A stretch of DNA of 54,703 nt from an uncultured Nocardioidaceae bacterium. GTDB taxonomy: Bacteria > Actinomycetota > Actinomycetes > Propionibacteriales > Nocardioidaceae. How positions within the stretch are numbered: position 1 is the first letter of the stretch; each line of letters opens with the position of its first letter. Shown piece by piece: positions 1-54,703 of the stretch. Made by a program: the position numbers and the translations under genes. The notes beneath the pieces were generated by a model. That model did no database searches. It saw only the letters and a program-made list of their open reading frames with translations, and was not told the origin of the DNA. The DNA is taken from NCBI GenBank assembly GCA_902805865.1, contig CADCUK010000007.1:1-54703 (forward strand), given 5' to 3'.

Positions 1-508
1 CCCGGTTGTCGCCCATCACCCACAAACGGTCCTCGGGCACCCGGACGTCGAACTTCTTCGCGGACGCCTGCTGCCCGTTCATCAGGTAGGCGCCCTCGTC
101 GAGAGCGACGTCGTTGACCGTGACCCGCCCCTTCGAGTCGCAGCACTCGACGCGGTCGCCCCCGACGGCGATGACCCGCTTCACGAGGTGGCCACCGGCG
201 GGGTAGAGGCCGATGGCGGACAGCCCCTTCTGGACCGGCCCGAGCTCCGGGCTGCGTCCGAGCCACCCACCGGGGTCCTCGAAGACGACGACGTCCCCGC
301 GCTGGACGTCGTTCCCCCAGTAGCTCACCTTCTGCACCAGGATCCGGTCGTTGGTGACGAACAGCGGCTCCATCGACTCCGACGGCACGAAGAACATCTG
401 CATCGCGAACGTCTTGATGGCCAGCGAGACCACGAGCGCGACGACGACGAGCACGATGACCTCGAGCCACGCGGGGATGCGCCGCCGCGCGGCCGGGCTC
501 TGCGACAT
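1..508 (-). CDS. lepB: Signal peptidase I (3' end cut by window edge)
   Basis: Reverse-strand translation MSQSPAARRRIPAWLEVIVLVVVALVVSLAIKTFAMQMFFVPSESMEPLF...DRLWVMGDNR; SESMEP and GDNR motifs of S26 signal peptidases. Confidence 0.93.
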   Translation of the reverse strand, partial: MSQSPAARRRIPAWLEVIVLVVVALVVSLAIKTFAMQMFFVPSESMEPLFVTNDRILVQKVSYWGNDVQRGDVVVFEDPGGWLGRSPELGPVQKGLSAIGLYPAGGHLVKRVIAVGGDRVECCDSKGRVTVNDVALDEGAYLMNGQQASAKKFDVRVPEDRLWVMGDNR

Positions 509-638
509 GAGCGGAACCCTATCCGTCCCGGATTCACGACGGCGGTGGTCTCCTCTTGCGGCGCAGGTCACAATAGGGGCGGGGATGGGGTCCCTTCCGC
601 GCCTCCGGCGCGCACGATGTCCAGGAAGGGCGCACGCG

Positions 639-2000
639 ATGAGTCGTCACACGCACGGTCGTGGGCGGTTCCGTCGTGCCCCCGCTCGTCGTGTGGTCGT
701 GGCGCTGGTGATGGCCGGTGCGCTCGGACTCAGTGCGTGCGAGGACGCCGAGGACGACGCCACGACTGCGGTCGCGGGCGACCCGTCGCCGACCGCGGAC
801 GCCACCGGCAAGGGCGGAGGCGGCGGGAAGGACGACGAGCCGCAGCCCACTGCCACGCCGACGGACGACGGCGAGGAGTCCGAGGAGGGCTCCGACGAGG
901 AGTCCGAGGACGAGTCCACCGAGACGTCGTACGCCGTGGAGCCGCCGGCCCCGTTCAAGGGGCTGAGCCGGGCCGACGTGCTCATCACCGCCACCGAGTC
1001 GCTGCTCGACGAGGTCATCGAGGAGATCCGGACCGTGAAGGGTGTCGAGACGGCCTTGGCCTTCTCGGTGGGATCGGCGTCCATCGGCGGTCGCACGCTC
1101 ACGATCGCCTCGGTCGACCCGGGTACGTTCCGTCAGTTCACACCCGACGTGACCGCCCGGGCCGACTTCGTCTGGGAGCGGGTGGCGGGCGGCGAGCTCG
1201 CCGTGGACACCGGCTTCGACAAGAAGCTGGTCGACAAGGCCGACATGGTCCGGCTGGGCCCGGACGAGGACTCGCCCGAGGTGCACGTCGGGGCGATCGC
1301 GCCGCTGATCAAGCGCAGTGCCGGAACCCCTGCCGAGACGCCGGTGATCCAGGTGCTCGTCAACGAGAAGCGCGGCGAGCAGATCGGGATCCAGGAGCAG
1401 AACGCGATCCTGGTCGACACGGGGATCACCACCCCGAGCGTGCTGAAGAAGGAGTTCGAGAAGATCCTCGGCGACCGGGCGACGATGGACACCCTGGCGC
1501 TGGAGTTCGACACGTTCGGCCAGACCGCCGTCCTGACCGGCCAGTCGGTGAGCGAGGCGGTCGGCACGTTCACCTACACCAACGGCCCGGACGGCACGAT
1601 CAACCCGGACCAGGGCTGGGTCAAGGAGTTCATCCGCACCGAGACCGTCCCGATCCTCGGCGAGGTCACCTGCAACAAGGGGGCGCTGCCGCAGCTGCGC
1701 GGCGCCTTCACCGACATCGTCGCCGCAGGTTTGATCGCCGAGATCAAGCCCGAGCAGTACGCCGGCTGCTACTACCCGCGCTACATCGGCCGGGACCCGT
1801 CGAACGGTCTGTCGCTGCACAGCTGGGGGATCGCGGTCGACCTCAACGTGCCGACCAACCTGATGGGCACCCAGGGCGACATGCACCCCCAGGTCGTCGA
1901 GATCTTCAAGGAGTGGGGCTTCGCCTGGGGCGGCGACTGGAACTACACCGACCCGATGCACTTCGAGATGGCCCGCGTGGTCCGCCCGGGCGGCAGCTGA
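639..2000 (+). CDS. Lipoprotein with C-terminal M15-family D-Ala-D-Ala carboxypeptidase (VanY-type) domain
   Basis: Lipobox LSACED, acidic linker, C-terminal HSWGIAVDLNVPTN...WGGDWNYTDPMHFE. Confidence 0.8.
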   Translation: MSRHTHGRGRFRRAPARRVVVALVMAGALGLSACEDAEDDATTAVAGDPSPTADATGKGGGGGKDDEPQPTATPTDDGEESEEGSDEESEDESTETSYAVEPPAPFKGLSRADVLITATESLLDEVIEEIRTVKGVETALAFSVGSASIGGRTLTIASVDPGTFRQFTPDVTARADFVWERVAGGELAVDTGFDKKLVDKADMVRLGPDEDSPEVHVGAIAPLIKRSAGTPAETPVIQVLVNEKRGEQIGIQEQNAILVDTGITTPSVLKKEFEKILGDRATMDTLALEFDTFGQTAVLTGQSVSEAVGTFTYTNGPDGTINPDQGWVKEFIRTETVPILGEVTCNKGALPQLRGAFTDIVAAGLIAEIKPEQYAGCYYPRYIGRDPSNGLSLHSWGIAVDLNVPTNLMGTQGDMHPQVVEIFKEWGFAWGGDWNYTDPMHFEMARVVRPGGS

Positions 2001-2066
2001 CCCCGGCGGCCCCGTCACCCAGGGCCCGTCACCCGAGGCCTGCCGCGCTCGGCGATACTCCTGGTC

Positions 2067-3032
2067 ATGCGCTCGGTACAGGTCACTGCCCTCGACGGTC
2101 CCGCCTCGGTCACGGTCACGGAGGTGCCGGAGCCCGAACCGGGTCCGGGCGAGGTGCTCGTCGAGGTCAAGGCGCTGGGGATCAGCTGGCCCGACCTGCT
2201 CCAGACCAAGGGCGAGTACCAGATCAAGCCCGAGGTGCCGTTCCAGCTCGGCGTCGACTTCGCGGGTGTCGTGGTCTCCGCGCCGACCGAGTCCGGCTTC
2301 GAGGCCGGCGACCGGGTCGCCTGCGTGCTTCCGTACGGCGGCGGGGCCGACTCGGTCGCGGTCCACCCGGAGTCGGTGTTCCCGCTGCCGGACACCCTGA
2401 CCTTCGAGCAGGGTGCGGCGCTGCCGATGAACTACCTCACGGCCGAGTTCGCATTGGTGACCCGCGGCGGGGTCCGGCCCGAGGACACCGTGCTCGTGCA
2501 CGGCGCCGCGGGCGGTGTCGGCACCGCCAGCATCCAGGTCGCGAAGGGGCTCGGCGCACGGGTCATCGCGGTGGTGTCGACCGAGGAGAAGGCGGCTGTG
2601 GCGCGTGCGGCCGGTGCCGACGAGGCGGTGCTCGTCGAAGGGTTCCGCGATGCGGTCAAGGAGCTCACCGACGGGGTCGGGGTCGACGTGGTCGTCGACG
2701 TCGTCGGCGGTGACCTGATGACCGACTCGCTCCGCGCGCTCGCCCCGCTGGGCCGGGTGCTCGTCCTCGGGTTCACCGGTGGCGACATCCCCCAGGTCAA
2801 GGTCAACCGGCTGCTGCTGAACAACATCGACGTGCGGGGGGTCGGTTGGGGTGCCTACGCGATGCTCCGGCCCGGCTTCATGCGTGGCCAGTGGACCGCA
2901 CTGCTGCCGATGATGCAGTCCGGCGTGATCGATCCTCCGATCGGCAAGGTGTACCCCCTCGCCCAGGTCGCTGACGCCCTGGCCGACATGGACGCCCGGC
3001 GCACCCTGGGCAAGTCGGTCATCGCCTTCTGA
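2067..3032 (+). CDS. NADPH:quinone oxidoreductase / zinc-type alcohol dehydrogenase superfamily (MDR)
   Basis: GVDFAGVV, VLVHGAAGGVGTASIQVAKGLGARVIAV motifs. Confidence 0.88.
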   Translation: MRSVQVTALDGPASVTVTEVPEPEPGPGEVLVEVKALGISWPDLLQTKGEYQIKPEVPFQLGVDFAGVVVSAPTESGFEAGDRVACVLPYGGGADSVAVHPESVFPLPDTLTFEQGAALPMNYLTAEFALVTRGGVRPEDTVLVHGAAGGVGTASIQVAKGLGARVIAVVSTEEKAAVARAAGADEAVLVEGFRDAVKELTDGVGVDVVVDVVGGDLMTDSLRALAPLGRVLVLGFTGGDIPQVKVNRLLLNNIDVRGVGWGAYAMLRPGFMRGQWTALLPMMQSGVIDPPIGKVYPLAQVADALADMDARRTLGKSVIAF

Positions 3033-3046
3033 GCATCGGGACAACC

Positions 3047-3829
3047 GTGATCCTCGAGCTTCTCGACCGGTACTACGACGGCGCGCCCCGCGACCACGCC
3101 GAGGCGCAGGAGGTCGGCGGGTTCACGGTCTTCGTCGGTGAGCCCGGCGGGTGGACCTTCTCGGCCCGGCCGCAGCTCGGGTGGGAGGGCGAGTACGACG
3201 CATCCGCGGTCGCCGCACTCGTGGCGAGGATGACCGAGCTGGGGCTGCCCCCGGTCCTCGAGTGGGTCCACGACACGGCGCCCTCCCTGCTCGACGCCGT
3301 CACGGCGGACGGGTCGCTGGAGGTCGATGAGACGCCACTGATGGTGCTCGGGGAACGGCGACTGACCCGCGCACCGGACGAGGTGCGGGTGCGGATGATC
3401 GGGCCGGACGACGAGGAGGCGTTCGTCGCCTCGAACGCGGTCGCTCGCGTCGCCTTCGACGACTCGTCGGCCAATGACGCCGGGGCCGAGGCACGCGACC
3501 AGGCCCGACGGCCGCCGTCGTCGACCGCGCTGAGCCTGCTGCACGCGGGCACGGCACGGGTGGCCGTCGCCGAGCACCCGCAGCACGGCGTCGTCGCAGG
3601 CGGGCGCCACATCGAGCGCGAGGGCGTCACCGAGGTCGTCGGCGTCGCGACGTTGCCGGCGTTCCGACGGACCGGGCTGGCGGCCGCGGTCACCCAGCTC
3701 CTCATCGACGATGCGCTCGACCGTGGTTGCAGCACGGTCTTCCTCACCGCGAGCTCGCCGGCGGTCGCGGCGCTCTACTCGGGGCTGGGCTTCGAGCGCG
3801 TCGGCACGGGCTACGTCGCGGAGCTCTGA
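3047..3829 (+). CDS. GNAT family N-acetyltransferase
   Basis: C-terminal EVVGVATLPAFRRTGLAAAVTQLLIDDAL...ALYSGLGFERVGTGYVAEL. Confidence 0.8.
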   Translation: MILELLDRYYDGAPRDHAEAQEVGGFTVFVGEPGGWTFSARPQLGWEGEYDASAVAALVARMTELGLPPVLEWVHDTAPSLLDAVTADGSLEVDETPLMVLGERRLTRAPDEVRVRMIGPDDEEAFVASNAVARVAFDDSSANDAGAEARDQARRPPSSTALSLLHAGTARVAVAEHPQHGVVAGGRHIEREGVTEVVGVATLPAFRRTGLAAAVTQLLIDDALDRGCSTVFLTASSPAVAALYSGLGFERVGTGYVAEL

Positions 3830-3851
3830 CTCCCCGGGGCGCACCCCACAG

Positions 3852-5591
3852 CTACCCGCGGGCCCGCAGGAACTGTCCGGTGCGGCGCGTGCCGAGCGCC
3901 TCGCCCGGCTGGCCCTCGCCGAAGACGTGCTCACCGTTGACGAGCACCGCGGTCACCGCAGCGTCGTTGCGGTTCACCATCCGGGGGAGCCGGTCGTACT
4001 GCTCGACCGGTGCCTCGGCGTACTCGTCCAGCGACTCGTCCAACCCCTCGGGGTCGATGACGACAAGGTCGGCACGGTCACCCACGCGGAGGTGGCCGGC
4101 GTCGACGGAGTACCAGTCGGCGAGCTCACCGGTCAGCCTGTGCACGGCGTGCTCGATCGACATGAACGGGCGGCCCGCGGTCTCCGCGTCGCGGACGCGG
4201 CGCAGGAAGCGCAGCCCGAAGTTGTAGAAGGCCATGTTGCGCAGGTGCGCGCCTGCATCGGAGAAGCCGATCTGCACGCCAGGGCTCTTGCCCAGCTTCT
4301 CCGCGTACGCCGGTCGGTGGTTGGAGATCGTGGTCCGCCAGCGCACCTTCGTGCCGTGCTCGACCACCATGTCGAGGAACGCGTCGACGGGGTGCACGCC
4401 GCGGTCGACGCCCACCTGGCCGAAGGTCTTGCCGATCACGGAGTCGTCCGGGCACTCGACGATCTCGGCGTCGAAGAAGTCGCGGTGCCACACCCGCATG
4501 CCGAACTTCGCGTCGTAGTCCTTGCGGAACCAGCGGCGGTACTCCTCGTCCTGCATCAGCGCGTTGCGCTCGACCTGGTTCGCCAGGTGCAGCGCCGCCG
4601 CGCCGGAGCCGAACTCCTCGAAGATCACCAGGTCGATGCCGTCGGCGTAGACCTCGAAGGGCACCGGCAGGTGCTGCCAGCGGAAGTCGCCGCCCAACGC
4701 GTTCACCGTGCTCGCGATCGGGCCCATGATGTGCACCAGCAGCGGGTTCGCCTTGATGTCGGCCGCCGACAGCAGGCTGGTCTTCAGCTTGCCCCCGCGG
4801 ACCGGCAGGGAGCTCAACGTCATCCGGCCGATGCTCAACGGGTTCTTGATGTCCGGACCGCCCTGGAGCGCGCGCCTCCGCTTGCGGAGGATCTTGTTGA
4901 GGCGGCGACGCTCCCGTCCCCCGGCGTACGTCGATGGCAGGGTGCGCGACCTGGCGACGTCACCGTCGAGCTTGTCGAAGGTCAGCTCCTGGGCCGACAT
5001 GCCGACGAAGCCGGCGTCGAGCGCCTCGGTCAGCTGCTTCTCCATCTCCTTGATCTCGGTCTCTGAGGGGCTGACGTCCCGACGGGTCGCCCGGTCCAGC
5101 CCCATCACCGCGGAGCGGATGTCGGAGTGGCCGACGAACGCCGCCAGGTTCGGTCCGAGGGGCAGCGACTCGAGCGCGTCGACGTACTCCCCGGCGCTGC
5201 TCCACTCCTGGTGCTTGTTCAGCGCGTCGATGACGAACCGGCGCGGGATCGCCTCGACGCGGCCGAAGAGGTCACCGGCGGTGACCGGGTCGACGTGGAT
5301 CGTCGACAGCGAGCAGGAGCCGATGAAGATCGTGGTGACGCCGTGCCGCACGGACTCCGACAGCGCGGGCCCCTCGAGCACCTCGACGTCGTAGTGCGTG
5401 TGGATGTCGATCATCCCGGGCAGCACCCACTTGCCGGCGGCGTCGATCACGCGTCCGCACCCGGTCTCGTCCAGCGGCTCCTCGGAGACCGCGACCACCC
5501 GTCCGTCCCTGACGCCGATGTCACGCAGCGCGGACGGACCGCCGCTCCCGTCGAACCACCGGCCGCCCTTGACGAGCACGTCGTAGGTCAT
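3852..5591 (-). CDS. N-acyl-D-amino-acid deacylase family amidohydrolase
   Basis: MTYDVLVKGGRWFDGSGGP...GKWVLPGMIDIHTHYDVEVLEGPALSESVRHGVTTI; C-terminal GDRADLVVIDPEGL. Confidence 0.88.
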   Translation of the reverse strand: MTYDVLVKGGRWFDGSGGPSALRDIGVRDGRVVAVSEEPLDETGCGRVIDAAGKWVLPGMIDIHTHYDVEVLEGPALSESVRHGVTTIFIGSCSLSTIHVDPVTAGDLFGRVEAIPRRFVIDALNKHQEWSSAGEYVDALESLPLGPNLAAFVGHSDIRSAVMGLDRATRRDVSPSETEIKEMEKQLTEALDAGFVGMSAQELTFDKLDGDVARSRTLPSTYAGGRERRRLNKILRKRRRALQGGPDIKNPLSIGRMTLSSLPVRGGKLKTSLLSAADIKANPLLVHIMGPIASTVNALGGDFRWQHLPVPFEVYADGIDLVIFEEFGSGAAALHLANQVERNALMQDEEYRRWFRKDYDAKFGMRVWHRDFFDAEIVECPDDSVIGKTFGQVGVDRGVHPVDAFLDMVVEHGTKVRWRTTISNHRPAYAEKLGKSPGVQIGFSDAGAHLRNMAFYNFGLRFLRRVRDAETAGRPFMSIEHAVHRLTGELADWYSVDAGHLRVGDRADLVVIDPEGLDESLDEYAEAPVEQYDRLPRMVNRNDAAVTAVLVNGEHVFGEGQPGEALGTRRTGQFLRARG

Positions 5592-6226
5592 GGCTGCTCC
5601 TCCTTGGACTCCTCCGCCGCGCCTCCCGAACCGGCTGCCTTGGCATCCGCGGGTCCGGACTCCGGGGAGTCGTCCTCGTCGTCCGAGTCATCGTCGGACT
5701 CGTCGTCCGCGTCGCTGTCGCCCTCCGAGTCGTCGTCCGCGCTGTCGTCCGTGTCCTTGCTCGACTCGTCTCTCGGCTGCTCGTCCGACTGGTCCGCGTC
5801 GTCCGTGCTGCCCGTGCTGCCCGTGCTGCCCGTGCTGCCCGTGCTGTCTGCCTGGTCCGCGTTGTCGCTGTGGGACTCCGAGGACTCCTCATCCTCCGAG
5901 GAGTCCTCCGCCTCCTCGTCCGTGCTCGGCTCGGCCCGCAGGTCCTGGGTCTCCTCGTGCTTGTCCATGTAGTGCTCGATGAACGAGCAGGACGGGAAGA
6001 TCTTGGCGCCCTCGCCACGGACGAACTCGATCACGCCGGCGGCGAGCTGGGTGCCGATGCCCTGGCCCTCGAACCGCTCGTCGACCTCGGTGTGGGTGAA
6101 GTCGAACGTGCTGCCGTCGAGGCCGATCTGGTACTCGGCCCACCCGGCGACCTCGCCGTCCTCGTCGAGCGCCTCGACCCGACGCAGCTCTCGATTGTCC
6201 CGGACCTCGACCTCGGTGGATGCCAT
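5588..6226 (-). CDS. GNAT-like (Gcn5-related) N-acetyltransferase with long acidic Ser/Asp/Glu-rich C-terminal tail
   Basis: YQIGLDGSTFDFTHTEVDERFEGQGIGTQLAAGVIEFVRGEGAKIFPSCSFIEHYMDKH then D/S/E-rich tail; 4-nt overlap with downstream CDS. Confidence 0.75.
   Translation of the reverse strand: MASTEVEVRDNRELRRVEALDEDGEVAGWAEYQIGLDGSTFDFTHTEVDERFEGQGIGTQLAAGVIEFVRGEGAKIFPSCSFIEHYMDKHEETQDLRAEPSTDEEAEDSSEDEESSESHSDNADQADSTGSTGSTGSTGSTDDADQSDEQPRDESSKDTDDSADDDSEGDSDADDESDDDSDDEDDSPESGPADAKAAGSGGAAEESKEEQP
5804..5848. repeat. 9-bp tandem repeat (unit cgtgctgcc, about 5 copies, last one imperfect)
   Basis: Direct reading: cgtgctgcc cgtgctgcc cgtgctgcc cgtgctgcc cgtgctgtc; encodes (GST)n on the minus strand. 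Confidence 0.9.
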
Positions 6227-6325
6227 GCCCGAAGCGTGCCCTGCGGCCGGTGCCGCTGCAACCTCCGGGGCGACCTCGGGACAAATCAGTGGTGCCGACC
6301 CGGCCGACGCGGTTCACTGCCGCCC

Positions 6326-7225
6326 ATGGATCTTCCCGAGGGGCTGACCGCCCGACCCCTGGCCATGACCGACGCGCGCGCCGTCTTCGAGGTGATGGCA
6401 GCGCAGGAGCTCGACGACGTCGGTGAGGTCGTCATCGAGGAGGCCGACATCGTCGGCGACTGGCAGCGGCCGAGCTACGACCTGGCCGCGAGCTCGGTCG
6501 GGGTCTTCGACGGCGACCGCCTGGTGGGGTACGCCGAGGTGTCGGGCTCGTTCCACGGAGACGCGGCGGTCCATCCCGACCACCGGGGCAGGGGCATCGG
6601 CACCGCGTTGTCGGTGTGGATGCGCGAGCGCGCCCGCGAGCAGGGGCTCACGGTCATCGGCATGTCGGTGCCCGAGGGATCGCCCGGCGATCGTCTGCTC
6701 GAGTCGCTCGGGTACTTCGTCCGGTGGAACTCGTGGGTGCTCCAGCTGCCCGAGGGCAGGGAGATCGAGACGCAGCCGCTGCCGGAGGGGTACTCGATCC
6801 GGACCGCGGAGACCGAGGAGGACGTCCGGGCCGCCCACGACGTCAAGGAGGACGCGTTCCTCGAGTGGTCCGAGCGCGACCGCGAGCCGTTCGAGGACTT
6901 CGAGGCCAGGACCACCAGACGACCGGGGTTCGAGCCGTGGAACCTGCGCATCGTGGTGGACCCCGCCGGCGAGTGCGTCGGTGTCTGCAACGTCCAGCTG
7001 TCGGAGACCACCGGCTTCGTCAGCCAGCTCGCCACCCGCAAGGACCAGCGGGGCAAGGGGCTGGCCAGGGCGCTGCTCGTGGACGCCTTCGCCAACTCGC
7101 GTGAGCACGGCGCGACGATCTCCGAGCTGTCCACCGACTCGCGCACCGGGGCCCTGAGCCTCTACGAGAAGGTCGGGATGGTCGTGACCAGCAACTGGAT
7201 CCATCGCGCGTACCGTTTGTCGTGA
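6326..7225 (+). CDS. Two-domain GNAT family N-acetyltransferase
   Basis: VHPDHRGRGIGTALSVWMRERAREQG and second motif A LATRKDQRGKGLARALLVDAFANSREHGA. Confidence 0.85.
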   Translation: MDLPEGLTARPLAMTDARAVFEVMAAQELDDVGEVVIEEADIVGDWQRPSYDLAASSVGVFDGDRLVGYAEVSGSFHGDAAVHPDHRGRGIGTALSVWMRERAREQGLTVIGMSVPEGSPGDRLLESLGYFVRWNSWVLQLPEGREIETQPLPEGYSIRTAETEEDVRAAHDVKEDAFLEWSERDREPFEDFEARTTRRPGFEPWNLRIVVDPAGECVGVCNVQLSETTGFVSQLATRKDQRGKGLARALLVDAFANSREHGATISELSTDSRTGALSLYEKVGMVVTSNWIHRAYRLS

Positions 7226-7246
7226 GCCCCGGCTAGTGTCGCAGGC

Positions 7247-9208
7247 ATGACGATCTTGGACGACGCGCGACCAGGCATGGACCCCTCGGTCCGGCCGCAG
7301 GACGACCTCTTCGGGCACGTCAACGGCCGGTGGCTGGAGACCGAGGAGATCCCGTCCGACAAGTCGCGGTGGGGCGCCTTCTCGCTGCTGGCCGAGCGTG
7401 CCGAGCAGCAGGCGCGGGCCATCGTCGAGGAGTGCGCAGCACAGTCGGCGACCGCCGACAAGGGCAGCGCGACCCAGCAGATCGGTGACCTCTGGACCTC
7501 GTTCATGGACGAGGAGGCCATCGAGACCCGGGGCGCGGAGCCGATCCAGGCGGACCTGGCGAAGCTGGCCGCGGTCACCGACCACGAGCAGCTGGCTGCG
7601 TTCATCGGTGGCTTCGAGCGGCGCGGAGGTGGCGGATTCTTCGGCGCCTACGTGGACACCGACGACCGGAGGTCGGACCGTTACGTGATCAAGCTCGTCC
7701 AGGGCGGCACCGGGCTGCCCGACGAGTCGTACTACCGCGACGAGAAGTTCGCCGCGATCCGGGAGGCGTACGTCCCGCACCTCGGCCGGATGCTGTCCCT
7801 TGCCGGGTTCGACGACGCGGAGGAGATGGCGCAGAAGGTCTTCGCGGTCGAGCAGCGGCTCGCAGAGGGTCACTGGGAGCGGGCCGAGACCCGCGACGTC
7901 ATCAAGGGCTACAACCTCAAGAGCTTCGTCGAGCTCCAGCAGCTGGCTCCGGGCTTCGCCTGGCAGGCCTACGCCGACGCGCTCGGTGCCGACGAGCAGA
8001 CGCTCGCCGAGGTCGTCGTCCGCCAGCCCAGCTTCTTCGAGCACCTGTCGACGGTCGTCGGCGAGCTCGACATGGACCACTGGAAGGCGTGGGCCGCGAT
8101 CAAGATCGTGCGCGCCGCGGCGCCGTACCTCTCGAGCGCGTTCGTCGAGGAGAGCTTCGACTTCTACGGCCGGACCCTCGCCGGCACCCCGGAGCTGCGT
8201 GCCCGGTGGAAGCGCGGCGTCGGGTTCGTGGAGAGCTGCGTGGGCGAGGCGGTCGGCCAGCTCTACGTCGAGCGGCACTTCCCGCCGGCCAGCAAGGCCG
8301 CGATGGACGAGCTCGTCGCGAACCTCCTCGAGGCCTACCGCCAGTCGATCACCGCGCTCGACTGGATGACCGAGGAGACCAAGCAGCGGGCGTTCCGCAA
8401 GCTCGAGACGTTCCGGCCCAAGATCGGCTACCCGGACAAGTTCCGCGACTACTCCTCGATCGACGTCCGCCCCGACGACCTGTGGCACAACGCCAAGGCC
8501 GCGGCGGCGTTCGAGCACGACCGGCAGCTGGCGAAGATCGGCGCCCCGGTCGACCGCGACGAGTGGTTCATGCTGCCGCAGACCGTGAACGCCTACTACA
8601 ACCCCGGCACCAACGAGATCTGCTTCCCAGCAGGGATCCTCCAGCCGCCGTTCTTCGACGCGGACGCCGACCCGGCCGAGAACTACGGCGGCATCGGCGC
8701 GGTCATCGGCCACGAGATCGGCCACGGCTTCGACGACCAGGGCTCGGAGTACGACGAGCACGGCAACCTCGACGAGTGGTGGACGCCGGCCGACAAGGAG
8801 GCGTTCAAGGAGCGGGCCGACATGCTCGTCAAGCAGTACGACGGGTTCAGCCCGCGCGCCCTGCCGGACGAGAAGGTCAACGGCTCTCTGACGGTCGGGG
8901 AGAACATCGGCGACCTGGGCGGGCTGACGATCGGCCACAAGGCCTACCTGATCAGCCTCGGCGACGAGCCCTTGCCGGAGCGTGACGGGCTCACAGGGAG
9001 CCAGCGCCTGTTCCTCAACTGGGGCTACGTCTGGCGCACCAAGGAGCGCGACGAGCTCGCCCGTCAGCTGCTGACCGTCGACCCGCACAGCCCGCCCGAG
9101 CTGAGGGCGAACATCGTGCGCAACCTCGACGAGTTCCACCACGCCTTCGAGACCGGGCCGGGGGACGGTCTCTGGCTGGACCCCGAGGACCGCGTGCGGA
9201 TCTGGTGA
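7247..9208 (+). CDS. pepO: M13 family metallopeptidase (neprilysin/PepO-like)
   Basis: AVIGHEIGHGFDDQGSEYDEHGNLDEWW zinc motif, NAYYNPGTNEICFPAGILQPPFFD. Confidence 0.93.
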   Translation: MTILDDARPGMDPSVRPQDDLFGHVNGRWLETEEIPSDKSRWGAFSLLAERAEQQARAIVEECAAQSATADKGSATQQIGDLWTSFMDEEAIETRGAEPIQADLAKLAAVTDHEQLAAFIGGFERRGGGGFFGAYVDTDDRRSDRYVIKLVQGGTGLPDESYYRDEKFAAIREAYVPHLGRMLSLAGFDDAEEMAQKVFAVEQRLAEGHWERAETRDVIKGYNLKSFVELQQLAPGFAWQAYADALGADEQTLAEVVVRQPSFFEHLSTVVGELDMDHWKAWAAIKIVRAAAPYLSSAFVEESFDFYGRTLAGTPELRARWKRGVGFVESCVGEAVGQLYVERHFPPASKAAMDELVANLLEAYRQSITALDWMTEETKQRAFRKLETFRPKIGYPDKFRDYSSIDVRPDDLWHNAKAAAAFEHDRQLAKIGAPVDRDEWFMLPQTVNAYYNPGTNEICFPAGILQPPFFDADADPAENYGGIGAVIGHEIGHGFDDQGSEYDEHGNLDEWWTPADKEAFKERADMLVKQYDGFSPRALPDEKVNGSLTVGENIGDLGGLTIGHKAYLISLGDEPLPERDGLTGSQRLFLNWGYVWRTKERDELARQLLTVDPHSPPELRANIVRNLDEFHHAFETGPGDGLWLDPEDRVRIW

Positions 9209-9546
9209 CCGGGCCCATGCGCATCCGCCGAGTGATCCTGGTCGCCGTCACCCCCCTGCTGCTGACGGCCTGTGGAGGCGACGAGCCACCCGTCCGCAGC
9301 AAGGACATCGAGCCCGGCCCGACCTGCGCGACGACCGGCACGATCGAGGCCAAGCCGGTCGCCGAGCTCGAGGCGGCCGTCGAGCCCTACCGGGAGCCGG
9401 GCGACAGCCTGCGGATCGCGGAGCGGTTCGGCAGCACCGCTGAGGTCGAGCTGAGCGGCGACGGCCAGAACGAGCTCCCGACGACCGTGAGCCTGGTGAA
9501 GACCGGCCGGGGCTGGGTCGTGACAGCCGTGGTGCGCTGTGGATAG
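9205..9546 (+). CDS. Small putative lipoprotein
   Basis: Lipobox LLLTACGG; GTG start overlapping upstream stop, or ATG at 9217. Confidence 0.6.
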   Translation: MTGPMRIRRVILVAVTPLLLTACGGDEPPVRSKDIEPGPTCATTGTIEAKPVAELEAAVEPYREPGDSLRIAERFGSTAEVELSGDGQNELPTTVSLVKTGRGWVVTAVVRCG

Positions 9547-9552
9547 CCCCGT

Positions 9553-9587
9553 GAAGGGTGGGTAAGGGGCGAAGGGTGGGTAAGGGC
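9553..9587. repeat. 18-bp-period tandem duplication (gaagggtgggtaaggg) just upstream of the start codon at 9593
   Basis: gaagggtgggtaagggg c gaagggtgggtaagggc read directly. Confidence 0.85.
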
Positions 9588-9592
9588 AGCCC

Positions 9593-11167
9593 ATGAAGTG
9601 GACCAGCGCTCTGAAGTACGCCCCCGCAGCCGCCGTCGCCGGGCTGGCAGCCAAGGACCTCACCCAGAAGCAGCACGCGATCCTGCGCAACTTCCCGGTG
9701 GTCGGCCACTTCCGCTACTGGCTCGAGGCGATCGGGCCGGAGCTGCGGCAGTACCTCTTCACCGACAACAACGACGAGCGCCCGTTCAGCCGCGACCAGC
9801 GGAGCTGGATCTACGCCTCGTCGAAGATGCAGAACAACTACTTCGGGTTCGGCACCGACAACGACGTCGAGCACACCGAGGGCTACCCGATCATCAAGCA
9901 CCGGACGTTCGCCGACGTGGTGCCGGCCTCCAACCCGAAGTCCGGTGAGGAGACCCCGCTGCCGTCGGCGAAGATCCTCGGCGGGCCGCGCGATCGCGCC
10001 AAGAAGTTCCGCCCGGACTCGCTGGTGAACATCTCGGCGATGAGCTTCGGCTCCCTGTCCAGGCAGGCGGTCGAGGCCCTGAACCGCGGTGCCGCGATGG
10101 CCGGTTGCATGCACAACACCGGGGAGGGCGGCATCTCCGCCTACCACCGCAACGGTGGCGACCTGATCTTCCAGATCGGCACGGCCTACTTCGGCTGCCG
10201 TGACGAGCAGGGCCGGTTCGACATGGAGCGGCTGAAGGACCTGGTCGAGTCGGGGCCGGTGAAGGCGATCGAGGTCAAGCTGAGCCAGGGCGCCAAGCCC
10301 GGCCTCGGCGGGCACCTCCCGGGCGCCAAGGTGTCGCCGGAGATCGCCGAGATCCGTGGCATCCCCGAGGGCAAGGACTGCATCAGCCCCTCACGGCACG
10401 CGGAGTTCTCCGACGTCGACAGCATGCTCGACTGGGTCGAGCTGATCGCCGCCGAGACCGGGCTGCCGGTGGGCATCAAGTCCGCGGTCGGCGACCACGT
10501 CTTCTGGGAGCAGCTGGTCGCGTACATGGCACGCGGCGACCGGGGAGTCGACTTCATCACGATCGACGGCGGTGAGGGCGGCACGGGGGCAGCGCCGCTG
10601 GTCTTCTCCGACTCCGTCTCGTTGCCCTTCCGGGTGGGGTTCAGCCGCGTCTACTCGGCCTTCGCGGAGGCCGGGATCACCCAGGACGTGACGTTCATCG
10701 GCGCCGGCAAGCTCGGCCTCCCGGACAACGCCATCGTGGCGATGGCACTGGGCTGCGACATGCTGAACGTGGCCCGTGAGCCGATGTTCGCGGTCGGCTG
10801 CATCCAGGCCCAGAAGTGCCACACCGACCACTGCCCCACAGGCGTGGCCACGCAGGACCCATGGCTGTCGCACGGGCTGGACCCGACCTCGAAGTCGGTG
10901 CGGGTCGCGAACTACGTCAAGACCCTCCGGCGCGACCTGCTCAAGGTCGCGGAGTCGTGCGGCGTCGCGCATCCGGCGCTCATCGACGTCGACGACATCG
11001 AGATCCTCTTCGGCACCAACTCCGCCAAGCCCCTGCACGAGGTGTACGGCTACCACCCTGGCTGGGGGTCGGTCTCCGAGGAGCAGAAGAAGGCGATCAC
11101 GAGCATCATGACGTTCTCCGCCCCGGAGGGCGACTCCGCGCAGCCGTCGGCGGACGCCCAGCGTTAG
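9593..11167 (+). CDS. FMN-binding glutamate synthase family protein (GltB central-domain-like)
   Basis: MSFGSLSRQAVEALNRGAAMAGCMHNTGEGG...DFITIDGGEGGTGAAPLVF...KCHTDHCPTGVATQDP. Confidence 0.92.
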   Translation: MKWTSALKYAPAAAVAGLAAKDLTQKQHAILRNFPVVGHFRYWLEAIGPELRQYLFTDNNDERPFSRDQRSWIYASSKMQNNYFGFGTDNDVEHTEGYPIIKHRTFADVVPASNPKSGEETPLPSAKILGGPRDRAKKFRPDSLVNISAMSFGSLSRQAVEALNRGAAMAGCMHNTGEGGISAYHRNGGDLIFQIGTAYFGCRDEQGRFDMERLKDLVESGPVKAIEVKLSQGAKPGLGGHLPGAKVSPEIAEIRGIPEGKDCISPSRHAEFSDVDSMLDWVELIAAETGLPVGIKSAVGDHVFWEQLVAYMARGDRGVDFITIDGGEGGTGAAPLVFSDSVSLPFRVGFSRVYSAFAEAGITQDVTFIGAGKLGLPDNAIVAMALGCDMLNVAREPMFAVGCIQAQKCHTDHCPTGVATQDPWLSHGLDPTSKSVRVANYVKTLRRDLLKVAESCGVAHPALIDVDDIEILFGTNSAKPLHEVYGYHPGWGSVSEEQKKAITSIMTFSAPEGDSAQPSADAQR

Positions 11168-11178
11168 ACACCGGCGCC

Positions 11179-11258
11179 GGTGGTCGAGGAGCGAACCCTT
11201 CGAGACGCCGCCTTCGGCGGCTCCTCAGGAACCACGCAGTGAGCGTCTCGAGACCCCG
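11179..11258. repeat. Composite dispersed intergenic repeat with inverted segments (GGTGGTCGAGGAGC ... GCGTCTCGAGACC)
   Basis: ggtggtcgaggagcgaacccttcgagacgccgccttcggcggctcctcaggaaccacgcagtgagcgtctcgagacc; resembles GGTGGTCGAG-type intergenic repeats common in Nocardioides-like genomes (general knowledge). Confidence 0.6.
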
Positions 11259-11269
11259 CCATGTGACAG

Positions 11270-12007
11270 TCAGAGCTCGAGCGGGGTGAGCGTCAGCCCC
11301 TGCTCGTTGGCCTCGACGAGCACGCCCTCGGGCACCTCGAACCAGTCCGGGTCGTCGTCGTACGGCTCCGAGGCGACGCTGACGCCGTTGTCCTTCTCCA
11401 GGACCCAGAGCCGCTCGCCGTACGTCGTGCCGGCGATGCTCCGGCCGTCCACGGCCAGCATGTTCAACCGGCCGCCGCCGACGGTGACGACCTCGCGGAT
11501 CACCTCGACGAGCGCCGCGCCCAGCGGCGTGCCGGCGGTCCAGCGGGACGCGGCGAGGCCGAACATCAGCGCCGAGTCGACCGGGGCCGCAGCTTCCGGG
11601 ATGTCGAGCGTGCGGTCGTAGAGCGTCCGCCGGGCGCTGTGCCAGTCAGCGACCCCGCCGTTGTGGCTGAAGAGCCATCGACCCTGGGCGAACGGCGCCA
11701 CCACGGACTCGTCGTGCGCGAAGCTGGTGGTGTCGGACCTGACCGCGCCGAGGATGCAGGTGCTGGCGATCGTGGGAGCCAGCGAGGCGAACGACGCGTC
11801 GGTCCAGATCGGCTGGGCCCGGCGGTAGCGGACCGGCTCCTCGCGACCGAGCGCGTACCAACCGGCGCCGAACCCGTCGGCGTTGACGACGCCGTGCAGC
11901 TGGGTGCGGGCCGACCAGGGCTGGGTCCCCAGCGACTGCGGCGGGTCGAGCAGCAGGCTCTGCAGAAGGACCGGCTCGCCGACGTAGGCGAGGTGCCGCG
12001 AGCTCAC
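11270..12007 (-). CDS. Class II glutamine amidotransferase, EgtC-like
   Basis: HLAYVGEPVLLQSLLLDPP...HGVVNADGFGAGWY...PIWTDASFASLAPTIAS...LFSHNG...ASEPYDDDPDWFEVPEG; canonical N-terminal MCRH is MSSRH here. Confidence 0.85.
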   Translation of the reverse strand: MSSRHLAYVGEPVLLQSLLLDPPQSLGTQPWSARTQLHGVVNADGFGAGWYALGREEPVRYRRAQPIWTDASFASLAPTIASTCILGAVRSDTTSFAHDESVVAPFAQGRWLFSHNGGVADWHSARRTLYDRTLDIPEAAAPVDSALMFGLAASRWTAGTPLGAALVEVIREVVTVGGGRLNMLAVDGRSIAGTTYGERLWVLEKDNGVSVASEPYDDDPDWFEVPEGVLVEANEQGLTLTPLEL

Positions 12008-12020
12008 CGGACGCTCCCGC

Positions 12021-12512
12021 TCACACCTGCAGGACGTACTCGATCGCCTCCATGACAGCCGGGTCGTCCGGCTCGGTGCCGGGGCCGAACCGGGCCATCG
12101 GCGTGCCGTCGGCCTTGATCACGAACTTCTCGAAGTTCCAGGTCACGTCGCCCGGGTCGCCGCCCGCGACCGGCACGAGGGTGAGCTCCTCGAAGAGCGG
12201 GTGACGGCCGGCGCCGTTGACGTCGACCTTCTCGGTCATCGGGAACGTCACGCCGTACGTCGAGGAGCAGAACTCGGCGATCTCCTCCGCCGAGCCCGGC
12301 TCCTGCCCGCCGAACTGGTTGCACGGGACACCGACGACCGTGAACCCACGCGGGGCGTAGCGCTCGTGCAGCTCCTCGAGCTTGGAGTACTGCGGCGTGA
12401 GGCCGCACTTGGAGGCGACGTTCACGACGAGCGCGGGGCGGCCACCGGTGATCTCACCGAGCGTGGCCGCAGTGCCGTCGAGGCGACCGATGGGGAGTTC
12501 GAGGATGCTCAT
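12021..12512 (-). CDS. Glutathione peroxidase family protein (Cys type)
   Basis: ALVVNVASKCGLTPQYSKLEELHERYAPRGFTVVGVPCNQFGGQEPGSAEEI. Confidence 0.93.
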   Translation of the reverse strand: MSILELPIGRLDGTAATLGEITGGRPALVVNVASKCGLTPQYSKLEELHERYAPRGFTVVGVPCNQFGGQEPGSAEEIAEFCSSTYGVTFPMTEKVDVNGAGRHPLFEELTLVPVAGGDPGDVTWNFEKFVIKADGTPMARFGPGTEPDDPAVMEAIEYVLQV

Positions 12513-12530
12513 GCGGCCAACGGTAGCCAG

Positions 12531-13091
12531 TCACGCCTCACGCCCGCCGACCCCCAGCGCCGAGGCAGCCATCGCGCCGAGCAGCTCGGCCATCTCCGGC
12601 TCGGACAGGAACGTGCTGTGCGGGGTTGAGTTGATGAGCCCGAAGGACGCGTGCGCCATGGCCCGGCCCCGTGGGGCGTCGAGCTGGGGGTGCAGGGCGA
12701 GGATGTGCTCGACCCAGAGCTCGACGTACTCCCGCTGCAGCGTGCGGACCCGCTCGCGTGCGTCGTCGGGGAGCGAGGACCAGTCCCGGTCCTGAACGAC
12801 GATCAACGCGCGGTTGTGCAGCGCGAAGTCGACGTGCCACGTCACGAGCGCCCGGAGTGCGTCTTCCGGGGAGGCTGCTGCCGCCGCCCGTGAGCGCCCG
12901 ACGTCGAGGAGCTCCTCGCTGATCGAGACGAGCATCTCGGCGAGCATGGCGTCCTTGGCCGGGAAGTGCCGGTAGAGCGCCGGACCGCTCACCCCGCACG
13001 CAGCGCCGAGGTCGGACATCGAGACCCCGTGGAAACCCCGCGCGGCGAACAGCTCTGCCGCTCGGCCGAGGATCTCGTGGCGCCGGGACAT
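12531..13091 (-). CDS. TetR/AcrR family transcriptional regulator
   Basis: MSRRHEILGRAAELFAARGFHGVSMSDLGAACGVSGPALYRHFPAKDAMLAEML; start chosen at 13091 (6-7 nt after a TAACCT -10-like hexamer). Confidence 0.9.
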   Translation of the reverse strand: MSRRHEILGRAAELFAARGFHGVSMSDLGAACGVSGPALYRHFPAKDAMLAEMLVSISEELLDVGRSRAAAAASPEDALRALVTWHVDFALHNRALIVVQDRDWSSLPDDARERVRTLQREYVELWVEHILALHPQLDAPRGRAMAHASFGLINSTPHSTFLSEPEMAELLGAMAASALGVGGREA

Positions 13092-13098
13092 GCGGCTC

Positions 13099-13118
13099 AG
13101 GTTAGCGATCATTAACGT
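13099..13118. promoter_or_regulatory. Imperfect palindromic operator overlapping the tetR promoter, shared with the divergent gene at 13133
   Basis: aggttagcgatcattaacgt; minus strand acgttaatgatcgctaacct is 17/20 identical to the operator at 25964-25983; minus-strand TAACCT lies 7 nt before ATG(13091). Confidence 0.75.
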
Positions 13119-13132
13119 GGCAGGCTCCCGCC

Positions 13133-14245
13133 ATGGTCACGGCAGCGCTGCGACGGACGGGTTTCGTCTGCGACGAGAGCTACTTCGCCCACCGCACGGA
13201 CGAGGGGCTGGGGCCGTGGGTGGCACCGGGTTCGGCGTTCGAGACCCCGGAGGGGAAGCGCCGGATCCGTGACCTCGCGGTGGCAACCGGGCTGGCGTCC
13301 GAGCTGGTCCCGGTGATGCCGTCCCCGCTCGGTCGCAAGGACTGCCTGCGCTTCCACACCCCCGCCTATCTCGACAGGCTCCGGGAGCTGTCGAGCGGCG
13401 CAGGTGGCAACGCCGGTGAGGAGACGTGGTTCGGACCGGGGTCCTACGAGATCGCGCTGCTGTCCGCCGGAGGGACGTACGCCGCCGTGCGCGCCGTCGT
13501 GGCCGGTGAGGTCGACAACGCCTACGCGCTGGTGCGACCGCCGGGCCACCACGCCGAGCGTGACTGGGGCCGCGGCTACTGCATGCTGGCGAACGTCGCT
13601 CTCGCGGTGATGAAGGCCCGTGCCGAGCTCGGCGTCGGCCGGGTCGCGGTCGTCGACTGGGACGTGCACCACGGCAACGGCACCGAGCAGGCCTTCTACG
13701 ACGACCCGGAGACGCTGACGATCTCGCTGCACCAGGAGCACCTGTACCCGAGGGACAGCGGGTTCCTCCCCGACCGCGGTGAGGGCGCCGGGCTGGGCAC
13801 GAACCTGAACGTCCCCCTGCCTGCCGGGAGCGGACGCGGCGCCTACCTCGCCGCGTTCGACCGGGTCGTGGAGCCCGCCGTCCGCCGGTTCCGTCCCGAC
13901 CTGCTCGTGGTGGCCTCGGGGTTCGATGCGGGCGCGCTGGACCCGCTCGGCCGGATGATGCTGTCGGCCGGCGCCTACGGCGAGCTCACGGCGCGCCTGG
14001 TGGGGCTCGCCGACGAGCTCTGCGGCGGCCGGCTCGCGATGTCCCACGAGGGCGGCTACTCGGAGCTGCACGCGCCGTTCTGCGGGCTGCGGGTCCTCGA
14101 GGCGATGTCCGGGGCGTCGACCGGGATCGAGGACCCCTTCGACTTCATCTCCGAGTACGGCGGCCAGCGGCTGACCGACCACCAGTCCGCGGCCGTCGAC
14201 GAGGCCGTCCGGATGCACGGGCTCGACGGCGCGGACAGCTCCTGA
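13133..14245 (+). CDS. Class II histone deacetylase-like (acetylpolyamine amidohydrolase superfamily)
   Basis: ALVRPPGHHAERDWGRGYCMLANVALAV...VAVVDWDVHHGNGTEQAFYDDPETLTISLHQ...VASGFDAGALDPLG. Confidence 0.93.
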   Translation: MVTAALRRTGFVCDESYFAHRTDEGLGPWVAPGSAFETPEGKRRIRDLAVATGLASELVPVMPSPLGRKDCLRFHTPAYLDRLRELSSGAGGNAGEETWFGPGSYEIALLSAGGTYAAVRAVVAGEVDNAYALVRPPGHHAERDWGRGYCMLANVALAVMKARAELGVGRVAVVDWDVHHGNGTEQAFYDDPETLTISLHQEHLYPRDSGFLPDRGEGAGLGTNLNVPLPAGSGRGAYLAAFDRVVEPAVRRFRPDLLVVASGFDAGALDPLGRMMLSAGAYGELTARLVGLADELCGGRLAMSHEGGYSELHAPFCGLRVLEAMSGASTGIEDPFDFISEYGGQRLTDHQSAAVDEAVRMHGLDGADSS

Positions 14246-14255
14246 AGCCTTCAGG
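14241..14255. terminator. 15-bp palindrome containing both stop codons of convergent genes
   Basis: cctgaag c cttcagg; TGA of the plus-strand gene (14243-14245) and TGA of the minus-strand gene (14251-14253) are mirror images. Confidence 0.45.
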
Positions 14256-14529
14256 CGGTCGACAGCAGGTCGGCTGCGAGCCACTCCTCGACGGTCGCCC
14301 ACACACCGGGTCGCAGCTCCGCGGCGTACACGACCCGTCCCTCCCACCGGCCGGACGCGTCCTTGCGCCACTCCAGGAGGAGACCGGGCCTGGTCGGTCC
14401 GGCGTCGACCGGTGCCCGGACCCAGCAGTGCTTTCCCGGCCCTGCGCCTCGCGGCTCGGCCGACGCGGGTTCCGGCGGACGGGCTCCCGGGCGCGTTCGT
14501 GCGTGCAGCGGCACCCCACCTCGTCCCAT
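14251..14529 (-). CDS. Small hypothetical protein
   Basis: MGRGGVPLHARTRPG...KHCWVRAPVDAGPTRPGLLLEWRKDASGRWEGRVVYAAELRPGVWATVEEWLAADLLSTA; plausible boundaries only. Confidence 0.6.
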   Translation of the reverse strand: MGRGGVPLHARTRPGARPPEPASAEPRGAGPGKHCWVRAPVDAGPTRPGLLLEWRKDASGRWEGRVVYAAELRPGVWATVEEWLAADLLSTA

Positions 14530-14583
14530 CCCGCCTGCCACGAATAGAACATACGTCCGAACGCCGTCGGTTGTCCTGGCCGG

Positions 14584-14904
14584 GTGGCGAGGCAGGATGT
14601 CAGCGTGCCCGACGAGACCCCGCTGGACGACCGGCCGCTGACCCGGCCCGCCCGGCAGCGGCTGCCGGAGGACCAACCGGGACGCGACCGGATCCTGGCG
14701 GCGCACGCCCGCGCGATCGAGGCGGGGGAGAGCATGTACGCGGACCCCGTGAGCGGCCTGTACGTGCTGACCGCGCGCTACCTCGCCGACCGGGGCAGCT
14801 GCTGCGGACGGGGGTGCCGCCACTGCCCGTACGTGCGGGACGCGGCTGTCAACCAGGCCGGGAACGAGGTCGTGGACGAGGCCGGCGGGGAGCCACCGGC
14901 CTAG
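14584..14904 (+). CDS. DUF5522-like small Cys-rich protein
   Basis: AIEAGESMYADPVSGLYVLTARYLADRGSCCGRGCRHCPY. Confidence 0.75.
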   Translation: MARQDVSVPDETPLDDRPLTRPARQRLPEDQPGRDRILAAHARAIEAGESMYADPVSGLYVLTARYLADRGSCCGRGCRHCPYVRDAAVNQAGNEVVDEAGGEPPA

Positions 14905-14913
14905 AGTCCCAGC

Positions 14914-16302
14914 ATGAGTCTCGACATGGGCCCCCGGCTGTCGCGTCGCGCCGGCCTGGTCGCCCTCGGCGTGGTGCTGCTCGCCACCGGCGCCGGCGTC
15001 GGCGGTGTGCTGCTCACGCGCGGTCCGGAGTGCCCGGTGGAGCTGACCGAGCTCGAGCGCGACCTCGGTGAGCTCGTCGGCGTCGAGGAGCTCGCGCCGG
15101 AGGGTTCGGTGGGCGAGGAGCGACAGCCCGTCATCGACGCGGTCGACGGGCTCGGTGGCCCCTTCGGTGACGTGGTCGCCGGACGGTTCTACCCCGAGGG
15201 CACGGCGCCTCCGGTGCTGGTGCCCTTCGGCGACGACGTCGTGCTGGCCAGCGTCGTGCCCGAGGAGGGCGACTTCCTGTCGGTCGAGGTGCCCGAGGGC
15301 TCGGTGCGCTGGGGCCGTGGCTACGACGGTGGGGCAGCCCGCGGGGGCCTGGTGGGGGACGCCTTCGTCACGCTCGTCGGCGGTCCACGGCCGGCGGTCG
15401 TCGCCCTGGACTCCGACGACGGTGACGAGCAGGCCTGTGCCGCGGTGCCGGTCGCCGGCGAGTCGGGCGACGTCGCCACGCTGCTCACGGACCAGGCCGC
15501 GACCGACGTGGTCGTCGTCGCCGGCCCGCCTGCCGCCCCGGTGACCCTGTCGCGGATCTCGCCGCTCGATGGCGAGGTCACCTGGGACCGCGAGCTGACC
15601 GGCCTGGCCGAGGCGGGCTCCCTCACCGTCGTCGATGAGACCGTGGTCGTGGGAAGGATCGAGGCGGACCCGGTGCGGCTCGCCGACATGGCAGCTGCCG
15701 GAGGGATCGGCACCCCGATGATCCGGGCGTACTCGCTGGAGGACGGCGCGGAGAGCTGGAGCTACCCCGCGCCCGCCGACTTCGGCTCCACGGCCGCGCT
15801 GGTGGTCGGGAACGAGCCGGGCACCGACCGGCTCGTCGTGCTCACCGCGGACCAGAGTCGCTCGGGGTCGTCCATGGCGACGGTGGCACGGCTGGTCGCC
15901 CTCGACGCCGAGGGGTCGGAGAGCTGGAGGACCCGTCTGGGGGCGGGGTACTGGAGTGCGTCCCTCGCGGGCGACCTGGTGATCGTCCAGGGCGCGGCTC
16001 GCGACGGCGGTGCGCAGCTGCTGGCGTACTCCCTCGCGGACGGCTCCCTGCAGTGGTCCGTGAAGTCGGCAGAGCTGCCGTCGCTGGGTGAGCAGCCGCG
16101 GACGAACTTCGGCACCGGCACCACGGTCGGCGAGGACTACGTCGTCCCGGCGCCCAACGGGCTGCTCCTGGTCGATCCGGCTACCGGCGACGCGGAGCAG
16201 CTGGACACCACGGTGCCGGTCGAGCAGGTCTTCGTCGCGGGCGACCACCTCCTGCTGCGCACGAGGGACGCCCTGCTGGTGCTCGAGCACGACGCGTCCT
16301 GA
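14914..16302 (+). CDS. Membrane-anchored PQQ-like/WD-like beta-propeller protein
   Basis: N-terminal TM (RAGLVALGVVLLATGAGVGGVLL), repeated W-containing propeller blades (GEVTWDREL, GAESWSYP, GSESWRTRL, GSLQWSVKS). Confidence 0.7.
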   Translation: MSLDMGPRLSRRAGLVALGVVLLATGAGVGGVLLTRGPECPVELTELERDLGELVGVEELAPEGSVGEERQPVIDAVDGLGGPFGDVVAGRFYPEGTAPPVLVPFGDDVVLASVVPEEGDFLSVEVPEGSVRWGRGYDGGAARGGLVGDAFVTLVGGPRPAVVALDSDDGDEQACAAVPVAGESGDVATLLTDQAATDVVVVAGPPAAPVTLSRISPLDGEVTWDRELTGLAEAGSLTVVDETVVVGRIEADPVRLADMAAAGGIGTPMIRAYSLEDGAESWSYPAPADFGSTAALVVGNEPGTDRLVVLTADQSRSGSSMATVARLVALDAEGSESWRTRLGAGYWSASLAGDLVIVQGAARDGGAQLLAYSLADGSLQWSVKSAELPSLGEQPRTNFGTGTTVGEDYVVPAPNGLLLVDPATGDAEQLDTTVPVEQVFVAGDHLLLRTRDALLVLEHDAS

Positions 16303-16355
16303 ACGGTCGCCGACCGGCCGCCCGTTCTGTCGCTGTCGCCGTGTAGGAATGGTCC

Positions 16356-17030
16356 ATGGTGATCGCGACCTACCAGGACCTCTGCATCGATGCGGTCGAC
16401 GCCGCGGCACTCGGCCGGTTCTGGGCGGGCGCCCTGCAGCTCGAGCTGCAGCTCGACGACGACGGGGACGCGAGGCTGCTCGGGCCCACGCCGAGGCACA
16501 CGGTGTGGATCAACACCGTGCCCGAGCCGGTCACGGTCAAGCAGCGGGTGCACCTCGACGTGCGCGCCGACAGCGTCGACGACCTCGTCGGGCTCGGCGG
16601 CGTGGTGGTGGACCCCGACTCCTTCCCCTGGACCGTGATGAAGGACGTCGAGGGTGGGGAGCTGTGCGCGTTCGGCACCAGGCCGGACCGTCCGGCCGGG
16701 CTGATGGAGATCGTCGTCGACGCCGACGACCCGGTGCGCATCGCCACGTGGTGGGCCGACGTCCTCGGGGTCGAGCGCAAGGACCACGAGCACGGGTACT
16801 CCTACCTCGAGCCGGTCCCCGAGGCGCCGTTCGAGTCGCTTGTCTTCGTCGGTGTCCCGGAGCCGAAGACCGTGAAGAACCGCATCCACTGGGACGTCAC
16901 CACCCCCGATGTCCAGCTGCTCGTGGACGCCGGCGCCACGCTGCTGCGTCCTCGGGACGAGGAGATCTCCTGGAGCGTGCTGGCCGACCCCGACGGCAAC
17001 GAGTTCTGCGCGTTCGTCGAGGCCGGCTGA
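16356..17030 (+). CDS. VOC (glyoxalase-like) family protein, two domains
   Basis: Two repeats of HxD/FxAxxxPDG-like VOC signatures: KQRVHLDVRADSVDDL...LCAFG and KNRIHWDVTTPDVQLL...EFCAFV. Confidence 0.85.
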   Translation: MVIATYQDLCIDAVDAAALGRFWAGALQLELQLDDDGDARLLGPTPRHTVWINTVPEPVTVKQRVHLDVRADSVDDLVGLGGVVVDPDSFPWTVMKDVEGGELCAFGTRPDRPAGLMEIVVDADDPVRIATWWADVLGVERKDHEHGYSYLEPVPEAPFESLVFVGVPEPKTVKNRIHWDVTTPDVQLLVDAGATLLRPRDEEISWSVLADPDGNEFCAFVEAG

Positions 17031-17044
17031 GTGGCGAGAGCGGC

Positions 17045-20000
17045 ATGACCCTCCACCTGCATCGCGGCCCGAGCACCGAGCTCCTCGTCGAGGGCCTCGC
17101 CGAGCTTCTGGCGGCACCGCTCCCCGACCCGTTCGCGGAGGAGGTCGTCGTGGTGCCCGCGAAGGGCGTCGAGCGGTGGCTGACGCAACGGCTCTCCCAC
17201 CGCCTCGGAGCAGGCCCTCGGGGTGGTGACGGCGTGTGCGCCGGGGTGCGGTTCCTCAGCCCGCGCTCACTCCTCGCTCTCCTCACCAGCACGACCGACG
17301 ACGACCCGTGGGACCCGGACCGCTTCGTCTGGCCCCTGCTCGACACGATCGACGCCTCCCTGGACGAGCCGTGGTGCGCGACTCTCGCCCACCACCTCGG
17401 CCACGACGTCGAGGGGGAGAGCGCCGAGCTCCGGCAGGACCGCCGCTACTCGGTGGCACGGAGGCTGGCCGGCCTCCTCGCGTCGTACGCCGTGCAGCGG
17501 CCGCAGCTCCTGGCGGACTGGCGCGCGGGGGGCGACACCGACGGCTGGGGAGCTGCGCTGCCACCCGATCTCGCCTGGCAACCGTTCCTCTGGCGCAGCC
17601 TCCTGGAGCGGGTGGACGCGCCCCCACCGGACGTGCGTCACCACGCCGTTCTCGCGGAGATCCGTGCCGGGGCCGACCTGGCGCTGCCCGACCGGCTGTC
17701 GATGTTCGGGCACACGCGGCTGTCGGCGACCGAGCTGGAGCTGTTGAGGGCCGTCGGCGAGGTCCGTGAGGTGCACCTCTGGCTGCCCCAGGCATCCCCT
17801 GGCGCGTGGACCAGGCTCGCCGAGGTCACCGCGGACGGACCCGTCCGCCGCGCCCGGGACGACAGTGGCCGGTCCCTGACGCACCCGCTGCTGGCGTCGC
17901 TGGGTCGGGACTCCAGGGAGCTGCAGCGCTCGCTGGTCCTTCTCGGTGACGTCGTCGACCACGAGCTGCGCGACGAGCGGCCGGCACCCGAGTCGCTGCT
18001 CGGCTGGCTCCAGCAGGACCTCCGGCAGGACCTGCGGTCCGACGCGACGGTCCGTCGGCTGCGGCGTGACGACCGCTCGGTGCAGGTGCATGCCTGCCAC
18101 GGCTCGGCCCGCCAGGTGGAGGTGCTCCGTGAGGTGCTCGTCGGGTTGATGGAGGACGACCCCACCCTGGAGCCGCGGGACGTGCTCGTGATGTGCCCCG
18201 ACGTCGAGGCCTACGCCCCGCTCTTCTCGGCGACGTTCGGGTTGGCGGAGGTCGTGGGCGACCAGGGACATCCTGGCCACCAGCTGCGGGTGCGGCTCGC
18301 CGACCGGGGGCTGGGCAGCACGAATCCGCTCCTCGGGCTCGCCGCGGCGCTCGTCCAGCTGGCCGGGGGACGGGCCGGCGCCAGCGAGCTGCTGGACCTC
18401 GCAGCCAGCGGCCCGGTGCGGCACCGGTTCGGCTTCGACGACGAGGAGCTCGCCGAGCTCACCGAGTGGGTCGAGCGGTCAGGCGTTCGCTGGGGACTGT
18501 CGGCTGCCCTGCGGAGCAGCTTCGGGCTCGAGCGCTTCGAGGAGAACACCTGGGAGGCGGGGCTGCACCGCGTGCTCCTCGGCGTGGCGATGGCCGAGGG
18601 CGAGGGCTTCGTCGGCGGCCGCGTGCCCCTCGACGACATCGGCAGCTCGAGCATCGACCTGGCCGGCCGTCTTGCGGAGCTGGTGGACCGGGTGGAGGTC
18701 GCCGTGCGGACGCTGCGCGCCGCGACCACCGTCAGCACCTGGGTGGACGCCCTGGGCACGGCGGTGGCCGCGCTCGGCGCGGTCGGTCCCCAGGACTCGT
18801 GGCAGGAGGCCGAGCTCGAGCGCGAGCTGGAGTCGGTCCTGGAGGCGGCGCACAGCACGGGCAGCGAGACGGAGCTGCGCCTGGCCGACGTCCGGCGGCT
18901 GCTGGAGCAGCGGCTGCAACCGCGACCGACCAGGGCCAACTTCCGGACCGGTCATCTCACGGTCTGCACGATGGTCCCGATGCGGTCGGTTCCCCACCGG
19001 GTGATCGCGCTCGTCGGCCTCGACGACGGGGTGTTCCCGAGGTCCACCGTGGCCGACGGCGACGACGTGCTGCTGCGTGACCCGGTGACGGGCGAGCGCG
19101 ACGCCCGCGGAGAGGACCGTCAGCTGCTGCTCGACGCAGTGCTTGCCGCCGGGGAGAGCTTCGTGCTGACCTACACCGGCGCGAACGTCACCAACAACCA
19201 GCCGATCCCCCCGGCGGTCCCGCTGGACGAGCTGCTCGACGCGCTCGAGCTCACCGCACCCGGGGCCCGTGAGGCGGTGCTGCGCCGTCAGCCGCTGCAG
19301 CCGTTCGACCCGGCCAACTTCCGCAGGGACGGAGAGCACCCCCCGTTCAGCTTCGACACCGCAGCCGCCGGGGCGGCCGATGCGCTCCAGCAGGAGCGCC
19401 GCCGCCCGAGCCCGTTCCTCGACTCCCCGCTCGACCGGGCTCCGGAACCCGACATCGCCCTGGCGGATCTCCAGTCGTTCTACCGGAACCCGGTCCGGGG
19501 GTTCCTGCGCCTCGGGCTGGACGTGTCGGTGCCGGAGGAGATCCCCGAGAGCACCGACGCCATGCCGGTGGCGCTGGACCACCTCGAGCAGTGGGCCCTC
19601 GGGGACCGGGTGCTGAGGAAGATCCTCGACGGTGCCGACCCCGAGGCCGTGCTGCAGGCCGAGCTGCTGCGCGGCACGTTGCCCCCGAGAAGGCTCGGTC
19701 AGCTGGCGCTGGAGGACGTCTGCGCCAGGGTGCAGGTGCTGCGCGACGCTGCGGCGGCCGACCGCGACCTGGGCCCGCCGGTGTCGACGGATGTCACCGT
19801 CGAGCTGGGCGACGGTCGCCGGCTCACCGGTGTCGTCCCCGACGTCCGTGGCGGGAGGATCGTGCGGGTCAACTACTCCAAGCTCTCCCCCAAGCACCGG
19901 CTGGCTGCCTGGGTGGACCTGCTCGCGTTGGCGGCCGCCCACCCCGATCGTGCATGGACCGCCGCGACGTACGGCTGGTCCAAGCGCTACGGCAAGGAGG

Positions 20001-20380
20001 GGCCGGCCTGGTCGATCCTGCACGTCGACGCCGCTGACGCCCCGGACCGGCTGCACGCTTTGGTCGACGTGCTGGACCGGGGACTGCGCGAGCCGCTGCC
20101 GCTCTTCGCCAGGACCTCACCGGCGTGGGGGATCGCCGCCCGCAACGGCAAGGACGCGGAGTACGCCGCGCAGAGCGCGTGGCGGGGCAGCGACGCCTAT
20201 CCGGGCGAACGCTCCGACCCGGCCCACGTCAAGGTCTTCGGCAGGGATGCCGAGCTCGACCGGCTCGTGGGCGTGCCGCATGCGGACGAGGACTGGTCGG
20301 ACGAGCCGACCCGGTTCGGCCGCTACGCCCGTCGGGTCTGGGACCCCTTGCTGGCCGTCGAGCGGGGACGGAACCTGTGA
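17045..20380 (+). CDS. recC: Exodeoxyribonuclease V subunit gamma (RecC)
   Basis: MTLHLHRGPSTELLVEGLAELLAAPLPDPFAEEVVVVPAKGVERWLTQRLSHRLG; followed by RecB and RecD. Confidence 0.93.
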   Translation: MTLHLHRGPSTELLVEGLAELLAAPLPDPFAEEVVVVPAKGVERWLTQRLSHRLGAGPRGGDGVCAGVRFLSPRSLLALLTSTTDDDPWDPDRFVWPLLDTIDASLDEPWCATLAHHLGHDVEGESAELRQDRRYSVARRLAGLLASYAVQRPQLLADWRAGGDTDGWGAALPPDLAWQPFLWRSLLERVDAPPPDVRHHAVLAEIRAGADLALPDRLSMFGHTRLSATELELLRAVGEVREVHLWLPQASPGAWTRLAEVTADGPVRRARDDSGRSLTHPLLASLGRDSRELQRSLVLLGDVVDHELRDERPAPESLLGWLQQDLRQDLRSDATVRRLRRDDRSVQVHACHGSARQVEVLREVLVGLMEDDPTLEPRDVLVMCPDVEAYAPLFSATFGLAEVVGDQGHPGHQLRVRLADRGLGSTNPLLGLAAALVQLAGGRAGASELLDLAASGPVRHRFGFDDEELAELTEWVERSGVRWGLSAALRSSFGLERFEENTWEAGLHRVLLGVAMAEGEGFVGGRVPLDDIGSSSIDLAGRLAELVDRVEVAVRTLRAATTVSTWVDALGTAVAALGAVGPQDSWQEAELERELESVLEAAHSTGSETELRLADVRRLLEQRLQPRPTRANFRTGHLTVCTMVPMRSVPHRVIALVGLDDGVFPRSTVADGDDVLLRDPVTGERDARGEDRQLLLDAVLAAGESFVLTYTGANVTNNQPIPPAVPLDELLDALELTAPGAREAVLRRQPLQPFDPANFRRDGEHPPFSFDTAAAGAADALQQERRRPSPFLDSPLDRAPEPDIALADLQSFYRNPVRGFLRLGLDVSVPEEIPESTDAMPVALDHLEQWALGDRVLRKILDGADPEAVLQAELLRGTLPPRRLGQLALEDVCARVQVLRDAAAADRDLGPPVSTDVTVELGDGRRLTGVVPDVRGGRIVRVNYSKLSPKHRLAAWVDLLALAAAHPDRAWTAATYGWSKRYGKEGPAWSILHVDAADAPDRLHALVDVLDRGLREPLPLFARTSPAWGIAARNGKDAEYAAQSAWRGSDAYPGERSDPAHVKVFGRDAELDRLVGVPHADEDWSDEPTRFGRYARRVWDPLLAVERGRNL

Positions 20381-23300
20381 CCGCCGCAGCCGTGCCGGCC
20401 GACCCGCCGCTCTTCGACATCGACGCCGAGCTCCCTGCACCCGGGACGACGACGCTCCTCGAGGCCAGCGCCGGGACAGGCAAGACGTGGGCGATCGCGG
20501 CACTCGTGGCCCGCTACGTCCTGGAGGCCGGGCTGCCGCTCGAGCGGTTGCTCGTGGTGACGTTCGGCCGGGCGGCCAGCCAGGAGCTGCGCAGCCGCGT
20601 GCGCGAGCGGCTGGTGGAGGCCGACCGCCACCTCGAGGCCGCGGCAACAGGGACCCCCCTCCCGGTCGGGGACGACGCGCTTCTGCGTCGGTTGACCGAC
20701 ACCGACCACGAGGAGGTGCTGCTCCGGCGGGACCGCGCTCGACGTGCACTCACCGACTTCGACGCGGCCACCATCGCGACCATCCACCAGTTCTGCCAGC
20801 TGGTGCTCCGCGGGCTCGGGGTCGCAGGCGACCACGATGCCGGCGCCGAGCTCGTCGAGGACCTCCAGCAGCTGCGGGACGAGGTGGTCGACGACCTGTA
20901 CGTCGCCGCGTTCGCCGACGACGCCGAGGCACCTCCCCTCGACCGGAGAGCAGCAGCCCAGCTCGCCAAGGAGGTCGTCCTGGACCCGGGCGCGGCGCTG
21001 CGACCAACGGCGGGCGAGGTCACTGGCCAGGAGCTGCCTGAGCTCCGAGTGCGGCTGGCCACGCGGGTCCGGGAGGAGATGCAGACCCGCAAGCGCCGGC
21101 TGGGGGTCCTCAGCTACGACGACCTGCTGTCCCGACTGGCCGACGCGCTCGAGGACCCGGCTGCGCCGGCCCGGGCCCGCATGCGTGCCCGCTGGGACGT
21201 CGTGCTCGTCGACGAGTTCCAGGACACCGATCCGGTCCAGTGGCAGGTCTTCGACCGGGCGTTCTCCGGGCACGCGGCGATGGTGCTCATCGGTGACCCC
21301 AAACAGGCGATCTACGCGTTCCGGGGTGGGGACATCACGACCTACGGCCTGGCCAAGCGCACGGCTGCGACGGAGGCCACGCTCGGCACGAACTACCGGA
21401 GCGATGCACCGCTGGTCGACTCCGTGGTGACGTTGCTCGGCGGCGCGCGGCTCGGTGAGGACATCGTCGTACGCCCGGTGCAGGCGCACTGTCCCGACCA
21501 ACGGCTGCAGGGAGCGCCCAGCCAGGCGCCGTTGAGGCTGCGGCTGGTGAACCGGCGACAGTTCGGCACCGAGAAGCCGCCGTCGATCGGCGAGGCCCGG
21601 CTCGCGGTCGCCGAAGACCTCGCCCAGGACGTCGCCGCGCTCATCGCGGCGCAGCCGACGCACGACGACCGGCCGCTGCGTGCGGAGGACGTCGCGGTCC
21701 TGTGTGCGACCGCCGCGCAGTGCGACCTCGTCCGCGCCGCCCTGGTCGAGGTCGGCGTCCCGGCAGTGGTGCTCGGCGCCACGAGCGTGTTCGGCTCCGC
21801 CGCGGCGGACGACTGGTTGACGCTGCTCGAGGCGATGGAGCAGCCGCACCGCAGTGGTCGGGTGCGGGCCGCGGCACTGACCGCGTTCCTCGACCTGACG
21901 GCGGAGCAGCTCGTCGCCGGGGGCGACCGCACGACCGAGACGCTGGCGGAGACCCTGCGCGGCTGGTCGCAGCTCATGGCCGAGCGAGGGGTCGCGGCGG
22001 TGTTCGAGGCCGCGGCGTCCTCAGGGGGCATGAACCGTCGGTTGCTCCTCGAGCAGGGTGGCGAGCGGCTCGCGACGGACCTGCGTCACCTCGCGCAGAT
22101 CCTCCACGACGTGAGCGTCCGGGAGCAGCTGGGGCTGCCTGGCCTGCTCTCCTGGATCCGGGCGCAGATCGCGGAGACGCGGCGAGACACCCCGGACGAC
22201 CGGGCGCGACGTCTCGACTCCGATGCGATGGCCGTCCAGATCCTGACGATCCACAAGAGCAAGGGACTGCAGTACCCCGTCGTCTACCTGCCCTTCCTCG
22301 CCGATCACAAGCTGCAGCAGGACGCGATCCCGCGATTCCACGACGAGGACGGTGCACGGTGCCTCGATGTCAGCGGTTCGCCGAGCCCGGTGCACAGCGC
22401 CAAGGCACAGGCCGAGCTGGCCGACGAACGGCTCCGGCTGCTCTACGTGGCGATGACGCGCGCGCAGAGCCAGCTGGTCACCTGGTGGTTCGCGAGCAAG
22501 CAGAACGTCGAGGCCTCCTCGCTGCACCGGATGGTCATGGGCCGCCGACGCGGCGAGGCGGACGTGCCGCTGAACGTGCCGGCGATCTCCGACGAGGACG
22601 CCTTGGAGGTGGCTCGCCGGTGGGAGGAGGCCGGTGCGCTGTCGGTGGAGCTGGTCCGTCCCAGGACGACGGTGGTGGAGCTGCCGGGGCGTGCCCCTGC
22701 CGAGGTCGCTGCGCGCGCCTGGTCCCGGCAGGTCGACCACGGCTGGCGTCGCACGTCGTACACCGGGCTCAGCAGCGCCGCGGCGGCCTACGAGGAGGCC
22801 GTCCAGGGCGGTGCTGCCTTCGGCAGCGAGCCGGAGGTGACGGTGAAGGCCGACGAGCAGGTGATCTCGGTCCCGGAGCCCGGGACCGGCGACACGGGCC
22901 CGGCGGTGAGGTCGCCGATGGCGGACCTTCCGGTCGGCGCCACGTTCGGCTCCCTGGTCCATGCGGTGCTGGAGCACGCCGACCCGGCTGCTCCCGCCCA
23001 CGGCGGCGACCTTCGCGCGGAGCTGCGCGACCACGTCGCCCGGCAGCTGGTGCGCTGGCCGGTGGCCGTGGACCCCGAGCAGCTGACCGAGGCGCTGGTT
23101 CAGGTGCTGGACTCGCCCCTCGGGCCGCTGGCCGGGGATCGCACGCTGCGTCAGATCGGGTTGGCGGACCGGATGGCCGAGCTGGACTTCGAGCTCCCCC
23201 TGGCCGGTGGCGACGAGGCGGGCCACCCGTGGGCATCGGCACGGCTGTCCGAGCTGGCCCCGCTGCTGCGCGAGCACCTGCCCGAGGGGGACCCGCTGCT

Positions 23301-23775
23301 GCCCTACGCCGAGGTGCTCGAGGGCCCGGGCCACGTCGCCCAGGAGCTCCGGGGCTACCTGGCGGGCTCCGTGGACGTCGTCCTGCGGGTCGACGACCGG
23401 TTCGTGGTGGTCGACTACAAGACCAACTACCTCGGACCGCGGACCGAGCCGCCGACCGAGCTGACGTCGGCCCACTACGCCCCGGACCGCTTGGACGCCG
23501 CGATGGCTCACTCCAGCTACCCGCTGCAGGCTCTCCTCTACGCCGTCGTCCTGCACCGGTTCCTCCGGTGGCGGCTGGCCGGCTACGACCCGGAGCGGCA
23601 CCTCGGCGGGGTGATGTACCTCTACCTGCGCGGCATGTGCGGTCCGGGCACCCCGGTGGTCGAGGGGCAGCCGTGCGGGGTCTTCTCGTGGAGGCCGCCG
23701 ATCGCGCTCGTCGAAGCGGTGTCCGACCTGTTGGACGGCGTCCGCCGGACGCGGGTCACGGGAGCTTCGCGATGA
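20377..23775 (+). CDS. recB: Exodeoxyribonuclease V subunit beta (RecB), GTG start overlapping recC stop
   Basis: LLEASAGTGKTWAIAALVARYVLEAG, VVLVDEFQDTDPVQWQVF, LIGDPKQAIYAFRGGDI, nuclease motif VVVDYKTNYLG. Confidence 0.95.
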   Translation: MTAAAVPADPPLFDIDAELPAPGTTTLLEASAGTGKTWAIAALVARYVLEAGLPLERLLVVTFGRAASQELRSRVRERLVEADRHLEAAATGTPLPVGDDALLRRLTDTDHEEVLLRRDRARRALTDFDAATIATIHQFCQLVLRGLGVAGDHDAGAELVEDLQQLRDEVVDDLYVAAFADDAEAPPLDRRAAAQLAKEVVLDPGAALRPTAGEVTGQELPELRVRLATRVREEMQTRKRRLGVLSYDDLLSRLADALEDPAAPARARMRARWDVVLVDEFQDTDPVQWQVFDRAFSGHAAMVLIGDPKQAIYAFRGGDITTYGLAKRTAATEATLGTNYRSDAPLVDSVVTLLGGARLGEDIVVRPVQAHCPDQRLQGAPSQAPLRLRLVNRRQFGTEKPPSIGEARLAVAEDLAQDVAALIAAQPTHDDRPLRAEDVAVLCATAAQCDLVRAALVEVGVPAVVLGATSVFGSAAADDWLTLLEAMEQPHRSGRVRAAALTAFLDLTAEQLVAGGDRTTETLAETLRGWSQLMAERGVAAVFEAAASSGGMNRRLLLEQGGERLATDLRHLAQILHDVSVREQLGLPGLLSWIRAQIAETRRDTPDDRARRLDSDAMAVQILTIHKSKGLQYPVVYLPFLADHKLQQDAIPRFHDEDGARCLDVSGSPSPVHSAKAQAELADERLRLLYVAMTRAQSQLVTWWFASKQNVEASSLHRMVMGRRRGEADVPLNVPAISDEDALEVARRWEEAGALSVELVRPRTTVVELPGRAPAEVAARAWSRQVDHGWRRTSYTGLSSAAAAYEEAVQGGAAFGSEPEVTVKADEQVISVPEPGTGDTGPAVRSPMADLPVGATFGSLVHAVLEHADPAAPAHGGDLRAELRDHVARQLVRWPVAVDPEQLTEALVQVLDSPLGPLAGDRTLRQIGLADRMAELDFELPLAGGDEAGHPWASARLSELAPLLREHLPEGDPLLPYAEVLEGPGHVAQELRGYLAGSVDVVLRVDDRFVVVDYKTNYLGPRTEPPTELTSAHYAPDRLDAAMAHSSYPLQALLYAVVLHRFLRWRLAGYDPERHLGGVMYLYLRGMCGPGTPVVEGQPCGVFSWRPPIALVEAVSDLLDGVRRTRVTGASR

Positions 23776-24022
23776 ACCGCTGGGTCTCCAGGTGCAGCCG
23801 CGCGACCATCGTGTGGACGTCGTCCTCGGCCCGGTCGACCTTCGCGGTCAGGGTGTCCACCCGATCGACTCCGGTGGTCGCGGAGCTCGAGACGCCGAGC
23901 AGGGCACCCTCCGGCGTCGACGGCTGCCGGACAGAGCCCGCGTCCACCACGGCCGTCGGCAGGAGGACAGCCCCGACCCAGAAGACGGCGGCGGCGCGCG
24001 CCAGATGCATGCACAGCCTCAC
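23756..24022 (-). CDS. Small putative exported protein, antisense between recB and recD
   Basis: MRLCMHLARAAAVFWVGAVLLPTAVVDAGSV... signal-like N-terminus, plausible upstream G-rich SD (aaggcagg); overlaps recB 3' end by 20 nt. Confidence 0.45.
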   Translation of the reverse strand: MRLCMHLARAAAVFWVGAVLLPTAVVDAGSVRQPSTPEGALLGVSSSATTGVDRVDTLTAKVDRAEDDVHTMVARLHLETQRFIAKLP

Positions 24023-24126
24023 GAGATGCCTGCCTTCCCCCACGGGGCAACCGCCCCCTCGCCGTACCCCCGGTGCCAGCACAACGCACGAGACGGACCG
24101 CCGTCACCCCCTCGGAGGTAAAGACT

Positions 24127-25980
24127 GTGGTTGAGCGAGCGACCGTGCCCCTGCCGCGGCCCCTTCCGTCGGACCCGTACGACCGACGGCTGGCGCTGAC
24201 CGCGACCGGGCTTCTGCACGTGTTCAACGACTCCGGAGTCCTGGGCGCAGCGGACGTGCACGTTGCCAGGAGACTGGGTCGGCTCGCTGGTGAGTCCGAC
24301 GAGGCGGTGCTGCTGGCAGCTGCCGTCGCGGTCCGGGCCGTGCGGGCGGGATCGGTGTGCGTCGACCTGTCCGGGGTGTCGGAGCTCGCACCGGAGCTGC
24401 CCTGGCCGGCTGCCGAGGCGTGGGTGGGCGCGGTGGCGACGAGCTCGCTGGTGGCGCAGGGCGTGCTCGAGCTCGAGGGCACCGACCTCTACCTCCACCG
24501 GTACTGGCAGGAGGAGGGACAGGTCGTCGAGGACCTCCTCGACCGGGACGCGGCAACAGCGCCGCAGCTGGACGCCGATGCGTTGGACGGTTCCCTGGCG
24601 GCGTACTTCGACGACGGGTCGCAGGACCAGCGGGACGCGGCGGAGCTTGCCTGCCGACGCTGGACCAGTGTGATCACCGGCGGTCCCGGGACCGGCAAGA
24701 CCACGACGATCGCGCGGCTGCTGGGCGTGCTGCTGTCGGTGGAGGGAAACCACGTCCGGGTCGCGCTGGCGGCGCCCACCGGCAAGGCGGCAGCCCGGAT
24801 GACCGAGGCGCTCCGTCAAGCCACCGACGCGCCGGGCTTCCCTGGCCGCGACCCGGGGGCCGACGCCGGCGCCTGGGAGCGCCGCAACCTCATCCGCGGG
24901 CTCGAGGCCTCCACCGTGCACCGGTTGCTCGGCTGGCGCTTCGACAGCTCGACGCGCTTCAGCCACGACCGGGCGAACCCGTTGCCCTACGACGTGGTCG
25001 TGGTCGACGAGACGTCGATGGTGTCGCTGACGTTGATGGCACGGCTGCTGGAAGCGATGCGGCCGCAGGCTCGGCTCGTCATGGTCGGGGACGCGCACCA
25101 GCTCGCGTCGGTCGAGGCCGGAGCCGTGCTGGGTGACCTGGTGCGCGGGTGGTCCGGCCACGGGCCGGTCCGGGTCCTGAGCCGGGTGCACCGGTTCGGC
25201 AGGAACATCGCCGAGCTGGCGGAGGCGATCAACGGTGGTGACGGGGACGGGGTTGTGGCGATCCTCGGCGAAGGTCGGGAGCCCGCCGCGCAAGGGGACG
25301 GCACCATCAGCCGCGTCGAGCCGGGGTCGCTCGACGGACTGCTTGCCGACCAGGCGCGTGAGCTGTGGGAAGCGGGGCGCGCGGGGGAGGCGGAGCGTGC
25401 CTGGAACACGTTCGAGCGCCATCGGTTGCTGTGCGCGCACCGGGACGGTCCCCACGGGGTCGGCTGGTGGAATCGCCACGTCGAGCGGCTGCTCATGGAC
25501 GGACTGGGCCAGGACTGGCTCGAGGAGTGGTACCCGGGTCGGCCGTTCATCGTCAACGCCAACGACCGGGGGTTGCGGCTGTGGAACGGCGACACGGGCG
25601 TGGCGATGCTTCCGGCGGCCGAAGTCGCGCCGGGAGGACCCCGCATGGTCGGCGTGCTCGGGACCGGCGGTGCGGCTACCCGGCTGCTTCCCACGACGCG
25701 GCTGTCGGACGTCTCCACCGCCCACGCGATGACCGTCCACCGCAGCCAGGGCAGCCAGTTCGACGAGGTCACAGTGTTGCTGCCCGAGCCGGACTCGCGC
25801 ATCCTGACCCGCGAGCTGTTCTACACCGCGGTGACGCGTGCCCGCTCGGTCGTCCGGGTGGTCGGCAGCGACGATGCCGTGCGAGCGGCTGTCGAGCGCC
25901 GGGCCCGACGGGCCACGGGGTTGGCCCGTCGGCTCGCCCCGACCGAGCCTGCGATGGACGCCGAGGTTAATGATCATTAA
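24127..25980 (+). CDS. recD: Exodeoxyribonuclease V subunit alpha (RecD)
   Basis: VITGGPGTGKTTTIARLLGVLL, VVVDETSMVSLTLMARLLEA, AMTVHRSQGSQFDEVTVLLP, FYTAVTRAR; GTG start with GGAGG upstream. Confidence 0.93.
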   Translation: MVERATVPLPRPLPSDPYDRRLALTATGLLHVFNDSGVLGAADVHVARRLGRLAGESDEAVLLAAAVAVRAVRAGSVCVDLSGVSELAPELPWPAAEAWVGAVATSSLVAQGVLELEGTDLYLHRYWQEEGQVVEDLLDRDAATAPQLDADALDGSLAAYFDDGSQDQRDAAELACRRWTSVITGGPGTGKTTTIARLLGVLLSVEGNHVRVALAAPTGKAAARMTEALRQATDAPGFPGRDPGADAGAWERRNLIRGLEASTVHRLLGWRFDSSTRFSHDRANPLPYDVVVVDETSMVSLTLMARLLEAMRPQARLVMVGDAHQLASVEAGAVLGDLVRGWSGHGPVRVLSRVHRFGRNIAELAEAINGGDGDGVVAILGEGREPAAQGDGTISRVEPGSLDGLLADQARELWEAGRAGEAERAWNTFERHRLLCAHRDGPHGVGWWNRHVERLLMDGLGQDWLEEWYPGRPFIVNANDRGLRLWNGDTGVAMLPAAEVAPGGPRMVGVLGTGGAATRLLPTTRLSDVSTAHAMTVHRSQGSQFDEVTVLLPEPDSRILTRELFYTAVTRARSVVRVVGSDDAVRAAVERRARRATGLARRLAPTEPAMDAEVNDH

Positions 25981-25987
25981 CCTCGGC
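25960..25987. promoter_or_regulatory. 28-bp perfect palindrome (operator) ending 2 bp before the carboxylase operon ATG
   Basis: gccgaggttaatgatcattaacctcggc is its own reverse complement; overlaps recD stop codon and a TAACCT -10-like hexamer. Confidence 0.9.
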
Positions 25988-25989
25988 CC

Positions 25990-27567
25990 ATGAGCATGCG
26001 CGACCTCGTCGACGAGCTGCACGAACGGCTCGCCGTGGCCCGGCTGGGTGGTTCGGAGGCGGCCCGCGAGAAGCACACCGCCCGCGGCAAGCTCCTCGTC
26101 CGTGACCGGGTGGACCGGCTGCTCGACCCCGGCAGCCCGTTCCTCGAGCTGAGCCCGACGGCCGCCTACGACATGTACGGCGGCGAGCCCTTCGCCGTGG
26201 CCAGCGCCGGCATCGTCACCGGGATCGGCCGGGTGGACGGGCGGGAGTGCGTGGTCGTCGCCAACGACGCGACGGTCAAGGGCGGCACCTACTACCCGAT
26301 GACGGTCAAGAAGCACCTCCGCGCCCAGGAGGTCGCGCGGGTCAACCACCTGCCGTGCATCTACCTCGTCGACTCCGGCGGCGCGTTCCTGCCGATGCAG
26401 GACGAGGTGTTCCCCGACCGCGAGCACTTCGGGCGGATCTTCTTCAACCAGGCGAACATGTCCGCCCGGGGCATCCCCCAGATCGCCTCGGTGATGGGGT
26501 CGTGCACCGCCGGCGGCGCGTACGTCCCGGCGATGTCCGACGAGTCCGTGATCGTCCGTGACCAGGGCACGATCTTCCTCGGTGGCCCGCCGCTGGTGAA
26601 GGCCGCCACCGGCGAGGTCGTGACGGCCGAGGAGCTCGGCGGCGGTGAGGTGCACGCCCGGAAGTCCGGCGTCGTCGACCACCTCGCCGACGACGACGCC
26701 CACGCCCTCCAGATCGTCCGCTCGATCGTCGGCACCTTGCCGGGCGGCACAGGGCCGGCCTCCGGACGGAGCCGGAGGCCCGTTGAGGAGCCGTTGATAG
26801 ATCCGGCGACCCTGTACGACGTCGTCCCCACCGACTCCCGCACGCCGTACGACGTCCGCGAGGTCATCCGCCGCATCGTCGACGCCAGCCGGTTCCACGA
26901 GTTCAAGGAGCTGTACGGCGAGACGCTCGTGACCGGCTTCGCGCACATCTGGGGCTACCCGGTCGGCATCGTCGCGAACAACGGCATCCTGTTCTCCGAG
27001 TCGGCGCTCAAGGGCGCGCACTTCATCGAGCTGTGCAACCAGCGCAAGATCCCGATCGTGTTCCTGCAGAACATCAGTGGCTTCATGGTCGGCCGCGACT
27101 ACGAGAACCGCGGCATCGCCCGCGACGGCGCCAAGCTCGTCACCGCGGTCTCGTGCTCGGTGGTCCCGAAGTTCACCGTGGTCATCGGCGGCTCGTTCGG
27201 CGCCGGCAACTACGGGATGTGCGGCCGGGCGTACGACCCTCGCTTCCTGTGGATGTGGCCGAACGCACGAATCTCCGTCATGGGTGGCGAGCAGGCCGCG
27301 TCGGTGCTCGCGACCGTACGGCGCGACGGCATCGAGGCCAAGGGCGGCGAGTGGAGCACCGAGGAGGAGCAGGCGTTCAAGGACCCGATCCTCGAGCAGT
27401 ACGAGCAGCAGGGCTCGCCGTACTACTCCACGGCCCGGCTGTGGGACGACGGCATCATCGACCCGGCCGACACCCGACGGGTGCTCGGCATGGGGCTGGC
27501 CGTCGCGCACCAGGCGACCGCGCACGCGCCGATCCCGGATCCCTCCTACGGCGTCTTCAGGATGTGA
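25990..27567 (+). CDS. Acyl-CoA carboxylase / methylcrotonoyl-CoA carboxylase beta (carboxyltransferase) subunit
   Basis: [75 protein letters not shown]. Confidence 0.93.
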
Positions 27568-27574
27568 CCGGCTC

Positions 27575-29539
27575 ATGACCATCTCGACGCTGCTCGTCGC
27601 CAACCGCGGCGAGATCGCGCTGCGGATCATCCGCTCCGCACGCGCCCGCGGCATCCGCACGGTCGCGGTCTACTCCGACGCCGACCGCAACGCCGCCCAC
27701 GTCCGCGCAGCCGACGTCTCGGTGCGGATCGGGCCGACCCCCGCGACCGAGTCCTACCTGAACATCGAGGCACTCCTCGACGCCGCCCGTCGGACCGGCG
27801 CCGACGCCGTCCACCCGGGCTACGGCTTCCTCTCCGAGCGGGCGCCGTTCGCGCGCGCCGTCGTCGGCGCCGGGCTGACCTTCGTCGGCCCCGCCGCGGA
27901 GGTGATGGAGCAGATGGGCCGCAAGGACCTCGCCCGCACGATCGCCGAGGAGGCCGGTGTCCCGGTGGTGCCGCGTGGCGAGGTCTCGACAGGCTCGACC
28001 ACCGAGATGCGTTTCCCGGTGCTCGTCAAGGCGGCGGCCGGTGGCGGCGGCAAGGGGATGCGGATCGTCCGCGAGGCCGGCGACCTCGACGCCGCGATCG
28101 CCGCGGCCAAGCGGGAGGCGCAGTCGGCGTTCGGCGACGACACCATCCTCCTCGAGCGGTACGTCGAGCTCGGGCGCCACGTCGAGGTCCAGGTCCTGGC
28201 AGACCGGCACGGCAACGTCGTCCACCTGTTCGAGCGGGACTGCTCAGCGCAGCGGCGCCACCAGAAGGTCCTCGAGGAGGCGCCCGCACCCACGGTCTCC
28301 GAGGCGGCCCGCGCCGTGCTGCTCGAGTCGGCGGTGGCTCTGGCGAAGCAGGTCGGCTACGAGAACGCCGGCACCGTGGAGTTCCTGGTCGCCGGCGAGC
28401 CCGGCGACGAGGAGGTCTTCTTCCTCGAGATGAACACCCGCCTCCAGGTCGAGCACCCGGTCACCGAGCTCGTCGTCTCGGTCAAGGGTGAGCCCCTCGA
28501 CCTGGTCGATCTCCAGCTGCGGGTCGCGGCCGGCGAGCCGCTGCCGTTCACCCAGGACGACGTGCGCTGCAGCGGCCATGCAATCGAGGCCCGGGTCTAT
28601 GCCGAGGACCCGTTCAACGGCTTCCTGCCGCAGGCCGGCACCGCCACGCTCGTGCGGTGGTCGACCCGTGCCCGCGTCGACGCCGCCCTCGAGTCGGGTT
28701 CGGAGGTCGGCACCGCCTACGACCCGATGCTCGGCAAGGTGATCGTCCACGGCGCCACGCGTGAGGCGGCCCGGCGGGCTCTGGTAGCGGCGCTGGACGA
28801 CACCGCGATCCTCGGGTTGACCACGAATCTCGGCTTCCTGCGCGCGCTCGCCGACTCCGACGCGTTCCGCGACGACGAGGTCCACACCGCCTGGCTGGAC
28901 AACAACCCCGACGCGATCCGGCCACCATCCCCCGATGTCGCGGCGGTGTTCGCCGCATGGGTCCTGGCCCACGAGGGCACCGCTCTCGACGTGACGAGCC
29001 CGTTCGACCTCGCCGACGGCTGGCGCTCCGCCGGGCCGCCCGCACCGGTCGTCGTCGAGCTGCTGGTCGACGGCGAGAACCAGGTTCTCCGCGTCGGCCC
29101 GGACAGCGTCGACGAGCACCGGGTGCTGCCGGTGGCTCACGAGGCGGGGGTCCATCGGCTCGAGATCGACGGGCTCGTCCACGAGGCGGCCGTGATCGTC
29201 ACCCCGCACGACGTGCAGGTCAGCCACCTCGGCCACACCTTCACCCTCGAGCGGCCGGATGCGTTCGGTCCGCGGCAACGCGCTGTCATCGGTGACGGCA
29301 GCGTCACCGCGCCGATGCCCGGCACCGTGCTTGCGATCTCGGTGGAGCAGGGCCAGGGGGTGACGGAGGGCGAGGTCCTTGGTGTCATGGAGGCCATGAA
29401 GATGGAGCTCACGCTCAAGGCGCCGTTCACCGGCACGGTGGCGACGGTCTCGGCCGTGGTCTCGGACCAGGTGGCGCTCGGTGCGGAGCTGTTCGTCGTG
29501 GAGAGGCCAGTCACGGAGAAGGGCGGTGAGGACCGATGA
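27575..29539 (+). CDS. Acyl-CoA carboxylase alpha subunit (biotin carboxylase + biotin carrier), probable methylcrotonoyl-CoA carboxylase
   Basis: LLVANRGEIALRIIRSARARGI, GGGGKGMRIV, EMNTRLQVEHPVTE, C-terminal VMEAMKMELTLKAPFTG biotinylation site. Confidence 0.94.
   Translation: MTISTLLVANRGEIALRIIRSARARGIRTVAVYSDADRNAAHVRAADVSVRIGPTPATESYLNIEALLDAARRTGADAVHPGYGFLSERAPFARAVVGAGLTFVGPAAEVMEQMGRKDLARTIAEEAGVPVVPRGEVSTGSTTEMRFPVLVKAAAGGGGKGMRIVREAGDLDAAIAAAKREAQSAFGDDTILLERYVELGRHVEVQVLADRHGNVVHLFERDCSAQRRHQKVLEEAPAPTVSEAARAVLLESAVALAKQVGYENAGTVEFLVAGEPGDEEVFFLEMNTRLQVEHPVTELVVSVKGEPLDLVDLQLRVAAGEPLPFTQDDVRCSGHAIEARVYAEDPFNGFLPQAGTATLVRWSTRARVDAALESGSEVGTAYDPMLGKVIVHGATREAARRALVAALDDTAILGLTTNLGFLRALADSDAFRDDEVHTAWLDNNPDAIRPPSPDVAAVFAAWVLAHEGTALDVTSPFDLADGWRSAGPPAPVVVELLVDGENQVLRVGPDSVDEHRVLPVAHEAGVHRLEIDGLVHEAAVIVTPHDVQVSHLGHTFTLERPDAFGPRQRAVIGDGSVTAPMPGTVLAISVEQGQGVTEGEVLGVMEAMKMELTLKAPFTGTVATVSAVVSDQVALGAELFVVERPVTEKGGEDR
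27982..28003. repeat. Dispersed-repeat core (ggtctcgacaggctcgaccacc) inside biotin carboxylase CDS
   Basis: Reverse complement ggtggtcgagcctgtcgagacc shares ggtggtcgag...cgagac with the intergenic repeat at 11179. Confidence 0.6.
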
Positions 29540-30465
29540 GCCTGCCGATGGTGGTGCCGGACCCCAGGCTGCCGAGCAGCGTGACGATCTACGAGGTCGG
29601 TCCCCGCGACGGGCTGCAGAACGAGCAGACCGTCGTTCCCGTCGACGTCAAGGTCGAGCTGGTCGAGCGGCTCGTGACGGCTGGGCTGCCGGTCGTCGAG
29701 GTCACCAGCTTCGTCCACCCGAAGTGGGTGCCTCAGCTGGCCGACGCCGAGGAGCTGCTGGACCGGGTCGACCACACGAACGGCATCCCGATGCCGGTGC
29801 TGGTGCCGAACGAGCGCGGCCTGGACCGAGCGCTGGCCAAGGGCGTGCGGCACATCGCGATCTTCGGCAGCGCCACCGAGACGTTCGCCCGGCGCAACCT
29901 GAACCGCTCCCTCGACGAGCAGTTCGCGATGTTCGAGCCCACGGTGACCAGAGCGCTCGACGAGGGCATGGACGTGCGGGCGTACGTCTCGATGTGCTTC
30001 GGCGACCCGTGGGAGGGCGAGGTGCCGATCGACCAGGTCGTCGCGGTCGGCAAGCGGCTGCTGGACCTGGGCGCCTACCAGCTCTCCCTCGGTGACACGA
30101 CCGGCGTCGGCACGACCGGCCACGTCACGGCCCTGCTCGACGCGTTCAACGCCGCCGGCGTCCCCGACGACCGGCTCGCGATGCACTTCCACGACACCTA
30201 CGGCCAGGCGCTGGCCAACACCTACGCCGCGCTCCTGCACGGCGTCACCACGTTCGACGCCAGCGCGGGCGGACTCGGCGGCTGCCCGTACGCCGAGTCC
30301 GCGACCGGGAACCTCGCCACCGAGGACCTCGTGTGGATGCTCGACGGGCTCGGCATACGCAGCGGCGTCGACCTCCCGGCGCTCGCCGCGACCAGCCGCT
30401 GGCTGGCGGGGCACCTCGGCCGACCGAGCCCCAGCCGGGTCGTCAACGCAGGCGGCGGGGCGTGA
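29536..30465 (+). CDS. Hydroxymethylglutaryl-CoA lyase
   Basis: VTIYEVGPRDGLQNEQTVVPVDVKVELVERL, SLGDTTGVGT, GLGGCPYAESATGNLATED. Confidence 0.93.
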   Translation: MSLPMVVPDPRLPSSVTIYEVGPRDGLQNEQTVVPVDVKVELVERLVTAGLPVVEVTSFVHPKWVPQLADAEELLDRVDHTNGIPMPVLVPNERGLDRALAKGVRHIAIFGSATETFARRNLNRSLDEQFAMFEPTVTRALDEGMDVRAYVSMCFGDPWEGEVPIDQVVAVGKRLLDLGAYQLSLGDTTGVGTTGHVTALLDAFNAAGVPDDRLAMHFHDTYGQALANTYAALLHGVTTFDASAGGLGGCPYAESATGNLATEDLVWMLDGLGIRSGVDLPALAATSRWLAGHLGRPSPSRVVNAGGGA

Positions 30466-30516
30466 ACGTCCGCGCCGTGATGCGCGAGCCCGTCCCGCTG
30501 TTGGCACAATCCCTGC

Positions 30517-31602
30517 ATGGCTGAGGTCGTCTACCTTCACGTGGGTGCTCCCAAGACGGGGACGACGTACCTGCAGGACCGGCTGCTCGCCAACCGCCAC
30601 ACGCTGGCGCAGCGCGGGATCAGCTACCCGGTCGGCAACGCCGGAGACATGTTCGACCCGGCCCTCGACCTCATCGACCGGCGCTGGGGTGGTCACCGCG
30701 AGCTGGTGCGCGGCGAGTGGGACAACCTCGTCGCACGGGTCCGGCGGGTGCAGGGCACGGCCGTGATCAGCCACGAGATCCTCGCGGGTGCCCGCTCGGA
30801 GCAGGTGGAGCGCGCGATGCGGGACCTCGACGGTGAGGTGCACGTCGTGTACTCGGCGCGCGACATCGCCCGGCAGGTGCCCGCCGAGTGGCAGGAGTCC
30901 GTCAAGCACCGGTACAAGCGTCCGTTCGCCCGGTTCCTCCGCAGCGTGCAGGGCACCGAGCGGCGGGACTCGCCGATGTGGTTCTGGCGGGTCCAGGGGC
31001 TCCCCGACGTCTTCAACCGCTGGGCGCTCGACCTGCCGCCCGAGCGCGTGCACCTGGTCACGGTGCCGCCGTCCGGTGCGGCCCCCGGCAAGCTCTGGCG
31101 GCGCTACTGCCGCGCCTTCGGCATCGACCCTCGCTGGGCACCGGAAGGTGGCGCGGCTCGTTCGAACGCCTCGCTGGGCATCGACGAGATCGCCATGCTG
31201 CGTGAGCTCAACCTCCGCTTGAAGAAGGCCGGCCTCGACTCGGAGTCGTACCGCACGCTCGTCCGCCACGTCGTCACCCACCACACCCTGTCGGGTCGCA
31301 AGGGCATGCGGCCGGTCGTGCTGCCGCCCTCGGCCCGCGGGTGGGCGCGGGAGATCGCCGAGGAGTGGATCGAGTGGGTCGAGGGCGCGGGCATCGACGT
31401 CGTCGGGGACCTCGACGACCTCCGCCCGGTGTTCCCGGACGGCGACGACTGGCAGGACGCCGACCGCGGCAAACCTCGTCGGGTGGCCGACGCCACGATG
31501 GAGGCGCTGGTCGCCGTCGTCATGGAGGCCGCTGCCCGCGAGGAAGAGGACGCGCACGGCAGCCGGCTGGGCAAGGCCGCCCGGAAGCTGCGCGGCCAGT
31601 GA
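30517..31602 (+). CDS. Sulfotransferase-like protein (P-loop intact)
   Basis: VVYLHVGAPKTGTTYLQDRL 5'-phosphosulfate loop; VVYSARDIARQVPAEWQESVKH. Confidence 0.75.
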   Translation: MAEVVYLHVGAPKTGTTYLQDRLLANRHTLAQRGISYPVGNAGDMFDPALDLIDRRWGGHRELVRGEWDNLVARVRRVQGTAVISHEILAGARSEQVERAMRDLDGEVHVVYSARDIARQVPAEWQESVKHRYKRPFARFLRSVQGTERRDSPMWFWRVQGLPDVFNRWALDLPPERVHLVTVPPSGAAPGKLWRRYCRAFGIDPRWAPEGGAARSNASLGIDEIAMLRELNLRLKKAGLDSESYRTLVRHVVTHHTLSGRKGMRPVVLPPSARGWAREIAEEWIEWVEGAGIDVVGDLDDLRPVFPDGDDWQDADRGKPRRVADATMEALVAVVMEAAAREEEDAHGSRLGKAARKLRGQ

Positions 31603-32852
31603 CCGGCGACCTGCCCGTGTCCGCGCGCGGAACGGAGAGCCCTGCCGAGTCCTGGGTCCAGCACCTCCGAGCCGGGGGTACGACGCCGTGGCCGCGCTGG
31701 GTGCGAGAGGCCGGCGCATCCGACGGCCGGGAGGCGCCGCCCACCGCCGGCACGGTGGCCGGGGTGCCCGGCGCCGCGCAGCTCGAGCTGTTGCGCCGGC
31801 TCAACGAGCTCGGCCCGGTGCCGCACCGTGCCGACCACGTGCTCGGCCGTCCTGGCCCCGGCCGCGGACCGGTCCACCTCGCCTTGCCGCTGGACCCGCT
31901 CGGCCCTCCGGCACCGCGCCGGGAGGTGCTCCGCGTCGCCGCCGGCGTCCTGGCCGACCTCGCCGCGCAGCTCCCCGCGCCGGCTCAGGGGCGCCGCCGG
32001 AGGCGGGCCCGTCGGGCCCGCCCGGCCGAGGGCGTCCCTGCGTTCGTGCTCGAGGGACCACCCATCACCGTCGCCGAGGTGCGGGCCCGGCTGGCCGCTG
32101 CCGGGATGCCCGAGCACCGGCCACGCTTCTCCTGGCTGGGTGCCCGGCCCGACCCCGGACCGGACATCGCGGTCGTGCTGGTCGCCCCGCTCGACGAGGC
32201 GCTGCGCCAGGTGTGGGCGGCGCGGGTGCAACGCGGTGCGGGTCGGGCCTGGTCCTCGTTCGTCGCCCAGTGGGCGGGACGCGGCTCGTTGCCACCGTCG
32301 GCAGCGGTGGACCGGGTCGCGGGCTACTGGGCCGACCGGCTCGGGGACGGCAACGTGCACCTGGTGGCGATCAGCCAGCCGGCCGCCGACCCCGCCGCTG
32401 TGGTGGCGCGGGTGCTGGGCAGGCCGGTGGACGCCGGTCCGGCCGAAGTGCCGGAGGTGGCGCCGGAGGAGCCGGTGCGGCTCGCTCCCGCGGTGGTCGA
32501 CGTGCTCCGGCGGGTCAACGTGGTGCTGCCGTTCGTCTGCCCGGAGACCGACCGCGCTCCCCGGCGTACGGCGCTGGTGGGGCTGGCCCGGGAGATCTCG
32601 GCGCACCCAGGACCGGTCGACCTCCCGAAGCAGCGGCGCCGGTGGGCCGGGAGCACCGCGAGCCGCCTCGTCGACGCACTCGCCGAGACCGGCTGCGTCC
32701 GCCACGGTGACTTCGAGGCGCTGCGGGCGACCGGTCCGGCCACGGACCGACGACTCGGTGGGGGCGAGGTCCTCGACGTGATGGTCCGTATGATCCACCG
32801 CGTCGATGCCGAGCTCACGGGAGCCTCGCGCGACGGAAGGGGTGGCCGGTGA
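31599..32852 (+). CDS. Degenerate sulfotransferase paralog lacking the P-loop (putative pseudoenzyme)
   Basis: 4-nt overlaps on both sides; by-eye colinear similarity to flanking paralogs (VPAFVLEGPPITVAEVRARL; VLVAPLDEALRQVWAARVQ; VHLVAISQPAADP; VVDVLRRVNVVLP; HGDFEALRA) but no GAPKTGT motif. Confidence 0.65.
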   Translation: MTGDLPVSARGTESPAESWVQHLRAGGTTPWPRWVREAGASDGREAPPTAGTVAGVPGAAQLELLRRLNELGPVPHRADHVLGRPGPGRGPVHLALPLDPLGPPAPRREVLRVAAGVLADLAAQLPAPAQGRRRRRARRARPAEGVPAFVLEGPPITVAEVRARLAAAGMPEHRPRFSWLGARPDPGPDIAVVLVAPLDEALRQVWAARVQRGAGRAWSSFVAQWAGRGSLPPSAAVDRVAGYWADRLGDGNVHLVAISQPAADPAAVVARVLGRPVDAGPAEVPEVAPEEPVRLAPAVVDVLRRVNVVLPFVCPETDRAPRRTALVGLAREISAHPGPVDLPKQRRRWAGSTASRLVDALAETGCVRHGDFEALRATGPATDRRLGGGEVLDVMVRMIHRVDAELTGASRDGRGGR

Positions 32853-34066
32853 ACGCTGCACGGAAGGTCCTGGTGCACGTCGGCGCACCCAAGACCGGCA
32901 CCTCCTTCGTGCAGGACCTCCTGTTCCAGAACCAGGAGCAGCTGGCCGAGATCGGGGTGCTCTACCCGGCCGACCGGTTCGACGCCCACTTCCTGGCCGC
33001 CCTCGACCTCATGGAGCTGCCCTGGGGAGGGCTGGAGCACCAGGCGGTCGGGGAGTGGGAGCGGCTGGCTGCGCAGGTGCGCTCGTGGGAGGGGACCGTG
33101 ATCATCAGCCACGAGATCCTGGCCACCGCCTCCACGCAGCACGTCCGCCGCGCCATGGAGTCGTTCGGACCCGGCACCGAGGTCCATGTCGTCGTCTCGG
33201 TCCGCGACCTCGTGCGACAGATCCCCGCTGAGTGGCAGGAGAACGTGAAGCACCGGCGGACCGTCGGCTACCGCGAGTTCCTCGACCGGATCATGGACCC
33301 GAACGCGAAGGGCCCGGTCGCGACCTGGTTCTGGGGGGTCCAGGACATCCCGGAGATCCTGTCCCGCTGGTCGGCGGAGCTGCCGGCCGAGCAGGTGCAC
33401 GTCGTCACCGTCCCCAAGCCCGGTGCCCCGAGGGACCTGCTGTGGCAGCGGTTCGCCTCGGTGTTCGGGCTCGACCCGTCGGCCTTCGACACCTCCACCG
33501 TGCAGCGGGCGAACCCGTCGCTGGGCGTCGCGGAGAGCGCCTTCGTGCGCCGGCTCAACGAGCAGGTCAACAACGGCGTCCTGCCGAACGAGAACTACCG
33601 CGACCTCGTCCGCGAGCTCCTCGCGCACCAGACGCTGTCGCGACGCGAGGACTCGGCGCGGCTGAGGTTGCCCGCGGACGTGCGCAGCTGGGCCGTCGAG
33701 CTCTCCGAGAAGTGGGTGGCCGACCTGAGCGCGCGCGGCTACCAGCTGGTGGGTGACTGGGACGAGCTGCGCCCGGACCCGGTGGACGACACCGCGTTCG
33801 CCGATCCCGACACCGCCCCCGACGACGAGGTGGCGGACGTCGCGCTCCAGAGCGTCGTGACGTTGCTGGGTCGCGCCACCGAGCTGCGTCACGAGATCGA
33901 GGGGCTGCACCGACGCATCCAGGTCGTCGAGGCCGAGCGCGACCAGGCACGCAGCGAGATCGGCTTCGTGCTCAGGAAGAAGCGCGGGTTCATCCGCCGC
34001 GCCGACACCAGCCCGACGATCGGCTTCCTCTACCGCGCGTACCGCAAGATCCTGCGTCGACGCTGA
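32849..34066 (+). CDS. Sulfotransferase-like protein (P-loop intact) with C-terminal coiled coil and basic tail
   Basis: VLVHVGAPKTGTSFVQDLLF; VVSVRDLVRQIPAEWQENVKH; tail FVLRKKRGFIRRADTSPTIGFLYRAYRKILRRR. Confidence 0.75.
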   Translation: MNAARKVLVHVGAPKTGTSFVQDLLFQNQEQLAEIGVLYPADRFDAHFLAALDLMELPWGGLEHQAVGEWERLAAQVRSWEGTVIISHEILATASTQHVRRAMESFGPGTEVHVVVSVRDLVRQIPAEWQENVKHRRTVGYREFLDRIMDPNAKGPVATWFWGVQDIPEILSRWSAELPAEQVHVVTVPKPGAPRDLLWQRFASVFGLDPSAFDTSTVQRANPSLGVAESAFVRRLNEQVNNGVLPNENYRDLVRELLAHQTLSRREDSARLRLPADVRSWAVELSEKWVADLSARGYQLVGDWDELRPDPVDDTAFADPDTAPDDEVADVALQSVVTLLGRATELRHEIEGLHRRIQVVEAERDQARSEIGFVLRKKRGFIRRADTSPTIGFLYRAYRKILRRR

Positions 34067-34079
34067 CCAGGCCGAGAGC

Positions 34080-34793
34080 TCAGCGACGACCTGTGCGACC
34101 GCCGCCGACCGCTGCCGCCTCGGTGCGCGGACGCAGCTCACGCTCGGCGTACTTCCCGATCTGCCAGGTCGCGTAGGCGTCCGTGCTCGCGGCCCACACC
34201 CCACCGGCGACGGGCACCCGGCGAGCCACCGCGCTGGCGGTCCGCTTGCCGATCACCCGACTGATGAGCGCGCTGCTGACCTCCCCGGCGACGAGCTTGT
34301 CCAGCTCCGGGTCGTACGCCGGGGCGGTGGCCAGCACCATCGGGGTCCCCGGCACGCGCTTCTCCTTGACCAGCTGCTTGACGGCCGACTCACCGAGGGT
34401 GCAGAGGAGGATGGCGTTGCGGACCCGGTCGTCGTTGAGGTCGTAGCCGCGCAGGTGCGCGATGCCGGCGACCAGCCGGACCTGCACGAGGGCCAGCCCG
34501 GTGATGTTGACCGGGATCGTGGCGGCCATCGTCATCAGCCCGCCGAGGTTCGTGACGAATCCTTGGGCGGCGGCCAGGCTGGCGTGGTTCTCGATGAGCT
34601 CGCCGATGGCGTCCTTGACGACGCCGTCCTGCTCGGTCAGCTGCTTCTCTGCAGCGCTCGCAGCCGGGGGGAGCGGGCCGATCCCGTGGATGGCGCGCTG
34701 GACGGTCTGGTGCACGAAACCGCTGGTGAGGTTGGGGGCCATCAGGTGCATGTCCGGCATCACCTTCTTGAGCACGGCCTGGCGGATGTTCAC
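34080..34793 (-). CDS. EcsC family protein
   Basis: GFVTNLGGLMTMAATIPVNITGLALVQVRLVAGIAHLRGYDLNDDRVRNAILLCTLG; GTG start with GGAGG upstream. Confidence 0.75.
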   Translation of the reverse strand: MNIRQAVLKKVMPDMHLMAPNLTSGFVHQTVQRAIHGIGPLPPAASAAEKQLTEQDGVVKDAIGELIENHASLAAAQGFVTNLGGLMTMAATIPVNITGLALVQVRLVAGIAHLRGYDLNDDRVRNAILLCTLGESAVKQLVKEKRVPGTPMVLATAPAYDPELDKLVAGEVSSALISRVIGKRTASAVARRVPVAGGVWAASTDAYATWQIGKYAERELRPRTEAAAVGGGRTGRR

Positions 34794-34897
34794 GCGACGT
34801 CCCTCCTGGCCCGCGACCGGGCCCCTCGAACCTGATGACAGTGTGCCCACTCGTGCCAACGCGACGCCCGCGCCGAGATCTTCGAGACAATGGCCAC

Positions 34898-35587
34898 ATG
34901 CCCACCGAGCCGCCACCCTCTCCGTGGCTCTTCCCGGACTTCACCGATCCGGAGCAGGAGGCGGGGTTCGTCGACGACCTCGTCGGCCGGGGGGCCGATC
35001 TGGCACCAGGGACCGTGCTGGCGGCCTACCGGGCCGGCGTCTTCCCCATGCCGTACGGCGACGGCTCCCGCACGATGAGCTGGTGGTCCCCCCGGGACCG
35101 GGGCGTCCTCGAGCTCTCGTCGTTGAAGGTGAGCAGGTCGCTGGCGCGGTCGCGACGCCGGATGGAGATCCGCGTCGACACGGCGTTCGACGAGGTGGTG
35201 TCGGCCTGCGCGGACCCGCGACGTGACGGCGGCTGGATCGACGACGACATCCTGGACGCCTACACCGAGCTGCACCGGCTCGGCTGGGCGCACTCGGTGG
35301 AGGCGTGGGTCGGCGGCGACCTCGTCGGTGGGCTGTACGGCGTGGCGACCGGCGGGCTCTTCGCCGGGGAGTCGATGTTCCACCGGGTGCCCGACGCCTC
35401 GAAGGTCGCGCTCGTCGGGCTGGTGGAGCTGCTCTCGGACGAGTACGCCGACGCGCGGCTGCTCGACGTCCAGTGGCGAACACCGCACCTGGCGTCGCTG
35501 GGGGTGACCGAGCTGCCCCGGCCGGCGTACGTCCGCCGGCTCCGCGCGGCCCTCCAGGTCCCGCTCCCCGGTGTCTGGAGTTCCTAG
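34898..35587 (+). CDS. aat: Leucyl/phenylalanyl-tRNA--protein transferase
   Basis: YRAGVFPMPYG...SWWSPRDRGVLEL...HSVEAWVGGDLVGGLYGVATGGLFAGESMFHR. Confidence 0.95.
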   Translation: MPTEPPPSPWLFPDFTDPEQEAGFVDDLVGRGADLAPGTVLAAYRAGVFPMPYGDGSRTMSWWSPRDRGVLELSSLKVSRSLARSRRRMEIRVDTAFDEVVSACADPRRDGGWIDDDILDAYTELHRLGWAHSVEAWVGGDLVGGLYGVATGGLFAGESMFHRVPDASKVALVGLVELLSDEYADARLLDVQWRTPHLASLGVTELPRPAYVRRLRAALQVPLPGVWSS

Positions 35588-35597
35588 AATGGCTGGC

Positions 35598-36062
35598 ATG
35601 TGGACGAGCGCGCGCGAGGTCGTCGGACGGGACGGCACGGTGGAACGACGCAAGCCGGTGTCAGGGGACCTGCACTGGGACGGCACCGTCTGGGAGCGGT
35701 ACGAAGGGCGCCGGTGGACGCACGCCGAGTACGCGCTGCGGCCTGACCGGCTGCGGTCGTCGACGCCGCTGCACGACGACCCGCCGGCCGACGAGGCCGC
35801 CCGGTCGAGGGCCCTGGCGCTGGCCGTGGAGGACGAGGTCGCCTCGAACGGCGCGACCGTCGTCCACGAAGGCCCCAGCGGAGTCGTGCTGTCGCACCGG
35901 CCGTCGGTGTCGCACCTGCTGCACGCGCTGCTGACGTTGCTCACCGCCGGGCTCTGGGCCGTGGTCTGGCTCTACATCACGTTCACGAACAGGGACCGGC
36001 GGGTGCGCCTCGAGGTCGACAGCTGGGGCAACGTCTGGGCCCGGCCGATCACGCCGTCCTGA
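35598..36062 (+). CDS. Hypothetical membrane protein (one TM segment near C-terminus)
   Basis: WDGTVWERYEGRRWTHAEYALRP; HLLHALLTLLTAGLWAVVWLYITF; start chosen by TAGAAT hexamer 7 nt upstream. Confidence 0.65.
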   Translation: MWTSAREVVGRDGTVERRKPVSGDLHWDGTVWERYEGRRWTHAEYALRPDRLRSSTPLHDDPPADEAARSRALALAVEDEVASNGATVVHEGPSGVVLSHRPSVSHLLHALLTLLTAGLWAVVWLYITFTNRDRRVRLEVDSWGNVWARPITPS

Positions 36063-36067
36063 CGCGG

Positions 36068-36940
36068 CTACTTCAGGAGCTTGGACATCCGCCGGTCGGC
36101 GAGCGGCTTCCCGCCGGTCTGGCAGGTTGCGCAGTACTGCAGCGACGAGTCGGCGAACGACACCTCACGGACCGTGTCCCCGCAGACCGGGCACTTCTCG
36201 CCGGTCCGCCCGTGCACCGCGAGGTTCGACTTCTTCTCGCTCTTCAGCTCCGAGGCGGCGAGCCCGGAGGAGCGCTCGACGGCCTCCTTCAGGACGTTGC
36301 GGACGGCGTCGTACAACGTCCGGAGCTCGTCGGGGTCGTCGGCGATCGACGTGGCCGGCTTGAACGGCGACATGCGTGCAGCGTGCAGGAGCTCGTCGGA
36401 GTAGGCGTTGCCGATCCCCGCGATCGTCGACTGCGACCGCAGGACGCCCTTGATCTGCGAGCGGCCGGCATCGCGCAGGATGCCCTCGAGCACGTCGATC
36501 GTGAACTCGTCGGCGAGCGGGTCGGGCCCGAGCCGCTCGATGCCCGGCACCTCGTCCGGCGTGCGTACGACGTACATGGCCAGGCGTTTCTTCGTCCCGG
36601 CCTCGGTGATGTCGAGCCCCGAGCCGTCGTCGAGGACGACCCGCGCCGCGAGCGGCGACTTGTTGCTCGGTCGCGGCGGGGTGTCCGGGACCGTCTCCCG
36701 CCAACGGATCCAGCCGGCGCGGGACAGGTGCACGATGAGGTGCACCCCGGACGCGTCGAAGTCCAGGAACTTGCCGTGCCGGGTGACGTTCTCCACGAGC
36801 GTGCCGTGCAGGGCGCTCAGCGGCGGGTCGAACGTCTTGAGCGCGCTGAAGGCCGCGATGTCGACGCGCACGATGGCACGATCGGCGAGCCGGGCGCGCA
36901 GGTCCTGCGACAACGCCTCCACCTCGGGCAGCTCAGGCAT
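36068..36940 (-). CDS. Fpg/Nei family DNA glycosylase
   Basis: MPELPEVEALSQDLRARL N-terminus; zinc finger CPVCGDTVREVSFADSSLQYCATCQTGG. Confidence 0.93.
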   Translation of the reverse strand: MPELPEVEALSQDLRARLADRAIVRVDIAAFSALKTFDPPLSALHGTLVENVTRHGKFLDFDASGVHLIVHLSRAGWIRWRETVPDTPPRPSNKSPLAARVVLDDGSGLDITEAGTKKRLAMYVVRTPDEVPGIERLGPDPLADEFTIDVLEGILRDAGRSQIKGVLRSQSTIAGIGNAYSDELLHAARMSPFKPATSIADDPDELRTLYDAVRNVLKEAVERSSGLAASELKSEKKSNLAVHGRTGEKCPVCGDTVREVSFADSSLQYCATCQTGGKPLADRRMSKLLK

Positions 36941-37024
36941 GGGCACATCCTAGAAGCGGGCGACACGATCGGGTCCGATAGCGAAATCTAAGGAAATCCC
37001 TAGACGTCCGGATACCGTCCGATC

Positions 37025-38263
37025 ATGGACCCGGTCAGGAACCCCTACGCCCCCGGCGCCGGCCAGCGGCCGCCCGAGCTCGCCGGCCGTGACCGCGAGC
37101 TTGCGCAGTTCGACGTGACGCTCGAACGGGTGGCGGCCGGCCGCCCGGAGCGGAGCATGGTCGTCTCCGGGCTGCGCGGGGTGGGCAAGACCGTGCTCCT
37201 CAACGCGCTGCGCGGCCAGGCCGTCCAGCGCGCGTGGGGGACCGGCAAGATCGAGGCGCGTCCTGACCAGTCGGTGCGGCTGCCGATCGCCCAGGCCGTG
37301 CACGCTGCGGTGCGGGAGGTCGCCCACCGGCACCGCGACCCCGACCGGGTGGACGCGGTCGCCGGGGTGCTCAAGGCCTTTGCCCTGCGCACCGAGCTCA
37401 AGGACCGCAAGGGGATCCGCTGGACCCCGCCCACCGACGTCCCTGCGACCAAGGGGCGTGCGGACTCGGGCGACCTCGAGCTCGACCTCCTCGAGCTCTT
37501 CACCGACGTCGCGGACCTGGCGCGCGACCTCGGCGTCGGGGTGGCGCTCTTCGTCGACGAGATGCAGGACATCCCCGCGCCCGAGCTGGCGGCGATCTGC
37601 GGCGCGGTGCACGAGATCAGCCAGCAGGGCTCGCCCCTGGTCGTGGTGGGGGCCGGGCTGCCGCACCTCCCCGTCGCGCTGGCCGCGTCGAAGTCCTACG
37701 CCGAGCGGCTCTTCCGGTACGTCGTCGTCGACCGGCTGCCCCGGGAGATGGCCGACCGGGCGCTCCTGCGGCCGGCCGCCGAGGAGGGCGCCGACTACGA
37801 CCAGGGCGCCCTCGACGAGCTGTACCGGCTGACCGACGGCTACCCGTACTTCGTCCAGGCCTACGGCAAGGTCACCTGGGACGTCGCGGTCGGGAGCCCG
37901 ATCGGCGTGGTCGACGTCAAGGAAGCCGCCCCCGAGGCCGAGGCCGAGCTCGCGGTCGGCTTCTTCGGCGCCCGCTACGACCGCGCGACGCCGGCCGAGC
38001 GCGACTACATGCGGACGATGGCGGACCTCGGTGCCGACCTCGGGAGCGCCGACGGCAGGCCCGGCAGCAGTCCGGGCCACAGTCCGGGGGCGGCCGACGT
38101 CTCCACCGCGGAGATCGCCAAGGTGCTCGGTCGCAAGCCGCAGTCGCTGAGCCCGGCCCGCGACGGCCTCATCAAGAAGGGGCTCGTCTACTCGTCCGAG
38201 CGCGGCACGGTCGCGTTCACCGTGCCGCACTTCGGGTCGTTCCTGCGGGCCCAGAAACGCTGA
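37025..38263 (+). CDS. AAA ATPase with C-terminal winged-helix-like region (Orc1/Cdc6-like ATP-binding protein)
   Basis: Walker A GLRGVGKT, Walker B VALFVDEMQDI, C-terminal VSTAEIAKVLGRKPQSLSPARDGLIKKGLVYSSERGTVAFTVPHFGSFL. Confidence 0.8.
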   Translation: MDPVRNPYAPGAGQRPPELAGRDRELAQFDVTLERVAAGRPERSMVVSGLRGVGKTVLLNALRGQAVQRAWGTGKIEARPDQSVRLPIAQAVHAAVREVAHRHRDPDRVDAVAGVLKAFALRTELKDRKGIRWTPPTDVPATKGRADSGDLELDLLELFTDVADLARDLGVGVALFVDEMQDIPAPELAAICGAVHEISQQGSPLVVVGAGLPHLPVALAASKSYAERLFRYVVVDRLPREMADRALLRPAAEEGADYDQGALDELYRLTDGYPYFVQAYGKVTWDVAVGSPIGVVDVKEAAPEAEAELAVGFFGARYDRATPAERDYMRTMADLGADLGSADGRPGSSPGHSPGAADVSTAEIAKVLGRKPQSLSPARDGLIKKGLVYSSERGTVAFTVPHFGSFLRAQKR

Positions 38264-38282
38264 CCCGCGGGGCAAGGGCGGG

Positions 38283-38834
38283 TCACGACCGCCGGCGCTC
38301 GAGCAGCCCGCGCAGGTACGCCGCCTGCCCGAGGTGCTGGGTTGTGTCGTTGACGACCGACACGAGCCGGACGGCAGCGGTCACCGGCGGGTCCCACCGG
38401 CGGTCGACCACCTCGGCGAGCGACGCCTCGTCCCTGGCGTCGAAGCCGTCGAGCACCGACTCCGTCAGCTCGTGGGTGGCCGCGTGGTAGCCGGTCAGCA
38501 GCGCCGGGTCCTCCAGCCGGAACGCGCCGACCTCCTCCGCCGACTGCCCGTAGCCCAGGGCGTCGGTGTCGTAGGGCAGCCCGAACCGCTCGGCCCACCC
38601 GCCGCTGGTCCACACCTGTTCCACGCCGGCCAGCCCCGCCAGGTGGTCGTCCTGGACCCGCGCCAGGTGCCACACCAGCCACGCGACGTGGTTCGCATCA
38701 GGGTCCGGGCGCCACAGCAGCTCGTCGGGCGTCAGGTCGATGACGACCGAGGGGATCGCCTCGTGGACGCGTCCGAACGCGTCCCGCAGGACGTCGGTGG
38801 CAGTGATCGCAGCAGGGATCGCAGCAGTGGCCAT
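38283..38834 (-). CDS. DinB/DUF664 superfamily protein (mycothiol-dependent enzyme-like)
   Basis: NHVAWLVWHLARVQDDHLAGLAG...VNDTTQHLGQAAYLRGLL. Confidence 0.78.
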   Translation of the reverse strand: MATAAIPAAITATDVLRDAFGRVHEAIPSVVIDLTPDELLWRPDPDANHVAWLVWHLARVQDDHLAGLAGVEQVWTSGGWAERFGLPYDTDALGYGQSAEEVGAFRLEDPALLTGYHAATHELTESVLDGFDARDEASLAEVVDRRWDPPVTAAVRLVSVVNDTTQHLGQAAYLRGLLERRRS

Positions 38835-38902
38835 GGGCCAGTCTCGGCCGACGTCCCGTTTCCCCGCCAGCCCCCGGACCCGGTCCGTGCTTGGCTGGAC
38901 CC

Positions 38903-39469
38903 GTGGACGCCGTCGACGCCGCCTTCGACGTCACGCCGAGGGAGGAGTTCCTCCCCGAGCGTGACCGCCGCCGCGCGTCGTACGACGGACCCATCGACAT
39001 CGGCCACGGGCAGACCAACTCCCAGCCGCGGACGGTGGCGGCGATGCTCCGCCTGCTCGACGTCCGGCGTGGGCAGCGGGTGCTCGACGTCGGCGCGGGG
39101 TCGGGCTGGACGACCGCGCTGCTCGCCGAGCTCACCGGCCCGACGGGCGAGGTGGTCGGGGTGGAGGTGGTCCCGTCCCTGGTCGAGTTCGGCGCGGCGA
39201 ACCTGGCGCGGACCGGTCGCGGTTGGGCGAGCATCCGAGCCGTTGCGCAGGGCGTCATGGGCAACCCGCCCGGGGCGCCGTACGACCGGATCCTTGTCTC
39301 TGCTGAGGCGCGCGAGCTCCCCGGGGCGTTGGTCGAGCAGCTGGCCCCGGGCGGTCGGATGGTGATCCCGGTCGCCGGCACGATGCTGCTCGTGGTCCGG
39401 GACGCGAACGACGTGCAGGACGTGCAGGTCACCCGGCACGGCGGCTACCGGTTCGTGCCGCTGGTCTGA
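38903..39469 (+). CDS. pcm: Protein-L-isoaspartate O-methyltransferase
   Basis: PREEFLPERDRRRASYDGPIDIGHGQTNSQPRTVAAMLRLL, VLDVGAGSGWTTALLAEL. Confidence 0.85.
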   Translation: MDAVDAAFDVTPREEFLPERDRRRASYDGPIDIGHGQTNSQPRTVAAMLRLLDVRRGQRVLDVGAGSGWTTALLAELTGPTGEVVGVEVVPSLVEFGAANLARTGRGWASIRAVAQGVMGNPPGAPYDRILVSAEARELPGALVEQLAPGGRMVIPVAGTMLLVVRDANDVQDVQVTRHGGYRFVPLV

Positions 39470-39545
39470 GAGCGCCGTGGGCCCAGCCCAGCCCAGCCCG
39501 ACACGCACGCGGTGCGGGGTGTCTCACCGAGGTCCGGCTGCGACG

Positions 39546-40349
39546 ATGGTGGGCATGCACAAGCCGTCGGGGCGACCGCAGGTGGTGGCGCACCGCGGCT
39601 CGAGCGCCTCGCGCGCGGAGCACACCCTCGGCGCCTACGTGAAGGCGCTCGACGACGGGGCGGACGCTCTCGAGTGCGATGTCCGGCTCACTGCCGACGG
39701 CCACCTGGTGTGCGTGCACGACCGGCGGATCGACCGGACCACGAACGCTCGTGGAGTCGTCTCCACCTTGACCCTGGACCAGCTCAACGGGCTCGACGCA
39801 GCGTCCTGGAAGACGCCCTGGTGGGACTTCGACGACGAGGGCGCGGAGATGGACCAGGAGCACAACCGCGTGCTCACGCTGCGCCGGCTGCTCGAGGTCG
39901 TCCGTGACTACGACCGCGTCGTCGACCTCGCGGTGGAGACCAAGCACCCCACGAGGTACGCCGGACTCGTCGAGCGTCGACTGGTCGGCGCTCTCGAGGA
40001 GTTCGGCTGGGCCGGCGCGGGCTCACCGGTCCGGGTCCTCAGCTTCTCCGGCGTGGCACTGACCCGTGTGCAGCGGCTCGCGCCCCAGCTGGAGGTGGCG
40101 CTCTGCATCGAGGGGACGTCGTGGAAGGTGACCCGCGGGATGCTGAGCCCGGGGTGGATCGCCGCCCCCGGGATCGAGGAGCTTCGCACGCGACCGCGGC
40201 TGGGTGAGCGGCTGCTGCGGCACGGTCACCGGCTCCACGTCTGGGTGGTGAACACCGCGGAGGACCTCGAGCTGTGCCTCGGACTGGGGGTGGAGGCCGT
40301 GATCACGGACCGGCCCGACTACATTCTGGGGCTGCTGCGCAACCGTTGA
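39546..40349 (+). CDS. Glycerophosphodiester phosphodiesterase
   Basis: VVAHRGSSASRAEHTLGAYVKALDDGADALECDVRLTADGHLVCVHDRRIDRTTN. Confidence 0.92.
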   Translation: MVGMHKPSGRPQVVAHRGSSASRAEHTLGAYVKALDDGADALECDVRLTADGHLVCVHDRRIDRTTNARGVVSTLTLDQLNGLDAASWKTPWWDFDDEGAEMDQEHNRVLTLRRLLEVVRDYDRVVDLAVETKHPTRYAGLVERRLVGALEEFGWAGAGSPVRVLSFSGVALTRVQRLAPQLEVALCIEGTSWKVTRGMLSPGWIAAPGIEELRTRPRLGERLLRHGHRLHVWVVNTAEDLELCLGLGVEAVITDRPDYILGLLRNR

Positions 40350-40354
40350 CCGGC

Positions 40355-40403
40355 ACCCGACCCGACTGTTTGGCGTGCGCCACGTCGGGCGCGGGTCGGG
40401 TTT
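40355..40403 (+). terminator. Branched/nested hairpin terminator downstream of GDPD
   Basis: Outer stem acccgaccc/gggtcgggt, inner cccgac/gtcggg and tggcg/cgcca. Confidence 0.5.
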
Positions 40404-40475
40404 GGTCACAGGAGCGCAGGGAAGCATCCGAGGGACGAGCGACCACGACGAGCTGACCGAGGGGAGCCAAACGGT

Positions 40476-40892
40476 GTGGACGTGGACATGCAGGGCGACC
40501 CGGAGCCGGTGAACCTTCGGGTGCCGTTCCAGGCACCGTCGGCCTCACTTGTCCGCCACGAGCTCCGTGAATGGCTCGAGGAGAAGGGTTTCCAAGGGGA
40601 GACGGTCGATGACGCGCGCGTCGTCGTCTCCGAGCTTGTCGGCAACAGCGTGCGCCACGCGGCGCCCTTGCCGGTCAACGACATCGTCGTGTCGTGGTGT
40701 CTCGACAACGGGGACCTGGTGATCTCGGTCAGCGACGGCGGGAGCGACTCCACCCAGCCGCACCCGGTGGTCGCGACCCAGTCGGCGATCTCGGGCCGCG
40801 GGTTGAACATCGTCGAGGCGCTCGCCGAGCGCTGGTGGGTCGAGGACGACCGGGGCCGCACGACCGTCCACGTCCGGATCCCCCTGGGGTAG
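40476..40892 (+). CDS. HATPase_c / anti-sigma-type ATP-binding protein (RsbW-like)
   Basis: DDARVVVSELVGNSVRHAAP...LVISVSDGGSDSTQPHPV...SGRGLNIVEALAERWWVEDD. Confidence 0.85.
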   Translation: MDVDMQGDPEPVNLRVPFQAPSASLVRHELREWLEEKGFQGETVDDARVVVSELVGNSVRHAAPLPVNDIVVSWCLDNGDLVISVSDGGSDSTQPHPVVATQSAISGRGLNIVEALAERWWVEDDRGRTTVHVRIPLG

Positions 40893-40936
40893 TCCCCTGC
40901 CCCGCTGCACGCCGACCGCGTGGGTAGTTTGACGTC

Positions 40937-41920
40937 ATGGGAAAGCGATCTCGAGTCAAGACCCGTGACGGGTCCCCCCAGGGTGGCGTGCAGGACGGCG
41001 TGCAGGGCGGGGACGCCGTAGGCCCCCGTCAGCCGTGTCCGTGCGGTTCCGGACGGCGCTACAAGGCCTGCCACGGCAGCGCCTCGGGCCCGGCGCCCCG
41101 GATCGTCAGCCGCCCGTTCGCGGGGATGCCCAGCGAGTGCGACGTCGTCGCCCTGCGCGAGCTCGTGCCTGCCGCCTCCGCCCCGTTGAAGCTGCGTGAC
41201 GGCGCCGACGTGCCGGCGACGGACCGCGCGGTCGTGCTCTGCTCGTTGCTGCCGATGGCCGCACCGGCACTGGTGCGCGACGACGGCACCGTCTGGCTGG
41301 GGCTCCAGGTCCAGCACGGCTTCGGCGACCCCAGCCGTGAGCTCGCAGCGGTGCTCCTCGACGCCCTCCAGGCCGAGCCCGGCTCGATGGTCGGGCTCAC
41401 CGACGCCCCCGGGGACGGGCCGCGGCTCCAGGACCTGGTCGCCGACGAGCCGCTCGAGGTCACTGTCCACGAGGGCTTCGAATTCTGGGTGGCGGACGTC
41501 GACGACCCCACCGGCTCCGTGCACGCCTCGCTGGAGCAGGCGAACGCTGCAGCCACCCCGACCGCGCGGCTGACCTCCGTGGAGGCGGCGTACTGGACCA
41601 ACGTCGGCACCAAGGAGCACCTCCGCTGGGTGCTGCCCCACGAGGAGGACGCCCTGCTGGACGCCCTCGCCCGCGTGCACGCCGACGGGGCGGACCGGCT
41701 CGTCGAGGACGGACGCCTGGTCGGCATGTTCCGCGCCCACGGCCTGCTCGTGCCGGTCTGGGACCTGCCCGTCGGGACCGGACCCGAGGCGCTGGAGGAG
41801 CCGGTGGCCGCGCTCGAGACCGCGCTGAAGGCGGCTCTCGAGCGGTCCGGCGAGCCGCTCACCGACGCCGAGCGGTCGTCCCGGAACGGCCTGGCGAACC
41901 GGCAGGTGACGATCCGCTGA
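40937..41920 (+). CDS. DUF5926 family protein with N-terminal SEC-C motif
   Basis: PCPCGSGRRYKACHG SEC-C motif; remainder matches DUF5926-type actinobacterial proteins by recall. Confidence 0.75.
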   Translation: MGKRSRVKTRDGSPQGGVQDGVQGGDAVGPRQPCPCGSGRRYKACHGSASGPAPRIVSRPFAGMPSECDVVALRELVPAASAPLKLRDGADVPATDRAVVLCSLLPMAAPALVRDDGTVWLGLQVQHGFGDPSRELAAVLLDALQAEPGSMVGLTDAPGDGPRLQDLVADEPLEVTVHEGFEFWVADVDDPTGSVHASLEQANAAATPTARLTSVEAAYWTNVGTKEHLRWVLPHEEDALLDALARVHADGADRLVEDGRLVGMFRAHGLLVPVWDLPVGTGPEALEEPVAALETALKAALERSGEPLTDAERSSRNGLANRQVTIR

Positions 41921-41972
41921 GGAGCGTCCACCCCTAGGGGTGAGAAACCCCTCGCCACGCGGGCACGCGAAG

Positions 41973-42001
41973 TTGTGCGGAGCGGTCGCGAAACATATAG
42001 T
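41973..42001 (+). promoter_or_regulatory. Housekeeping-sigma-like promoter TTGTGC-17 nt-TATAGT
   Basis: ttgtgc (41973-41978), 17-nt spacer, tatagt (41996-42001). Confidence 0.65.
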
Positions 42002-42008
42002 TGGTGAT

Positions 42009-42058
42009 GCCCGATCGTTGTTGTATCCCCCGTCAGCAACGGTCGGGCTTTCATTTTT
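42009..42058 (+). terminator. Intrinsic terminator-like hairpin with C-rich loop and U tract; candidate sRNA/attenuator body
   Basis: gcccgatcgttgttg / cagcaacggtcgggc 15-bp stem (two G-U pairs), loop tatcccccgt, then tttcattttt. Confidence 0.8.
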
Positions 42059-42163
42059 CCTGACGCCGGTTCCGGGTCGATCCTGGTCATTGTCCGTCCG
42101 GAAGTCAAGCCGCCGCAGGTCAGGCGCTGACGATCGTTGGCGTCGTGTGGTTGGGTTCATCGA

Positions 42164-43261
42164 ATGATCCGCTTCGACAGCGTGACCAAGGAGTACCCCG
42201 ACGGCACCGTTGCGGTCGGCGGCCTCGACCTGACCGCCCCGGACGGCAAGATCACCGTGCTGGTCGGCCCCTCGGGCTGCGGCAAGACCACGTCGCTGCG
42301 CATGGTCAACCGGATGATCGAGCCGACGGGGGGACGCATCCTCGTCGACGACAAGGACACGGCGAAGATGGACGCTGCCGAGCTGCGCCGCGGCATGGGC
42401 TACGTCATCCAGCAGGCGGGTCTCTTCCCGCACCGCACGGTGGCCGACAACATCGCCACGGTGCCCAGGCTGCTCGGCTGGGACCGGCGCAAGTCCCGCA
42501 GCCGGAGCCTGGAGCTCCTGGAGCGGGTCGGGCTTCCCGGCGAGTACGCCGACCGCTACCCGCACCAGCTCTCCGGGGGCCAGCAGCAGCGGGTCGGGGT
42601 GGCCCGCGCGCTGGCAGCCGACCCGCCGGTCATGCTCATGGACGAGCCGTTCAGCGCCGTCGACCCGGTCGTGCGCGAGCAGCTGCAGGACGAGTTCCTG
42701 CGGCTCCAGTCCGACCTGGGCAAGACGATCCTGTTCGTCACTCACGACATCGACGAGGCGGTGAAGCTCGGCGACCAGGTGGCGGTGCTGCGGGTGGGCG
42801 GCCAGATCGCGCAGGTCGCCGACCCGGCCACGCTGCTCGGTGATCCCCATGACGACTTCGTCGCCGACTTCGTGGGCCGCGACCGGGGCTACCGCGGTCT
42901 CGGCTTCCGGACAGCCCCGGTGCTGGAGCCCTCGCCCGAGCCCACGGTCCGGCTGGGTGCCGGGGTCGACGAGGTCCGCCGGTCGGGCGATCAGTGGCTC
43001 CTGGTCGCCGACGACGACAACCGGCCCCTCGGCTGGGTCGAGCCCAGCCGCATCACGGCGCCGCTGGTCACCGAGGACCTGCACCGGGGCGGCACGGTCG
43101 CCGTCCTCGGCGGCTCGTCGCGAGCCGTCCTCGACGCCGCTCTCTCCGCCCCGAGTCGTCGCGGCGTGCTCGTCGACGACGACGGCCGGCTGGTCGGCAC
43201 CGTGACCCTGGCCGAGGTCGCGGCGGCCATCGAGCAGGCCGTCGGCAGGGGGAAGCGCTGA
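42164..43261 (+). CDS. Glycine betaine/choline ABC transporter ATP-binding protein (OpuCA/ProV-like)
   Basis: VLVGPSGCGKTTSLRMVNRMIEPTGG, LSGGQQQRVGVARALAADPPVMLMDEP; CBS-like C-terminus. Confidence 0.93.
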   Translation: MIRFDSVTKEYPDGTVAVGGLDLTAPDGKITVLVGPSGCGKTTSLRMVNRMIEPTGGRILVDDKDTAKMDAAELRRGMGYVIQQAGLFPHRTVADNIATVPRLLGWDRRKSRSRSLELLERVGLPGEYADRYPHQLSGGQQQRVGVARALAADPPVMLMDEPFSAVDPVVREQLQDEFLRLQSDLGKTILFVTHDIDEAVKLGDQVAVLRVGGQIAQVADPATLLGDPHDDFVADFVGRDRGYRGLGFRTAPVLEPSPEPTVRLGAGVDEVRRSGDQWLLVADDDNRPLGWVEPSRITAPLVTEDLHRGGTVAVLGGSSRAVLDAALSAPSRRGVLVDDDGRLVGTVTLAEVAAAIEQAVGRGKR

Positions 43262-43917
43262 TGGACTGGGTCCTGGGCCACCTCGACGACATCGGGTCCT
43301 ACACCGTCCAGCACGCCTGGCTCGCCGGGGTGCCGCTCGTGCTCGGGCTGCTGATCGCCGTGCCGCTCGGCTGGCTCTCCCGGCAGTACAACTGGCTCTA
43401 CACGCCGCTCGTCGTCGGGACCGGCCTGCTCTACACGATCCCGTCGCTGGCGCTCTTCATCCTGATGCCGCTGCTCCTTGGCACCACGATCCTCGACCCG
43501 CTCAACGTGGTCGTGGCGATGACGATCTACACGCTTGCCCTCCTCGTCCGCACGGTGGCCGACGCCCTGCGCTCGGTGCCGGACTCGGTGACCGCCTCCG
43601 CCACGGCGATGGGGCTGCGTCCGCTGCGGCGGCTGTTCACGGTCGAGCTGCCGCTCGCCGTACCGGTGATCTCCGCGGGGATGCGGGTGGCCGCGGTCAG
43701 CAACGTGAGCATCGTCAGCGTCGCCGCGCTCATCGGCGTGCCCCAGCTCGGCTCGCTGTTCACCGACGGGTTCCAGCGCGACTTCCTCGACCCGATCGTC
43801 TCGGGGCTGGTGGCCTGCGTGGTGCTCGCGCTGCTGTTCGACCTGGTGATCGTGGCCGCCACCCGGCTGCTCACGCCCTGGCTGCGCACCGGGGCGCCGA
43901 CGGGACGTGCCGCATGA
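43261..43917 (+). CDS. Glycine betaine/choline ABC transporter permease (OpuCB-like)
   Basis: YTIPSLALFILMPLLLG, ELPLAVPVISAGMRVAAVSNVSIVSVAALIG. Confidence 0.92.
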   Translation: MDWVLGHLDDIGSYTVQHAWLAGVPLVLGLLIAVPLGWLSRQYNWLYTPLVVGTGLLYTIPSLALFILMPLLLGTTILDPLNVVVAMTIYTLALLVRTVADALRSVPDSVTASATAMGLRPLRRLFTVELPLAVPVISAGMRVAAVSNVSIVSVAALIGVPQLGSLFTDGFQRDFLDPIVSGLVACVVLALLFDLVIVAATRLLTPWLRTGAPTGRAA

Positions 43918-44642
43918 ACGCCGTGCTGACGTGGCTCACCGACGGGGCCCACTGGCAGGGCTACGACGGGATCCTGCAGCGCACGTGGGAGCACGTCTGG
44001 TACTCCGCCATCGCGCTGGCGATCGCCGCGGCGCTCGCGATCCCCCTCGGGCTCTGGGTGGGGCACACCGGGCGAGCACGGTTCCTCGCCGTGAACCTCA
44101 CCGGCGCGCTCCGAGCCGTGCCCAGCCTGGGGCTGCTGTTCGCCTCGATCATGGTCCTCGGCTCGCGACTCGACGGCGAGCTCGCGACGCTCGTCCCCAC
44201 CGAGCTGGTGCTTGTGGTCCTCGCCGTGCCGCCGATCCTTGCGGGCGCCTACGCCGGCGTGGAGCAGGTGGACGCCGCCGCCCGGGACGCAGCGCGAGGG
44301 ATGGGCATGCGGGGCTCGGAGGTGCTGTTCAAGGTCGAGCTGCCCTGCGCCCTGCCGCTCATCTCCTCGGGGCTCCGGTCCGCCGCGCTGCAGGTGGTCG
44401 CGACGGCCACGCTGGCTGCGGCCGTCGGGCTCGGTGGGCTCGGCCGGTTCCTCCTCGACGGGCTGGCCGTGCGCGACTACGCCCAGATGGCGGGCGGCGC
44501 GATCCTCGTGGCAGCGCTGGCCCTCCTCATCGATCTCGTGGCGTCCACTCTGCAGCGAGTCGTGGTTTCTCCTGGGCTGACAGGCAAGACTGACCGTCGA
44601 GACAACGCACTACGCAGGCTGAAGACCACGGCCGCGTCCTGA
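43914..44642 (+). CDS. Glycine betaine/choline ABC transporter permease (OpuCD-like)
   Basis: RAVPSLGLLFASIMVLG, ARGMGMRGSEVLFKVELPCALPLISSGLRSAALQVVATATLAAAVG. Confidence 0.92.
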   Translation: MNAVLTWLTDGAHWQGYDGILQRTWEHVWYSAIALAIAAALAIPLGLWVGHTGRARFLAVNLTGALRAVPSLGLLFASIMVLGSRLDGELATLVPTELVLVVLAVPPILAGAYAGVEQVDAAARDAARGMGMRGSEVLFKVELPCALPLISSGLRSAALQVVATATLAAAVGLGGLGRFLLDGLAVRDYAQMAGGAILVAALALLIDLVASTLQRVVVSPGLTGKTDRRDNALRRLKTTAAS

Positions 44643-45589
44643 TGAAAGGCACCACCGTGAAGCGAACTGCCCTCCTGACCTCCCTCGCGGCCACCGCCGT
44701 GCTGGGGCTCGCCGGCTGCGGCGGCGGTGAAGAGGACCCCTTGGCATCGGACGGCGGCGACAGCTCCGACTCCGGCGGCGGCGGCTCGGTCGTCATCGGC
44801 TCGGCGAACTTCCCGGAGAACGCGCTGCTGGCCGAGATCTACGCCGGCGCGCTCGGGGCCGCCGGCGTCGAGACCGAGACCAAGCTCAACATCGGCTCCC
44901 GTGAGGTCTACCTCAAGGCGCTCGAGCCCGGCGACGAGTCCGTGGACATCTTCCCCGAGTACACCGGTGTCCTCCGGGACTACTTCGAGCCGGGTCAGCC
45001 GGGAACCGCTCCCGACGAGGTGTACGACGAGCTGGTGGCCTCGCTTCCGGAGTACCTGAAGGTCCTCGAGCCCTCCAGCGCCGAGGACAAGGACGCCGTC
45101 GTGGTGACCCAGGAGACCGCCGACGAGTACTCGCTCACCGAGATCGGCGACCTGGCCGAGGTGGCCGGTGACCTCACGCTGGGTGGCCCCCCGGAGTGGA
45201 AGACCCGTGAGACCGGCGTGCCCGGGCTCGAGAAGGTGTACGGCGTCACGTTCGGCGACTTCCGGGCGCTCGACGCCGGCGGCCCCCTCACGCTGAACGC
45301 GCTGCTCGACGGTCAGGTCGACGCCGGCAACCTGTTCAGCACCGACCCGAACATCGCCGCCGAGGACCTCGTCGTCCTCGAGGACCCCGAGGCGCTCTTC
45401 GCGGCGCAGAACGTCGTGCCGCTGGTGCGCACCGAGGTGCTCACCGACGACATCGAGAACACGCTGAACGAGGTCTCGGCCGCCCTGGACACCGACAAGC
45501 TCGGTGACCTGGTGACGCGCGTCGTCATCGACAAGGAGGACCCGGAGGACGTCGCCGAGGACTTCCTCACCGACGAGGGTCTCAACTGA
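44642..45589 (+). CDS. Glycine betaine/choline ABC transporter substrate-binding lipoprotein (OpuCC/ProX-like)
   Basis: Lipobox LGLAGCGG; VIGSANFPENALLAEIYAGALGAAGVETETKLNIGSREVYLKAL. Confidence 0.93.
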   Translation: MKGTTVKRTALLTSLAATAVLGLAGCGGGEEDPLASDGGDSSDSGGGGSVVIGSANFPENALLAEIYAGALGAAGVETETKLNIGSREVYLKALEPGDESVDIFPEYTGVLRDYFEPGQPGTAPDEVYDELVASLPEYLKVLEPSSAEDKDAVVVTQETADEYSLTEIGDLAEVAGDLTLGGPPEWKTRETGVPGLEKVYGVTFGDFRALDAGGPLTLNALLDGQVDAGNLFSTDPNIAAEDLVVLEDPEALFAAQNVVPLVRTEVLTDDIENTLNEVSAALDTDKLGDLVTRVVIDKEDPEDVAEDFLTDEGLN

Positions 45590-45609
45590 CCCAGCAGCCT
45601 CGCTTGACC

Positions 45610-45644
45610 GGAGGATCGCACCCACCTGGTGGGTGCGATCCTCC
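45610..45644. terminator. Perfect 16-bp stem, 3-nt loop hairpin after the ABC operon
   Basis: ggaggatcgcacccac ctg gtgggtgcgatcctcc. Confidence 0.8.
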
Positions 45645-45671
45645 AGTCATGTCACGGGCTACCGTCGGCTG

Positions 45672-46376
45672 ATGGACACCATGCAGGTCCCGGCGCGGTT
45701 CAACGGCCCGGCCTCGTCGGGCAACGGCGGCTGGACCTCCGGTGCGCTCGCGGAGATCTCCGGTCTCCCCCAGCCGGTGACCGTGCAGCTCCGGAGACCG
45801 CCTCCGCTCGACCGGCCGCTCCACGTGGTCCGCGACGGTGACGCGGTCGAGCTCCGGGACGGCGAGGACGTCGTCGCGGTCGCCATGCCGGGCACGGACC
45901 TGTCCTGGGAGCCACCGGCGCCGGTCGACCTGCCCACCGCCCGTGAGGCCGAGCGGTCCTACCCGGGCCATCGGTCGCACCCGTTCCCGAGGTGCTTCTC
46001 CTGTGGACCGGACCGGGACGACGGGCTGCGGATCTTCCCCGGCCGCGTCGACGGCAACCGGGTCGCAGCGACCTGGACCCCGGCGGAGGACACCGTCGAC
46101 ACCCCGGCCGTCTGGGCGGCGCTCGACTGCGTGAGTGCCTGGTCGTCGGACCTCGAGGAGCGGCCGCTGGTGCTGGCGCAGATGACGGCCCGGATCGGGT
46201 CGCCGCCGGAGGCGGGCACGCCGTACGCCGTGGTCGGGACGACCGTGCGCACCGAGGGGCGGAAGACCTGGACCGCGAGCGCGCTCCACGACCGCGACGG
46301 AGAGCTCGTCGCCCAGGCGCAGCACCTGTGGATCGCGATCGACCCGGCCGTGGTCAAGCAGCTGCAGGACGGCTGA
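45672..46376 (+). CDS. Hotdog/thioesterase-like protein of unknown function
   Basis: HPFPRCFSCGPDRDDGLRIFPGRVDGNRVAATWTPA ... VVGTTVRTEGRKTWTASALHDRDGELVAQAQHLWI. Confidence 0.6.
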   Translation: MDTMQVPARFNGPASSGNGGWTSGALAEISGLPQPVTVQLRRPPPLDRPLHVVRDGDAVELRDGEDVVAVAMPGTDLSWEPPAPVDLPTAREAERSYPGHRSHPFPRCFSCGPDRDDGLRIFPGRVDGNRVAATWTPAEDTVDTPAVWAALDCVSAWSSDLEERPLVLAQMTARIGSPPEAGTPYAVVGTTVRTEGRKTWTASALHDRDGELVAQAQHLWIAIDPAVVKQLQDG

Positions 46377-46410
46377 CTGCCCTGGCTGACTGCCCTAGCT
46401 GACTGCTCCG
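46372..46410. repeat. 13-bp tandem repeat (ggctgactgccct x2 plus diverged third copy)
   Basis: ggctgactgccct ggctgactgccct agctgactgctcc at the 3' end of the upstream CDS. Confidence 0.8.
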
Positions 46411-46417
46411 GCCGGCG

Positions 46418-47659
46418 TCAGGCGGGGTCGCGGGAGATCGGGCACGACATGCACCGCGGGCCACCTCGGCCGGACCCGAGCTCGGACCCGGCGATCGCGA
46501 CGACCTCGATCCCGGCTGCCTCCAGCCGAGCGTTGGTCTCGGTGTTCCGCTCGTAGGCCACCGCCACCCGGGGGGCGATCGCCAGCGTGTTGTTGCCGTC
46601 GTCCCACTGCTCCCGCTCGGCGGTGACCGGGTCGAGGCCGGTGTCGATCTGGTGCAGGGTGTCGATCCGCATCGCCTTCGCCGCAGCGACCAGGAACGGC
46701 TCGGCCGGCGCCACCTCGAGCACGAGGTCGCGGTCGTCCCTGCCGGGAGCGCGGTCGGGCCCGTCGGTGACCGTGACCGTGAACGCCTGCAGGTGGTCGG
46801 CGACGTTGGGGTACATCACGATCTTGTCGACGTCGACCATCGTGCAGACGGTGTCGAGGTGCATGGTGGCGCGCTGCTGCGCGATGGGTACGGCGAGCAC
46901 GGTCTCGACGAGCCCCGCGCCGAACATCTGGCGGGCCAGCCGCTCGGCACCGGCCGGCGTGGTGCGCTCACCGACACCGACCGCGACGACGCCCGGCGCC
47001 AGCAGGAGGACGTCGCCGCCCTCGACGTACTCCTGGCGCCAGCCGTGGATGTTGGGCGTGCCCGCGAAGCGCGGATGCATCGTGTAGATGAGCTCGGTGA
47101 GCTGCGTCTCCCGCTCGCGCGCCGGCATCGCCAGCGACGTCACCGCGACGTGGTCGCGCACCCAGACGCTCGAGTCGCGGGTGAAGAGCAGGTTCGGCAA
47201 CGGGTCGATGATGAACTCGTCGGAGGCCCGCAGGCTCGTGACGAGGCCGAAGCCACCCCGCACCTCGTCGTTGCGGATCCCCTCGCACAGGACGTGGGTG
47301 AGCTCCTCCGGGCTCAGCTCGGCGAGCGCCGTCGTGAGGTAGCTGCGCAGCGTGTCACCTAGGTAGAGGTCCTCGACGGTCTGGCTGATCGCCCGGGCGC
47401 GGGCCTCCTCGGACGCGAGCGTCTCGGTCAGCAGCTCGACGAGGTACACCACCTCGACGTCGCGAGACCTCAGCGCTTCGGCGAACGCGTCGTGCTCCTC
47501 CTGCGCGCGGCCCACCCACGGGATGCCGTCGAAGAGCAGCTTGTCGTTGTTGCGGGGCGTGAGCCGCTTCAGCTCCGGTCCCGGGCGGTGCAGCATCACC
47601 GTCCGCAGCCGGCCGACCTCCGTGGTGACCCCGTGCTGACGGGCAGCCTGCTCGCTCAT
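46418..47659 (-). CDS. arcA: Arginine deiminase
   Basis: [24 protein letters not shown]...[11 protein letters not shown]...[16 protein letters not shown]...[17 protein letters not shown]. Confidence 0.96.
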
Positions 47660-47688
47660 GCGGTCACCCTAGCCGGGCGGCGGCCGCG

Positions 47689-48501
47689 TCAGTGCCCGCC
47701 ACCGACGGCGGCCAGGGTGCCGGCGGCTGCCTTGCCGCGGAGGTACGTCCGGCTCGGCGACGACCCGAACTCCACCGTCACCGCGGTCCCCGTGTGGTTC
47801 GCGTTGAACCACGAGGTCATCGTGCCGTGGCACTCCCCGGTGCAGTTGAACGCCTTGATCGGCAGCCCCAGCCCCCGGGAGAGCTTGCGGACGAACGGTC
47901 GACGCTCACCGGCCTTGCCGACGCCGTACAGCGGTTGGTGGAACGACACGATGAACTTGGGGTCCACCCGGTTGACGAACCGCTTGAACGCCCGGCTCTC
48001 GGGCTCGCTGAACGGCCCCGTCCCCGAGTAGTAGCTGCCGGTCAACGGCGCCCAGCTGTGCCGGAAGTTGCGGTTCAGGTCGACGCCGCGGGAGTTGCCG
48101 CGGGTGCTCGCAGCGACGCCGTCGGGGTTCATCGTCGGGATGACCCACAGGTCGACACCGGTGATCGGCTTCCCGTCGCGCAGCGCGTCGACCACCGTGA
48201 TGCCCGCCTTCTCGTTGCCGTGCATCGAGCCGAGCACGACCGCGGTCGTCTTCGCGTCACGGTCACCGAGGTGGTACGCGCGGATCGGCCGGTCGTCCAC
48301 GCTGGTCCCGATCCGGCGTACGCCGAGGACGGTCTGTGCCTCCACCTGCTCGGAGTAGATCGGCTCGGGGCGGTCCAGCGCGGGGGTCGACTGTCGCGGC
48401 TGGGCGGTGGCCGTCCCGCCGAGCGCCGCTGCGGTGAGCATCACGAGAGCGACGCTCACGACGGCGGTCAGCTGGGCCGGCCGGGTGCGGCGGGAGGTCA
48501 T
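47689..48501 (-). CDS. Secreted M14 family zinc carboxypeptidase
   Basis: Signal peptide; VVLGSMHGNEKAGITVVDAL, WVIPTMNPDGVAASTRGNSRGVDLNRNF, TAVTVEFG. Confidence 0.9.
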   Translation of the reverse strand: MTSRRTRPAQLTAVVSVALVMLTAAALGGTATAQPRQSTPALDRPEPIYSEQVEAQTVLGVRRIGTSVDDRPIRAYHLGDRDAKTTAVVLGSMHGNEKAGITVVDALRDGKPITGVDLWVIPTMNPDGVAASTRGNSRGVDLNRNFRHSWAPLTGSYYSGTGPFSEPESRAFKRFVNRVDPKFIVSFHQPLYGVGKAGERRPFVRKLSRGLGLPIKAFNCTGECHGTMTSWFNANHTGTAVTVEFGSSPSRTYLRGKAAAGTLAAVGGGH

Positions 48502-48551
48502 GTCGGTCAACGTAGCAACGCGGAGCCGCGTTGCTGCCAAGATGTCGCGAC

Positions 48552-49535
48552 ATGAAGTACTTCGTGACCGGGGGCTCGGGCTTCGTCGGTCGCCACCTGC
48601 TGCTGCGGCTGCTCTCCGACGGTCACGAGGTGCATGCCCTGGCACGCTCGGAGGAGTCCGCGGGCGTGGTCGAGGCGCTCGGCGCCATCGCGGTGCGTGC
48701 CGACCTCGTCGACGTGCACGACGTCATCGAGGACCTCCGTGGGGCTGCCGTCGTGGTGCACGCCGCGGCGGAGACAGGTCAGTGGGGCCGTCCGGCGGAC
48801 TTCGACCGGGCCAACGTGACCGGCACGCGTCGACTGCTCGAGGCCGCGCGGCAGGTCGGCGTCCCACGGTTCGTCTACGTGAGCACCGAGGCGGTGCTGG
48901 CCGACGGGAACCCGATCCGCTTCGTCGACGAGAGCGCGCCGTACCCGAAGCGGCACGCCGGTGACTACGCACGCACCAAGGCACTCGCCGAGCAGCTGGT
49001 GCTGGCCGCCGACAGCCGTGAGATGGCCACACTCGCGGTGCGCCCGCGGCTGGTGTGGGGGCCGGGCGACACGACCGTGCTCCCGCAGATCCTCCAGGCC
49101 GCCGAGGACGGGCGCTGGGCCTGGGTCAGCGGTGGCCACTACCTGACCTCGACCTGCCACGTCATGAACCTCTGCGAGGGCATCCAGGTGGTCGCCGCCC
49201 GGGGGGTGGGCGGTCGTGCCTACTTCGTCACCGACGGTGCGCCGGTGGAGTTCCGCAGCTTCATCACCCGCTGCGCGGCCGAGCACGGCGTCACGATGCC
49301 GGAGCGGACGGTCTCCTACACGGTGGCCCGTACGGCGGCCGTGGTGCTCGACAAGGGGTGGCGGGTCCTGCCGCTGAAGGGCGAGCCGCCGGTGTCGGCC
49401 GCGGCGATGGCGCTCGGTGGCCACGAGGTCACGGTGAACGACGGTCGCGCGAGGCTCGAGCTCGGCTACGTGCCGGTGATCTCCGTCGACGAGGGCATCG
49501 CGGAGCTGGCCGGGCCCCTGAGGCGTCAGCCGTGA
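48552..49535 (+). CDS. NAD(P)-dependent epimerase/dehydratase (extended SDR)
   Basis: MKYFVTGGSGFVGRHLLLRLLSDGHEVHALARS. Confidence 0.9.
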   Translation: MKYFVTGGSGFVGRHLLLRLLSDGHEVHALARSEESAGVVEALGAIAVRADLVDVHDVIEDLRGAAVVVHAAAETGQWGRPADFDRANVTGTRRLLEAARQVGVPRFVYVSTEAVLADGNPIRFVDESAPYPKRHAGDYARTKALAEQLVLAADSREMATLAVRPRLVWGPGDTTVLPQILQAAEDGRWAWVSGGHYLTSTCHVMNLCEGIQVVAARGVGGRAYFVTDGAPVEFRSFITRCAAEHGVTMPERTVSYTVARTAAVVLDKGWRVLPLKGEPPVSAAAMALGGHEVTVNDGRARLELGYVPVISVDEGIAELAGPLRRQP

Positions 49536-50509
49536 AGGTGCTGGTGACCGGAGGCACCGGGTTCGTCGGCTCGTGGACCGCCAAGGCCGTCGAGGACGCC
49601 GGCCACCAGGTCCGGTTCCTCGTGCGGACGCCGGAGAAGCTCGCGACGTCGGTCGGCACGTTGGGCGTCGACGTCTCCGACTTCGTGGTCGGCGACATCA
49701 CCGACGCGGACTCGGTGCGGGCGGCGCTCGAGGGCTGCGACGCGGTCGTGCACTGCGCCGCGGTGGTGGCCATCGGCAGCGGCGCGGCCGAGAAGATGGC
49801 CCGGACGAACCTCGACGGTGCCCGCAACGTCCTCGGCCAGGCGGCGGAGCTGGGGCTCGACCCCGCGGTGCACGTGTCGAGCCTCGCCGCGGTCTTCCAC
49901 CCGGGGCTCACCCGGCTCACCGCGGACCTCCCGGTCGCCGACGGCCTCGACGACTACGGAGCCTCCAAGGCGCTGGTGGAGCAGTACGTCCGGGAGCTGC
50001 AGGACGGCGGAGCGCCGGTCCACATCACCTATCCCGGCATGGTCATCGGCCCACCGGCCGGCGACCAGCTCGGCGAGGCGACCGAGGGCGTGCGCGCCGC
50101 CCTGAGGCTCCGGGTGATCCCCGGTCGGCGTGCGGCATGGACCGTGTGCGACGTACGCGACCTCGGCCAGGTCCATGCCGCGCTGCTGCGTCCCGGCTCG
50201 GCACCCGGCCGGTGGGCCGCCGGCGGTGTGCGGATCGGTGTCGCCGACATCGCCCGAGCACTGGCGGAGGCCGGCGGCCGGCGGATGGTGCGGCTGCCCG
50301 TGCCGGACCCGGTGCTCCGTGGCGTCGGCCGGGTGCAGGACCGGTTGGGGCTGCACACGCCGATGACCCAGGCGGCGATGGAGTACTACACGCGGATGCC
50401 CGAGTCCGACAACGAGCCCCTCGAGCGTGAGCTCGGGGTGACGTTCCGCGACCCCTACGTGACGCTCGCCGACTCCGTCGCCGGACTCCGGTCAGCCGGG
50501 ATGCTCTGA
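49532..50509 (+). CDS. NAD(P)-dependent epimerase/dehydratase (extended SDR), overlapping the upstream paralog
   Basis: MKVLVTGGTGFVGSWTAKAVEDAGHQVRFLVR; YGASKALVEQYV. Confidence 0.9.
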   Translation: MKVLVTGGTGFVGSWTAKAVEDAGHQVRFLVRTPEKLATSVGTLGVDVSDFVVGDITDADSVRAALEGCDAVVHCAAVVAIGSGAAEKMARTNLDGARNVLGQAAELGLDPAVHVSSLAAVFHPGLTRLTADLPVADGLDDYGASKALVEQYVRELQDGGAPVHITYPGMVIGPPAGDQLGEATEGVRAALRLRVIPGRRAAWTVCDVRDLGQVHAALLRPGSAPGRWAAGGVRIGVADIARALAEAGGRRMVRLPVPDPVLRGVGRVQDRLGLHTPMTQAAMEYYTRMPESDNEPLERELGVTFRDPYVTLADSVAGLRSAGML

Positions 50510-51553
50510 CACGGTCGGCTGCTCCGGCTCGACCGACTCCTGCGCGGCGAGCTCCTGCTTGCGGCGGTCGGCGCGGAGGCTGGTCACCGTGGTGACCGTG
50601 AGCACGGCGACGATGACTCCGAGGGACCACAGGGTGGGGATCTCGGGCACCCACGACCACTGCAGGTGGCCCCAGTGCAGGGCGAGCTTCACGCCGATGA
50701 AGGCGAGGATCACCGCGAGCCCGTAGCCGAGGTGGGACAGCTTCGACAGCGCACCCTCGAGCACGAAGTACAGGGCGCGCAGGCCCAGCAGGGCAAAGGC
50801 GTTCGTGGCGAAGACCAGGAACGGGTCGCCGGTGATGCCGTACACCGCCGGCACGGAGTCGACCGCGAACACGATGTCGGTGGCGAAGACCGCGATCACC
50901 ACGAGGGCCAGCGGGGTGACCGCCCGACGCCCGTCGATCCGGCTCAGCATCCGGGGTCCTTCGTAGTCCGGGGTGACCGGGAGGAACCGGCGCACGAAGC
51001 GGACGCTGCGCAGCTGGTCCACGTCGACCTCGTGGCCGTGCCCCGTCATCGCGTCGCGCAGGATCTTGACCGCGGTGGCCACCAGCACCAGCCCGAACAC
51101 GAGGAACATCCAGTCAAAGGCGCTGAGTGCCGCCGCCCCGAGGGCGATGAAGATGCCGCGCAGCACGAGCGCCCCGACGATGCCGTACAGCAAGACCCGC
51201 TGCTGCAGCTCTCTGGGCACGGCGAACGCGCCCAGCAGCAGCAGGAAGACGAACAGGTTGTCGACGCTGAGCGACTTCTCGACGAGGTAGCCGGTGAGGT
51301 ACTCGACGCCGCGCTCGGAACCGTGCTGGGCGAAGACGTAGCCGCCGAACGCCAGGGGCAGCGCGACGTAGAACGCCGACCAGGAGAGGGCCTCCCGCAT
51401 CGAGACCTCGTGCGGCCGCCGGGTGAGCAGGAAGTCCACCGCGATCAGCACGAGCACCGTGCCGATGACGAACGCCCACAGCGTGGGTGTGCCGATGGTG
51501 TCCAGGCCGCCTCCCGCAGCGGCGGCCGGCGGTGAGTACAGGGGGATGTTCAA
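50492..51553 (-). CDS. TerC family integral membrane protein
   Basis: AFDWMFLVFGLVLVATAVKIL, VVIAVFATDIVFAVDSVPAVYGITGDPFLVFATNAFALLGLRALYFVLEGAL; TTG start. Confidence 0.92.
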   Translation of the reverse strand: MNIPLYSPPAAAAGGGLDTIGTPTLWAFVIGTVLVLIAVDFLLTRRPHEVSMREALSWSAFYVALPLAFGGYVFAQHGSERGVEYLTGYLVEKSLSVDNLFVFLLLLGAFAVPRELQQRVLLYGIVGALVLRGIFIALGAAALSAFDWMFLVFGLVLVATAVKILRDAMTGHGHEVDVDQLRSVRFVRRFLPVTPDYEGPRMLSRIDGRRAVTPLALVVIAVFATDIVFAVDSVPAVYGITGDPFLVFATNAFALLGLRALYFVLEGALSKLSHLGYGLAVILAFIGVKLALHWGHLQWSWVPEIPTLWSLGVIVAVLTVTTVTSLRADRRKQELAAQESVEPEQPTVSEHPG

Positions 51554-51556
51554 CAG

Positions 51557-51690
51557 AGGTCTCCTCAGGTCGTAGGCCTGAGGTCTCCTTCACCCGGTCC
51601 GTTCAGGACGGGCAACCTGCCGGGGTGCCACATCGGGCACCGGACTGACCGGCAAGGTTCGACGGAAGTACTCCCCTCGAGGACAAGCGT
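51557..51690 (-). ncRNA. yybP-ykoY-like (manganese) riboswitch upstream of terC
   Basis: Minus strand: ctcgaGGGGAGTActtccg ... gaaggAGACCTcaggcctacgacctgaggagacctctg TTG; conserved GGGGAGUA and AGACCU elements and TerC context. Confidence 0.75.
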
Positions 51691-51714
51691 AGTGCATCCG
51701 GCCAACCGGCCGGG

Positions 51715-52281
51715 TCAGGTCCCGCGCCGGCCGGCCTGCTCCTCGGCCATCTCGCGGAGCACCTTGCGGAGCCGTCGCGCCCCCCGGTGGCCGCGGGCCT
51801 TGACCGTGCCCAGCGGCGCGCCGAGCCGCTGCGCGACCTCTTCCTGCGTCAGCTGGTCGAAGTGCGTCAGCTCGAGGACCTGCCGCTCGTGCAGCGGCAA
51901 CCGGGCGAGCGCGGAGCGGACCTCGACGGCGTCGGCCAGCCGCTGCACCGTCTCCCGCCCGTCCTCACCGACGACGTTGCTCGCGAGCTCGACGTCGACG
52001 GTGACGACCCGGCGCGACCGGAGGGTGTCCAGGGCGCGGCGGCGGGCGATCGTGAACAGCCAGCCGCTGAAGCGGCGCTCCGGGTCGTACGACGGCGCGA
52101 ACCGCCACACGTCGAGGAACGTGCGCTGGACGACGTCCTCGGCATCGCTGGGACCGACGAACCGCGTGACGTAGGAGAGCACGCTCGGCGCGAAGGCGGC
52201 GTAGGCGTCCGCCAGTGCGGTCTGCTCCTGGCGCGCGAGCCGCAGACCGATGCCCTGCCCGACGGCGTGTGCGGTGTCCAC
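51715..52281 (-). CDS. ECF RNA polymerase sigma factor
   Basis: AFAPSVLSYVTRFVGPSDAEDVVQRTFLDVWRFAPSYDPERRFSGWLFTIARRRALDTLR; LTQEEVAQRLGAPLGTVKARGHRGARRLRKVL. Confidence 0.92.
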   Translation of the reverse strand: MDTAHAVGQGIGLRLARQEQTALADAYAAFAPSVLSYVTRFVGPSDAEDVVQRTFLDVWRFAPSYDPERRFSGWLFTIARRRALDTLRSRRVVTVDVELASNVVGEDGRETVQRLADAVEVRSALARLPLHERQVLELTHFDQLTQEEVAQRLGAPLGTVKARGHRGARRLRKVLREMAEEQAGRRGT

Positions 52282-52381
52282 GTGAGGTGTTCGCCGCCGC
52301 CGGGTTTCCGGGTTGGTCTGGGCTGGGATGATCCTGCGGTCCGGCCCGCCTGGGGGTCGGCCGCTGTCGAGGAGGAGCACG

Positions 52382-52924
52382 ATGGACGGGTTGAGGGTCG
52401 GCGGGCTGACCGGCGCACCAGCGTTGTCGAGGACGGAGCTGCTCGCCGACCCGGTCGCGGCGGCACTGTCGCGGTGGGAGGAGGGCGGCCGGGTCGAGGT
52501 CGTCGAGATCGACCCGGAGCTCGCGGACACCGCAGCGCTGACCGCGGCCTACGACCTGCCTCTCGACGCGAGCGGCAACTGCGTGGTGGTCGGCGGACGT
52601 CGCGACGGCGTCGAGCGCATCGCCGCCTGCGTGGTGCGGGCCGACACCAGGGCCGACGTGAACAACCTCGTCAAACGCCGGCTCGACGTGCGGAAGGCGT
52701 CGTTCCTCGCCACCGAGCAGGCGGTGCAGCAGACCGGCATGGAGTACGGCGGGATCACGCCTGTCGGCCTCCCCGCCGAGTGGCGGATCTTCGTCGACGA
52801 GTCCCTGACCGAGGCCGCCGTGGTGATCCTGGGCAGCGGCGTGCGTCGGTCGAAGCTGCTGATGAGCGGCACGGTGCTCGCGCACCTGCCCGGTGTCGAG
52901 GTCGTGCCCGGGCTGGGCGTCTGA
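52382..52924 (+). CDS. YbaK/EbsC (aminoacyl-tRNA deacylase) family protein
   Basis: NCVVVGGRRDGVERIAACVVRADTRADVNNLVKRRLDVRKASFLATEQAVQQTGMEYGGITPVGLPAEWRIFVD. Confidence 0.88.
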   Translation: MDGLRVGGLTGAPALSRTELLADPVAAALSRWEEGGRVEVVEIDPELADTAALTAAYDLPLDASGNCVVVGGRRDGVERIAACVVRADTRADVNNLVKRRLDVRKASFLATEQAVQQTGMEYGGITPVGLPAEWRIFVDESLTEAAVVILGSGVRRSKLLMSGTVLAHLPGVEVVPGLGV

Positions 52925-52938
52925 GCTGAGGTCGCGGC

Positions 52939-53298
52939 CTACTGCTGGCCGGAGGCGACGGCGCCGGCAGCGACCGCACCGAGAGCCACGCCGGCGAAGA
53001 TGACGCCGGTCGACGTGCGGACCGCACCCGACTTGAGCGCCAGCACCGCTGCAGCGGCGTCGGCGCCGTCGACCGCCATGCCCAGCTTGATGAGTGCCGG
53101 CCTCGCCGACGGGGCGGCCATCAGCGTCACCGCACCGAGCGCCGCGTCGCGGACGCCGAAGAGCCGCAGCAGGAACGGGGACTGCGGCGCGTTGTCCAGC
53201 ATGCTGGCGCGCAGCGACCTCTCCGGGGCGATCCAGGCGGCGGTGCCGACGACGATGCGGGCGATGGCGAGTGAGGTGGCTTGGTCCTTGATGTCCAT
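52939..53298 (-). CDS. Small membrane protein of unknown function
   Basis: SLAIARIVVGTAAWIAPERSL...PFLLRLFGVRDAALGAVTLMA...hydrophobic C-terminus. Confidence 0.7.
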   Translation of the reverse strand: MDIKDQATSLAIARIVVGTAAWIAPERSLRASMLDNAPQSPFLLRLFGVRDAALGAVTLMAAPSARPALIKLGMAVDGADAAAAVLALKSGAVRTSTGVIFAGVALGAVAAGAVASGQQ

Positions 53299-53312
53299 GG
53301 ACGGACCCTAGT

Positions 53313-53324
53313 GGAACGCGTTCC
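53313..53324. promoter_or_regulatory. Perfect 12-bp palindrome GGAACGCGTTCC 2 bp upstream of a TAGGGT -10-like hexamer
   Basis: ggaacgcgttcc read directly; minus-strand TAGGGT (53305-53310) 6 nt before ATG (53298). Confidence 0.6.
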
Positions 53325-53342
53325 CTGTGGCGCGTGGTCGCC

Positions 53343-54703
53343 TCAGTGGGCGATCGAGACCGCCAGCGCCTCTGCGGCCGCCGCCTCCGCCGTTGCCCGG
53401 TCCTCGGCGACCAGGCCGATCCGGGTGCGCCGGTCGAGCAGGTCGTCGACGTCGAGCGCGCCCTCGTGGGTCACGCCCCACAGCAGCTCCGCCCGGGTCA
53501 CCGGGATCCGCTCGGTGACCGGCTCGAGCAGCCGGTCCTCCGACAGCCCGGTCCGCGCCACCGCGTCGGCGAGGACACGAGGGGCCTCGGCGCCGTACCG
53601 GCGAACCAGCCGCGGTGGTGCTGCGACCGCGGCGAGCGCGGTCCGCGAGGCGGCGCCGACCAACGGGAGCGACGCGGTCCGGCAGGGACCGGCGGCGAGG
53701 CCACGGGACGTGTTGGCCGCATCGACCGCGTCCTCGGCCATCTTGCGGTACGTCGTCAGCTTGCCGCCCACGACCGTGACCACCCCGGTGTCCGAGGTGA
53801 GCACGGCGTGCTTGCGCGAGAGGTCCGCAGTGGTGCCGTCGGCCGCGAGCAGCGGGCGCAGGCCGGAGTAGGTGCCGAGCAGGTCGGCGCGGGTCAGCGG
53901 CACGTCGAGAGCCGAGCTGATCGTGCGGAGCAGGAACTCCACCTCGGGCTCCTCGGCGACCGGGACGTCCGGGATCTCCCCGGGGGCAGCCTCGTCGGTC
54001 AGCCCCACGTAGGCCACGCCGTCCGACTGCGGCAGCGTGAACACGAACCGGTTGAAGGTGCCGGGGACGGGCGCGGACACAGCGACGTCGTGGCCGGGCA
54101 GCGCATCCGCTCGTACGACGAGGTGGCTGCCGCGGCTCGGCATCAGCCGCAGCTCGGGGACCAGCTGGCCGGCCCACACACCGGTCGCGTTGACGACCGC
54201 GCGGGCCCGGATGTCGACCGTCCCGCCGGTGAGCTCGTCGCGGACCACGGCGCCGTCGCCGGTGAGCTCGACCGCACGGGCCCTGGTGATGATCCGGGCG
54301 CCGTGGGCGGCGGCGGTCCTGGCGATGGCCACCACCAGCCGGGCGTCGTCCTCGAGCTGACCGTCGTAGGACAGCAGCCCGCCACGCAGCCCTGCACGCT
54401 TGACGCTGGGCACCATCGCGACGGTCTCGTCCACCGACAGCCGCCGCGGGCGGGGGAGGAGCGATCGCGGCGTCCGTGCCGCTGCCCGAAGCAGGTCACC
54501 CGACCGGAGCCCCTGCATCGCCAACAGCCCGTGCTGCTTGGAGACCGCTTCGGTCAGCGGGATGACCATCGGCAGCGCCCGCGTGAGGTGCGGGGCCGTG
54601 CGGGTCATCAGGATGCCGCGCTCCACCGCGCTCTCCCGGGCGACGCCGAGCTGTCCCTTGGCGAGGTAGCGCAAGCCGCCGTGCACGAGCTTCGAGCTCC
54701 ACC
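53343..54703 (-). CDS. glpD: Glycerol-3-phosphate dehydrogenase (5' end beyond window)
   Basis: SSKLVHGGLRYLAKGQLGVARESAVERGILMTRTAPHLTRALPMVIPL...VVNATGVWAGQLVPELRLMPSRGSHLVV. Confidence 0.94.
   Translation of the reverse strand, partial: WSSKLVHGGLRYLAKGQLGVARESAVERGILMTRTAPHLTRALPMVIPLTEAVSKQHGLLAMQGLRSGDLLRAAARTPRSLLPRPRRLSVDETVAMVPSVKRAGLRGGLLSYDGQLEDDARLVVAIARTAAAHGARIITRARAVELTGDGAVVRDELTGGTVDIRARAVVNATGVWAGQLVPELRLMPSRGSHLVVRADALPGHDVAVSAPVPGTFNRFVFTLPQSDGVAYVGLTDEAAPGEIPDVPVAEEPEVEFLLRTISSALDVPLTRADLLGTYSGLRPLLAADGTTADLSRKHAVLTSDTGVVTVVGGKLTTYRKMAEDAVDAANTSRGLAAGPCRTASLPLVGAASRTALAAVAAPPRLVRRYGAEAPRVLADAVARTGLSEDRLLEPVTERIPVTRAELLWGVTHEGALDVDDLLDRRTRIGLVAEDRATAEAAAAEALAVSIAH

Follow-up and report, generated by a model that had tools for sequence, protein, structure and literature searches.

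The stretch analysed here (the window) comprises 54,703 nucleotides from a contig of an uncultured Nocardioidaceae bacterium. On its plus strand the gene of a HATPase_c_2 protein (40476..40892, PF13581), which is frequent in the same neighborhood of relatives, is followed by the gene of a DUF5926/SEC-C protein (40937..41920, PF19348, E 8e-119), the conserved upstream neighbor of the element described below, and then by an opuCA-type ABC transporter ATPase gene (42164..43261), which comparison of neighborhoods identified as a variable downstream neighbor. Between the last two, also on the plus strand, lie a -35 box TTGTGC (41973..41978), read in the sequence and with its TTG aligned in all 24 loci from the family, a 17-nt spacer, a -10 box TATAGT (41996..42001), a 15-bp hairpin (42009..42048, arms 42009-42023 and 42034-42048) with the 10-nt loop UAUCCCCCGU (tatcccccgt, 42024..42033), presumed to be the working part, and a T-rich tail tttcattttt (42049..42058), also read in the sequence and presumed to be the termination site. 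The small RNA predicted from this layout would occupy 42008..42058 and be about 45-51 nt long, its start placed by the conserved distance from the -10 box and its end by the tail.

The sequence-only reading had proposed a near-consensus promoter TTGTGC-17-TATAGT, a 15-bp hairpin with this loop and tail, and an opuC-type operon 106 nt downstream. The promoter is present at 41973-42001, the hairpin, loop and tail all follow from 42009, and the ATG of opuCA lies at 42164, 106 nt past the T-rich tail. The wording "near-consensus" suits the -10 box, which has five of six consensus letters, and is too strong for the -35 box, which has three of six.

Properties of the promoter and hairpin

The stem of the window's hairpin consists of 15 pairs, two of which are G-U. 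Its RNA folding energy is -28 kcal/mol, compared with -10.9 +/- 2.6 in 200 shuffled sequences (z -6.7, 0/200), which is a stability far beyond chance. Neither of the standard scans reported the element: the sigma-70 promoter scan missed the promoter at 41973-42001 because the -35 box fits only three of six consensus letters, and the terminator scan missed the hairpin at 42009-42048 because its 10-nt loop is longer than the scan allows. Compared with the usual features of intrinsic terminators, the GC-rich stem is present, while most of 92 non-redundant members collected from relatives have a short, interrupted T tract, with a T content of 60-76% at tail positions 3-5. The shortness of this tract is a point against a small RNA that terminates itself.

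The position of the promoter relative to the hairpin is strongly conserved. Of the 92 members, 89 have a TANNNT motif that ends 5-9 nt upstream of the hairpin (mean 5.0 and maximum 13 in shuffled sequences), and a TTG is found 16-18 nt upstream of the -10 box in 54 of them (shuffled mean 0.26, maximum 3). Since relatives keep the two boxes and also their spacing from the hairpin, the arrangement is not a matter of chance, and a -10 box fixed in 89 members where about five would be expected argues for an independent small-RNA gene. Transcription would start 6-7 nt after the -10 box, which is at the base of the stem (42008/42009), so the predicted RNA would consist of the hairpin and tail alone.

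The flanks of this core hold several further motifs. A few nucleotides past the hairpin a CATG followed by CC is present in 32 of the 92 members (e.g. L002) and in none at a control downstream stretch. The Streptomyces copy linked to DUF5926 has a conserved inverted repeat, GAGATCG...CGATCTC, which flanks the -35 box (L094, L046, L129, L163 and others) and is perhaps the binding site of a regulator. A class-wide operator over the promoter was considered and rejected, as inverted repeats barely exceed those of shuffled sequences and are consistent only in Streptomyces. A second Streptomyces copy possesses a different conserved upstream region, CTCCC, then 18 nt, then TTGTTANNNT (L093, L056, L057, L135, L137, L160 and others), whose sequence suggests another sigma factor or an activator.

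Covariation and the invariant loop were examined at two depths. The alignment of 24 family sequences behind covariance model R1 was made without structure, and in it all 15 pairs form in every sequence, four of them showing changes on both sides. The 24 loci share the hairpin, the TTG at -35 (24/24) and, in most, a TA-containing -10 box, while the sequence between and around these shared parts differs. In 40 diverse members from across the class, 97.8% of cells pair and 13 of the 15 stem pairs have compensatory changes (101 cells versus 30 in shuffles), in an alignment which was fitted to the model and so favors structure somewhat. The signal is lost once the partner column is shifted by one to three positions. 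A number of columns in the stem are nearly free to change provided that pairing is kept, and the loop is fixed: CCCCCGU with the closing C is invariant in 40/40 members, the loop core CCCCCGUC being identical in all of them and the closing G-C pair invariant, and the U which precedes the core is present in 39 of the 40. Conserved U-G pairs and much lower scores on the minus strand indicate that the plus strand is the RNA. The check that had been proposed for the small-RNA reading, covariation in homologous intergenic regions, thus came out in its favor, as these regions keep the promoter, the covarying hairpin and the loop.

Distribution and gene neighborhood

Of 59 related genomes, 24, the window's own included, contained a core of about 40 nt in a blastn search with a 116-base query, at one place in each. 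Covariance model R1 extended this to 115 of 200 Nocardioidaceae genomes and to 129 of 395 genomes of the class, Streptomyces included. In a phylum-wide draw of 298 genomes the covariance model matched 14, ten of the same class and four outside it, the latter all weak (at most 38.7 bits), which suggests that almost nothing of the element exists beyond the class. The remaining 85 of the 200 family genomes, several of them complete, gave no match under strict search filters, and this counts against a stand-alone small RNA; these absences are not firm, since in the large genome searches the filters were tightened and only a small number of candidates was scored in each genome. An origin from plasmids or phages was rejected, the 40-nt core having no match in plasmid and phage collections. 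Two Streptomyces loci (L116:2037-2077 and L117:2035-2069) carry hairpins whose stems are shorter and unrelated and whose loop is the same AUCCCCCGUC; these are possible additional paralogues. At another locus (L120:2042-2225, genome G354) several similar palindromes lie within 200 bases; this genome has up to seven weak model matches, which may represent a repeat family rather than the C-loop hairpin RNA.

The DUF5926 gene lies upstream of the RNA in 23 of the 24 family loci, where the DUF5926 match stops 58-227 nt short of the RNA, and it also precedes the RNA in many other families, as well as in 61 of 80 named loci of the Streptomyces type, 73 of which had enough flank to look. A gene that so often ends on the same strand shortly before a stable stem followed by Ts could simply be using the hairpin as its terminator, the promoter-like sequence being incidental or driving the downstream gene, and the hairpin may indeed serve as a terminator as well. 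That it is nothing more is rather improbable, because termination calls for neither an invariant 8-nt stretch in the loop nor a -10 box held at 5-9 nt upstream of the stem. Moreover, some families have DUF5926 or GDPD facing the RNA in convergent orientation (DUF5926 in L101, L103 and L104), and several loci lack DUF5926, as does the second Streptomyces copy, which has its different promoter next to a DUF2252-like gene (identified by eye).

The downstream side is less constant. The sequence-only reading had offered osmotic attenuation as an alternative, in which the hairpin would be a transcription attenuator of the opuC-type betaine transporter operon. The opuCA gene begins 106 nt downstream in the window and also follows in two congeners, but it is directly downstream in only three of the 24 family loci, all of the same genus. 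Elsewhere in the family, and in the remainder of the class, a different or a convergent gene lies downstream of an unchanged element. Because of this the downstream operon is incidental and the attenuator idea fails; we regard it as extremely improbable. A conserved promoter abutting the hairpin, together with variable or convergent neighbors, marks the element, as far as sequence comparison can tell, as an independent transcription unit.

Relation to known RNAs and possible mode of action

The most probable explanation of these results is that the element represents a stand-alone small-RNA gene family, predicted to be promoter-driven and self-terminated, which is present across much of the class and whose loop would act in trans. 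The reading of the hairpin as a small RNA, which had been put forward from the window, is strongly supported by the sequence of its relatives. As the hairpin is widespread in actinobacteria and public collections of RNA families do not contain it, it is apparently a small regulatory RNA that has yet to be catalogued, with a range from Streptomyces to Nocardioidaceae. Membership in any Rfam family was rejected: at the element in the window Rfam 15 gave only a chance match to mir-341 (E 0.53, far below its cut-off), and none at the element in the loci of nine relatives. A text search of the literature for the loop sequence returned nothing relevant. To our knowledge, few small RNAs are known to be conserved across actinobacteria.

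One member has probably been noticed before. A predicted small RNA of S. coelicolor, ID 341 (Panek et al. 2008, PMC2422843), was reported to be expressed and lies at a distance of 81 kb from 4.5S RNA; it is an uncharacterized prediction of 2008 that was never described as a family. The DUF5926-linked Streptomyces copy is situated 55-101 kb from the SRP RNA (4.5S) gene in ten Streptomyces genomes, it has the same layout as ID 341, with the upstream gene on the same strand and the downstream gene convergent, and the conserved Streptomyces block is approximately as long as the 96 nt reported for ID 341. As the distance to 4.5S, the layout and the block length agree, the two are probably the same gene, a judgment on position and layout. 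Highly expressed and conserved Streptomyces small RNAs with C-rich loops, scr5583 and scr1434, have also been described (Moody et al. 2013, PMC3765725). Judging from their names, they belong at SCO5583 and SCO1434, while the copies of the element lie next to DUF5926 or the DUF2252-like gene. No support was found for identity with scr3920, scr5583 or scr1434.

As to how such a gene could work, its own promoter of the sigma-70 type would start transcription at the foot of the stem, which together with the T-rich tail would stop it about 45-50 nt further on, giving a predicted short transcript that is essentially one very stable stem with a fixed C-rich loop. By analogy with 6C RNA, this loop could then pair in trans with G-rich stretches (complement GACGGGGGAU) of other RNAs, and a small RNA acting in trans through its loop is the most likely mode by that analogy. 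According to a review (PMC8628891), 6C RNA (B11 in M. tuberculosis) acts through its C-rich loops on mRNAs that include panD and dnaB, and it seems to need no chaperone.

The target search covered five congeners and 61 genomes of the family, in which GACGGGGGA or GACGGGGGAT was sought immediately before RTG. Complementary 10-mer sites before start codons amounted to about one match per genome, and in this limited search no conserved start-codon target emerged. Among the site groups shared between congeners, one is apparently internal to a lactate-utilization-like reading frame and another is apparently a repeated coding motif. The lack of a conserved complementary target is a point against a base-pairing small RNA, and it fits the main alternative, that the short RNA is real and that a protein binds its C-rich loop, or is sequestered by the RNA, instead of the loop pairing with mRNA. 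Such a site would also be expected to have its loop, closing pair and loop length all fixed, as they are here. We nevertheless consider protein binding unlikely, given that there is no candidate protein and that 6C, the precedent with similar loops, is reported to base-pair (PMC8628891).

The comparison with 6C RNA, which the C-rich loop had suggested, holds as an analogy and not as membership. Both are actinobacterial RNAs with GC-rich stems and loops that carry a run of Cs, but 6C RNA has two hairpins with six or more Cs per loop, whereas the element is a single hairpin whose five Cs precede GUC. The 6C model (RF01066) had no match in the window at the gathering score and none near the hairpin up to E 10. 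The 6C RNA of the same genome is a separate locus on another contig (G000:C96:9590-9663), and model R1 run at 6C loci gave no match, so that neither model recognizes the other; membership in 6C was rejected on these grounds. AUCCCCC occurs in at least one loop of three of the four 6C loci examined and also in the loop of the element, and for this reason partners shared with, or similar to, those of 6C are possible. We know of no recognized Hfq homologue in actinobacteria. It is a tentative suggestion, which we would not yet favor, that in this class-wide family the hairpin serves at once as the working RNA and as the terminator of that RNA, and that together with 6C it forms one AUCCCCC regulon reading G-rich sites in mRNAs without a recognized Hfq.

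A family with an invariant loop that is absent from Rfam 15 offers a testable handle on how small RNAs find their partners in actinobacteria, and possibly a relative in function of 6C RNA, which is itself still poorly understood; the family's covariance model is offered for annotation. In Nocardioidaceae the 6C genes themselves (L025-L027, including G000:C96:9590-9663) contain a third hairpin, with AUCCCCC in its loop (CCAGCGATCCCCCTCGCTGG), which lies upstream of the two in the Rfam model and is not covered by it. In the window's genome (L026), a short tandem repeat of cttgcacaggttt is situated just past the 6C gene.
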